A stretch of DNA of 37,202 nucleotides, from the NCBI GenBank assembly GCA_012523265.1, contig JAAYIU010000150.1, positions 1-37,202 of the forward strand. The letters run 5' to 3'. The position numbers and the translations under genes are program-made. Below, in pieces: positions 1 to 37,202 of this stretch; within the stretch, counting starts at the first letter, position 1; each line of letters opens with the position of its first letter. The notes beneath the pieces are model-generated. The model worked only from the letters and a program-made list of their open reading frames with translations. It was not told the DNA's origin and did not search any database. The stretch comes from Bacteroidales bacterium. GTDB taxonomy: Bacteria; Bacteroidota; Bacteroidia; Bacteroidales; 4484-276.

Positions 1-656
<656 letters not shown>

Positions 657-694
657 CTAATAAATTTTAAGATTTGTAATTTTTGAGCAAGCGG

Positions 695-703
695 GCAAAA
701 GTA
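695..703 (-). promoter_or_regulatory. Candidate -7 box for the ABC-F gene
   Basis: On the minus strand the sequence reads TACTTTTGC, matching the Bacteroidota -7 consensus TAnnTTTG. It lies about 39 bases upstream of the ABC-F start codon. I see no TTG at the usual 17-23 base distance, so only half of the promoter is supported. Confidence 0.5.
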
Positions 704-740
704 CTTTTTAAAAATGGAGTGATTTTTTTTGATGTCAACA

Positions 741-845
741 AGGGCGCAGGGCGCCAGGGGCGAGGTTGCCCCGGGGCTTGAGTTTTGGAAGTGTTTACAC
801 CGACTACCGACGGTTGGAATTTGGAATTTGGAATTTGGTATTTGA
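741..845. repeat. Interspersed repeat R2, copy 1 (inverse of 16283-16395)
   Basis: A GC-rich tract (GGGCGCAGGGCGCCAGGGG) is followed by a conserved block TTTACACCGACTACCGACGG and a tandem TTGGAATTTGGAATTTGG run. The reverse complement of the same three blocks, in the same order, occurs at 16283-16395 after pbpC. No coding signal is seen here. Confidence 0.75.
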
Positions 846-850
846 AACTT

Positions 851-913
851 CCTTGTGGGGCGTATCCCGCACGTGCGGGACGACCTTCCCGCCCTTCAGC
901 GGGACGCTCTATT
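851..913 (-). pseudogene. Degenerate tRNA-like repeat unit A
   Basis: This unit starts with the tRNA 3' acceptor end CCTTGTGGGGCGTA, as in the next unit. Where the T-arm should be it has a perfect 14-base palindrome CCCGCACGTGCGGG. Where the anticodon arm should be it has TTCCCGCCCTTCAGCGGGAC. It ends in GCTCTATT (D-arm edge) and has no 5' half. It cannot form a tRNA. Confidence 0.6.
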
Positions 914-976
914 CCTTGTGGGGCGTACTGGAATCGAACCAGTGACCTTCCCGCCCTTAAGCGGGACGCTCTATTT
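914..976 (-). pseudogene. Degenerate tRNA-like repeat unit B (3' half of tRNA-Val)
   Basis: The acceptor 3' strand and T-arm match the intact tRNA-Val at 1033-1107. The anticodon arm is replaced by the hairpin TTCCCGCCCTTAAGCGGGAC, and sequence identity stops after GCTCTA. It is a tandem neighbour of unit A (same 63-base period). It lacks the D-arm and the 5' acceptor strand. Confidence 0.65.
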
Positions 977-980
977 CTTG

Positions 981-1022
981 CTTAAAAACAAGACAGGGAG
1001 CCAGATTTTACTCTAACTCCCT
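981..1022 (-). terminator. Terminator downstream of tRNA-Val
   Basis: On the minus strand AGGGAGTTAGA pairs with TCTGGCTCCCT (11 pairs including two G-U), with a six-base loop. A T-rich run (CTTGTTTTTAAG) follows. It lies directly 3' of the tRNA gene, as expected for an intrinsic terminator. Confidence 0.65.
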
Positions 1023-1032
1023 ATTTTCCATG

Positions 1033-1107
1033 TGGGGCGTACTGGAATCGAACCAGTGACCCCTTGCCTGTCAAGCAAGTGCTCTAAACCAACTGAGCTA
1101 ACGTCCC
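1033..1107 (-). tRNA. tRNA-Val (anticodon GAC)
   Basis: The 75-base gene folds as a full cloverleaf: acceptor GGGACGT/ACGCCCC, D-stem GCTC/GAGC, anticodon stem CTTGC/GCAAG with loop TTGACAG (anticodon GAC, valine), and T-arm ACTGG-TTCGAAT-CCAGT. The discriminator base is A and CCA is not encoded. Acceptor position 4-69 is an A-C mismatch, which is unusual. A terminator follows at once. It is flanked by broken copies of itself, so conversion between copies is plausible. Confidence 0.9.
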
Positions 1108-1121
1108 AATAATAAAAAGAA

Positions 1122-1177
1122 CCAATGATCTTCCCGCCCTTAAGCGGGACGCTCTAAACCAACTGAGCTAACGTCCC
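1122..1177 (-). pseudogene. Degenerate tRNA-like unit C (5' half of tRNA-Val)
   Basis: From 1177 downward the acceptor 5' strand, D-arm and GAGC match the intact tRNA-Val. The anticodon arm is then replaced by the same TCCCGCTTAAGGGCGGGA hairpin as in unit B. A decayed T-stem (ATCATTGGTTC) follows and the 3' acceptor is lost. The hairpin loop is six bases, not the seven of a tRNA. With unit B it looks like one hairpin-bearing tRNA copy split around the intact gene. Confidence 0.65.
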
Positions 1178-1212
1178 GATCACAATGTGGCGGCAAAAAT
1201 AATAAAAACCCT

Positions 1213-1240
1213 TTGCTTCCGCAGAGAATTTTTACTTTTG
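1213..1240 (+). promoter_or_regulatory. Promoter of the dipeptidyl peptidase IV gene
   Basis: TTG at 1213-1215 and TACTTTTG at 1233-1240 are separated by 17 bases, matching the Bacteroidota pattern TTG-N17-23-TAnnTTTG. The start codon lies about 42 bases downstream. Confidence 0.65.
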
Positions 1241-1282
1241 GCCGTTTATAATTTTTACCATGTATTAATCAATCAATAAAAA

Positions 1283-3490
1283 ATGATGATGAACAAGAAT
1301 TTCCGGACACTGCTTTTCGCGTTTACCGCAATGTTTTTAGGCCTTACGGCAATGGCGCAGCAAGCCGCCGACACGCTGAGCCTCGACCTGATCTTTACCA
1401 CCCGCACCTTTGCGCCTAAGTCGGTGCACGGCATCCGCCCGATGAACGACGGCGAGCGCTACACCCAGATCAAACGCGACTCGATAAACGCCTACAGCTA
1501 CCAAACCGGGCAGCTCACCGATGTAATCGTTACCTCCGATCAGTTGATCCCCGACGAAGGGACAGAACCTATTGCATTGTACGATTATGAGTTTAACGAC
1601 GACGAAACCAAAATCCTCTTCGGCACCAACACCGAACCCATTTACCGCCGCTCTTCGCGCTCGGATTATTATATTTTTGATTTAAAAAATAAAGAGTTAA
1701 AACTCCTTTCCGGAAACGGAAAACAACAGCTGGCTACCTTTTCGCCGGATGGTGAAAAAGTTGCTTTTGTGCGCGACAACAATCTTTTTATTAAAAACTT
1801 AACAACCAACGAGGAGCGGCAGATTACCTTCGACGGAAAGGCTGGCAGCATCATCAACGGCACCACCGACTGGGTGTACGAAGAGGAGTTTGCCGTGGTG
1901 AAAGGTTTCGACTGGTCGCCCGACAGCCGCCACCTGGCGTTTATGCGCTTCGACGAATCCAACGTAAAACAATGGCAGCTCACCGCCTACGGTGAGCTGT
2001 ATCCCGAAAGGAACGAATACAAATATCCCAAAGCCGGCGAAGACAATTCCGTGGTTACGGTTCAGGTTTACGATGTTAGTTCGGGCAAGATTATGCCTGT
2101 GGATGTAGGCGAAGAAACCGACCAGTACATCCCGCGCATCTTCTTTACGCCCGATCCGCAGGTGCTGGCTGTGTTGCGCGTCAACCGGCTGCAAAACCAT
2201 CTCGACGTGCTCTATGCCAACCTTGCCGGCAGCGGCACCCGCACGGTTTACAGCGAGGACAACCCGTATTATATCGAAGACAGCAACTACGACAATCTGG
2301 TGTTTTTGGGCGACGGCAGCCGCTTTATCATCACCAGCGAACGCAGCGGCTTCAACCATGTTTATCTTTATAATATTAATAAAAAAGAAATGAAAGCCCT
2401 CACCAGCGGCGACTTCGACGTAACGGAACTGATAGCTGTGGATGAGAAAAATGAAAAGGTCTATTATCAGGCTGCGCTGCCCACCCCAATGGACCGGCAG
2501 ATTTTTAGCGTAAGCTTCAACGGGAAAAACAAGACGCTGCTCACGCCGCGCAAAGGCACCAACACCGCCCGCTTTAGCGCCGACAACAATTATTTTATCC
2601 AAACCTGGTCGGACGCCAACACGCCGCCGGTGTACTCGGTAAACAAAGGCAAAGACGGCGAGATCATCCGCACCCTCGAAGACAACCAGGAGCTGTTGGC
2701 CACCCGCGCAAAATACAATTTGCAGCCGCGCACCTTTTTCACCATCACCACCCCCGAAGGCGTTACGCTCAACGCCTGGAAAATTTTGCCTTTCGATTTC
2801 GACAGCACCCGGCAATACCCGGTGCTTTTTGATATCTATGGCGGGCCGGGATCGCAAACCGTTACCAACAACTACCGCGGTGGCGAACTTTACAACCAGT
2901 ATCTGGCGCAGCATGGTATCATGGTTGTGTCGGTGGACAACCGGGGAACGGGTGCCCGTGGCGAAGCTTTTAAAAAAGTAACTTACCGGCAGTTGGGCAA
3001 ATACGAAACCATCGACCAGATTGAAGCGGCGCGCTATCTGGGGCAGTTGCCGTATGTGGATAGCAACCGCATTGCTGTGTTTGGCTGGAGCTACGGCGGG
3101 TTTATGTCGACGTTGCTCATGACCAAAGGTGCCGGCGTATTTGATGTGGGCGTGGCCGTGGCGCCCGTCACCAACTGGCGTTATTATGATAATATTTACA
3201 CCGAGCGGTTTATGCGCACACCGCAGGAAAATCCCGAAGGTTACGACGACAATTCCCCCATCAATCATGTGGAGAAATTGCAGGGCGATTTTCTGCTCAT
3301 CCACGGCATGTCCGACGACAACGTGCATCCGCAAAACAGCATCGACCTGATAACGGCGCTGGTGGCCGCCGACAAGGATTTCGACATGATGTTTTATCCC
3401 AACTCCAACCACGGCATCTACACCGGCAAAAACACGCGCATGCACCTTTACAAAAAGATCACACGGTTTTTGCTGGAGCACCTAAAGTAG
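1283..3490 (+). CDS. Dipeptidyl peptidase IV, S9B prolyl oligopeptidase family
   Basis: This exported serine peptidase of 735 residues releases X-Pro or X-Ala dipeptides from peptide N-termini. A signal peptide (MMMNKNFRTLLFAFTAMFLG...TAMAQ) is followed by a beta-propeller domain. That domain carries the double-Glu motif DWVYEEEF (about residue 195), which binds the free amino terminus in DPP IV. The C-terminal alpha/beta hydrolase domain has the nucleophile in GWSYGG (Ser603), Asp678 in HGMSDDNVH and His710 in NSNHG, so the triad is complete. Length is normal for the family. ATG 1289 is an equally possible start. It is monocistronic behind its own promoter, and its end faces the decarboxylase gene convergently. 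Confidence 0.95.
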   Translation: MMMNKNFRTLLFAFTAMFLGLTAMAQQAADTLSLDLIFTTRTFAPKSVHGIRPMNDGERYTQIKRDSINAYSYQTGQLTDVIVTSDQLIPDEGTEPIALYDYEFNDDETKILFGTNTEPIYRRSSRSDYYIFDLKNKELKLLSGNGKQQLATFSPDGEKVAFVRDNNLFIKNLTTNEERQITFDGKAGSIINGTTDWVYEEEFAVVKGFDWSPDSRHLAFMRFDESNVKQWQLTAYGELYPERNEYKYPKAGEDNSVVTVQVYDVSSGKIMPVDVGEETDQYIPRIFFTPDPQVLAVLRVNRLQNHLDVLYANLAGSGTRTVYSEDNPYYIEDSNYDNLVFLGDGSRFIITSERSGFNHVYLYNINKKEMKALTSGDFDVTELIAVDEKNEKVYYQAALPTPMDRQIFSVSFNGKNKTLLTPRKGTNTARFSADNNYFIQTWSDANTPPVYSVNKGKDGEIIRTLEDNQELLATRAKYNLQPRTFFTITTPEGVTLNAWKILPFDFDSTRQYPVLFDIYGGPGSQTVTNNYRGGELYNQYLAQHGIMVVSVDNRGTGARGEAFKKVTYRQLGKYETIDQIEAARYLGQLPYVDSNRIAVFGWSYGGFMSTLLMTKGAGVFDVGVAVAPVTNWRYYDNIYTERFMRTPQENPEGYDDNSPINHVEKLQGDFLLIHGMSDDNVHPQNSIDLITALVAADKDFDMMFYPNSNHGIYTGKNTRMHLYKKITRFLLEHLK

Positions 3491-3534
3491 AGAACCGGGA
3501 TTTATTTGGGATGGCTCTGAGACAGAATTTTGTT

Positions 3535-3666
3535 GCCCGCTGATCACTAACTCCGGCCTTTAGGCCGGGGCAAAAAAGCAAAAAAGTTTCAGTAAGCTCT
3601 ATCCCAAATAATCAGAATGTTGTGATGAGTTGGTGGAAAGTTACTGATGTAAAAGTGTTGCGGGCT
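3535..3666. repeat. Interspersed two-hairpin repeat R1, copy a
   Basis: The core CTCCGGCCTTTAGGCCGGGG forms a strong hairpin and is followed by an A-rich stretch and TTTCAGT. Copies b (22408-22490) and c (26171-26360) share these blocks. The second hairpin, GGGCTTTAGCCC in the other copies, is decayed here (AAGCTCTATCCC). The 3' block GATGTAAAA...TGCGGGCTA runs into the TAG stop codon of the minus-strand decarboxylase. Between convergent genes it may also act as a terminator. Confidence 0.8.
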
Positions 3667-5089
3667 AATGTTCTAACTTCCTTGCTGTCGTCTTTATCAC
3701 CTCCCAGGCCAGCGCTACATGATGTTGCTGCGTATGCGTTTGCCCGACCACCATGCGCAACGTATATTTTGTGCCGAGGGTAGTGTGTGAGATAAAAATC
3801 ATGCCGGAACGATTTACGCTTTCGAGAAGTCGCTGGTTGAGCTTGTTCAGCGCCGCCTCATCGTCGCTTCTGTGCGGGTTGTACCTGAAACAAGCTGTTG
3901 CCAGCGGCGCCGGCGCCAGCAATTCCCATTGTGCATCCTCATCCACCCACCTGCCGAAATCCGTTGCCCATCGGATGTGGTTGCCAATGGTTTGCCGAAG
4001 CGCATCCACGCCATAGCTGCGGATAACGAACCAGAGTTTGAGTGCCCTAAAGCGGCGCCCCAGTTGGATGCCCCAGTCGCGGTAGTTGTTCACGGTGTCG
4101 CCTTCTTTGGTTTTGAGATATTCGGGCAGGATTTCAAAGGTACGGATCAGCGCGGCTTTGTCGGCGACGAAATAGGCGCTGGCGTCGAAGTTGGTAAACA
4201 TCCATTTGTGTGGATTAAACACATAGCTGTCGGTCATCTCCACGCCATCAATCATGTAGCGCAATTCGGGCAGCACCATGGCCGACCCGGCCCAGGCGGC
4301 ATCCACATGCAGCCAAAGGTTGTGCTTTTGGCAAATGGTGCCGATTTCCTTCAGCGGATCAACGGCCGTAGAGCCGGTGGTGCCGATGGCTGCAATCACT
4401 GCCAGCGGAACATGTCCGGCGCTAAGGTCGCTGATGATGGCCTCGTCTAAAGCGGTGGGGAGCAGGGCAAAATTTTCATCGACAGCAATTTTGCGCAGAC
4501 TCTCGCGCCCAAAACCGGCTATTTTTACAGCTCTTTCTATCGACGAATGCGCCTGTTCCGAGCAGTAGAGTGTAAAGGAGGGCTGGCTCTGAAAACCGCC
4601 GGCGTTGATGGCGTAGTTGGTTTTTGTTTCACGGGCGGTAAGCAACGACACCAGCGTAGCAGTAGATGCCGAATCCTGAATAACACCAGAAAAGTGGCGG
4701 GGCAGCCCGGTCATATCGCGCAGCCATTCCATCACGCGCTGCTCCAGTTCTGTTGCTGCCGGCGAGGTGCTCCAGCTCATACATTGCGCCCCCAGCGCCG
4801 CAGTGAGCAGTTCCGCCAGCACCGACGGGTAGCTGTTGTTGGCCGTAAAATAGCCATGCCAGCCGGGATGCTGCCAGTGCGTAATGCCCGGCATGATTAT
4901 CTTTTGGAAATCCTCAAAAATACGATCGAAATCCTCACCGTGTGCCGGAGCTGCCGCAGGAAGCTGCTGCAAAATATCGCCGGGAGCCACCTGCGACTGT
5001 ACCGGATAAGTTTGGATGTTTTCAAAATAATCGGCTACCCAGTCGATGAGCTGATGGCCGTGCGTGCGGAAGTCGTTTAAGTTGATCAT
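3665..5089 (-). CDS. Group II PLP-dependent decarboxylase (aromatic-L-amino-acid decarboxylase type)
   Basis: This cytoplasmic enzyme of 474 residues removes the carboxyl group from an amino acid, most likely aromatic, using pyridoxal phosphate. Family landmarks are HPGWHGYF (about 74-81), the ring-stacking His181 in QAHSS, Asp263 in HVDAAWAGSA and the Schiff-base Lys295 in NPHKWMFTNFD. Length matches family norms (about 470-480). It starts at ATG 5089, 23 bases after a good promoter. The stop codon lies at the edge of repeat R1. Substrate choice (Tyr, Trp, Phe or DOPA) cannot be settled by eye. Confidence 0.92.
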   Translation of the reverse strand: MINLNDFRTHGHQLIDWVADYFENIQTYPVQSQVAPGDILQQLPAAAPAHGEDFDRIFEDFQKIIMPGITHWQHPGWHGYFTANNSYPSVLAELLTAALGAQCMSWSTSPAATELEQRVMEWLRDMTGLPRHFSGVIQDSASTATLVSLLTARETKTNYAINAGGFQSQPSFTLYCSEQAHSSIERAVKIAGFGRESLRKIAVDENFALLPTALDEAIISDLSAGHVPLAVIAAIGTTGSTAVDPLKEIGTICQKHNLWLHVDAAWAGSAMVLPELRYMIDGVEMTDSYVFNPHKWMFTNFDASAYFVADKAALIRTFEILPEYLKTKEGDTVNNYRDWGIQLGRRFRALKLWFVIRSYGVDALRQTIGNHIRWATDFGRWVDEDAQWELLAPAPLATACFRYNPHRSDDEAALNKLNQRLLESVNRSGMIFISHTTLGTKYTLRMVVGQTHTQQHHVALAWEVIKTTARKLEH

Positions 5090-5111
5090 CTGTACAATTT
5101 TTATGAATTGT

Positions 5112-5142
5112 CAAAAGTAGAAATTTTGCTGAATGCGAACAA
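5112..5142 (-). promoter_or_regulatory. Promoter of the PLP decarboxylase gene
   Basis: On the minus strand TTG (5142-5140) and TACTTTTG (5119-5112) are 20 bases apart, a good match to TTG-N17-23-TAnnTTTG. The ATG follows 22 bases later. Confidence 0.65.
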
Positions 5143-5250
5143 ACCTACTTGTCCGCGAATTTCCACCAATTAAGCGAATGGGCGCGAATTACATCAACAT
5201 AGAGATTCAAAATAAAAATGTAGCCGATACAGAAAAACAATTAGGAACCG

Positions 5251-5279
5251 TTGTCATTCAACACAAAATTGTAATTTTG
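5251..5279 (+). promoter_or_regulatory. Promoter of the ImmA/IrrE-PIN operon (near-leaderless)
   Basis: TTG at 5251-5253 and TAATTTTG at 5272-5279 are separated by 18 bases. The ATG at 5288 lies only eight bases after the box, so the transcript would have almost no leader. Confidence 0.6.
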
Positions 5280-5287
5280 GCTCCGCG

Positions 5288-6466
5288 ATGGCAGACAAAG
5301 CATTCATAACACCAAATGTTCTAAAATGGGCAAGAGAATCGGCACGAATGACCGAGGAAACTGCTGCTGCCAAGGTTTCTGTGCCTATCGACAAACTAAA
5401 AGATTGGGAAGCAGGCACAAGCCAACCTACCATCAGGCAAGCACAAACATTAGCGAAAGCTTACAAAAGACCTTTTGCATTGTTTTTCCTGCCAGATATT
5501 CCCCGTGACTTTCAGCCATTACAAGACTTTAGAAAATCAGGATCTAAAGCATTGACAACTTCTTCCATTTTTATAATTCGTGAAATTCAGCAGAAACAAG
5601 CGTGGATTAGTGACGTGAATTCAGAAAACAATGAAGAAAAACTATCTTTTGTAGGACGATTTACAATCGATAACAATCCGCAAAAAGTAGCTCAGGATAT
5701 TCTATCCACCTTAAAAATTAATCCCGCATCTTACAAATCAGAAAACCCAATAAAAGAGTGGATTGATGCAGCGGAAACAAACGGAATCTTCATTTCAAGA
5801 ACAAGCTTCATACACACACGACTTAAATTAGATTCGGAGGAGTTGCAGGGCTTTGCTATTGCTGACCCATATGCTCCATTCGTTTTTATAAATTCTGACA
5901 ATTGGAATGCGCCACAACTTTTTACCCTTGTTCATGAGCTCGCACACATATGGATTGCTGAAACCGGGATTTCTAATGAAGTAGAACCTGAATTAAAACA
6001 GAAAGATAAACTTCATCCGGTCGAATTATTTTGCAACGAAGTAGCCGCAAATGCTTTGATGCCAAAAGAAATTGTATTAAGTTTCGACACGGCTTCATTT
6101 CAATCCTCTAAAGAAGTTTTTAAGGCTGCCAGGCAATTGGGAGTAAGCTCATTTGCATTATTGGTAAGAGCTTTAAATCTCGGCATCATTTCGACCTCTG
6201 CTTATCAGAAACTAAAAAGAGAGGCAGACATTGATTTTGCTGAGTATTTAAAAAAAGAAGCTATAAAAAAAGCAAAACTAAGGAAGAAAGAGAAGCCAGG
6301 CGGACCGAACTATTATTTGCTCCAATCGAACAGAAACAGCAGGTTATTTACCCAAACAGTATTAGACGCATTTCGTGGTGGATTTATCGAACCGACATTG
6401 GCAAGCAACCTTTTAAATGTTCAAATAAATAAGTTTCAGAAATTAGAAGCCCAACTGTATAGATGA
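5288..6466 (+). CDS. ImmA/IrrE-type metallopeptidase with N-terminal XRE helix-turn-helix (antitoxin-like)
   Basis: This 392-residue protein joins an XRE DNA-binding domain (about residues 8-65, ending in KDWEAGTSQPTIRQAQTLA) to a zinc-peptidase domain. The peptidase motif is HELAH (His216, Glu217, His220), with Glu251 in CNEVAANALMP as the likely third ligand. Such proteins usually act as repressors or antitoxins next to a PIN-type toxin gene, which is the case here. The stop overlaps the next ATG by four bases (ATGA). The start is fixed by the helix-turn-helix domain; the next Met (21) would cut it. Base composition is clearly AT-richer than in core genes such as pbpC, suggesting transfer. 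Confidence 0.9.
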   Translation: MADKAFITPNVLKWARESARMTEETAAAKVSVPIDKLKDWEAGTSQPTIRQAQTLAKAYKRPFALFFLPDIPRDFQPLQDFRKSGSKALTTSSIFIIREIQQKQAWISDVNSENNEEKLSFVGRFTIDNNPQKVAQDILSTLKINPASYKSENPIKEWIDAAETNGIFISRTSFIHTRLKLDSEELQGFAIADPYAPFVFINSDNWNAPQLFTLVHELAHIWIAETGISNEVEPELKQKDKLHPVELFCNEVAANALMPKEIVLSFDTASFQSSKEVFKAARQLGVSSFALLVRALNLGIISTSAYQKLKREADIDFAEYLKKEAIKKAKLRKKEKPGGPNYYLLQSNRNSRLFTQTVLDAFRGGFIEPTLASNLLNVQINKFQKLEAQLYR

Positions 6467-6909
6467 GCACAAAAGCAAACAAATATTGTTTGGATGCCAA
6501 TGTGTTAATCCAGGCTTGGCAAAAATACTACAACCCAAAATTTTGTCCGGACTATTGGGAGATTTTAATTGAACTCGGCAGTCAGGGAACGATTTTCATT
6601 CCTGAAGAAGTTTATAAAGAGATCGTTCGAACTGAAGACGATCTTTCAAAATGGTTAAAAGAGAGCAAAATTCCCATCAAGAAAATTAGTGAGCCAGTAA
6701 CTTTCTGCCTGCAAAAAATTTATTCTGCTAATACAATTCACCAAAATTTGGTTGACAACACTAAAGCTCGTTCATTAGCGGATCCTTGGGTTATAGCACA
6801 CGCTTTGCATAAAAACGCAACAGTGGTGACAAAGGAAGAAAAAGTGACAGCATTGAGTTCCAAAAGAATAAAAATCCCGAATGTTTGTGACATTATGGAA
6901 ATTAGATGA
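6463..6909 (+). CDS. PIN-domain toxin, DUF4411 family, truncated by an in-frame TGA
   Basis: PIN domains are Mg-dependent ribonucleases. Acidic residues expected at the active site are visible: Asp11 in YCLDANV, Glu53 in VYKEI and Asp107 in ADPWVIAHAL, followed by VVTKEE. The frame stops at TGA 6907-6909 after IPNVCDIMEIR. Read past it, the same frame continues for 20 residues (INDFQFIDELNIKFK...) to TAA 6970-6972. As I recall the family, DUF4411 members normally end in just such a tail, with the same spacing after KIPN(V/I)C. A nonsense change in an originally about 169-residue protein is therefore likely. It is coupled to the ImmA-type gene by an ATGA overlap. Confidence 0.85.
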   Translation: MSTKANKYCLDANVLIQAWQKYYNPKFCPDYWEILIELGSQGTIFIPEEVYKEIVRTEDDLSKWLKESKIPIKKISEPVTFCLQKIYSANTIHQNLVDNTKARSLADPWVIAHALHKNATVVTKEEKVTALSSKRIKIPNVCDIMEIR

Positions 6910-6975
6910 ATAAACGACTTCCAGTTCATCGACGAGCTAAACATCAAATTCAAATGTTCGTTGAGATACTAACAA

Positions 6976-7143
6976 ATAGTGTCGGGATGCTTTTCCATTC
7001 CGTATTCTTTTTAATTTTGGCATTTTTTAAGAATGAAGATTTGGCGTATGAGAAAGAGATATTTGATGAAAACAATAAAACCTGCAAACATCCGCAGCAT
7101 ACCGACGGACAGGATTGGAGAATATGAAGAGACAGGAAGTTAG
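6976..7143 (+). repeat. Island repeat R3, copy 1 (short copy)
   Basis: Starting at GTGTCGGGATG, this copy aligns with 12473-12630 and less well with 9915-10028. Shared blocks include CCATTC, GTATTCTTTTTAATTTTGG, CATTTTTTA, ATTTGG and ATGAGAAA. It carries a -7-like box TAATTTTG (7012-7019) and a short reading frame from ATG 7033. The left part of the longer copies is missing. Apart from that frame, 6973-7181 holds nothing I can name. Confidence 0.75.
7033..7143 (+). CDS. Small ORF in repeat R3, copy 1 (36 aa, unknown)
   Basis: The frame begins MKIWRMRKRYLMKTIKPANI and runs to TAG 7141-7143. The equivalent frame in copy 3 (12529-12630) begins MNIWHMRNTNLIKTVKPAHI, and copy 2 keeps INLWCMRNRYLI but has ATT in place of ATG. 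A -7-like box TAATTTTG ends 13 bases before the ATG. The protein is basic. It may be a small gene or the retained start of a longer lost gene. I do not recognise it. Confidence 0.35.
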   Translation: MKIWRMRKRYLMKTIKPANIRSIPTDRIGEYEETGS

Positions 7144-7181
7144 CGGCAAGCAATGACACCGCGGCAAATATCAGTATAGCT

Positions 7182-7213
7182 TTGAAAACCAACAACCTTT
7201 TCCATTACCTTTG
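7182..7213 (+). promoter_or_regulatory. Promoter of the orphan antitoxin gene
   Basis: TTG at 7182-7184 and TACCTTTG at 7206-7213 lie 21 bases apart. ATG 7225 follows 11 bases after the box, so the leader is at most a few bases. Confidence 0.6.
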
Positions 7214-7224
7214 CAATAAAATTT

Positions 7225-7470
7225 ATGAATATATACACATTAAATAACATACTACAAGAAATTAAAGACGTTCCGGTCAACAGATTGGAAGAGCTTTATC
7301 AACTTATTCATTCATTGACACCGAAAACCAAACAGTCAGAAAGTTTAAGAGAAAAGATACTTACGTTTGGTGGTGCTTTTGGCGACATGAGTGAAAAAGA
7401 CTATGCGAACTATCTGAACCAAACAAAAAAAGTAAGAACGCTATTTTATGACCGCAATACTGACTTATGA
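7225..7470 (+). CDS. Small antitoxin-like protein, toxin partner missing
   Basis: This 81-residue acidic protein has the layout of a Bacteroidota antitoxin usually found upstream of a PIN (VapC-like) toxin: LQEIKDVPVNRLEELYQLIHSL, then REKILTFGGAF..MSEKDY, then a basic tail ending LFYDRNTDL. In such pairs the toxin ATG overlaps the antitoxin stop as ATGA. That ATGA is present (ATG 7467), but the frame behind it closes after 10 codons. What follows, up to 7588, is non-coding. The antitoxin therefore appears intact and orphaned. The family assignment is from memory of typical sequences. Confidence 0.7.
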   Translation: MNIYTLNNILQEIKDVPVNRLEELYQLIHSLTPKTKQSESLREKILTFGGAFGDMSEKDYANYLNQTKKVRTLFYDRNTDL

Positions 7471-7588
7471 AACTAACCCAAATGTTGGCCAGCCGCTAAC
7501 ACCCCATTTGCAATAGCCCGCACAACGGCAAAAACAATCGCCTCCAAACCTTCTCAAAAAACAAAACTAAACCACAAAACTAATCGCT

Positions 7589-9157
7589 ATGAATTTTAAA
7601 CAAATACTGATTGCAACCTTAATCCTAACCAGTTTGTCAGGGTGCCAATCGCAACAGGAAAAGAGAACAACGGAAAAACCACGCATCGCCATTGCCGGAC
7701 TGGCCATAGAGTGCAGCACCTTTTCGCCGGCACAAACCACCGAAGAAGGCTTCCGCAAGCGTCTGGGCGAAGAGATATTTTCGTATTACCCATTCCTGCA
7801 CGAAGATTCAGCCACACGGCAACGGGCGCAATACTTCCCTACCCTGAGAGGGCATGCAATCCCCGGCGGAATTGTTACCCGCGCCGCCTACGATACGCTG
7901 ATGACACAAATGCTGCAACTGCTCAAAGAGAACCTCCCCTACGATGGCCTCTTTTTCGACATACACGGCGCCATGAGCGTGGTGGGACTCGACGACCCCG
8001 AAGGCGATATGATCCGGCGCGTCAGGGAGGTTATTGGTAAAGATGCCCTGATTTCCACCTCCATGGATTTGCATGGCAACGTGTCGTGGCAACTGGCCCA
8101 TCAGTCCGACCTGATTACCTGTTACCGCTTGGCGCCGCACGAAGATGCCATCGAATCGAAAAAACGGACGTTGGTAAACCTGCTCGACCGCTTAGAATCC
8201 GGTAAAGGCAAACCCGCCTATAAGGCTTGGATTCCCGTTCCCATTCTGCTGCCCGGCGAAAAAACCAGCACGCGCATCGAGCCGGCAAAAAGCCTCTACG
8301 CCCAGGTCGACCCGCTCACAAAACAACCGGGTGTGCTGGATGCCGCCATTTGGGTAGGCTACGCATGGGCCGATGAACCACGCAACAAAGCGGTGGTGAT
8401 GGTTACCGGCGACGACAAGCAGCAGGTAAAACGTTCGGCCGAAACGTTGGCGCAGTCATTCTGGGATGTCCGCGGGCAGTTTGAATTTGTTGCCCCCGTG
8501 GCTCCGCTTGATGAATGTTTGGAAATGGCCATCCACAGCGACAACAGGCCTTTTATCATCAGCGATATGGGCGACAACCCCACCGCCGGTGGAGCCGGCG
8601 ACGTTACCTGGACGCTAAAGCAAATACTCGAACACGACGCTTTTAAAAAGCCGGATGGCCCGTCGTTGATTTACGCTTCACTGCCCGGCCCCCAACTTAT
8701 CGAGAAAGCCATCGAAGCTGGTGTGGGCGGAAAGATAGAAGCCTTTGCCGGAGCAGAGATCGACAACCGGTATGCTGGTCCCGTCATGCTGAAGGGGATT
8801 GTAGAAGCCATTCGCCATGGCGACAACAACGCCGAAACCGAAGTAGTGGTTCGTGTGGGCAGCGTACAGGTTATTGTTACCAAAAAACGGAAACCCTACC
8901 ACTACGAATCCGATTTCACAAACCTGGGCTTAGATCCGCGCAAAGCGAATATTGTAGTAGTAAAAATCGGCTACCTCGTCCCCGAGCTGTACGACATGCG
9001 CGGCGATTGGATTATGGCATTCACACCCGGCGGCGTCGACCAGGACTTACATCGGCTGCCCTACCAAAGGATCGATCGCCCCATATACCCGCTGGACGAA
9101 GATATGGCCGACCCGGACTTAACCGCCCGCTTTGTACCGCTTTCGCACGAAGAGTAA
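7589..9157 (+). CDS. M81 family metallopeptidase (MlrC-like), lipoprotein
   Basis: The M81 family includes microcystinase MlrC. The 522-residue protein begins with a lipoprotein signal whose lipobox LSGC puts the lipid on Cys19, so it should be membrane-anchored outside the cytoplasm. Expected zinc-site residues are visible: Glu41 in ECSTFSP, Asp160 and His162 in MDLHGN, and His184 in LAPHED. The 22-residue gap from His162 to His184 agrees with the MlrC pattern as I recall it. The C-terminal family motif MGDNPTAGGAGD is at 327-338. Composition is like the core genes and unlike the flanking toxin-antitoxin debris. The true substrate is unknown; a link to cyanotoxins should not be assumed. Confidence 0.88.
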   Translation: MNFKQILIATLILTSLSGCQSQQEKRTTEKPRIAIAGLAIECSTFSPAQTTEEGFRKRLGEEIFSYYPFLHEDSATRQRAQYFPTLRGHAIPGGIVTRAAYDTLMTQMLQLLKENLPYDGLFFDIHGAMSVVGLDDPEGDMIRRVREVIGKDALISTSMDLHGNVSWQLAHQSDLITCYRLAPHEDAIESKKRTLVNLLDRLESGKGKPAYKAWIPVPILLPGEKTSTRIEPAKSLYAQVDPLTKQPGVLDAAIWVGYAWADEPRNKAVVMVTGDDKQQVKRSAETLAQSFWDVRGQFEFVAPVAPLDECLEMAIHSDNRPFIISDMGDNPTAGGAGDVTWTLKQILEHDAFKKPDGPSLIYASLPGPQLIEKAIEAGVGGKIEAFAGAEIDNRYAGPVMLKGIVEAIRHGDNNAETEVVVRVGSVQVIVTKKRKPYHYESDFTNLGLDPRKANIVVVKIGYLVPELYDMRGDWIMAFTPGGVDQDLHRLPYQRIDRPIYPLDEDMADPDLTARFVPLSHEE

Positions 9158-9191
9158 AGTAATCCCGGAGGTGCTTTTTTAGAAATTTGGC

Positions 9192-9199
9192 TATCTTTG
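9192..9199 (+). promoter_or_regulatory. -7 box of the broken nucleotidyltransferase-HEPN pair
   Basis: TATCTTTG matches TAnnTTTG and ends four bases before ATG 9204. This is compatible with a leaderless transcript. No TTG is seen at the usual distance. Confidence 0.45.
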
Positions 9200-9203
9200 A
9201 ATC

Positions 9204-9272
9204 ATGAAAAACAGCAGGAATATCATAAGCAGGATTAAACAAATTGTGATGGAAAAGGGGCAATTGCTATGA
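9204..9272 (+). pseudogene. Nucleotidyltransferase (MNT-type antitoxin) remnant, 22 codons
   Basis: A tiny frame, MKNSRNIISRIKQIV followed by MEKGQLL, ends in an ATGA overlap with the HEPN gene. MNT nucleotidyltransferase genes sit exactly here, upstream of HEPN, and are about 100 codons long. The first part resembles their opening helix and the last part their C-terminal end (typically ...MKEGVLL). The GSxARG catalytic core is absent. I infer an in-frame internal deletion that kept promoter, start and end. Confidence 0.55.
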
Positions 9273-9529
9273 CACGATACACTCCTGATGATTATTCTGA
9301 TTACAGACTACAAAGGGCAAGAGAAACGCTTAAGGAGGTAGGAGTTTTAATTGAGAACCAGTTTTGGAATTCCGCAGTCAACAGGCTTTATTATGCTTGT
9401 TTTTATGCCGCTGGCGCGTTGCTCGTAAGAGAAGGCGTTGAGGCAACAAGCCATTCAGGAATGAGGCAAAAGTTTGGGCAATTGTTTGTGAAAACAGGAA
9501 AATTTGATCGGGAACTTGCACGACAGTAA
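9269..9529 (+). pseudogene. HEPN-domain toxin gene, truncated
   Basis: The first 86 residues match HEPN partners of minimal nucleotidyltransferases: RARETLKEVGVLIENQFWNSAVNRLYYACFYAAGALL in outline, then SHSGMRQKFGQLFVKTGKFDREL. Typical members have about 130 residues, with the last two helices after this point. The frame stops at TAA 9527-9529, close to where repeated, non-coding sequence begins. Both partners of the pair are therefore broken. Confidence 0.75.
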
Positions 9530-9548
9530 CGTCGTATGAAACATCAAT

Positions 9549-9610
9549 CCGAACATTTGCTGGCTGGCCTGGCGTTATTCACAGGGTGACTTTCAAGACA
9601 GGATTAAAAA
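9549..9610 (+). repeat. Partial copy of the left part of repeat R3
   Basis: The block CGAACATTTGCTGGCTGGCC, then TGGCGTTATTCAC and GTGACTTTCAA.AC.GGATTAA, matches the starts of the R3 copies at 9763 and 12327. It lies just after the truncated HEPN gene. The sequence between here and 9763 holds the large hairpin at 9627-9709. Confidence 0.7.
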
Positions 9611-9626
9611 GTTTCGTATTCTCCTA

Positions 9627-9709
9627 ACGTTTCTATGTCCTCCTTCGTCGGACGATAGAAAGTTGCGACCTAACCTCGACTTTCTATCGTCCGCAGGACA
9701 TAGAAACGT
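9627..9709. repeat. Long inverted repeat (31/37-base arms, 15-base loop)
   Basis: The left arm (9627-9663) begins ACGTTTCTATGTCCT and ends CGGACGATAGAAAGT. The right arm (9679-9709) is its exact reverse complement except for a CCTTCGT/C asymmetry in the middle. Two perfect 15-base stems are thus separated by an internal bulge. There is no T-tract, so it is not a plain terminator. It may be a palindromic repeat or a miniature element. Confidence 0.8.
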
Positions 9710-9762
9710 CAAGAAACACCCGCCAGTCACGCCGTAAATGCTGCCTAAACCTGAAACATAAG

Positions 9763-10028
9763 CCCGAACATTTGCTGGCTGGCCTGGTGTTATTCACTGT
9801 GTGACTTTCAAAACCGGATTAAGGGTTTTTCATGTTTTCTCTCTCCTACGGTCTCCAGCTTTCGCGAATAGCCATTTCGGTGCGCGCAAACCTCTTTATT
9901 CATCATCATTTTAAAAAAGCATCGGGATGTTTTTTTATTCAAAATCCTTTTCAACTTTGCCATTTTTAAGAATTAACCTTTGGTGCATGAGAAACAGATA
10001 TTTGATAGCGAACTTACAGATACGATAA
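9763..10028 (+). repeat. Island repeat R3, copy 2
   Basis: This copy shares with 12327-12630 the blocks TTGCTGGCTGGCCTGG, GTGTGACTTTCAAAACCGG, TTTTTCATGTTTTCTCT, CGCGAATAGCC, CTTTATTCATCATCATTTTA and CGGGATGTTTTT. The promoter-like box has decayed to CAACTTTG. The small frame seen in copies 1 and 3 is still readable from 9972 to TAA 10026-10028, but its start codon is ATT. Between this copy and the hsdM remnant (10029-10128) I see no feature. Confidence 0.75.
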
Positions 10029-10128
10029 CGAAAAAATTGAAAGAAGAAAGGATTTAGCTTTTTGACAGGCCAGTGCAAATTTGAGGGAATTCGTTTTTTT
10101 TCCTCACTGCGCACACGTGCTAAATTGT

Positions 10129-10136
10129 TACTTTTG
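10129..10136 (+). promoter_or_regulatory. -7 box in front of the hsdM remnant
   Basis: TACTTTTG is followed four bases later by ATG 10141. The box and start codon probably belonged to the original methyltransferase operon. Confidence 0.45.
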
Positions 10137-10140
10137 AAAA

Positions 10141-10339
10141 ATGAATAAACGAATTGGAAGCAAGATGTAAAGATTGGAGCCTAAGCCCGGGCAGGTATGC
10201 AGGAGTGGCAACCGATATTGACGAAGATTTTGATTACGATGAGTGGCTAAACGAAATACATATTGAATTGAAAGGATTGAATGAGGAAGCCGTAATATTA
10301 GCATCTTTGATTCGCGAAAATTATAAAAGCATTCTATAA
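10141..10339 (+). pseudogene. hsdM: hsdM remnant (type I restriction-modification DNA methyltransferase, C-terminal tail)
   Basis: A start codon at 10141 opens a frame that closes after nine codons. From 10148 a different frame gives NELEARCKDWSLSPGRYAGV...DEDFDY and then NEIHIELKGLNEEAVILASLIRENYKSIL. This is the characteristic C-terminal tail of HsdM (LSPGRYVGV..., then MKEIHIELEGLNEEA). The SAM-binding and NPPF catalytic domains, some 400 residues, are gone. The TAA stop overlaps the next ATG by one base, as in an intact operon. No hsdR gene is present in the window. Confidence 0.75.
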
Positions 10340-11910
10340 TGAAAGAGTCATACAGAACAGAACTTAAAGCTATTGTCACCGGTTCTTTGGAGAAAGAGGT
10401 GGTGGCATTTTTAAATAGCCGCGAAGGTGGTGTTATTTATATTGGTGTTGATGACGATGGCACTATCAGGGGAATTGAAAATACCGATGCTACGCAATTG
10501 CAGATAAAAGACAGGCTGAAAAACAATATTTTGCCCAATTGCCTGGGCTTGTTCGATATTATTGGCGTTGATGAAAATGAAAAAGACATCATAAAAATTA
10601 TCATAGCCAGCGGGCCTGAGAAACCCTATTACCTCAAAAAGCTGGGGATGTCAGAAAAAGGTTGCTTTATCAGAATTGGTACTGCTGCCGAGCCTATGAC
10701 GACCCGTATGATAGAAAACCTGTTTGCCCGACGTACACGAAATTCGATAGGGAAAATCCGAGCCAATCAACAAAAACTGAAGTTTGAGCAACTCAGAATA
10801 TACTACGAAGAATCGGGCAAACGATTAAACGCAAAATTTCCCGAAAATCTTGGGCTGTTGTGCGATGATGGTGCTTTCAATTATGTGGCATTTCTAATGT
10901 CTGATGTTAATTCCATTTCTATTAAAGTTGCCAAATACAAAGGCAAAAGCCGGGCTCATCTAATTGAAAATAATGAGTACGGCTATTGCTCTATAATAAA
11001 GGCAACCAAACAAGTGCTCGACAAAATGGAGCTTGAAAATAAAACAAAAAGCCGCATTACCTCCAAAGAAAGAATAGACACACGGCTATGGAATTCCATT
11101 GCCATACGCGAAGCCATTATTAACGCCATTGTTCACAACGATTATTCGTACGAAGTGCCACCGAAGTTCGAGATTTTCGACGACCGTATTGAAATTACCT
11201 CGGCAGGAAGCCTGCCTGATTCGCTAAGCCAGGACGAGTTTTTCGACGGTTTTTCCATACCACGCAACCAGGAGATGGTGCGCATTTTTAAAGATTTGGA
11301 GATGGTAGAGCATTTGGGGTCGGGTGTTCCGCGCATATTGGAAGCCTATCCGCAGGAGTGTTTCAAATTCACCGAAAACTTTTTGCGCATGACTTTTCCT
11401 AACGAATGGGATTTGAGCGAAGTTGAAGAAAATTTTACAGAAGGCAAGGCAGAGAAAACTATGCAAGTTACTCCCCATGATAGCATGCAAGATAGCATGC
11501 AAGTTGAAGCCCAAGTTGAGGCTCAAGTTGAAGCCCAACTACCGCATAAGCAGCGCACCAGTACCGACGAACTACCGAAGGAGTACCGCAGTACTTCCGT
11601 AGAAGTTAAAAGTATGGTTTTGCTAATGGAAGATGAGATGAATAGACTTGAAATTCAAAATAAACTAAACCTCAAACATGAAGGAAACTTCAGGGATAAT
11701 TATCTTACGCCGGCTTTGAAAGCAGGTGTTTTAGTAATGAAGTACCCAAAAAAAATCATCCGAAGCAAAAATATCGTCTCACCGAAAAAGGTAAAACCCT
11801 GCAAAACTATCTTAGAAAATGATAGAAGAAATAAACAAACTTGCACAGCAACAACACGAACTTGCCTGGCAGGCCTACCGGGCGTATTTGCCGGTGGTCG
11901 AAGATATTGA
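10339..11910 (+). CDS. AlbA_2/RecG-like (COG2865) protein in the hsd locus, frameshifted near its end
   Basis: The protein has an N-terminal AlbA_2 (Schlafen-like) domain (about 5-125, with EVVAFLNSREGGVIYIGVDDDG in outline). A COG2865 central domain follows, with AIREAIINAIVHNDYS (255-270) and HLGSGVPRI (325-333). A linker contains three VEAQ repeats (about 390-402). A winged-helix region begins near 430. At an A8 run (11748-11755) the frame shifts. One base over, the reading continues KYRLTEKGKTLQNYLRK, a typical winged-helix end, and stops at TGA 11820-11822, forming an ATGA overlap with the next gene. The intended product is therefore about 494 residues. The listed end (11910) is the shifted-frame stop. 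Similar genes sit between hsdM and hsdS elsewhere; function is not established. Confidence 0.82.
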   Translation: MKESYRTELKAIVTGSLEKEVVAFLNSREGGVIYIGVDDDGTIRGIENTDATQLQIKDRLKNNILPNCLGLFDIIGVDENEKDIIKIIIASGPEKPYYLKKLGMSEKGCFIRIGTAAEPMTTRMIENLFARRTRNSIGKIRANQQKLKFEQLRIYYEESGKRLNAKFPENLGLLCDDGAFNYVAFLMSDVNSISIKVAKYKGKSRAHLIENNEYGYCSIIKATKQVLDKMELENKTKSRITSKERIDTRLWNSIAIREAIINAIVHNDYSYEVPPKFEIFDDRIEITSAGSLPDSLSQDEFFDGFSIPRNQEMVRIFKDLEMVEHLGSGVPRILEAYPQECFKFTENFLRMTFPNEWDLSEVEENFTEGKAEKTMQVTPHDSMQDSMQVEAQVEAQVEAQLPHKQRTSTDELPKEYRSTSVEVKSMVLLMEDEMNRLEIQNKLNLKHEGNFRDNYLTPALKAGVLVMKYPKKIIRSKNIVSPKKVKPCKTILENDRRNKQTCTATTRTCLAGLPGVFAGGRRY

Positions 11911-12127
11911 AGCCACGCAAACCAACGACACAAACCAAATTTCGCTGGTGCTCGATTACATGCTCGGTTTTTGTTTTGATGCGCAAATGCTCACACTCTA
12001 CCGCAGGCTGTGCCGCTATTTGTACGCTATCCACCCCGAAACCGCCGTTTTTTACGTAAGCGCTTATCGCGAAATGTGGGACGAGGAAGGGAATCAGTTT
12101 GGAAATAATAAGGAGGCGAACAGATGA
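11819..12127 (+). CDS. Small conserved-looking protein between AlbA_2 gene and hsdS (102 aa, unknown)
   Basis: The protein begins MIEEINKLAQQQHELAWQAY and is predicted all-helical. It contains LVLDYMLGFCFDAQMLTLYRR and AFYVSAYREMWDE-like segments. Its ATG overlaps the intended stop of the AlbA_2 gene (ATGA). Its own TGA (12125-12127) overlaps ATG 12124, the likely original hsdS start. This position suggests an accessory role in the restriction locus. I recognise the type from similar loci but know no function. Confidence 0.7.
   Translation: MIEEINKLAQQQHELAWQAYRAYLPVVEDIEATQTNDTNQISLVLDYMLGFCFDAQMLTLYRRLCRYLYAIHPETAVFYVSAYREMWDEEGNQFGNNKEANR
12111..12116 (+). promoter_or_regulatory. Shine-Dalgarno site before the hsdS start
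   Basis: AGGAGG lies seven bases before ATG 12124. Strong Shine-Dalgarno sites are rare in this window. It supports 12124 as the original hsdS start even though the frame is now closed after ten codons. Confidence 0.55.
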
Positions 12128-12359
12128 TTTTGACCAAGACTACTTGTATTGGTTGATGCGAACATTTTCTTGTCAGCGATTTGTTGCCAACGGAGCAACT
12201 GTAAAACATACTTCTCCAACTAAAATTTGCCAATACAAATTCATTGCACCTGAAGATAAAACCACCCAGCGCCGCATCTTATCGGCCTATGATGATTTGA
12301 TAGAAAACAATTTGAAGCGGATAAAATTGCTGGCTGGCCTGGCGTTGTTCACGGTGTGA
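12124..12359 (+). pseudogene. hsdS: hsdS remnant (type I restriction specificity subunit, C-terminal part)
   Basis: A frame entered just after ATG 12124, but not in phase with it, reads DFDQDYLYWLMRTFSCQRF, then GATVKHTSPTKICQYKFIAP, then TQRRILSAYDDLIENNLKRIKLL. The last stretch is the classical conserved helix at the end of HsdS. Normal proteins have about 400 residues; both target-recognition domains except the last strand region are missing. The final residues AGLALFTV and the TGA stop come from repeat R3, so the natural end was overwritten. Confidence 0.8.
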
Positions 12360-12630
12360 CTTTCAAAACCGGCTTAACTGTTTTTCATGTTTTCTCTTAC
12401 CAAAGCTCTGCCGCTTACGCGAATAGCCGATCGCAAACACGCAGAATTCTTTATTCATCATCATTTTAAAAAAGTATCGGGATGTTTTTCCATTCGGTAT
12501 TCTTTTTAATTTTGGCCTTTTTTAGGCAATGAACATTTGGCACATGAGAAACACGAATTTGATAAAAACAGTAAAACCGGCACACATCCGCTGCATGCGG
12601 GTGGATGTGAGGGGGGATATGAAGAGATAA
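12327..12630 (+). repeat. Island repeat R3, copy 3
   Basis: This is the longest copy, starting inside the last codons of the hsdS remnant (TTGCTGGCTGGCCTGG). It matches 9763-10028 over its left part and 6976-7143 over its right part. It includes a -7-like box TAATTTTG (12507-12514) and a small frame from ATG 12529. It accounts for almost the whole gap between hsdS and the next gene. Confidence 0.8.
12529..12630 (+). CDS. Small ORF in repeat R3, copy 3 (33 aa, unknown)
   Basis: The frame MNIWHMRNTNLIKTVKPAHI continues to TAA 12628-12630. It is similar over 20 residues to the frame in copy 1 and lies 14 bases after a TAATTTTG box. The C-terminal part differs between copies. See the copy 1 entry for interpretation. 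Confidence 0.33.
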   Translation: MNIWHMRNTNLIKTVKPAHIRCMRVDVRGDMKR

Positions 12631-12659
12631 GACATTATCAATAATAAAAAGAACCAAAA

Positions 12660-13730
12660 ATGAGTAAAATAAATCTTATTAAACCTGAAAAAATTAAACT
12701 AAAAGACCACCCTTTCTTTTCAGAAAATTGGCTCCAAGATATTATAGCTGAATCTCCTGAAATAATTGGACTTGGAGATTTAATTCTAAAAGACAAAGAA
12801 AGAAAACAAATTCGTGCAGGTAGACTTGATATTCTTTTGCAAGATCCAGAAATTAACAAAAGGTATGAAGTTGAAATTCAATTAGGAAGAACTGATGAAA
12901 GCCATATCATAAGGACAATTGAATATTGGGATATTGAAAGGAAAAGATATCCGCAGTATGAGCATTGTGCAGTTATTATTGCCGAGGAAATAACGAGTAG
13001 GTTTTTAAACGTAATCGGACTTTTTAATGGTATAATTCCTTTGATTGCAATTCAAATTAATGTGTATAAAACTGGAGAAGATTATTTTTTGACTTTCAAT
13101 AAAGTATTAGATGAGATGAATCTTGGCTTAGTTGACGATGATGAAGAAATAAGTGAAGTTACAGATAGGAATTACTGGGAAACACAAAAAGGCACTCCCA
13201 AAACAATGAAAATTGTCGATGAAGCTTTAAAATTAATAACAGAAGTAATTCCTGGTTATCAATTAAAATACAATAAGTTTTATGTCGGTTTAGCTCAAAA
13301 TGGCAGAGCTGATAATTTTGTCATATTTAGAGCAAAAAGGAATTTTACCCGATTTGAAATCAGACTTGACAAATCTGAAGAATTAGAGAATGAAATTGAA
13401 AGTTTGGGAATCGATCTAATGGATTATGATAAACGTAACGGGAAGTATCGCATTAAAATAACTGCCAAAGATCTTAAAGACCACAAAGAATTCATTAAGG
13501 ATTTAATAAGAAAATCAAAAGGAATTCAAAAAGAAATTGAAATAAAAAACGAATATCTGTTGGTAACACACGACCATATTTCAAGCGGTGGGGAAGCACA
13601 AGCATTAAAATTTGTGATTCCTATTAAGTTCGTAACGGCAGGAAAGTCTGCAATTCCTCATGCTACCCGAAAATATACCGCTACCTGTTACCCACTTCCA
13701 CGTTCCAATATTCAAATTCCCCTAAAGTAA
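12660..13730 (+). CDS. PD-(D/E)XK nuclease-like protein of unknown role
   Basis: In this 356-residue protein the N-terminal 150 residues show a nuclease-like core: ESPEIIGLGDLIL (31-43), AGRLDILL (Asp57) and YEVEIQLG (Glu70, Glu72, Gln74). ESHIIRTIEYWDIERKRYPQYEH and an AVIIAEEITSRF strand-helix follow. The usual Lys of the motif would be Gln74, so catalysis is uncertain. The last 55 residues are rich in Pro and Thr with no helix pattern and may be read-through of non-coding sequence after a lost stop. Composition is very AT-rich, unlike the next gene. Its place behind a dead restriction locus suggests a defence or mobile origin (inference). Confidence 0.6.
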   Translation: MSKINLIKPEKIKLKDHPFFSENWLQDIIAESPEIIGLGDLILKDKERKQIRAGRLDILLQDPEINKRYEVEIQLGRTDESHIIRTIEYWDIERKRYPQYEHCAVIIAEEITSRFLNVIGLFNGIIPLIAIQINVYKTGEDYFLTFNKVLDEMNLGLVDDDEEISEVTDRNYWETQKGTPKTMKIVDEALKLITEVIPGYQLKYNKFYVGLAQNGRADNFVIFRAKRNFTRFEIRLDKSEELENEIESLGIDLMDYDKRNGKYRIKITAKDLKDHKEFIKDLIRKSKGIQKEIEIKNEYLLVTHDHISSGGEAQALKFVIPIKFVTAGKSAIPHATRKYTATCYPLPRSNIQIPLK

Positions 13731-13800
13731 ATCTGAATTTCGAAAAGTTTCCTTTACCGTTTAGCGATTTTGACACCCCCCCCATCTCCCCCCATAATCC

Positions 13801-13808
13801 TACTTTTG
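13801..13808 (+). promoter_or_regulatory. -7 box of pbpC; decides its start codon
   Basis: TACTTTTG matches TAnnTTTG. The in-frame GTG at 13808 overlaps this box and so cannot follow the transcription start; ATG 13826 is the better start. The nearest TTG is 28 bases upstream, too far for a canonical promoter. Confidence 0.5.
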
Positions 13809-13825
13809 TGGCTGATTGCAAGCTG

Positions 13826-16210
13826 ATGAAATTGAAGAAACAAATCCGACCTCTTTTTGTAAAAACCCCACGGCTCGTGCGCTGGCTGGCGGCGGGAGCG
13901 GTGGTGCTGGCGCTGGTTTTTTATTTCTCGCTGCCCCGCCAACTCTTCCGCGATCCTGCCGGCACGGTGGTGCTGGCGGCTAGCGGAGAGATGCTCGGCG
14001 CACGCATCGCCGATGACGGCCAGTGGCGCTTTCCTGCCACAGCGCAGGTTCCGGAGAAGTTTGCTGTGTGCATCACCCATTTCGAAGACCGTTATTTCTA
14101 TCGGCATCCCGGCGTTAATCCGCTGGCGCTGGCCAGAGCGCTGAAGCAAAATCTTAGCGCCGGCCAGGTGGTGAGCGGTGGCTCCACCCTTACGATGCAG
14201 ACCATCCGGCTGATGCGCAAAGGGAAGCCGCGCACTGTGGTGGAAAAAATTTACGAGATGTGGCTGGCGCTCCGGCTGGAGTGCCGCCACAGCAAAGGCG
14301 AAATCCTGGCGTTGTACGCCTCTCATGCTCCTTTTGGTGGCAACGTGGTGGGCCTGGATGCAGCAGCCTGGCGCTATTATGGCCGCAGCGCCGACAACCT
14401 GAGCTGGGCCGAAACGGCGGCGCTGGCCGTGTTGCCCAACGCTCCGGCATTGATATTTCCCGGAAGGAATGCACAGCTCCTGCTGCAAAAGCGCAACAAG
14501 CTGCTCGACCGGTTGCAGGCGCGCGGTATCATCAGCGCCACTACCTGCACCTTAGCCAAAGCAGAGCCGCTGCCACAAAAGCCCAAGCCGCTGCCCGACC
14601 TGGCTTTTCATCTTACCGAAAGGATAAATGCTGCGGCGCACGGACAAATCACCAAAACTACGCTCGATGCAGCTTTGCAACAGGGCAGCAACGAAATCCT
14701 CAGCCGCCACCAGCGCCTGCTTGCCGCCAACGGAATCCACAATATCGCCGCGATGATCGTCGAAAACACCACCGCTGACGTGCTGGCTTATGTGGGCAAC
14801 ATCGCCACCGATAGCGAAGAAAATCATGGCGGCCAGGTGGATGTGATCACCAGCGCGCGCAGCAGCGGCAGCATCCTCAAGCCTTTTCTGTATGCCGCCA
14901 TGCTCGACGCCGGCGAGCTGCTGCCCGGCACTTTGGTTGCCGACATCCCCACCACCATCAGCAGCTACTCGCCGCGCAACTTCGATGTGGCCTACGATGG
15001 CGCAGTGCGTGCCGACGAGGCGCTGATTCGTTCGCTAAATGTGCCGGCGGTACGTCTGCTCAACCAATACGGGCAGCCGCGCTTTTACCACCAGTTGCAG
15101 CAGGCGGGGCTGTCGTCGCTCACTTTTCCGGCGGGGCATTATGGCTTGTCGTTGATATTGGGAGGCGCCGAAGCAAAACCCGAAGACCTGGCGCTGATGT
15201 ACCGCAACATGGCCGCCACGCTGCTGCACTATCCCGACGTTCAGCCACAGCTTGCGACAAAGCTCAATTTCATTTCTGCAACAGAGGATCATCTGCAAAA
15301 ACAAACGCCGGTTTTTGGCGCCGGCGCCGTCTATCTCACTTTTGATGCGATGCAGCAGGTACGGCGTCCTGCGGCGGAGGGCGGATGGGAAGCATTTCTC
15401 TCGTCCACACCCATCGCCTGGAAAACGGGAACCAGCTTTGGCTTTCGCGATGCGTGGGCGGTGGGCGTAACGCCCGGCTATACCGTGGTGGTGTGGGCCG
15501 GCAATGCCGACGGCGAAGGACGCCCCGGCCTCATCGGTTTGCTGGCCGCCGCCCCTGTGATGTTCGACCTTTTCGATCTGCTGCCCGCCACCGGATGGTT
15601 TGCCGCGCCCTGGGATGCGCTGGCCGAGGTGCCGGTATGCCACGAGAGCGGCATGCGCCCCTCCCCATTTTGCAACCACACCGACAGCGTGCTCATCCCG
15701 CTCAGCGGCCTCAACAGCGGTGCGTGTCCGTGGCACCATCTGCTGCATCTGGATGCCGAAGGAAAACACCAGGTGAATGCACAATGCTATCCTTTGGATC
15801 AGATCAGAAATGAGTCGTGGTTTATCCTTCCGGCGGCGATGGCGTGGTATTACCGCAACAAAAATCCTTTTTACAAAAATCCGCCACCCTGGCTTCCGGG
15901 CTGTCAGCAGGAACCGGCGCAGGTGATGCAGATCATCCGGCCGGATAAGCCGGGCAAGATTTTCCTTCCCCGCGAAACCGACGGCAGCCTCCAGGCAACC
16001 GTTTTTGAGGCAGCCCATCAGGATGCCGGTGCCACCATCTTCTGGTATCTCGACGAAACCTTTGCCGGACAAACCAGCACCTTTCACACTTTATCGCTGC
16101 AGCCGGCACCCGGAAAACATACGCTCACCCTGCTCGACGGCGAAGGCAATCTGCTGCGGGTTCCTTTTGAGATTGTGGGAGCAAGCAGGGCGCGGGGCGC
16201 AGGGCGATAG
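13826..16210 (+). CDS. pbpC: Penicillin-binding protein 1C
   Basis: This bifunctional peptidoglycan glycosyltransferase/transpeptidase is anchored by one N-terminal membrane helix (about 20-36). From ATG 13826 (794 residues) the glycosyltransferase domain has HFEDRYFYRHPGVN (catalytic Glu87) and GGSTLTMQ. The transpeptidase domain has SILK (Ser349, Lys352), SLN (403-405) and KTGTS (533-537). The C-terminal part (about 690-785) fits the BiPBP_C domain typical of PBP1C. The partner alpha-2-macroglobulin gene often found next to pbpC is not seen. The last residues, ASRARGAGR, and the TAG stop are encoded by a GC-rich tandem repeat, so the natural C-terminus may have been replaced. Confidence 0.95.
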   Translation: MKLKKQIRPLFVKTPRLVRWLAAGAVVLALVFYFSLPRQLFRDPAGTVVLAASGEMLGARIADDGQWRFPATAQVPEKFAVCITHFEDRYFYRHPGVNPLALARALKQNLSAGQVVSGGSTLTMQTIRLMRKGKPRTVVEKIYEMWLALRLECRHSKGEILALYASHAPFGGNVVGLDAAAWRYYGRSADNLSWAETAALAVLPNAPALIFPGRNAQLLLQKRNKLLDRLQARGIISATTCTLAKAEPLPQKPKPLPDLAFHLTERINAAAHGQITKTTLDAALQQGSNEILSRHQRLLAANGIHNIAAMIVENTTADVLAYVGNIATDSEENHGGQVDVITSARSSGSILKPFLYAAMLDAGELLPGTLVADIPTTISSYSPRNFDVAYDGAVRADEALIRSLNVPAVRLLNQYGQPRFYHQLQQAGLSSLTFPAGHYGLSLILGGAEAKPEDLALMYRNMAATLLHYPDVQPQLATKLNFISATEDHLQKQTPVFGAGAVYLTFDAMQQVRRPAAEGGWEAFLSSTPIAWKTGTSFGFRDAWAVGVTPGYTVVVWAGNADGEGRPGLIGLLAAAPVMFDLFDLLPATGWFAAPWDALAEVPVCHESGMRPSPFCNHTDSVLIPLSGLNSGACPWHHLLHLDAEGKHQVNAQCYPLDQIRNESWFILPAAMAWYYRNKNPFYKNPPPWLPGCQQEPAQVMQIIRPDKPGKIFLPRETDGSLQATVFEAAHQDAGATIFWYLDETFAGQTSTFHTLSLQPAPGKHTLTLLDGEGNLLRVPFEIVGASRARGAGR

Positions 16211-16266
16211 GCGCGGGGCGCAGGGCGATAGGCGCGGGGCGCAGGGCGAAAGGCGCGGGGCGATAG
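16189..16266 (+). repeat. GC-rich tandem repeat, 21-base unit, about 3.7 copies
   Basis: The unit contains GGCGCGGGGCGCAGGGCGA followed by TA or AA. It begins inside the pbpC coding region and supplies its stop codon. A related GC-rich tract occurs in R2 copy 1 near 742. Confidence 0.85.
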
Positions 16267-16282
16267 ACGTAAAGCGCGGTAA

Positions 16283-16395
16283 ATCCCAAATGACAAATTC
16301 CAACCGTCGGTAGCCGGTGTAAACAATTCCAAATCCCAAATCAAAAATCCCAAATTCTTTGGTATTCTCGTCTCTGGCGCCCTGCGCCCAGCGCC
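16283..16395. repeat. Interspersed repeat R2, copy 2 (inverse of 741-845)
   Basis: It contains CAAATTCCAACCGTCGGTAG, CCGGTGTAAACA, several CCAAAT(C)CC repeats and TCTGGCGCCCTGCGCCC. This is the reverse complement of the blocks at 741-845. With the tandem repeat before it, it fills most of the pbpC-guaB gap. Confidence 0.75.
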
Positions 16396-16480
16396 CCGCC
16401 TTTACACCGGTTTTTTTTGGAGTTTCTGTTCTGCCACCAGACGACTGCCTTTCGCCGGCTTTTTTTGAAATCAATTTTTA

Positions 16481-16488
16481 TATCTTTG
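16481..16488 (+). promoter_or_regulatory. -7 box of guaB
   Basis: TATCTTTG, followed by CG, is a close match to the Bacteroidota -7 element and lies 25 bases before the guaB ATG. The nearest TTG is only 13 bases upstream, so the -33 element is unclear. Confidence 0.55.
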
Positions 16489-16513
16489 CGCAAATTTTTC
16501 TAAACCGTTACAA

Positions 16514-17986
16514 ATGCTTCAAAATCAAGATAAATTCACGGGCGAAGGGCTTACTTACGACGATGTGTTATTGCTGCCGGACTACAGCGAAGTGCTGCCG
16601 CGCGAGGTGGACCTTTCTACCTCTTTCACTTCAGGCATCAGCATGAAAATTCCCATTGTGTCGGCGGCTATGGATACCGTTACCGAGCACAAACTCGCCA
16701 TCGCTATGGCGCAGGAGGGCGGCATCGGTGTGTTGCACAAAAATATGAGCATCTACAAGCAAGCCAACGAAGTGCGCCGCGTGAAACGTGCCGAGAACGG
16801 GATGATTCTGGAACCCATCACGCTCAACAAAACGGCCAAAGTAGCCGACGCGCTTGCGCTGATGAAGGAGTATGGCATCGGCGGCATTCCGGTGGTAGCC
16901 CCCGACAATACGCTGGTGGGCATCGTCACCAACCGCGATCTGCGCTTTGAGCGCAACCACGGGCGTCCGGTAGAAGAGGTGATGACAAGTGAAAACCTGA
17001 TCACCACCACCGAGTTTACGGATTTTGAACAAGCTGCCGACATCCTGCAGGAATTTAAAATAGAAAAGCTGCCGGTGGTCGATAAAGATTATAAGCTGGT
17101 GGGATTGATCACCTACAAAGACATTATCAAAATAAAGGCGCGTCCCAACGCCTGCAAAGATGAGCGTGGCCGCCTGCGTGTAGCCGCTGCCGTGGGGTTG
17201 AGTGGCGACATGATGAATCGCGTGGATGAGCTAATCGCTGTGCACGTGGATGCCATCATCATCGACACGGCGCACGGCCACAGCAAGAGCGTGATGGAAG
17301 CCGCCCGCGTAATCCGGCGCAAATATCCCAACTTGCAACTGATAGTCGGCAACATCGGCACCGCCGAGGCTGCGCGCGACCTGGCGCGCATCGGCGTGAA
17401 TGGCGTGAAAGTAGGCATCGGTCCTGGATCTATCTGCACCACGCGCATCATTGCCGGCATAGGCATCCCGCAGCTTAGCGCCGTGTATAATGTAGCGCGC
17501 GAGCTGAAAGATACCGGCATCCCTGTGATTGCCGACGGTGGCATCCGCTACTCGGGCGACATCGTAAAAGCTATTGCCGCCGGCGCCCACAGCATCATGG
17601 CCGGGTCGCTGTTTGCCGGCGTAGACGAATCGCCCGGCGACACCATCATCTTCGAAGGTCGCAAATACAAGGCTTACCGTGGCATGGGCTCCATAGAAGC
17701 TATGCAGCATGGCTCCAAAGACCGCTACTTCCAGGACATGGAAGAGGACATCAAGAAATTGGTGCCGGAAGGTATCGTAGGACGGGTGCCATTCAAAGGA
17801 TCGCTGAGCGAAGTAATCCATCAGATGGTGGGAGGCCTGCGCGCAGGCATGGGCTACACCGGCTCGAAAAATATTGAACAACTGCAGCAGGCGCGCTTTA
17901 TCAAAATTAGCCCTGCCGGCGTTGCCGAAAGTCACCCGCACGACATCACCATTACGCGTGAAGCGCCCAATTACAGCAAATTTTAA
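16514..17986 (+). CDS. guaB: Inosine-5'-monophosphate dehydrogenase
   Basis: The enzyme oxidises IMP to XMP with NAD, the first committed step of GMP synthesis. The 490-residue protein has the N-terminal YDDVLL motif (15-20) and two CBS domains (about 98-155 and 160-215), which sense adenine and guanine nucleotides. The catalytic loop is GPGSICTTR with Cys308. The [10 protein letters not shown] flap region follows at about 391-400. Length and motifs are normal. It is transcribed alone, behind a repeat-filled gap. Confidence 0.97.
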
Positions 17987-18084
17987 TCATGCTTTTTATT
18001 TAATAACATAATAATTACGGTGTTTATTCGTAACTGATAACACTTTGTTGACAAGCAATAAACTATCTTAAATTTTAAACAGAG

Positions 18085-20106
18085 ATGACACAGACTTTTA
18101 CTACAAAAGGTTTCCAACGGCGGCTTGCAGTAGCTGCTATCATGGTTTTTACAATGCTGCTTCCCAGCCTGAACGCACAAAATGCAGGCGAAAAAGTTTT
18201 GCTGACCATTGGCAACGAAAAAATTAGCGCCGACGAGTTTTTGGCGATTTACAAAAAAAATAACGTGGATGGCGAGGTGCTCGACAAGAAATCCCTCGAA
18301 GAGTATCTCGAGCTTTTCATCAATTTCAAGCTGAAAGTAAAAGAGGCAGAAACCCTGGGACTCGACACGGCGGCATCGTTCAAAAACGAACTGAAAGGCT
18401 ACCGCGACCAGCTTGCCAAGCCTTATTTTGTAGATGAAGAGGTAAATGCCTATCTGCTTCAGCAGGCCTATAGCCGCAAGCTGAAGGATGTGCGCGTAAG
18501 TCATATTCTGGTGCGTGTAGACAAATACGCCACACCCGAAGATACGTTGGCTGCCTACAACAAGATTATGGAGATTCGCAGCCGTATAGTCGGTGGTGAA
18601 GATTTCAACGAGGTTGCCGCTGAGGTTTCCGAAGATCCCTCTGCCCGCGACATGCCGGCACAGGGCTATCAACCGCCACGTCAGGGCAACCGCGGCGACA
18701 TAGGTTATTTTACCGTGTTTGATATGGTGCTTCCTTTTGAAGAAGCAGCCTTTTCGATGAAAGAAGGGGAGGTGTCGCAGCCGGTGCGCACCGAGTTTGG
18801 CTACCATCTGCTCAAGCTACAAAGTATCCGCCCGGCGTTGGGCAGCGTGCAGGTTGCACATCTTTTCCTGAAGATGCCCGACAATGCCACCGCTGCCGAT
18901 TCGGTAATCCTGGCGGCACGCGCCGATTCCATTTATAAAGCCCTGCAGGCAGGCGCCCGCTGGGATGAGATGGTAAAAGAGCTTTCCGACGACAAAAGCT
19001 CCTCCGAAAATGGTGGCAAGCTCCCGTGGTTTGGCTCCAACCGCATGGTGCCTTCCTTTATCGACGGCATCCGCAGCATCGCCGACACCGGCCAAATCTC
19101 TAAACCCGTGCTCACCTCTTACGGATGGCACATCATCAAGCTGGTGGATAAAAAACCCGTCCGCTCTTTCGAGGATGAAAAAGCCGATTTGAAACAGAGC
19201 CTTTCCAAAGACAAGCGCTCCAACAAAAGCAAAGAATCCATCATCCGCCGCATAAAGCAGGAGGCTAATTACCAGCCCAATCGCAAAGCGCTCGAAGCGT
19301 TTTATGCTGTGGTAGATTCGTCGGTGTATAAACGCAAATGGGAAGCCGACAAAGCTGCCGGGATGAACCAGACGATTTTTACTTTGGGCAACCAAAAATA
19401 TAACCAGCACGACTTTGCCGCTTTCCTGGCCAAACATCAAACCATCAACAGCAAAGAGACCATTCCTTATTTTGTAGATAAAGTGTACAACGAATGGGTG
19501 GATGAGCAGGTAATAGCTTACGAAGATGCGCGCCTCGAGGAGAAATATCCCGAATTTAAAGCACTGGTAAAAGAGTATCGCGACGGCATCCTGCTCTTCG
19601 ATCTTACCGACAAAATGGTGTGGAGCAAAGCCATCAGCGATACCACCGGCTTACAGAATTTTTATGAAAATAATAAAGAAAACTACTTGTGGGGCAAGCG
19701 CCTGAAAGCTACCGTAATTACATCCGACAAACGCGCCGATGTCGACAAAGCCCTTGAGCTGATCAACAACGGCATGTCGCCGGAAGAGGTGAAGGAGGTG
19801 CTGGTGAATGATAAACCACTTGACGTGATGATTGTAAACAAAAAATTCAGCAAAGGCGACAACGAATTTGTGGATAAGGTAGAATGGAAAGCAGGCACTT
19901 CGCCGGTATATTCAGGTACAGCAGGCAACTTCGGTTTAGTAATCGTTGAGGAAGTTGTGGCACCGGAGCACAAAACCCTGGGCGAAGCCCGCGGCCTCAT
20001 CACTGCCGATTATCAGAATTATCTCGAAGCCCGGTGGATCGAAGAGCTGCGCGACAAATACCCTGTGGTAGTAAACGAAAAAGTACTGAACGAGCTACAA
20101 AAGTAA
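18085..20106 (+). CDS. SurA/PpiC-type periplasmic peptidyl-prolyl isomerase, two rotamase domains
   Basis: Exported foldases of this kind help outer-membrane proteins through the periplasm. The 673-residue protein has a cleavable signal (hydrophobic 14-30, ending LNAQ) and a SurA-N-like chaperone region. PPIC domain 1 (about 135-250) starts VRVSHILVRVD and contains GDIGYFTVFDMVLPFE. PPIC domain 2 (about 255-365) starts VQVAHLFLKMP and contains GGKLPWFGSNRMVPSF. A long C-terminal region follows. It is the first of three related genes on one strand, with only nine bases to the next. Confidence 0.9.
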   Translation: MTQTFTTKGFQRRLAVAAIMVFTMLLPSLNAQNAGEKVLLTIGNEKISADEFLAIYKKNNVDGEVLDKKSLEEYLELFINFKLKVKEAETLGLDTAASFKNELKGYRDQLAKPYFVDEEVNAYLLQQAYSRKLKDVRVSHILVRVDKYATPEDTLAAYNKIMEIRSRIVGGEDFNEVAAEVSEDPSARDMPAQGYQPPRQGNRGDIGYFTVFDMVLPFEEAAFSMKEGEVSQPVRTEFGYHLLKLQSIRPALGSVQVAHLFLKMPDNATAADSVILAARADSIYKALQAGARWDEMVKELSDDKSSSENGGKLPWFGSNRMVPSFIDGIRSIADTGQISKPVLTSYGWHIIKLVDKKPVRSFEDEKADLKQSLSKDKRSNKSKESIIRRIKQEANYQPNRKALEAFYAVVDSSVYKRKWEADKAAGMNQTIFTLGNQKYNQHDFAAFLAKHQTINSKETIPYFVDKVYNEWVDEQVIAYEDARLEEKYPEFKALVKEYRDGILLFDLTDKMVWSKAISDTTGLQNFYENNKENYLWGKRLKATVITSDKRADVDKALELINNGMSPEEVKEVLVNDKPLDVMIVNKKFSKGDNEFVDKVEWKAGTSPVYSGTAGNFGLVIVEEVVAPEHKTLGEARGLITADYQNYLEARWIEELRDKYPVVVNEKVLNELQK

Positions 20107-20115
20107 TCTGCTATT

Positions 20116-20964
20116 TTGAAAAACCTTTTTGTCATCATATCCTTTCTCATGCTCAACGGCATGGCGTGCCAGAATGCGGCTTTCAGAGATTCTGACCGCA
20201 TCCTGGCACGCGTGTATGATGTCTATCTCTACGAATCGGATATCAAAAATCTCGTGCCGGCAGGCACCAGCCCCGCCGACAGCATGAGCATTGCGCAGAA
20301 CTTTATTAGTAATTGGGTAAAAAACCAGTTGATCCTTCAAAAAGCAGAGAAAAACCTTAGCAGCGAACAGAAGGACTTCAGCAATCTTATCAAAGACTAC
20401 CGCAACTCGCTGGTGATCTACGAATACGAGACACAGCTTATCAACCAAAAACTCGACACCGTGGTTCGTGATTCAGAGATAGAGGCTTACTACAACGAGA
20501 ATCAAAGTAATTTTAAACTCAACGAAAACATCGTTCAGGCCATCTTCGTGAAGATTAACGAAAAATCGAAATATCTTAACAAAATAAAAAAACTTGTTCG
20601 CAGCACCAACGAAGAAGACCGCGATTCACTCACTTATTATTGTATCCGTTATGCCGAGGACTACGACCTGATCGACAGGGAATGGATCACCTTTGACGAC
20701 CTGATTATGCGGGTGCCAATACCTACGGGCAACCCGGAGACTTTCCTTACCAAAAACACGTTTGTTCAGCATTATGAGAAACCGTTTTGGTATTTTGTTA
20801 ATTTTCTGGATTATGGTTTAAAAGAGAGCCTTTCCCCCTTGTCGCTCGAGCGCAACAATATTCGCTCGATACTGCTCAACAAACGCAAAAAGCTGCTCAT
20901 CAAAAAGATGCAGGATGAAATTTACCAGCAGGCTTTAAAGGAAAACAATTTCGAGTATTTTTAA
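20116..20964 (+). CDS. PpiC/SurA-related lipoprotein without a clear rotamase domain
   Basis: The 282-residue product is chosen with a TTG start at 20116, because only this gives a full lipoprotein signal, LFVIISFLMLNGMAC (lipid on Cys18); ATG 20149 would lose it. The rest is helical and resembles the N-terminal chaperone part of SurA-like proteins (LYESDIKNLV, FISNWVKNQLILQKAE, EIEAYYNENQSNFKL). A PPIC core is not evident. It lies between two full PPIases and is probably co-transcribed, so a helper role in outer-membrane protein folding is inferred. Confidence 0.72.
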   Translation: MKNLFVIISFLMLNGMACQNAAFRDSDRILARVYDVYLYESDIKNLVPAGTSPADSMSIAQNFISNWVKNQLILQKAEKNLSSEQKDFSNLIKDYRNSLVIYEYETQLINQKLDTVVRDSEIEAYYNENQSNFKLNENIVQAIFVKINEKSKYLNKIKKLVRSTNEEDRDSLTYYCIRYAEDYDLIDREWITFDDLIMRVPIPTGNPETFLTKNTFVQHYEKPFWYFVNFLDYGLKESLSPLSLERNNIRSILLNKRKKLLIKKMQDEIYQQALKENNFEYF

Positions 20965-21003
20965 TTTATAAAAACGCTGCATCACCACACACCGGCAACC
21001 GCG

Positions 21004-22371
21004 ATGAAATATTTTATTTGGATAACCAACATCATTTTTCTTTTGACAATTATCCCTGCTTCGGCGCAGGATCAGGATCAGGAGGCTGTGCCCCAAGGCA
21101 CCACCGTAGATGAGGTGGTGGCGGTGATAGGCAAAAACTACATCCTTCGCTCCGACGTGGAAAGCCAGTATCTGCAAATGCGCATGCAGGGCACCATAAA
21201 AGGCGCCGCTGAAACGGTAAAATGCCAGTTGTTCGAAAATCTGATGTTTGAAAAATTGCTGCTCCACCAGGCCGTCCTCGACAGTGTAGTTGTAACTCCC
21301 GAGCAGGTGAACACCGAACAAGAGCGGCGCATGCGTTATTTTATCCAGCAGTTTGGAACACAGGTAAAGCTGGAGAAATATTACAACAAGACGATATTAG
21401 AATTTAAACAAGAGCTACACGATGTTATCGCCGACCAGATGATGGTAGGCCGGGTACAGGAAAATATTACCGCCAACACCAACGTGACGCCCTCGGAGGT
21501 ACGGCGTTTTTTTAAGGAGATCCCGCGCGACAGCATCCCGCTCATCAGCTCGGTGGTAGAGGTGATGCAACTGGTGAAGAAGCCACCCATTTCGTACGAA
21601 GAGAAATTTGAGGTAAAAGAGCGGCTTAAAACGCTGCGTGAACGCATCCTCAATGGCGAGAGCTTTGAAGCCCTGGCTGTACTCTACAGCGAAGACCCCG
21701 GTTCTGCCAAACAGGGCGGCGACATAGGGCTGCATAGCCGCGGCGAGTTGTATCCCGAATTTGAAGCGGTAGCTTTCAAGCTCGAACCCGGCGAAATCTC
21801 GGAAATTGTCGAGACGGAAGCTGGCTTTCACATCATTCAGGGTATCGAGAAAAGAGGAGAGTTTTCGCGGGTGCGCCACATCCTTATCCGCCCCAAGGTG
21901 TCGCCGGTAGCGCTGGCCGAAGCGCGTATGTTTCTCGACAGTATCGCGCAGCTTATCCGGCAGGATTCGCTGACTTTTGAAAATGCTGTGCGACTTTATT
22001 CTACGGATCCTTCCAAAAACAACGGCGGCATCATGATCAACCCCAACACCGGCAGCGCACAGTGGTCGGTGGAGGAACTCGACCCAAAGGTGTTTTTTGT
22101 CATCGACAAACTCGACCCCCGCGAAGTATCCACACCAGTGCTGATGGAAGACGAAAAAGGTGAAGAAGCTTATCGCCTGCTGATGCTCAGCAAACGCACC
22201 ATTCCGCACCGCGCCAACCTCGAAGAAGATTACAACCAGATACAAGAGTGGGCATTGCAACAAAAAAAGCAAGAGGCCATCGTCGATTGGATTAATAAAA
22301 ATGCCCGCAAGACCTACATCAAAGTCTATGGCGAATTCGAACAATGCAAATTTGCTCAAAAATGGTTTTAG
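21004..22371 (+). CDS. surA: SurA-type peptidyl-prolyl isomerase
   Basis: This periplasmic chaperone of 455 residues has a signal peptide ending ASAQ (about 22). The SurA N-domain follows (VDEVVAVIGKNYILRSDVESQ). PPIC domain 1 (about 180-285) contains YSEDPGSAKQGGDIGLHSRGELYPEFE. PPIC domain 2 (about 290-395) starts VRHILIRPK and contains STDPSKNNGGIM. The order N-domain plus two parvulin domains is that of SurA. It follows the lipoprotein gene by 39 bases, so the three foldase genes probably form an operon. The symbol is used in the sense of ortholog group only. Confidence 0.87.
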   Translation: MKYFIWITNIIFLLTIIPASAQDQDQEAVPQGTTVDEVVAVIGKNYILRSDVESQYLQMRMQGTIKGAAETVKCQLFENLMFEKLLLHQAVLDSVVVTPEQVNTEQERRMRYFIQQFGTQVKLEKYYNKTILEFKQELHDVIADQMMVGRVQENITANTNVTPSEVRRFFKEIPRDSIPLISSVVEVMQLVKKPPISYEEKFEVKERLKTLRERILNGESFEALAVLYSEDPGSAKQGGDIGLHSRGELYPEFEAVAFKLEPGEISEIVETEAGFHIIQGIEKRGEFSRVRHILIRPKVSPVALAEARMFLDSIAQLIRQDSLTFENAVRLYSTDPSKNNGGIMINPNTGSAQWSVEELDPKVFFVIDKLDPREVSTPVLMEDEKGEEAYRLLMLSKRTIPHRANLEEDYNQIQEWALQQKKQEAIVDWINKNARKTYIKVYGEFEQCKFAQKWF

Positions 22372-22407
22372 CTATGGCTAATAGCAAAGGCTCTGACATT
22401 ATAGTGT

Positions 22408-22490
22408 AGCCTGCTGATTATTAACTCCGGCATAAAGGCCGGGGAAAAAAGACAAAAATTTCAGTGGGCTTTAGCCCAAATAAATAATTT
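22408..22490. repeat. Interspersed two-hairpin repeat R1, copy b
   Basis: It contains TTAACTCCGGCATAAAGGCC, the A-rich spacer and TCAGTGGGCTTTAGCCCAAA with the second hairpin intact (GGGCTTTAGCCC). It separates the foldase genes from the MoxR gene. Compare copies a (3535-3666) and c (26171-26360). Confidence 0.82.
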
Positions 22491-22515
22491 TATAAAAAAG
22501 ACAACAAGGAGTTTC

Positions 22516-23490
<975 letters not shown>

Positions 23491-23522
23491 ATCATTATTA
23501 AAATAATTAGCTACAACCTAAA

Positions 23523-24767
23523 ATGAAAAAGAAACTTCTCATCACCCTGGGTGTAGCCGTGCTGCTGTTGGCTGCTACCTGGTATTTTGCCCGAACGGAA
23601 TCGGCTGCAACAACTACGCTGAGCGTGCCTGTGCGACAGGGTATTTTCGAAGTGGCGGTGGTAACCACCGGCGAACTGGAGGCAAAACAATCCGAGAACA
23701 TCTATGGCCCCGAAAACCTGCGCAGCATCCAGATTTGGAGCGAGATAAAGATCAACGAACTGATCCCGGAAGGAACTGTGGTGGATTCGGGCGATTTTGT
23801 TGCTTCCCTCGACCAGACAGAAGTGGTGAGTAAGCTCAAAGACCTGGAGAACGAACTCGACAAACTCGAATCGCAATACACCAAAACCATGCTCGACACC
23901 TCGCTCAACATGCGCAGTGCCCGCAATGAACTGGTGAATCTGAAGTTTGCTATGGAAGAGGCACAGATAGCAGTAGATCAGTCCAAATTTGAGCCACCGG
24001 CCACACAGCGGCAGGCGGTGATCAGCCGCGACAAAGCGCAACGCACTTACGATCAGGCTGTAGAAAACTATGTGCTGAAAGATGAAAAAGCACAGGCCGA
24101 GATGCAGGAAGTGGCTGCCACGCTGGATCAGGCACGACGCAAAAAAGACCGCATGGTGCAGATTTTAGGAACCTTTACGGTGTATGCTCCCAAGCCGGGC
24201 ATGGTAATTTACCAGCGCGACTGGCGTGGGAAAAAAACTCAAACCGGCTCCTCCATTTCGCCCTGGGATAACACCGTGGCGGTGCTCCCCGACCTGAGCA
24301 AGATGATCTCCAAAACCTATGTGAATGAGATCGACATCTCTAAAGTGCAAAAAGGACAACCCGTGCGCATCACCATCGATGCTTTTCCCGAAAGGCAATA
24401 CTCCGGCATCGTGGACGAGGTGGCCAACATCGGCCAGCAGATGCAGGGTTCCGACGCCAAAGTTTTTGAAGTGGTCATCAACGTGAACCAATCCGATACC
24501 ATTATGCGCCCCTCCATGACCACCAAAAACGAAATTATCACCGCCGCTTTCGACAACGTGCTGGCCCTGCCCATTGATGCGGTGCACAGCAACGACACGC
24601 TCACTTTTGTTTTTATTAATAAAGGAAACTACGTGGTGCGTAAAGAGGTGAAAACCGCTGCCAGCAACGAAAACGAGATCGTTATTACCGAAGGCCTCGA
24701 AGCTGGCGAGGAGGTGCTGCTCTCGATTCCCGAAAATCCTGATGACCTCAAATTGATAACGCTATAA
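23523..24767 (+). CDS. HlyD/MacA-type periplasmic adaptor subunit
   Basis: Membrane-fusion adaptors bridge an inner-membrane ABC or RND pump to a TolC channel. The 414-residue protein has one N-terminal membrane helix (about 4-20) and a split lipoyl/barrel domain. A coiled-coil hairpin runs about 100-220 (LKDLENELDKLESQY, then QAEMQEVAATLDQARRKKD). The second barrel half contains FTVYAPKPGMVIY, and the C-terminal domain ends in ITEGLEAGEEVLLSIPEN. It is followed after 17 bases by a MacB-like permease gene, so they should be co-translated from one transcript. Confidence 0.9.
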   Translation: MKKKLLITLGVAVLLLAATWYFARTESAATTTLSVPVRQGIFEVAVVTTGELEAKQSENIYGPENLRSIQIWSEIKINELIPEGTVVDSGDFVASLDQTEVVSKLKDLENELDKLESQYTKTMLDTSLNMRSARNELVNLKFAMEEAQIAVDQSKFEPPATQRQAVISRDKAQRTYDQAVENYVLKDEKAQAEMQEVAATLDQARRKKDRMVQILGTFTVYAPKPGMVIYQRDWRGKKTQTGSSISPWDNTVAVLPDLSKMISKTYVNEIDISKVQKGQPVRITIDAFPERQYSGIVDEVANIGQQMQGSDAKVFEVVINVNQSDTIMRPSMTTKNEIITAAFDNVLALPIDAVHSNDTLTFVFINKGNYVVRKEVKTAASNENEIVITEGLEAGEEVLLSIPENPDDLKLITL

Positions 24768-24784
24768 ATCTCCGCCCGCTGATC

Positions 24785-26113
24785 TTGAAACGACATTTGC
24801 ACAACCTCAACTCGGCCATAGAGGCAGTATTTGCCAACAAATTCCGTTCGATACTCACCGCGCTGGGAATCATTTTCGGGGTGGCTGCCGTAATTGCTAT
24901 GATGGCCATCGGCAACGGAGCGCAACAGGAAATTCTGGAACAGATAAAAATGGTAGGTGTTAATAATATCGTTATCACACCCATAATAGAAAAAGACGAA
25001 AATGATGGTACCGCTGAGGCGGAAAGTGAAAATGGCAGCGCCGGCAACAGGAAGAAATATATTCCGGGCCTTACTTTGCAGGATGCTGAAAGCCTGCAGC
25101 AAGTGATCCCTGGCATCGGGCTGGTAAGCCCCGAGGTAGTTTACAACGCTTTTGCTGTGACGGCAGGAACGCGCAGCCAGGTAAAATTTTCGGGCGTTAC
25201 GCCTGCATTTTTCGAGGTGTTCAGCCTGGATTTGATGCAGGGAGAAATGTTCAGTCATTATCAAATAGAAAACGGACAGCCGGTATGCATTATCGGGCCG
25301 GAAGTGCGGGCCAAATTTTTTAAAAAAGAAAGCCCGCTGGGCAAACGGCTCAAGTGCGGTGATGTGTGGCTGGAGGTGATCGGTGTGCTCAAAAGCCGCG
25401 AGGTTTCGCAAAGTGCTTCCAAAGAGCTGGGCGTGAGCGAATTTAACAATTCGGTGTTTGTGCCAGTAAAAACCATCCTGATGCGCTACCGCGACCGTTC
25501 GTTGATAACCCAGGCCATGCTCATGAATACCGGCGATGGCCAGGCCACCACCAGCCAAAACCGCAACCAGCTCGACAAGATCATCCTGCAGGTTACCGAC
25601 AGCGAAAAAATGACTGCCACTGCTGCTGTTGTAAAACGCGTCCTGAAGCGCCGCCACGCCGGGGAAGAGAATTTCGAGATTAAAATACCAGAACTCCTGC
25701 TTAAACAGGAACAGCGTACCAAAGACATTTTCAACATCGTGCTGGGCGCTATTGCCAGCATCTCGCTCATTGTGGGCGGCATCGGTATTATGAACATCAT
25801 GCTGGCCTCGGTGATGGAGCGCATCCGTGAGATCGGCGTACGCATGGCCATGGGTGCTCGTCGCACCGACATCATCTTCCAGTTTATCGCCGAAGCTACG
25901 CTCATCAGCATCACCGGCGGGTTTATCGGCGTAATACTGGGCGTTATTCTGGCCAAAGTCATCATGCAGATCACCGGAATTTTAACCATCATTTCGATGC
26001 TCTCGATCGTGGTTTCTTTTGGTGTGTCGGCTACTGTCGGTATCGTGTTTGGGCTGATGCCGGCGCGCAAGGCTGCCCGCCAGGATCCGGTGACGTCGCT
26101 GCGCCACGATTGA
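24785..26113 (+). CDS. MacB/FtsX-family ABC transporter permease (no ATPase domain)
   Basis: The product has 442 residues from a TTG start at 24785; the first in-frame ATG lies well inside the first membrane helix. It has an N-terminal helix (RSILTALGIIFGVAAVIAMMAIGNGA), a periplasmic MacB_PCD domain (about 50-290) and the FtsX domain. The latter has three helices starting IVLGAIASISLIVGGIGIMNIM and contains RIREIGVRMAMGARR. MacB of E. coli carries its own ATPase domain; this protein does not. No separate ATPase gene lies beside it. The organisation suggests a tripartite exporter with the adaptor before it and the TolC-type gene after it. Confidence 0.92.
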   Translation: MKRHLHNLNSAIEAVFANKFRSILTALGIIFGVAAVIAMMAIGNGAQQEILEQIKMVGVNNIVITPIIEKDENDGTAEAESENGSAGNRKKYIPGLTLQDAESLQQVIPGIGLVSPEVVYNAFAVTAGTRSQVKFSGVTPAFFEVFSLDLMQGEMFSHYQIENGQPVCIIGPEVRAKFFKKESPLGKRLKCGDVWLEVIGVLKSREVSQSASKELGVSEFNNSVFVPVKTILMRYRDRSLITQAMLMNTGDGQATTSQNRNQLDKIILQVTDSEKMTATAAVVKRVLKRRHAGEENFEIKIPELLLKQEQRTKDIFNIVLGAIASISLIVGGIGIMNIMLASVMERIREIGVRMAMGARRTDIIFQFIAEATLISITGGFIGVILGVILAKVIMQITGILTIISMLSIVVSFGVSATVGIVFGLMPARKAARQDPVTSLRHD

Positions 26114-26170
26114 TGAAAACGGCTGCGGGATGGGATTGAAAAATTTGGTTCTGATATAAAATATTGGGAC

Positions 26171-26360
26171 AGGTTGCTCACTAACCCCGGTCTTTAGGCC
26201 AGGGGGTAAAAAAACAAAAGTATCTCAGTGGGCTTTAGCCCAAATAAATAGCGTGCTATGGGAAGTAGATTTAAAGATATCGATGTAAAAATAGTGCGGG
26301 CTAAAGCCCGCCGGTTTCTGTCAGTGCTTTCTTGACCCCGCTCTAAAGAGCAGGGTTATT
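26171..26360. repeat. Interspersed two-hairpin repeat R1, copy c (longest)
   Basis: This copy contains CTAACCCCGGTCTTTAGGCC, TCAGTGGGCTTTAGCCCAAA, then GATGTAAAAATAGTGCGGGC with a further hairpin GCGGGCTAAAGCCCGC, and a CCCGCTCTAAAGAGCAGGG-like hairpin. The 309-base gap between permease and TolC genes holds this element and nothing else I can name. The 3' block is shared with copy a, so the full element is about 180 bases. Confidence 0.82.
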
Positions 26361-26422
26361 GAGATGTTACAGATGAGCTTCACACAATAAAAAATATCAG
26401 AGCCAATATTTTTATAAAAAAG

Positions 26423-27904
26423 ATGATAAAAAAAGGGAACATTCTTATTGTAATAATGCTGATGGCCTTCAGTACCGGAATGTCGGGACAGGTGGCCAGG
26501 CGCTCCTTTACACTTGAGGAGGTGATCGATTTGGCGCAGCAGCAGTCGCCCGACGCACTGCTGGCCAAGAACCGGTTTTTGAAAGCCTTTTGGGAGATGC
26601 GTACCTCCGAAGCACGTCTGTTGCCGCAACTGGCTTTGGATGCTACCGTGCCCAGCTACAACCGCAGCATCATCAAGGTGACGCAACCCGATGGCTCCGA
26701 CGCTTTTCGCGAGATATCACAAATGACAACTTCGGCAGCGTTGGGAATTTCTAAAAATGTAGGGCTTACGGGCGGTAATATTTTTATGCAGTCGCGCTTG
26801 CAGCGCATCGACTATCTGGCTGCTGACTCCTCGGCCTGGGCCAGCGACCCGCTGGTGATTGGCTATCAGCAAGACATCTTCACCTTCAACCCCTACAAAT
26901 GGTCAAAACGTATCGACCCGATAAAATACCGCGAAGCCAAACGGCAATATCTCGAAGATGTGCAGCAAATTGCCATCACTGCCACCAACTATTTCTTTAA
27001 CCTGTTGGTAAGTCAGGAGCGTCAAAAAATTGAAGAACAAAAAGAAGCCAACTACGACACACTTTATAAAATTGGTATCGGACGTTTTAATCTTGGAAAA
27101 ATCGCCGAAAACGATCTGCTTCAACTCGAGTTGAGTTACCTGCAGGCGCAGGCGGCGGTAGAGAGCAACCAAACAGAAACCCAGAACCGCATGTTTCAGC
27201 TCAAGTCGTATTTGCGGATGCAGGACGATACGCCCATAGAGCTGGTGCTGCCGGTAGAAGAGATTGCCTTTTTTGATGTCGCTGTGCAGCAAGCCACCCT
27301 TTTGGCGCTCACCAACAGCTCTACGGCACTGGCTTTTGATCGGCGCCTGCTGGAAGCCGATCGCGACGTAAACTATGCACAAACCACCGAGCGATTTAGT
27401 GCAAAACTCTTTGCCCAATACGGACTTACGCAAAGTGCCGAAAATTTTGACGATGCTTTCCGATCTCCACAGGATCAGCAGGTAGTATCGCTGGGCTTGA
27501 CCATACCCATCGTTGACTGGGGGCTGGCCAAAGGACGCATCAAGATTGCCGAATCGGACCGCGAGATAGTGCGCACCTCCATAGAGCAGGAGCGCATCGA
27601 CTTTGAGCAAAATGTATATCTGCAGGTGCAAAATTTTATGATGCAGCAACGCCAGCTCGCCATCGCCGCCAAGGCCGACACAGTAGCGCGCAAAAGTTTT
27701 GAAATTGCCAAGCAACGCTACCTGATCGATAAAATCGACATCATCAACCTGCGCGACGCTCAGTCGAGCAACGACAACGCTACCATCAGTTTTATCCGCA
27801 GCCTGCAGGATTATTGGCTCAACTATTACCAACTACGCAAGCTCACCCTCTTCGACTTTAGAGAAAACCAGGAAATTTCTATCGACTTCGAGAAGCTGCG
27901 GTAA
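26423..27904 (+). CDS. TolC-family outer-membrane efflux protein
   Basis: TolC-type proteins form trimeric channels through the outer membrane and periplasm. The 493-residue protein has a signal peptide (MIKKGNILIVIMLMAFSTGMSGQ) and opens with SFTLEEVIDLAQQQSPDALLAKNRF, the usual first helix. Two OEP repeats follow, and the second begins at about residue 290. RYLIDKIDIINLRDAQ near 430-446 is the conserved late motif. It probably serves the adaptor and permease encoded upstream, although a 309-base repeat-bearing gap separates them. Confidence 0.92.
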   Translation: MIKKGNILIVIMLMAFSTGMSGQVARRSFTLEEVIDLAQQQSPDALLAKNRFLKAFWEMRTSEARLLPQLALDATVPSYNRSIIKVTQPDGSDAFREISQMTTSAALGISKNVGLTGGNIFMQSRLQRIDYLAADSSAWASDPLVIGYQQDIFTFNPYKWSKRIDPIKYREAKRQYLEDVQQIAITATNYFFNLLVSQERQKIEEQKEANYDTLYKIGIGRFNLGKIAENDLLQLELSYLQAQAAVESNQTETQNRMFQLKSYLRMQDDTPIELVLPVEEIAFFDVAVQQATLLALTNSSTALAFDRRLLEADRDVNYAQTTERFSAKLFAQYGLTQSAENFDDAFRSPQDQQVVSLGLTIPIVDWGLAKGRIKIAESDREIVRTSIEQERIDFEQNVYLQVQNFMMQQRQLAIAAKADTVARKSFEIAKQRYLIDKIDIINLRDAQSSNDNATISFIRSLQDYWLNYYQLRKLTLFDFRENQEISIDFEKLR

Positions 27905-27958
27905 ACTTTTGCAAGCCATTGCAGCCATTCCGCGGATGCGAAAAACGAGAAATTGTCT

Positions 27959-27966
27959 TATTTTTG
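27959..27966 (+). promoter_or_regulatory. -7 box of glyA
   Basis: TATTTTTG followed by CC matches TAnnTTTG and lies 48 bases before the glyA ATG. No TTG is found at the expected distance upstream. Confidence 0.45.
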
Positions 27967-28014
27967 CCCGCAGTAAAACATTAATAATTAACACACTAAT
28001 AAAACGCATTGAAG

Positions 28015-29295
28015 ATGAAAAGAGATACCCGGGTTTTTGATATCATCCGCCTGGAGCGCGAGCGCCAGATGAAAGGCATTGAGCTGATCGCCAGCGAGAA
28101 CTTTGTAAGCGAGCAGGTGCTTGAAGCGATGGGATCGGTGATGACGAATAAATACGCCGAGGGCTATCCCGGCAAACGTTATTACGGCGGCTGCGAATTT
28201 GTGGATATGACCGAGCAACTGGCCATCGACCGCGCCAAAGAACTTTTCGGCGCCGAGTACGCCAACGTGCAGCCCCACTCGGGTGCACAGGCCAACATGG
28301 CTGTATTTTTGACCTGCCTCAAACCAGGCGACACCTTTATGGGTCTCGACCTGGCACATGGTGGCCACCTGTCGCATGGCTCACCGGTTAACTCATCGGG
28401 AATTTTATATAACCCGGTGTCGTATGGTGTGGTGAAAGAAACCGGCCGCGTGGACTACGACCAGATGGAGAAAACGGCACTGGCTGAGAAACCAAAACTC
28501 ATCATCGCCGGAGCGTCGGCCTACTCACGCGACTGGGATTACAAACGCATGCGCCAGATTGCCGACCAGGTGGGCGCGCTGCTGATGGCCGACATCGCGC
28601 ATCCGGCAGGTCTCATTGCCAAAGGCGTGCTCAACGATCCGTTGCCCCACTGCCACATCGTGACCACCACCACACACAAAACCCTGCGCGGCCCACGTGG
28701 CGGCATGATTCTGATGGGACAGGACTTCGACAACCCGTGGGGCCTGGCCACCAAAAAAGGCGAGATAAAACCCATGTCGATGCTGCTCAACTCTGCCGTT
28801 TTCCCGGGAATTCAGGGTGGCCCGCTGGAGCACGTTATTGCTTCCAAAGCTGTGGCTTACGGCGAAGCGCTCACCGACGAATACATGCGCTACATCCTTC
28901 AGGTGAAAAAGAATGCACACCTCATGTCGAAAGCTTTTGTAGAGCGCGGCTACCATGTGATCTCCGAAGGTACCGACAACCACCTGATGCTTATCGACCT
29001 GCGCAGCAAATTCCCGGAGATTACCGGACGGCAGGTAGAAGACGTGCTGGGCAAAGCCGACATCACCGTGAACAAAAATATGGTGCCTTTCGACAGCCGC
29101 AGCCCCTTCCAGACTTCCGGCCTGCGCATCGGAACGCCGGCCATCACCACCCGCGGCCTCAAAGAAGAACACATGGAGCCCATCGTGGAGCTGATCGACC
29201 GCGTGATCTCTGACCACGAAAATGAGAAAACCATCAACGAGGCAAAAGCTGAGGTGAATAAGATGATGATGCAGTTCCCGCTGTTTGCCGATTAA
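28015..29295 (+). CDS. glyA: Serine hydroxymethyltransferase
   Basis: This PLP enzyme interconverts serine and glycine and charges tetrahydrofolate with one-carbon units. ATG 28015 is preferred to a TTG two codons earlier because the family begins M(K)RD..VFD. The 426-residue product has IELIASENF (22-30), QPHSGAQAN (86-94), [10 protein letters not shown] (191-200) and the PLP-binding Lys222 in [14 protein letters not shown]. All are intact and length is typical. A terminator follows. Confidence 0.97.
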
Positions 29296-29326
29296 ATTCA
29301 GATTAAAAACTCCATTTTAATAAATG

Positions 29327-29366
29327 AAAAGTCGTTCATGGTCAATTGTGAGCGACTTTTTCTTTA
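29327..29366 (+). terminator. Terminator of glyA
   Basis: AAAAGTCG (29327-29334) pairs with CGACTTTT (29353-29360) around an 18-base loop, and the T-run TTTTTCTTT follows. It lies about 30 bases after the glyA stop codon. Confidence 0.6.
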
Positions 29367-29441
29367 AAAAATAATCCTGTTTGAACAAGAGCTTTGATAT
29401 TCTGTTGTTTCACCAATTAAAAACTAAATCCGTAACTTTTA

Positions 29442-30398
29442 ATGAAAAAAACCTTACTTCTGTTGGCGGTGTTTGTGCCCGTCGCATTGGCCGCCCAAAA
29501 CACTCCTGATTCCTTGCAAAAATGGAAAATTAGTGGAGTGACCAGTTTAACACTAAACCAGGCAAGTTTCTCCAACTGGACTTCCGGTGGCGAAAACTCC
29601 GTTGCTGTTTCGGCCCTTGGGAAACTCTTTGCTGACTACACCCATGGCAACTTCTCTAACAACAATGCCCTTACGCTAAAATATGGCATGCTCAAAAAAG
29701 AGAGCGACGACCATGCGCGCAAGAGTGAGGACCTCATCGAGCTGATCTCGCAGTTCAACCAGAAGTTTTCGAAAGATTGGAGCGCCACCGGGCAACTCAA
29801 TTTCAACACACAGTTTGCCAATGGCTACACCTATCCCGACGACAGCACGGTGGTTTCTAAATTTATGTCGCCGGCTTATCTTACCATTGCGCCTGGTTTG
29901 CTTTACAAGCCAGTGGAGTATTTCAGCATACTGATGACACCCATAACGGCACGCACCATCTTTGTGCTGGATCAGGATCTGGCCGACGTGGGTGCTTATG
30001 GTGTGGATGCGGCTACGTATGACAGCATCGACGGTGTGCGCGTAAAGACCGATGATGGCAAGAATGTAAAACTGAAATTGGGTGCCTTTGTTGAATTTTA
30101 TTTTAAAAAAGAGATTAAAACCGACCTGACGCTGGAATCGCGGCTCAATCTTTTCTACAACTATTTGCAGGATGATAACCTGCCCGACGATAAGCTGCCT
30201 CTTGATCTGAACTGGCAGACCTTTTTCAATTATAAACTTAACAAGTGGTTTTCGGCCAATCTGTTTGTGCATGTGGCTTACATGCCGGGCGATGTGTTTA
30301 TCGACCGGGATGTGTTGAGCGGTAAAAACAAGCCTCTTCCCAACGAAAAACTCCAGCTACTGCAGACCTTCGGGCTGGGGTTTGCATATAATTTTTAA
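29442..30398 (+). CDS. DUF3078 family exported protein
   Basis: This 318-residue protein has a signal peptide ([19 protein letters not shown]). The DUF3078 opening follows: [19 protein letters not shown], then SGGENS (about 28-55). The rest alternates short strands with aromatic residues and ends in GLGFAYNF, a terminal Phe typical of outer-membrane beta-barrels. I infer an outer-membrane barrel; the molecular role of the family is not known to me. It is followed after 31 bases by mscL. Confidence 0.85.
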
Positions 30399-30429
30399 TC
30401 ACTTTACAAATTATCAAACACCTATCGTT

Positions 30430-30828
30430 ATGAGCTTAATTAAAGAATTCAAACAATTTGCCATGCGGGGCAACGTGATCGACCTTGCTGTGGCGGTGAT
30501 CATTGGTGCCGCATTTGGCAAAATCGTCAGCTCTTTCGTAGCCGATGTGCTGATGCCTCCGTTAGGATTTCTTTTGGGCGGAGCTGATTTTACTGACCTC
30601 CAGATTGTTCTTCAGGAGGCGCAGGGCGAAATAGCCGCGGTAACCCTTAATTATGGAAGTTTCATACAAACGGTTGTGGATTTCCTTATCGTCGCGGCTT
30701 CCATCTTTTTGGTGATTAAAGCGATAACTTCGGCAAAGAAAAAAGAACCTGCCGCACCCCCGCCATCTCCTATTCCTACCAAGGAAGAAGAGCTGCTGAG
30801 AGAGATCAGGGATCTGCTCAAAAAATAA
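30430..30828 (+). CDS. mscL: Large-conductance mechanosensitive channel
   Basis: MscL is an inner-membrane pentamer that opens under membrane tension to release solutes. ATG 30430 gives the canonical start [21 protein letters not shown]; an upstream in-frame ATG at 30382 lies inside the previous gene and is rejected. The 132-residue product has helix 1 ([20 protein letters not shown]), a periplasmic loop and helix 2 ([21 protein letters not shown]). The Pro-rich linker and C-terminal helical bundle ([14 protein letters not shown]) complete it. It sits beside an MscS-type gene, giving an osmotic-safety pair. Confidence 0.96.
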
Positions 30829-30850
30829 CAATAAAGAAATAATTTATCTG

Positions 30851-30882
30851 AGCCGTTCCAAAACCAGGAGCGGCTTTTCTTT
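30851..30882 (+). terminator. Terminator of mscL
   Basis: AGCCGTTCC (30851-30859) pairs with GGAGCGGCT (30867-30875), nine pairs including one G-U. TTTTCTTT follows directly. It lies 22 bases after the mscL stop. Confidence 0.7.
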
Positions 30883-30949
30883 ACAAGGTCGGCGACTTTT
30901 TCTGTGCCTTGTAATCATTTGTTTATTTAAAAACTAAAATTTACTAAAC

Positions 30950-31768
30950 ATGAAAAATTTCGATTTCAATTTTGAAAGCATTGCAGCACTGGCAATTACT
31001 TATGGGCTAAAATTGCTGTTGGCCATCTTTACATTAATTGTAGGCCTTTGGGTGATTAAAAAAATCATGCGCACGTTGGGCAAAGCCATGGAGCGTCGCA
31101 ACATCGACGCGACGCTGCGTCAGTTTGCACATTCGGTGTTGGGCGTCTTGCTCAAGATCCTGCTTATCATCAGTGTGATTTCGATGGTAGGCATAGAGAT
31201 GACCTCCTTTGTAGCTATTCTTGCAGCAGCCAGTCTGGCCATAGGGATGGCTCTGTCGGGGACCCTGCAAAACTTCGCCGGCGGGGTGATCATCGTGCTC
31301 TTCAAGCCTTTCAAGGTGGGTGATTTTATTAATGCACAAGGTTTTACGGGAACTGTGCGCGAAATCCAGATCTTTAACACCATCATCAAAACTACCGATA
31401 ACGTGACGGTAATCGTACCCAACGGGCCGCTGTCGACCAATGCGGTGACCAATTATTCATTAGAGCCGCAGCGTCGCACCGAAATGGTATTTGGCATCGG
31501 CTATGGTGACGACATCGACAAAGCCCGCGACATCATCAAAGCAGTGATAGCAGCCGATGCTCGCATCCTGAAGGATCCCGAACCTTTTGTTGCCGTTACA
31601 GAGCTTGCCGATAGTTCGGTGAACATTACAGTGCGGCTTTGGGCAGAGTCTTCAAATCTCTGGGGAATGCGCTTCGATTTTATCGAAAACGTCAAGAAAG
31701 CTTTCGACCGCGAGGGCATCTCTATTCCATTCCCGCAAAGGGATGTACATGTGTTTCAGGAGAAGTAA
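30950..31768 (+). CDS. MscS-family small-conductance mechanosensitive channel
   Basis: This tension-gated inner-membrane heptamer has 272 residues, close to E. coli MscS. Helix 1 (about 12-36), helix 2 (about 62-83) and the pore helix 3 with small residues (AAASLAIGMALSGTLQNFAGGVIIVLF) are present. KPFKVGDFI and the beta domain with IFNTIIKTTDNVTVIVPNGPL follow. The C-terminal alpha/beta domain ends ISIPFPQRDVHVFQEK. It has its own terminator. Confidence 0.94.
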   Translation: MKNFDFNFESIAALAITYGLKLLLAIFTLIVGLWVIKKIMRTLGKAMERRNIDATLRQFAHSVLGVLLKILLIISVISMVGIEMTSFVAILAAASLAIGMALSGTLQNFAGGVIIVLFKPFKVGDFINAQGFTGTVREIQIFNTIIKTTDNVTVIVPNGPLSTNAVTNYSLEPQRRTEMVFGIGYGDDIDKARDIIKAVIAADARILKDPEPFVAVTELADSSVNITVRLWAESSNLWGMRFDFIENVKKAFDREGISIPFPQRDVHVFQEK

Positions 31769-31788
31769 GGCTGTGGCCACAAGAAATC

Positions 31789-31827
31789 AAAAAATCCATC
31801 CCTTAAAAGGGATGGATTTTTTTTTGT
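31789..31827 (+). terminator. Terminator of the MscS-type gene
   Basis: AAAAATCCATCCCTT pairs perfectly with AAGGGATGGATTTTT around two bases, and more T residues follow. It is strong in both directions and lies between convergent genes, so it may also end the minus-strand GreA/Rnk-type transcript. Confidence 0.85.
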
Positions 31828-31902
31828 AATAATTTCTAAAACTGCGATATGTAGCGTAGGAATGTGTTGGCTGCGGGAGTCTATTACGCCGATTGGCGGC
31901 AT

Positions 31903-32313
31903 TTACAATTGGTAATCGCCGGCTGCCTCGGGTTGGTAAACGATCTGCTCAATTTTTAGTTTGGTGAGGCCGCCCGGAACCACCCATTCTACCTCGTCGC
32001 CCACTTTATAGCCGATGAGAGCGGTGGCGATAGGCGAAAAGATGGATCTCTTCTGTTCTTTAAAATTAGCCTGGTCGGGGTAAACGAGCTGAAATTGCAC
32101 TTCCTTCTTGGTGTTCAGGAAGCTTACCTTAACGATCGAATTCATGGTGACCACATCAGACGGGATGTCCTGCGGTTCCCTTACCTGCGCGTTTTCAAGC
32201 TCCTCCAAAAGCTTTTCCGACTCGGCGGCATTTATCGATCTTAGTTGTCGCGCTTGCTCTATATATTTTTTGATACGTCCATAATCCAGACGATTCACGA
32301 TTAAACCTTTCAT
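31903..32313 (-). CDS. GreA/GreB-family protein (Rnk-like)
   Basis: The C-terminal FKBP-like domain of Gre factors binds RNA polymerase. The 136-residue product from ATG 32313 has a short helical N-terminus (LRSINAAESEKLLEELENAQVR). The GreA/B C-domain contains VTMNSIVKVSFLNTKKEVQFQLVYP and SPIATALIGYKVGDEVEWVVPGG. The long coiled coil of true GreA is reduced, which fits the Rnk-like group. An upstream TTG overlaps the -7 box and is rejected as start. Whether it cleaves backtracked RNA or only competes for polymerase cannot be told. Confidence 0.85.
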   Translation of the reverse strand: MKGLIVNRLDYGRIKKYIEQARQLRSINAAESEKLLEELENAQVREPQDIPSDVVTMNSIVKVSFLNTKKEVQFQLVYPDQANFKEQKRSIFSPIATALIGYKVGDEVEWVVPGGLTKLKIEQIVYQPEAAGDYQL

Positions 32314-32346
32314 AGTAGTGTTTTTTACTATTTCAACAAAACCGAA

Positions 32347-32373
32347 CAAAAGTACCCAATGTTTTTATTCCAA
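32347..32373 (-). promoter_or_regulatory. Promoter of the GreA/Rnk-like gene
   Basis: On the minus strand TTG (32373-32371) and TACTTTTG (32354-32347) are 16 bases apart, one short of the usual range. The ATG lies 33 bases downstream. Confidence 0.55.
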
Positions 32374-32466
32374 TCATATTTTTTATAAAAAAAGCAGGTT
32401 TTAATAAAATGTGGGAACAAATTATTGGGTGTCCATAAAGTAAGGTTTATTAGGGAAGTCCATAGC

Positions 32467-32510
32467 CCGGGCATTTATGTCCGTGGCCCAGGCATTTATG
32501 CCTGGGACTC
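32467..32510. repeat. Tandem hairpins at the end of the response-regulator gene
   Basis: CCCGGGCATTTATGTCCGTGG and CCCAGGCATTTATGCCTGGG stand head to tail. The second has a perfect stem CCAGGCAT/ATGCCTGG (32488-32505). The last codons and TAA stop of the minus-strand regulator gene fall inside it. Confidence 0.75.
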
Positions 32511-33170
32511 ATTTTGTGTTAATCCTTGTTTCATGGCGTATTTTATCAGCCCTACTACATTTTTGGTATTGGTTTTCGTAAAGATGTTGCGCCGGTGGGT
32601 TTCTACGGTTCGGATGCTGATGAAGAGTTTTTCGGCAATTTTGTCGTTTGAAAATTCGCGCAGCATCAGTTGGAGGATTTCCTTTTCGCGCGGGGTGAGC
32701 AGTTGCGATTCGTACTCACGATTTTGGCGTGTGGAGCGGCGTTGGCTGAAGTCGTCCATGAGAATATCCTGCACTTTGCTGCCGAGGTAGCGCTGGCCGC
32801 GTGCCACTGTTTGCAGGGCGTCGAGCACCTCGTTCATGTTGGCTTTCTTGAGCAGGTACCCCGAAGCGCCTGCGTCGATCATGTCGGCAATGATGTCGAT
32901 TTCGTCGTGCATGGTGAGCGCCAGGACTTTTACGTCAGGATATTTTTCTTTGATCATCCGTGTGATTTCGATTCCGGAATGTCCGGGCATGCTGATATCC
33001 ATAATAATCACATCCACCTGATGCTGGTCGATAAAATCAAGCGCCTCCTGCATGGTGTTGGCGCCCCCGGCAAATTGCACCGTTTCTTCGTCTTGCAAAA
33101 TCGACTTCATGCCGTCGATGATAATCTGGTGATCATCAACCACCAGCACTTGAATAGGTTTCTGACACAT
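32496..33170 (-). CDS. NarL/LuxR-family response regulator
   Basis: This two-component output protein has 224 residues. The receiver domain (about 5-125) has the acidic pocket Asp12/Asp13, phospho-acceptor Asp58 in IIMDISMPG and the conserved Lys109 in YLLKKA. The C-terminal LuxR helix-turn-helix (about 155-215) reads LTPREKEILQLMLREFSNDKIAEKLFISIRTVETHRRNIF in outline. The gene overlaps the end of the kinase gene by 35 bases, a sign of tight co-expression. The terminal residues ESQA come from a hairpin repeat and are probably not native. Candidate target sites lie upstream of the kinase gene. Confidence 0.95.
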   Translation of the reverse strand: MCQKPIQVLVVDDHQIIIDGMKSILQDEETVQFAGGANTMQEALDFIDQHQVDVIIMDISMPGHSGIEITRMIKEKYPDVKVLALTMHDEIDIIADMIDAGASGYLLKKANMNEVLDALQTVARGQRYLGSKVQDILMDDFSQRRSTRQNREYESQLLTPREKEILQLMLREFSNDKIAEKLFISIRTVETHRRNIFTKTNTKNVVGLIKYAMKQGLTQNESQA

Positions 33171-35160
33171 AATTGAATTTACTTAGTGGTATTACTATGG
33201 AAATGATCGTACCACGGTTTTCCATCGAATCAATAAAAAAATCACCTTTCAGATTTTCGATACGTGAGCGGATGTTGCTCAACCCGCCGCCCGGAATAAT
33301 GAGCATATTTTTCTCATCGAAGCCTTTGCCATCATCTTCTACCATCACCGTAATCGCCTCATTGCTTTTCACAACCTGCGCAGAAAATGTTTTGGCGCCG
33401 GCGTGTTTAATGGTGTTATTAAGCAGTTCCTGAAGCGCGCGATAGAGCGTATTTTCGATGATGGCATCCATTTTTCCGTTGAGGCCATACAACTGAAGCT
33501 GCACACGGATGTGGCTGGTTTTGTTTATCTGGTCGGCCATATCTTTCAGTGCGTCGGCCAGGCCTTTTGTTGTCAGCACCGAGGGAGCAAGGTTGTGGGA
33601 GATATTGCGCAACTCACTAAAGGCGGCATCCACCACTTCGATGGCTGTTTCGAGAAGTTCTTTTCGGCGCTCATCGGGCAAACTATCTTTTTGCTGCAGT
33701 GCACTCATATTGAGCCGTGCTGCCGAAAGCATCTGACCCAGCCCGTCGTGCAGCTCCTGACCGATGCGTTTGCGCTCCTGTATTTCGGCTTCGGCGGCAG
33801 CCCGCGATTTTTTCTCGGTCAACGACAGTATCATTTTCTGGGTATTCGACTCCTTACGGTGATTGTGGTTAAGATATAAAAGGTAGAAGCCAAACAAGGC
33901 CAGCAGAAATGCTATGATGATAAAGATGATGATGTTGTTTTTTTTGCTTAACAAAAGTTCCTGCCGCTGTATCTCAAGCTGCTGAACCTCTTTGGCCAGA
34001 CTAAGCTGTTCTATCTCCAGATTATAAATCTGATGTAGCTTGGTTTGGTTTATAATGGAATCTTTGAGAATCCCGGCCCGGCGAAAGTGCTCCAATGCTT
34101 TGCCTGTATCTTCCATCTCTTCATAAATTTCAGCGTAAACCTCGTGCGTTTCCTGGCGGAGCTTTATGTTACCAATTTCGTTGGCAATAAGCATGGCAGA
34201 ATCAGTATGCAAAATGGCTGCCTTAAGGTTGCCTGCTTTGATGAGGGCTTGTGCAATCCCCAAATCCGAAAAAGCCATCTGAAAAGGTTGATTAATAATT
34301 CGTGCTATGGCTTTGCTTTGGTTGTAATTTTGGATGGCAGCCCCAGTATTTCCTATCGAATTATAAACATTGGCTATGCCCTGGTATTCGATAATGAGTC
34401 CGTATTTGTTATCTTTTGCGCTGTCGTAGGTCAAAGCAAGGCGATGATAATAAAGCGCCGAATCGTATTGGTTTTGGCCAAGTAAAAGCATTCCTATATT
34501 GCCAAGTGTAGCTGCTATGCCGATGCTATCATTAGCGCGGGTGAAACCATTGAGCGCCTCATCGAATTTGATGCGGGCCTTTACCGGGTTGTCGATATCA
34601 TTGTAAAGCAAGCCAATGTTGTTAAGCGTACTTGCGGTGCTAAGGGTATCTTTTAGTAAGGTGTATTGATCGAGGGACTTCAGGAAGTAATCCATGGCTT
34701 CTTTGTGGTTGCCGATTTTGAGGCTGGAAGTTCCCAGATTATTATACACGTGTGCCATTCTAAGATGATCTCCAAGTTTTTGCGCAAGTTCCAAAGCCTG
34801 ATAAAAAGTGGCGAGTGCTTCGTTATAGTTGGCTTGCATGTGATAGGTGGCACCCAACAGATTGGTGCTTCTTGTAAGCAATGCCGGATCGACTCCTTCC
34901 GGATTTTGGAGCACCTGTTTGATGATTTCCCGGGCACCTCCCGGATCGGTGTACAATACCTGAATGGCAGCCTTAAACAAGCTGTCGTTGTAATCAGACT
35001 TCTTTTCCGAAACTATTTCCTGCACATTATCTGGCTGTCCTAATCCGGCTGCTGAAGCTGATGGCAAAGCGACTAATAGCAAGGCAGCAACAACGGTTAT
35101 CGTTATGATAATCATTGCAGCAACCCTTGTAGGCAACCTATAAAAAAATGATCGGGACAT
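33136..35160 (-). CDS. TPR-containing sensor histidine kinase (HisKA_3 type)
   Basis: The 674-residue product starts at ATG 35160; a GTG further upstream overlaps the -7 box and is rejected. It has an exported N-terminal signal, then five to seven tetratricopeptide repeats outside the cytoplasm (about 95-385, e.g. AHVYNNLGTSSLKIGNHKEAMDYF). A membrane helix (about 409-430) and a short coiled coil follow. The HisKA_3 phospho-acceptor is His471 in RIGQELHDGLGQML. The ATPase domain has ALQELLNNTIKHAGA and DDGKGFDEKN. This is the common Bacteroidota NarX-like layout. It should phosphorylate the NarL-type regulator encoded next. The signal it senses is unknown. Confidence 0.94.
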   Translation of the reverse strand: MSRSFFYRLPTRVAAMIIITITVVAALLLVALPSASAAGLGQPDNVQEIVSEKKSDYNDSLFKAAIQVLYTDPGGAREIIKQVLQNPEGVDPALLTRSTNLLGATYHMQANYNEALATFYQALELAQKLGDHLRMAHVYNNLGTSSLKIGNHKEAMDYFLKSLDQYTLLKDTLSTASTLNNIGLLYNDIDNPVKARIKFDEALNGFTRANDSIGIAATLGNIGMLLLGQNQYDSALYYHRLALTYDSAKDNKYGLIIEYQGIANVYNSIGNTGAAIQNYNQSKAIARIINQPFQMAFSDLGIAQALIKAGNLKAAILHTDSAMLIANEIGNIKLRQETHEVYAEIYEEMEDTGKALEHFRRAGILKDSIINQTKLHQIYNLEIEQLSLAKEVQQLEIQRQELLLSKKNNIIIFIIIAFLLALFGFYLLYLNHNHRKESNTQKMILSLTEKKSRAAAEAEIQERKRIGQELHDGLGQMLSAARLNMSALQQKDSLPDERRKELLETAIEVVDAAFSELRNISHNLAPSVLTTKGLADALKDMADQINKTSHIRVQLQLYGLNGKMDAIIENTLYRALQELLNNTIKHAGAKTFSAQVVKSNEAITVMVEDDGKGFDEKNMLIIPGGGLSNIRSRIENLKGDFFIDSMENRGTIISIVIPLSKFNYVSETYSSAGG

Positions 35161-35180
35161 AAAACATAATCTTGGTTGCA

Positions 35181-35188
35181 CAAAAGTA
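35181..35188 (-). promoter_or_regulatory. -7 box of the kinase-regulator operon
   Basis: On the minus strand TACTTTTG lies 20 bases before the kinase ATG. A TTG is present upstream, but only 13 bases away, so the -33 element is uncertain. Confidence 0.5.
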
Positions 35189-35243
35189 ATCTTTATTAGT
35201 ACAAAAAAATGAGCTAAAAGCTGATGCTGTGCAAAATACGGGT

Positions 35244-35288
35244 TTTTACGCAGTAAAATTTAAGGGAAAATTACGTAGTTTTACGTAG
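35244..35288. promoter_or_regulatory. Candidate operator with TTACGTAG repeats in the divergent intergenic region
   Basis: TTTTAC-GCA-GTAAAA is a perfect inverted repeat (35244-35258). TTACGTAG occurs at 35271-35278 and again at 35281-35288, exactly ten bases (one helical turn) apart, each with a TACGTA palindrome. They lie between the kinase-regulator operon and the divergent surface-protein gene. I infer binding sites for a regulator, possibly the NarL-type one. Confidence 0.4.
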
Positions 35289-35310
35289 ATGATTATCCGG
35301 TGAGGCTATC

Positions 35311-35318
35311 TAATTTTG
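35311..35318 (+). promoter_or_regulatory. -7 box for the surface-protein gene
   Basis: TAATTTTG followed by CC matches TAnnTTTG. It lies about 90 bases before ATG 35410, which would give a long leader. No TTG is seen at the normal distance. Confidence 0.4.
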
Positions 35319-35409
35319 CCGTTTGGATATTTTAGTGAAGGTCTGTGAAAACAGATAATAATCTACATATTAATAAATAAAGTTTTATAAACATTCAAAA
35401 CACTTAACA

Positions 35410-37202
35410 ATGAAAAAACTGCTATGCTTTCCAGCCAGGATTCTTGCGATCCTGATGATTATGCTTTTTGTGGGCTCAAATTTAGGGGCGGCCAATCCCT
35501 ACAAAAAAATGCCTGCAAACAGCTACTCACTACCTATGCAGACGTATGATCAAGACAATGATTCATACATGTTTGTAGATTCCAAAGAACAATCTACAAT
35601 AGTCGTTGGAGATGGAACTACCAAATGGTATGAAGTGCCGGTTTATGCTGGTAGAAATTATTCATTCAGTCAGTCACTTTATCTTCAGACCGAGTTAAAT
35701 TTTGAGAATAAAGTGATCGAGCAAATTGGATATCAATATCCCGGTTCAACACAGAATTTGGAACTGGAAATTGAAGTATGGATTTCGCATACGGAACTTA
35801 ATGAGCTTACAGAAAGTGTTCCACTAACAAATTTTACCAAAGTATATGACGGACTATGGGTTTGTAATAGTAATGTGGATTTTTCATCATTCGAAATTAC
35901 TCCGTTCTATTACAACAAAGTTGACAATCTGATTATTACTATCATCGAAAAATTGCCTGGAAAAACATCCTTGTCAGATGGATTTAAATCTACTATTAAA
36001 ATGTCACCCTATCAGTGTATTGGTGATGCTAATAATGATAGCCCATATAATTCTAATGACCTGCCAAGTGGAACAACAAGAATATTTAGGCCCAACATAA
36101 AATTATGGGTTAGAGATGTTCCTACAGGTCCTGCTATTTCAAAGATTGAACCTTTAGCACTGGATTTTGGTGTGGTAACTATCGGTGAAGAGGAAATTAA
36201 AACTGTGAAAATAAAAAATGATGGGGCTGATCCTTTGGAGATTACTGGTTTTTCATCATCCAATAACCAATTTTCTGTCATTAATACTTCTTTTCCTTTA
36301 ATTTTAGAAAAATATGAAAATAAAATAGTAGACATTAGGTATCAGCCTTTAACTACTGAGTATGAAACTGGAGAAATCACATTTTTTATGGATAGTAGCA
36401 TTGCTGGCGACCGGAAGGTGCAGCTTACTGGTGAAGGTGTATTCATAGAATCTGTAATCATAGGTACCGGTACTGAAGAAAGTCTTTCCGCTCCACTTAA
36501 TGCCTGGTATGGATATTCTTTTACACAAACGCTTTATCTCCAAGAAGAAATTGATCTTAACGGAAGAGCCATCAGCCGAATTGGTTACAAGTACGCCGGT
36601 TCTGCAGAAAGTGTTGATTTTCTTATTGAAGTCTGGATTAGTCACACTTCACTTGACCAACTTTCGGCCAGCGTTCCATTGACAGGATTTACCAAGGTGT
36701 ATGATGGGCCTTTTGTTGTTACGAGGGAGGACGATTTTTCATTTGTAGAGATCGATCCTTTTTTATATAACAATACTGATAACCTAATAATTACAGTAAT
36801 TGAGAAAAAGCCGGGTTATACTTCTTCATCTGATAAATTTATGGTAACTCCTGTTACTTCTGGCAGTATGTGTGTGGGTGAATGGAATGACAGCTCACCC
36901 TACGATCCTAATGCACTACCCACTGGAAACATACTTGCTTTGCGTGCCAATACCAAGCTATGGTTTAGCGGCGATATGCCTACCGAACCCGAGGCCAAAA
37001 CAATACCGGCTTCCTTGTATTTTGGAGAATTGGAACCCTCCGAGGCCAAAACAATGACCGTGGAGGTGATGAATGCCGGAGGCGGCATCCTGGAAATTAC
37101 AGGTGCTACTTTCACCAATCCTTCCTTTACAGTTATCAATGCCAACTTCCCGGTCGAATTGCCTATAAAGCAAAAGGAAACGTTTGAGATACAATTTAAT
37201 TC
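35410..37202 (+). CDS. Large secreted protein with repeated bipartite modules (partial, runs off the window)
   Basis: From ATG 35410 the frame is open for 597 codons to the window edge. A signal peptide (ILAILMIMLFVGSNLGAA) is followed by module A1 (about 65-238: VVGDGTTKWYEVPVYAGRNY, then SFSQSLYL, VWISHTEL, KVYDG, YNKVDNLIIT, ending KLWV). A choice-of-anchor D/ASH Ig-like domain follows (about 245-345: LALDFGVVTIGEEEIKTVKI to VQLTGEG). Module A2 (about 348-518) repeats A1, and a second ASH domain begins at about 525. Composition is more AT-rich than the neighbours. This looks like a Bacteroidota cell-surface or type IX-secreted protein; the sorting tail, if any, is outside the window. It is divergent from the two-component operon. 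Ligand and role are unknown. Confidence 0.85.
   Translation, partial: MKKLLCFPARILAILMIMLFVGSNLGAANPYKKMPANSYSLPMQTYDQDNDSYMFVDSKEQSTIVVGDGTTKWYEVPVYAGRNYSFSQSLYLQTELNFENKVIEQIGYQYPGSTQNLELEIEVWISHTELNELTESVPLTNFTKVYDGLWVCNSNVDFSSFEITPFYYNKVDNLIITIIEKLPGKTSLSDGFKSTIKMSPYQCIGDANNDSPYNSNDLPSGTTRIFRPNIKLWVRDVPTGPAISKIEPLALDFGVVTIGEEEIKTVKIKNDGADPLEITGFSSSNNQFSVINTSFPLILEKYENKIVDIRYQPLTTEYETGEITFFMDSSIAGDRKVQLTGEGVFIESVIIGTGTEESLSAPLNAWYGYSFTQTLYLQEEIDLNGRAISRIGYKYAGSAESVDFLIEVWISHTSLDQLSASVPLTGFTKVYDGPFVVTREDDFSFVEIDPFLYNNTDNLIITVIEKKPGYTSSSDKFMVTPVTSGSMCVGEWNDSSPYDPNALPTGNILALRANTKLWFSGDMPTEPEAKTIPASLYFGELEPSEAKTMTVEVMNAGGGILEITGATFTNPSFTVINANFPVELPIKQKETFEIQFN

Follow-up and report, generated by a model that had tools for sequence, protein, structure and literature searches.

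Hairpin-armed tRNA fragments beside a Bacteroidales tRNA-Val(GAC) gene: a probable nuclease-less copy of a tRNA-gene-associated GIY-YIG homing-type element

In E. coli, the real tRNA gene tyrT is followed by tandem repeats that contain tRNA 3' pieces, i.e., to our knowledge 3' pieces only, with neither hairpin substitution nor a nuclease. GIY-YIG nucleases of the UPF0213 and SLX1 types are stand-alone or structure-specific enzymes, and we know of no tRNA-linked repeats that accompany them. Phages T4 and T6 possess within their tRNA cluster SegB, which is a free-standing GIY-YIG homing endonuclease that cuts inside tRNA genes (PMC13096335). With phage T6, SegB drives tandem amplification of tRNA along with a C-terminally truncated segB, an amplification that involves homology between the 5' end of the tRNA and the 3' end of segB (PMC13096335). 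Also described are the REP (GTAG/CGTC) repeats and the Rickettsia palindromic elements (RPEs), that is, short GC-rich palindromes which are repeated through the genome, some of them inside genes (PMC3733652).

The subject here is a tRNA locus found within what will be called the window, i.e., the whole 37,202-nt stretch of Bacteroidales DNA that was analyzed. Positions 851-1177 of that window hold a single intact tRNA gene, for tRNA-Val(GAC), as identified by both ARAGORN and Rfam, and this is the sole tRNA-Val(GAC) among the tRNA loci recovered from the source genome. Around it are three broken copies, units A, B, and C (Table 1). Along the tRNA strand a promoter region is followed by unit C, spacer, intact tRNA, terminator-like hairpin, unit B, and then unit A, with units B and A in tandem at a 62/63-nt spacing. 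A sequence-only reading of the locus had held that arms of the broken copies are swapped for TCCCGC..GCGGGA hairpins, with the T arm swapped as well in unit A, and this indeed is where all four of the window's hairpins are found. Thus in unit C the 17-nt anticodon arm CTTGCTTGACAGGCAAG has been replaced by TCCCGCTTAAGGGCGGGA (18 nt), in unit B the same hairpin takes the same place, and in unit A it is TCCCGCTGAAGGGCGGGA that stands for the anticodon arm, with GTCCCGCACGTGCGGGAT in place of the whole 17-nt T arm, ACTGGTTCGATTCCAGT. Flanking tRNA sequence had been said to be kept up to each swap, and so it is, as the unit A flanks TAGAGC, GGTC, and ACGCCCCAC are intact around both swaps. The three units are not identical to one another.

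Table 1. Features of the tRNA-Val(GAC) locus (window coordinates)
Feature	Position	Strand	Details
Unit C, 5' tRNA fragment	1119..1177	minus	tRNA positions 1 to ~58; upstream of intact gene
Hairpin TCCCGCTTAAGGGCGGGA of unit C	1132..1149	minus	anticodon-arm position
AT-rich spacer	1108..1118	minus	11 nt, between unit C and intact tRNA
Intact tRNA-Val(GAC)	1032..1107	minus	ARAGORN; Rfam RF00005, 64.4 bits
Terminator-like hairpin and T run	about 976..1024	minus	3' of intact tRNA
Unit B, 3' tRNA fragment	918..973	minus	tRNA positions ~22-76; downstream; anticodon-arm hairpin 949-966
Unit A, second 3' tRNA fragment	855..911	minus	anticodon-arm hairpin 887-904
Second hairpin of unit A, TCCCGCACGTGCGGGA	865..880	minus	perfect palindrome, T-arm position

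Units B and C had also been read as the two halves of one copy, split around the intact gene. They overlap, however, at tRNA positions ~22-58, each with its own anticodon-arm hairpin, and at such loci the general rule is for 5' arrays to lie upstream and, separate from these, 3' arrays downstream.

In the 37-kb window TCCCGCN{3,8}GCGGGA is found at 4 sites, all of them within 851-1177, versus at none in 100 shuffles. The form with trailing CG (..GCGGGACG) has 5 copies in the whole 3.98-Mb genome and is confined to tRNA fragments, the fifth copy being inside a 5' fragment of tRNA-Pro(TGG) on another contig (C269). Folded as single-stranded DNA, the window units give z values from -2.5 to -3.2. 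For 116 distinct hairpins located in tRNA context, pairing was followed inward from the search motif: the first inner pair is complementary in 112 of them, with A-T, C-G, T-A, and G-C all in use, and the second in 98 of 114, with T-G and C-A mismatches about equally frequent (5 vs 4). The hairpins, that is, are real base-paired stems.

Equally regular is where they are located. The sequence-only reading took the swaps to respect arm boundaries, and this is borne out across many genomes: of 241 hairpins found in tRNA fragments, the anticodon arm accounts for 211, the T arm for 14, and the D loop, as scored, for 8 (of which at least 4, all from one locus, are clear D-loop cases). Junctions are sharp, those on the left piling up at tRNA positions 25-28 and those on the right being concentrated at position 36 or at 44-46. 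The former of these right junctions is the tRNA-Asn style, in which a 10-nt stretch becomes a 16-nt palindrome, and the latter is the style of the window, in which the whole arm is swapped. In many anticodon-arm hairpins, e.g., of tRNA-Lys and tRNA-Val(TAC) units, the center of the original anticodon loop is retained, which makes these hairpins remodelled versions of an arm and not clean insertions. A cut DNA end folding back on itself was considered as a hairpin source and set aside, since the palindromes do not repeat the tRNA flanks in inverted form.

T-arm hairpins like that of unit A are seen in about a dozen other loci. Two loci, one of tRNA-Ser(CGA) (L154, G001:C185) and the other of tRNA-Val(TAC) (L036, G038:C36), have downstream copies with a hairpin in the T loop only, close to the sequence type that is reported as the SegB motif. 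At a tRNA-Val(GAC) locus (L015, G051:C36) it is the D loop that carries the hairpin, in each of five tandem 5' units, and the surroundings yielded no nuclease. Hairpin sequence is not constant either. Loci chosen by nuclease or tRNA similarity alone have in addition yielded TTCCGT..ACGGAA, TCCGCC..GGCGGA, and CCCCGA..TCGGGG, none of which could have been selected by a TCCCG..CGGGA search pattern. Palindromes of the TCCCGN..NCGGGA type are scattered outside of tRNA genes as well in several relatives, with 35 in relative G009, for example, where the perfect palindrome TCCCGCACGTGCGGGA, the same as in the T-arm position of unit A, is found at about 24 places.

For determining how widespread such fragments are, the search pattern was a tRNA D arm joined to a hairpin, AGCTCAGTTGGTN{3,9}TCCCGN{4,20}CGGGA. 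This matched in at least 34 of 392 order-level relatives, with a reversed control pattern in that search matching in none of the genomes listed, and it matched at least 119 stretches of an 84,980-species collection. Among the latter matches as listed, 93 are in records named Bacteroidota, and these span Bacteroidia, Flavobacteriia, Chitinophagia, Saprospiria, Cytophagia, and Sphingobacteriia. Some matches from outside of Bacteroidota (e.g., Campylobacterota, Fidelibacterota) proved to be ordinary tRNAs. So too did all 15 of 15 viral-contig matches, i.e., intact tRNAs with anticodon stems that happen to fit the pattern, and there is therefore no sign of phage carriage. The tRNA families affected include Asn, Val (TAC and GAC), Lys, Met, Gly, Thr, Phe, Ala, Ile, and Pro, and the source genome supplies a further case at tRNA-Gly(CCC) (contig C136), with hairpins of the TCCGCC..GGCGGA type. 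Whether such hairpins also occur in other tRNAs was a check that the sequence-only reading had called for, and they do.

The layout is found in isolates, such as Mesohalobacter halotolerans, Niabella ginsengisoli, Cognataquiflexum rubidum, and Salegentibacter tibetensis, with Dokdonia sinensis and Prolixibacter denitrificans as further isolates among the matches. Seen as they are in isolates as well as in many independent assemblies, the swaps are not the product of simple decay, in agreement with the sequence-only reading, nor of a lone assembly error. At many loci, contigs of unrelated assemblies end inside arrays (e.g., L116, L124, L132, and L264), and the elements probably are both under-counted and assembly-breaking as a consequence. 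In the open-licence literature on GIY-YIG together with tRNA and either Bacteroidota or palindromes, no description of such arrays was found.

Dozens of these loci share a constant layout, which consists of 5' fragments, the intact tRNA, a terminator, a small same-strand GIY-YIG open reading frame (ORF), and then 3' fragments. The 5' fragments number from one to many, in tandem, and run from tRNA position 1 to about 50, or sometimes ~67. The 3' fragments, one or more, cover tRNA positions of about 8-76 and are found downstream of the ORF. This GIY-YIG gene did not figure in the sequence-only reading. Its association with the arrays is strong: an ORF of this kind occurs within 1 kb of 51 of the 86 hairpin loci that have at least 1 kb of downstream sequence, versus of 0 of 50 control tRNA genes (Fisher p = 2e-14), the controls having been chosen without regard to hairpins and picked independently since ARAGORN calls some of the hairpin fragments tRNAs. 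Nearly all, 66 of 67, of the GIY-YIG ORFs near hairpin loci are on the tRNA's strand. The association is seen in the reverse direction too, as loci chosen only for encoding GIY-YIG often show hairpin-bearing tRNA fragments. At many tRNA-Asn loci the two are physically merged, with the ORF ending inside a 3' fragment and its C-terminus, LAQLVRVPxLRD-stop, being read from the D arm and hairpin.

The remaining 35 of 86 hairpin loci have no GIY-YIG ORF within 1 kb. The window is like these, in that no GIY-YIG gene or remnant was found within it, and the homing-element trait of a GIY-YIG nuclease beside its target gene, present along with a Pfam match at the 51 related loci, thus is absent from the window copy. 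Elsewhere in the same genome (L170, G000:C414, about 12241-12473), a tRNA-Pro(GGG) gene is followed by a terminator and then by a GIY-YIG ORF that is cut off by the contig end. Likely this is a nuclease-bearing element in the window's own genome.

The element nuclease is a protein of about 85-110 aa that matches Pfam PF01541 (GIY-YIG) at about 6e-13 to 7e-15. NCBIfam offered no named model for it, and a phage collection yielded no homologue at 1e-5. The nearest solved proteins are UPF0213 EF2693 (1ywl) and the structure-specific nuclease SLX1 (6seh), with the latter likeness suggesting that the element nuclease may recognize hairpins or cruciforms. Were that the case, then the palindrome would be a substrate rather than a shield. 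A nuclease tree shows 16 changes of tRNA label versus a mean of 33.9 when labels are shuffled, with 0 of 200 shuffles as low, though the alignment behind that tree is short, at 96 columns, and resolves no deep forks. Its tRNA-Asn clade spans Bacteroidia, Flavobacteriia, Cytophagia, and one Chlorobiota record, and its tRNA-Val clade spans Chitinophagia, Flavobacteriia, Saprospiria, and Cytophagia. Nuclease lineages, that is, are tied to tRNA identity and not to host class.

The fragments themselves are of local origin. In 64 of 78 5' units the seven bases of the acceptor 5' side are those of the adjacent intact tRNA, versus 14% for same-anticodon tRNAs found elsewhere, and the fragments therefore are cis copies of the resident tRNA gene. 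Their number varies between relatives from 1 to about 10, and sites can be empty in close relatives. Thus a same-genus relative (G003) has at tRNA-Val(GAC) a matching promoter and terminator, the terminator-like hairpin and T run of the window included (L042), but no fragments. At tRNA-Gly(CCC), by contrast, it is this relative that has the nuclease along with TCCGCCAGCTGGCGGA fragments (L145, C25), whereas the window's genome (G000) has there fragments, with three imperfect TCCGCC repeats upstream, and no nuclease was seen (L093, C136). Orthologous sites, in other words, exist as occupied and empty alleles, as is expected of a homing element.

Taken together, we consider it reasonably probable that the window holds a nuclease-less copy of a tRNA-gene-associated, free-standing GIY-YIG homing-type element. 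The nuclease of such an element would cause a break within one arm of its cognate tRNA gene, mostly in the anticodon arm but at times in the T arm, and this break would then be repaired from neighboring or incoming copies that share tRNA sequence. Given a cut in the anticodon arm, 5' units could offer a pairing partner to the left end (positions 1-26) and 3' units one to the right end (44-76), such that repair would always leave one working tRNA and would add 5' fragments upstream and 3' fragments downstream. That same repair might also bring the nuclease gene along, which would be homing. In the spare copies a hairpin would come to replace the cut arm, making of these neither functional nor cuttable tRNA genes, but ones which, disarmed, could still supply flanking homology. 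The nuclease gene presumably is often lost, with the fragment arrays persisting, and the window copy would have either lost its nuclease or never gained one. This model has two weak points. The intact tRNA gene of an array should itself be cut, and the frequency of TCCCG..CGGGA across the phylum is beyond what simple resistance explains.

The sequence-only reading had pointed instead to a small palindromic element or to template switching at hairpins. With about 60% of loci having a same-strand GIY-YIG gene within 1 kb, a nuclease-driven element is the better reading than either a free palindrome or template switching alone. A fuller version of the palindromic idea would have a REP-like element, moved by other machinery, insert into the arms of spare tRNA copies, with the GIY-YIG gene being a passenger that also favors tRNA genes. 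REP and RPE palindromes are, after all, known in bacteria (PMC3733652), and both the palindromes outside of tRNA genes, such as the 35 of G009, and the 35 of 86 arrays that lack a nuclease would then be readily accommodated. Against this, junctions are fixed to tRNA arms, hairpin sequences vary between loci as well as between tRNAs, the middle of the original anticodon loop is kept in many hairpins as is not expected of plain insertion, and the nuclease is found at 51 of 86 loci versus 0 of 50 controls; we regard this explanation as unlikely. Quite improbable, in our estimation, is that the fragments are functional RNAs, e.g., tRNA-like leaders or decoys with a regulatory or protective role toward the tRNA, kept by selection on RNA structure. 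The variation in copy number and the empty sites in close relatives do not fit that explanation well, nor do 3' units that lie beyond the terminator, and the even split of T-G and C-A mismatches gives no sign of strand-specific G-U pairing. In its favor are the location of 5' units in the presumed tRNA leader, stems that are paired with compensatory variation, and the keeping by two relatives (G005 and G011) of the same hairpin at tRNA-Val(TAC).

That the units are tandem and locally derived is also what would come of ordinary unequal crossing-over followed by decay of tRNA copies, with the hairpins arising by repeated mutation or by hairpin-primed template switching. We hold this to be very improbable, as one and the same substitution, sharply bounded, is met with across many tRNA families and classes, the stems are real, and decay does not predict association with a nuclease. 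As for an artefact of assembly or binning in a repetitive stretch, the source genome, in 476 contigs, is a fragmented one, and contigs of many relatives stop within arrays, but the window units are non-identical and the layout recurs in isolates (e.g., C. rubidum, N. ginsengisoli, M. halotolerans, and S. tibetensis), leaving that explanation with next to negligible probability.

Returning to the nuclease-driven element, the tRNA genes it would target are essential and often present in one copy only, as seems the case for tRNA-Val(GAC) here, and an element that cuts and rebuilds such genes must solve the problems of self-damage and host survival together. A more ambitious proposal, which we advance tentatively and at somewhat less than even chances, is of a previously undescribed class of tRNA-gene-parasitizing selfish element across Bacteroidota, in which a minimal, structure-type GIY-YIG nuclease would recognize one arm of the cognate tRNA gene in hairpin form, palindrome-armed copies would be kept as immunity and homology sites, and the host would always retain one working tRNA. 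We take the arrays to be a variant of free-standing GIY-YIG homing elements, with a substantial chance that they merit a class of their own. The arrays represent a readable record of tRNA-arm breaks across a phylum as well as a testable system for the coexistence of homing nucleases with essential targets. More practically, they confuse tRNA annotation and break assemblies.

Among known systems, the closest precedent is SegB of phages T4 and T6, and the arrays offer a counterpart, in cells, of the amplification at a tRNA locus that was recently demonstrated for that phage nuclease. SegB and the element share a GIY-YIG domain and a gene located beside tRNA genes, and the 3' end of the element's nuclease gene often overlaps tRNA sequence, as with the LAQLVRVPxLRD C-terminus, which is a further likeness. 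They differ in that SegB is found in phages whereas the element is found in cellular chromosomes, and in that T4 SegB is about 220 aa in length with a C-terminal extension whereas the element proteins end near the catalytic domain and show no full-length similarity to SegB, i.e., inclusive of the C-terminal region. Copies in which hairpins stand for arms are a feature of the element's arrays, with none reported for SegB in the literature found. UPF0213 and SLX1-type proteins resemble the element protein in consisting of a minimal domain of about 90 aa, but the element proteins, unlike these, sit at tRNA genes and have a phylogeny that tracks tRNA identity. With the repeats of E. coli tyrT the arrays have in common that tRNA fragments are repeated adjoining a real tRNA gene. 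From REPs and RPEs, lastly, they are distinguished by palindromes that stand in for tRNA arms within tandem fragments, with an intact gene alongside, and by the association with a GIY-YIG gene.
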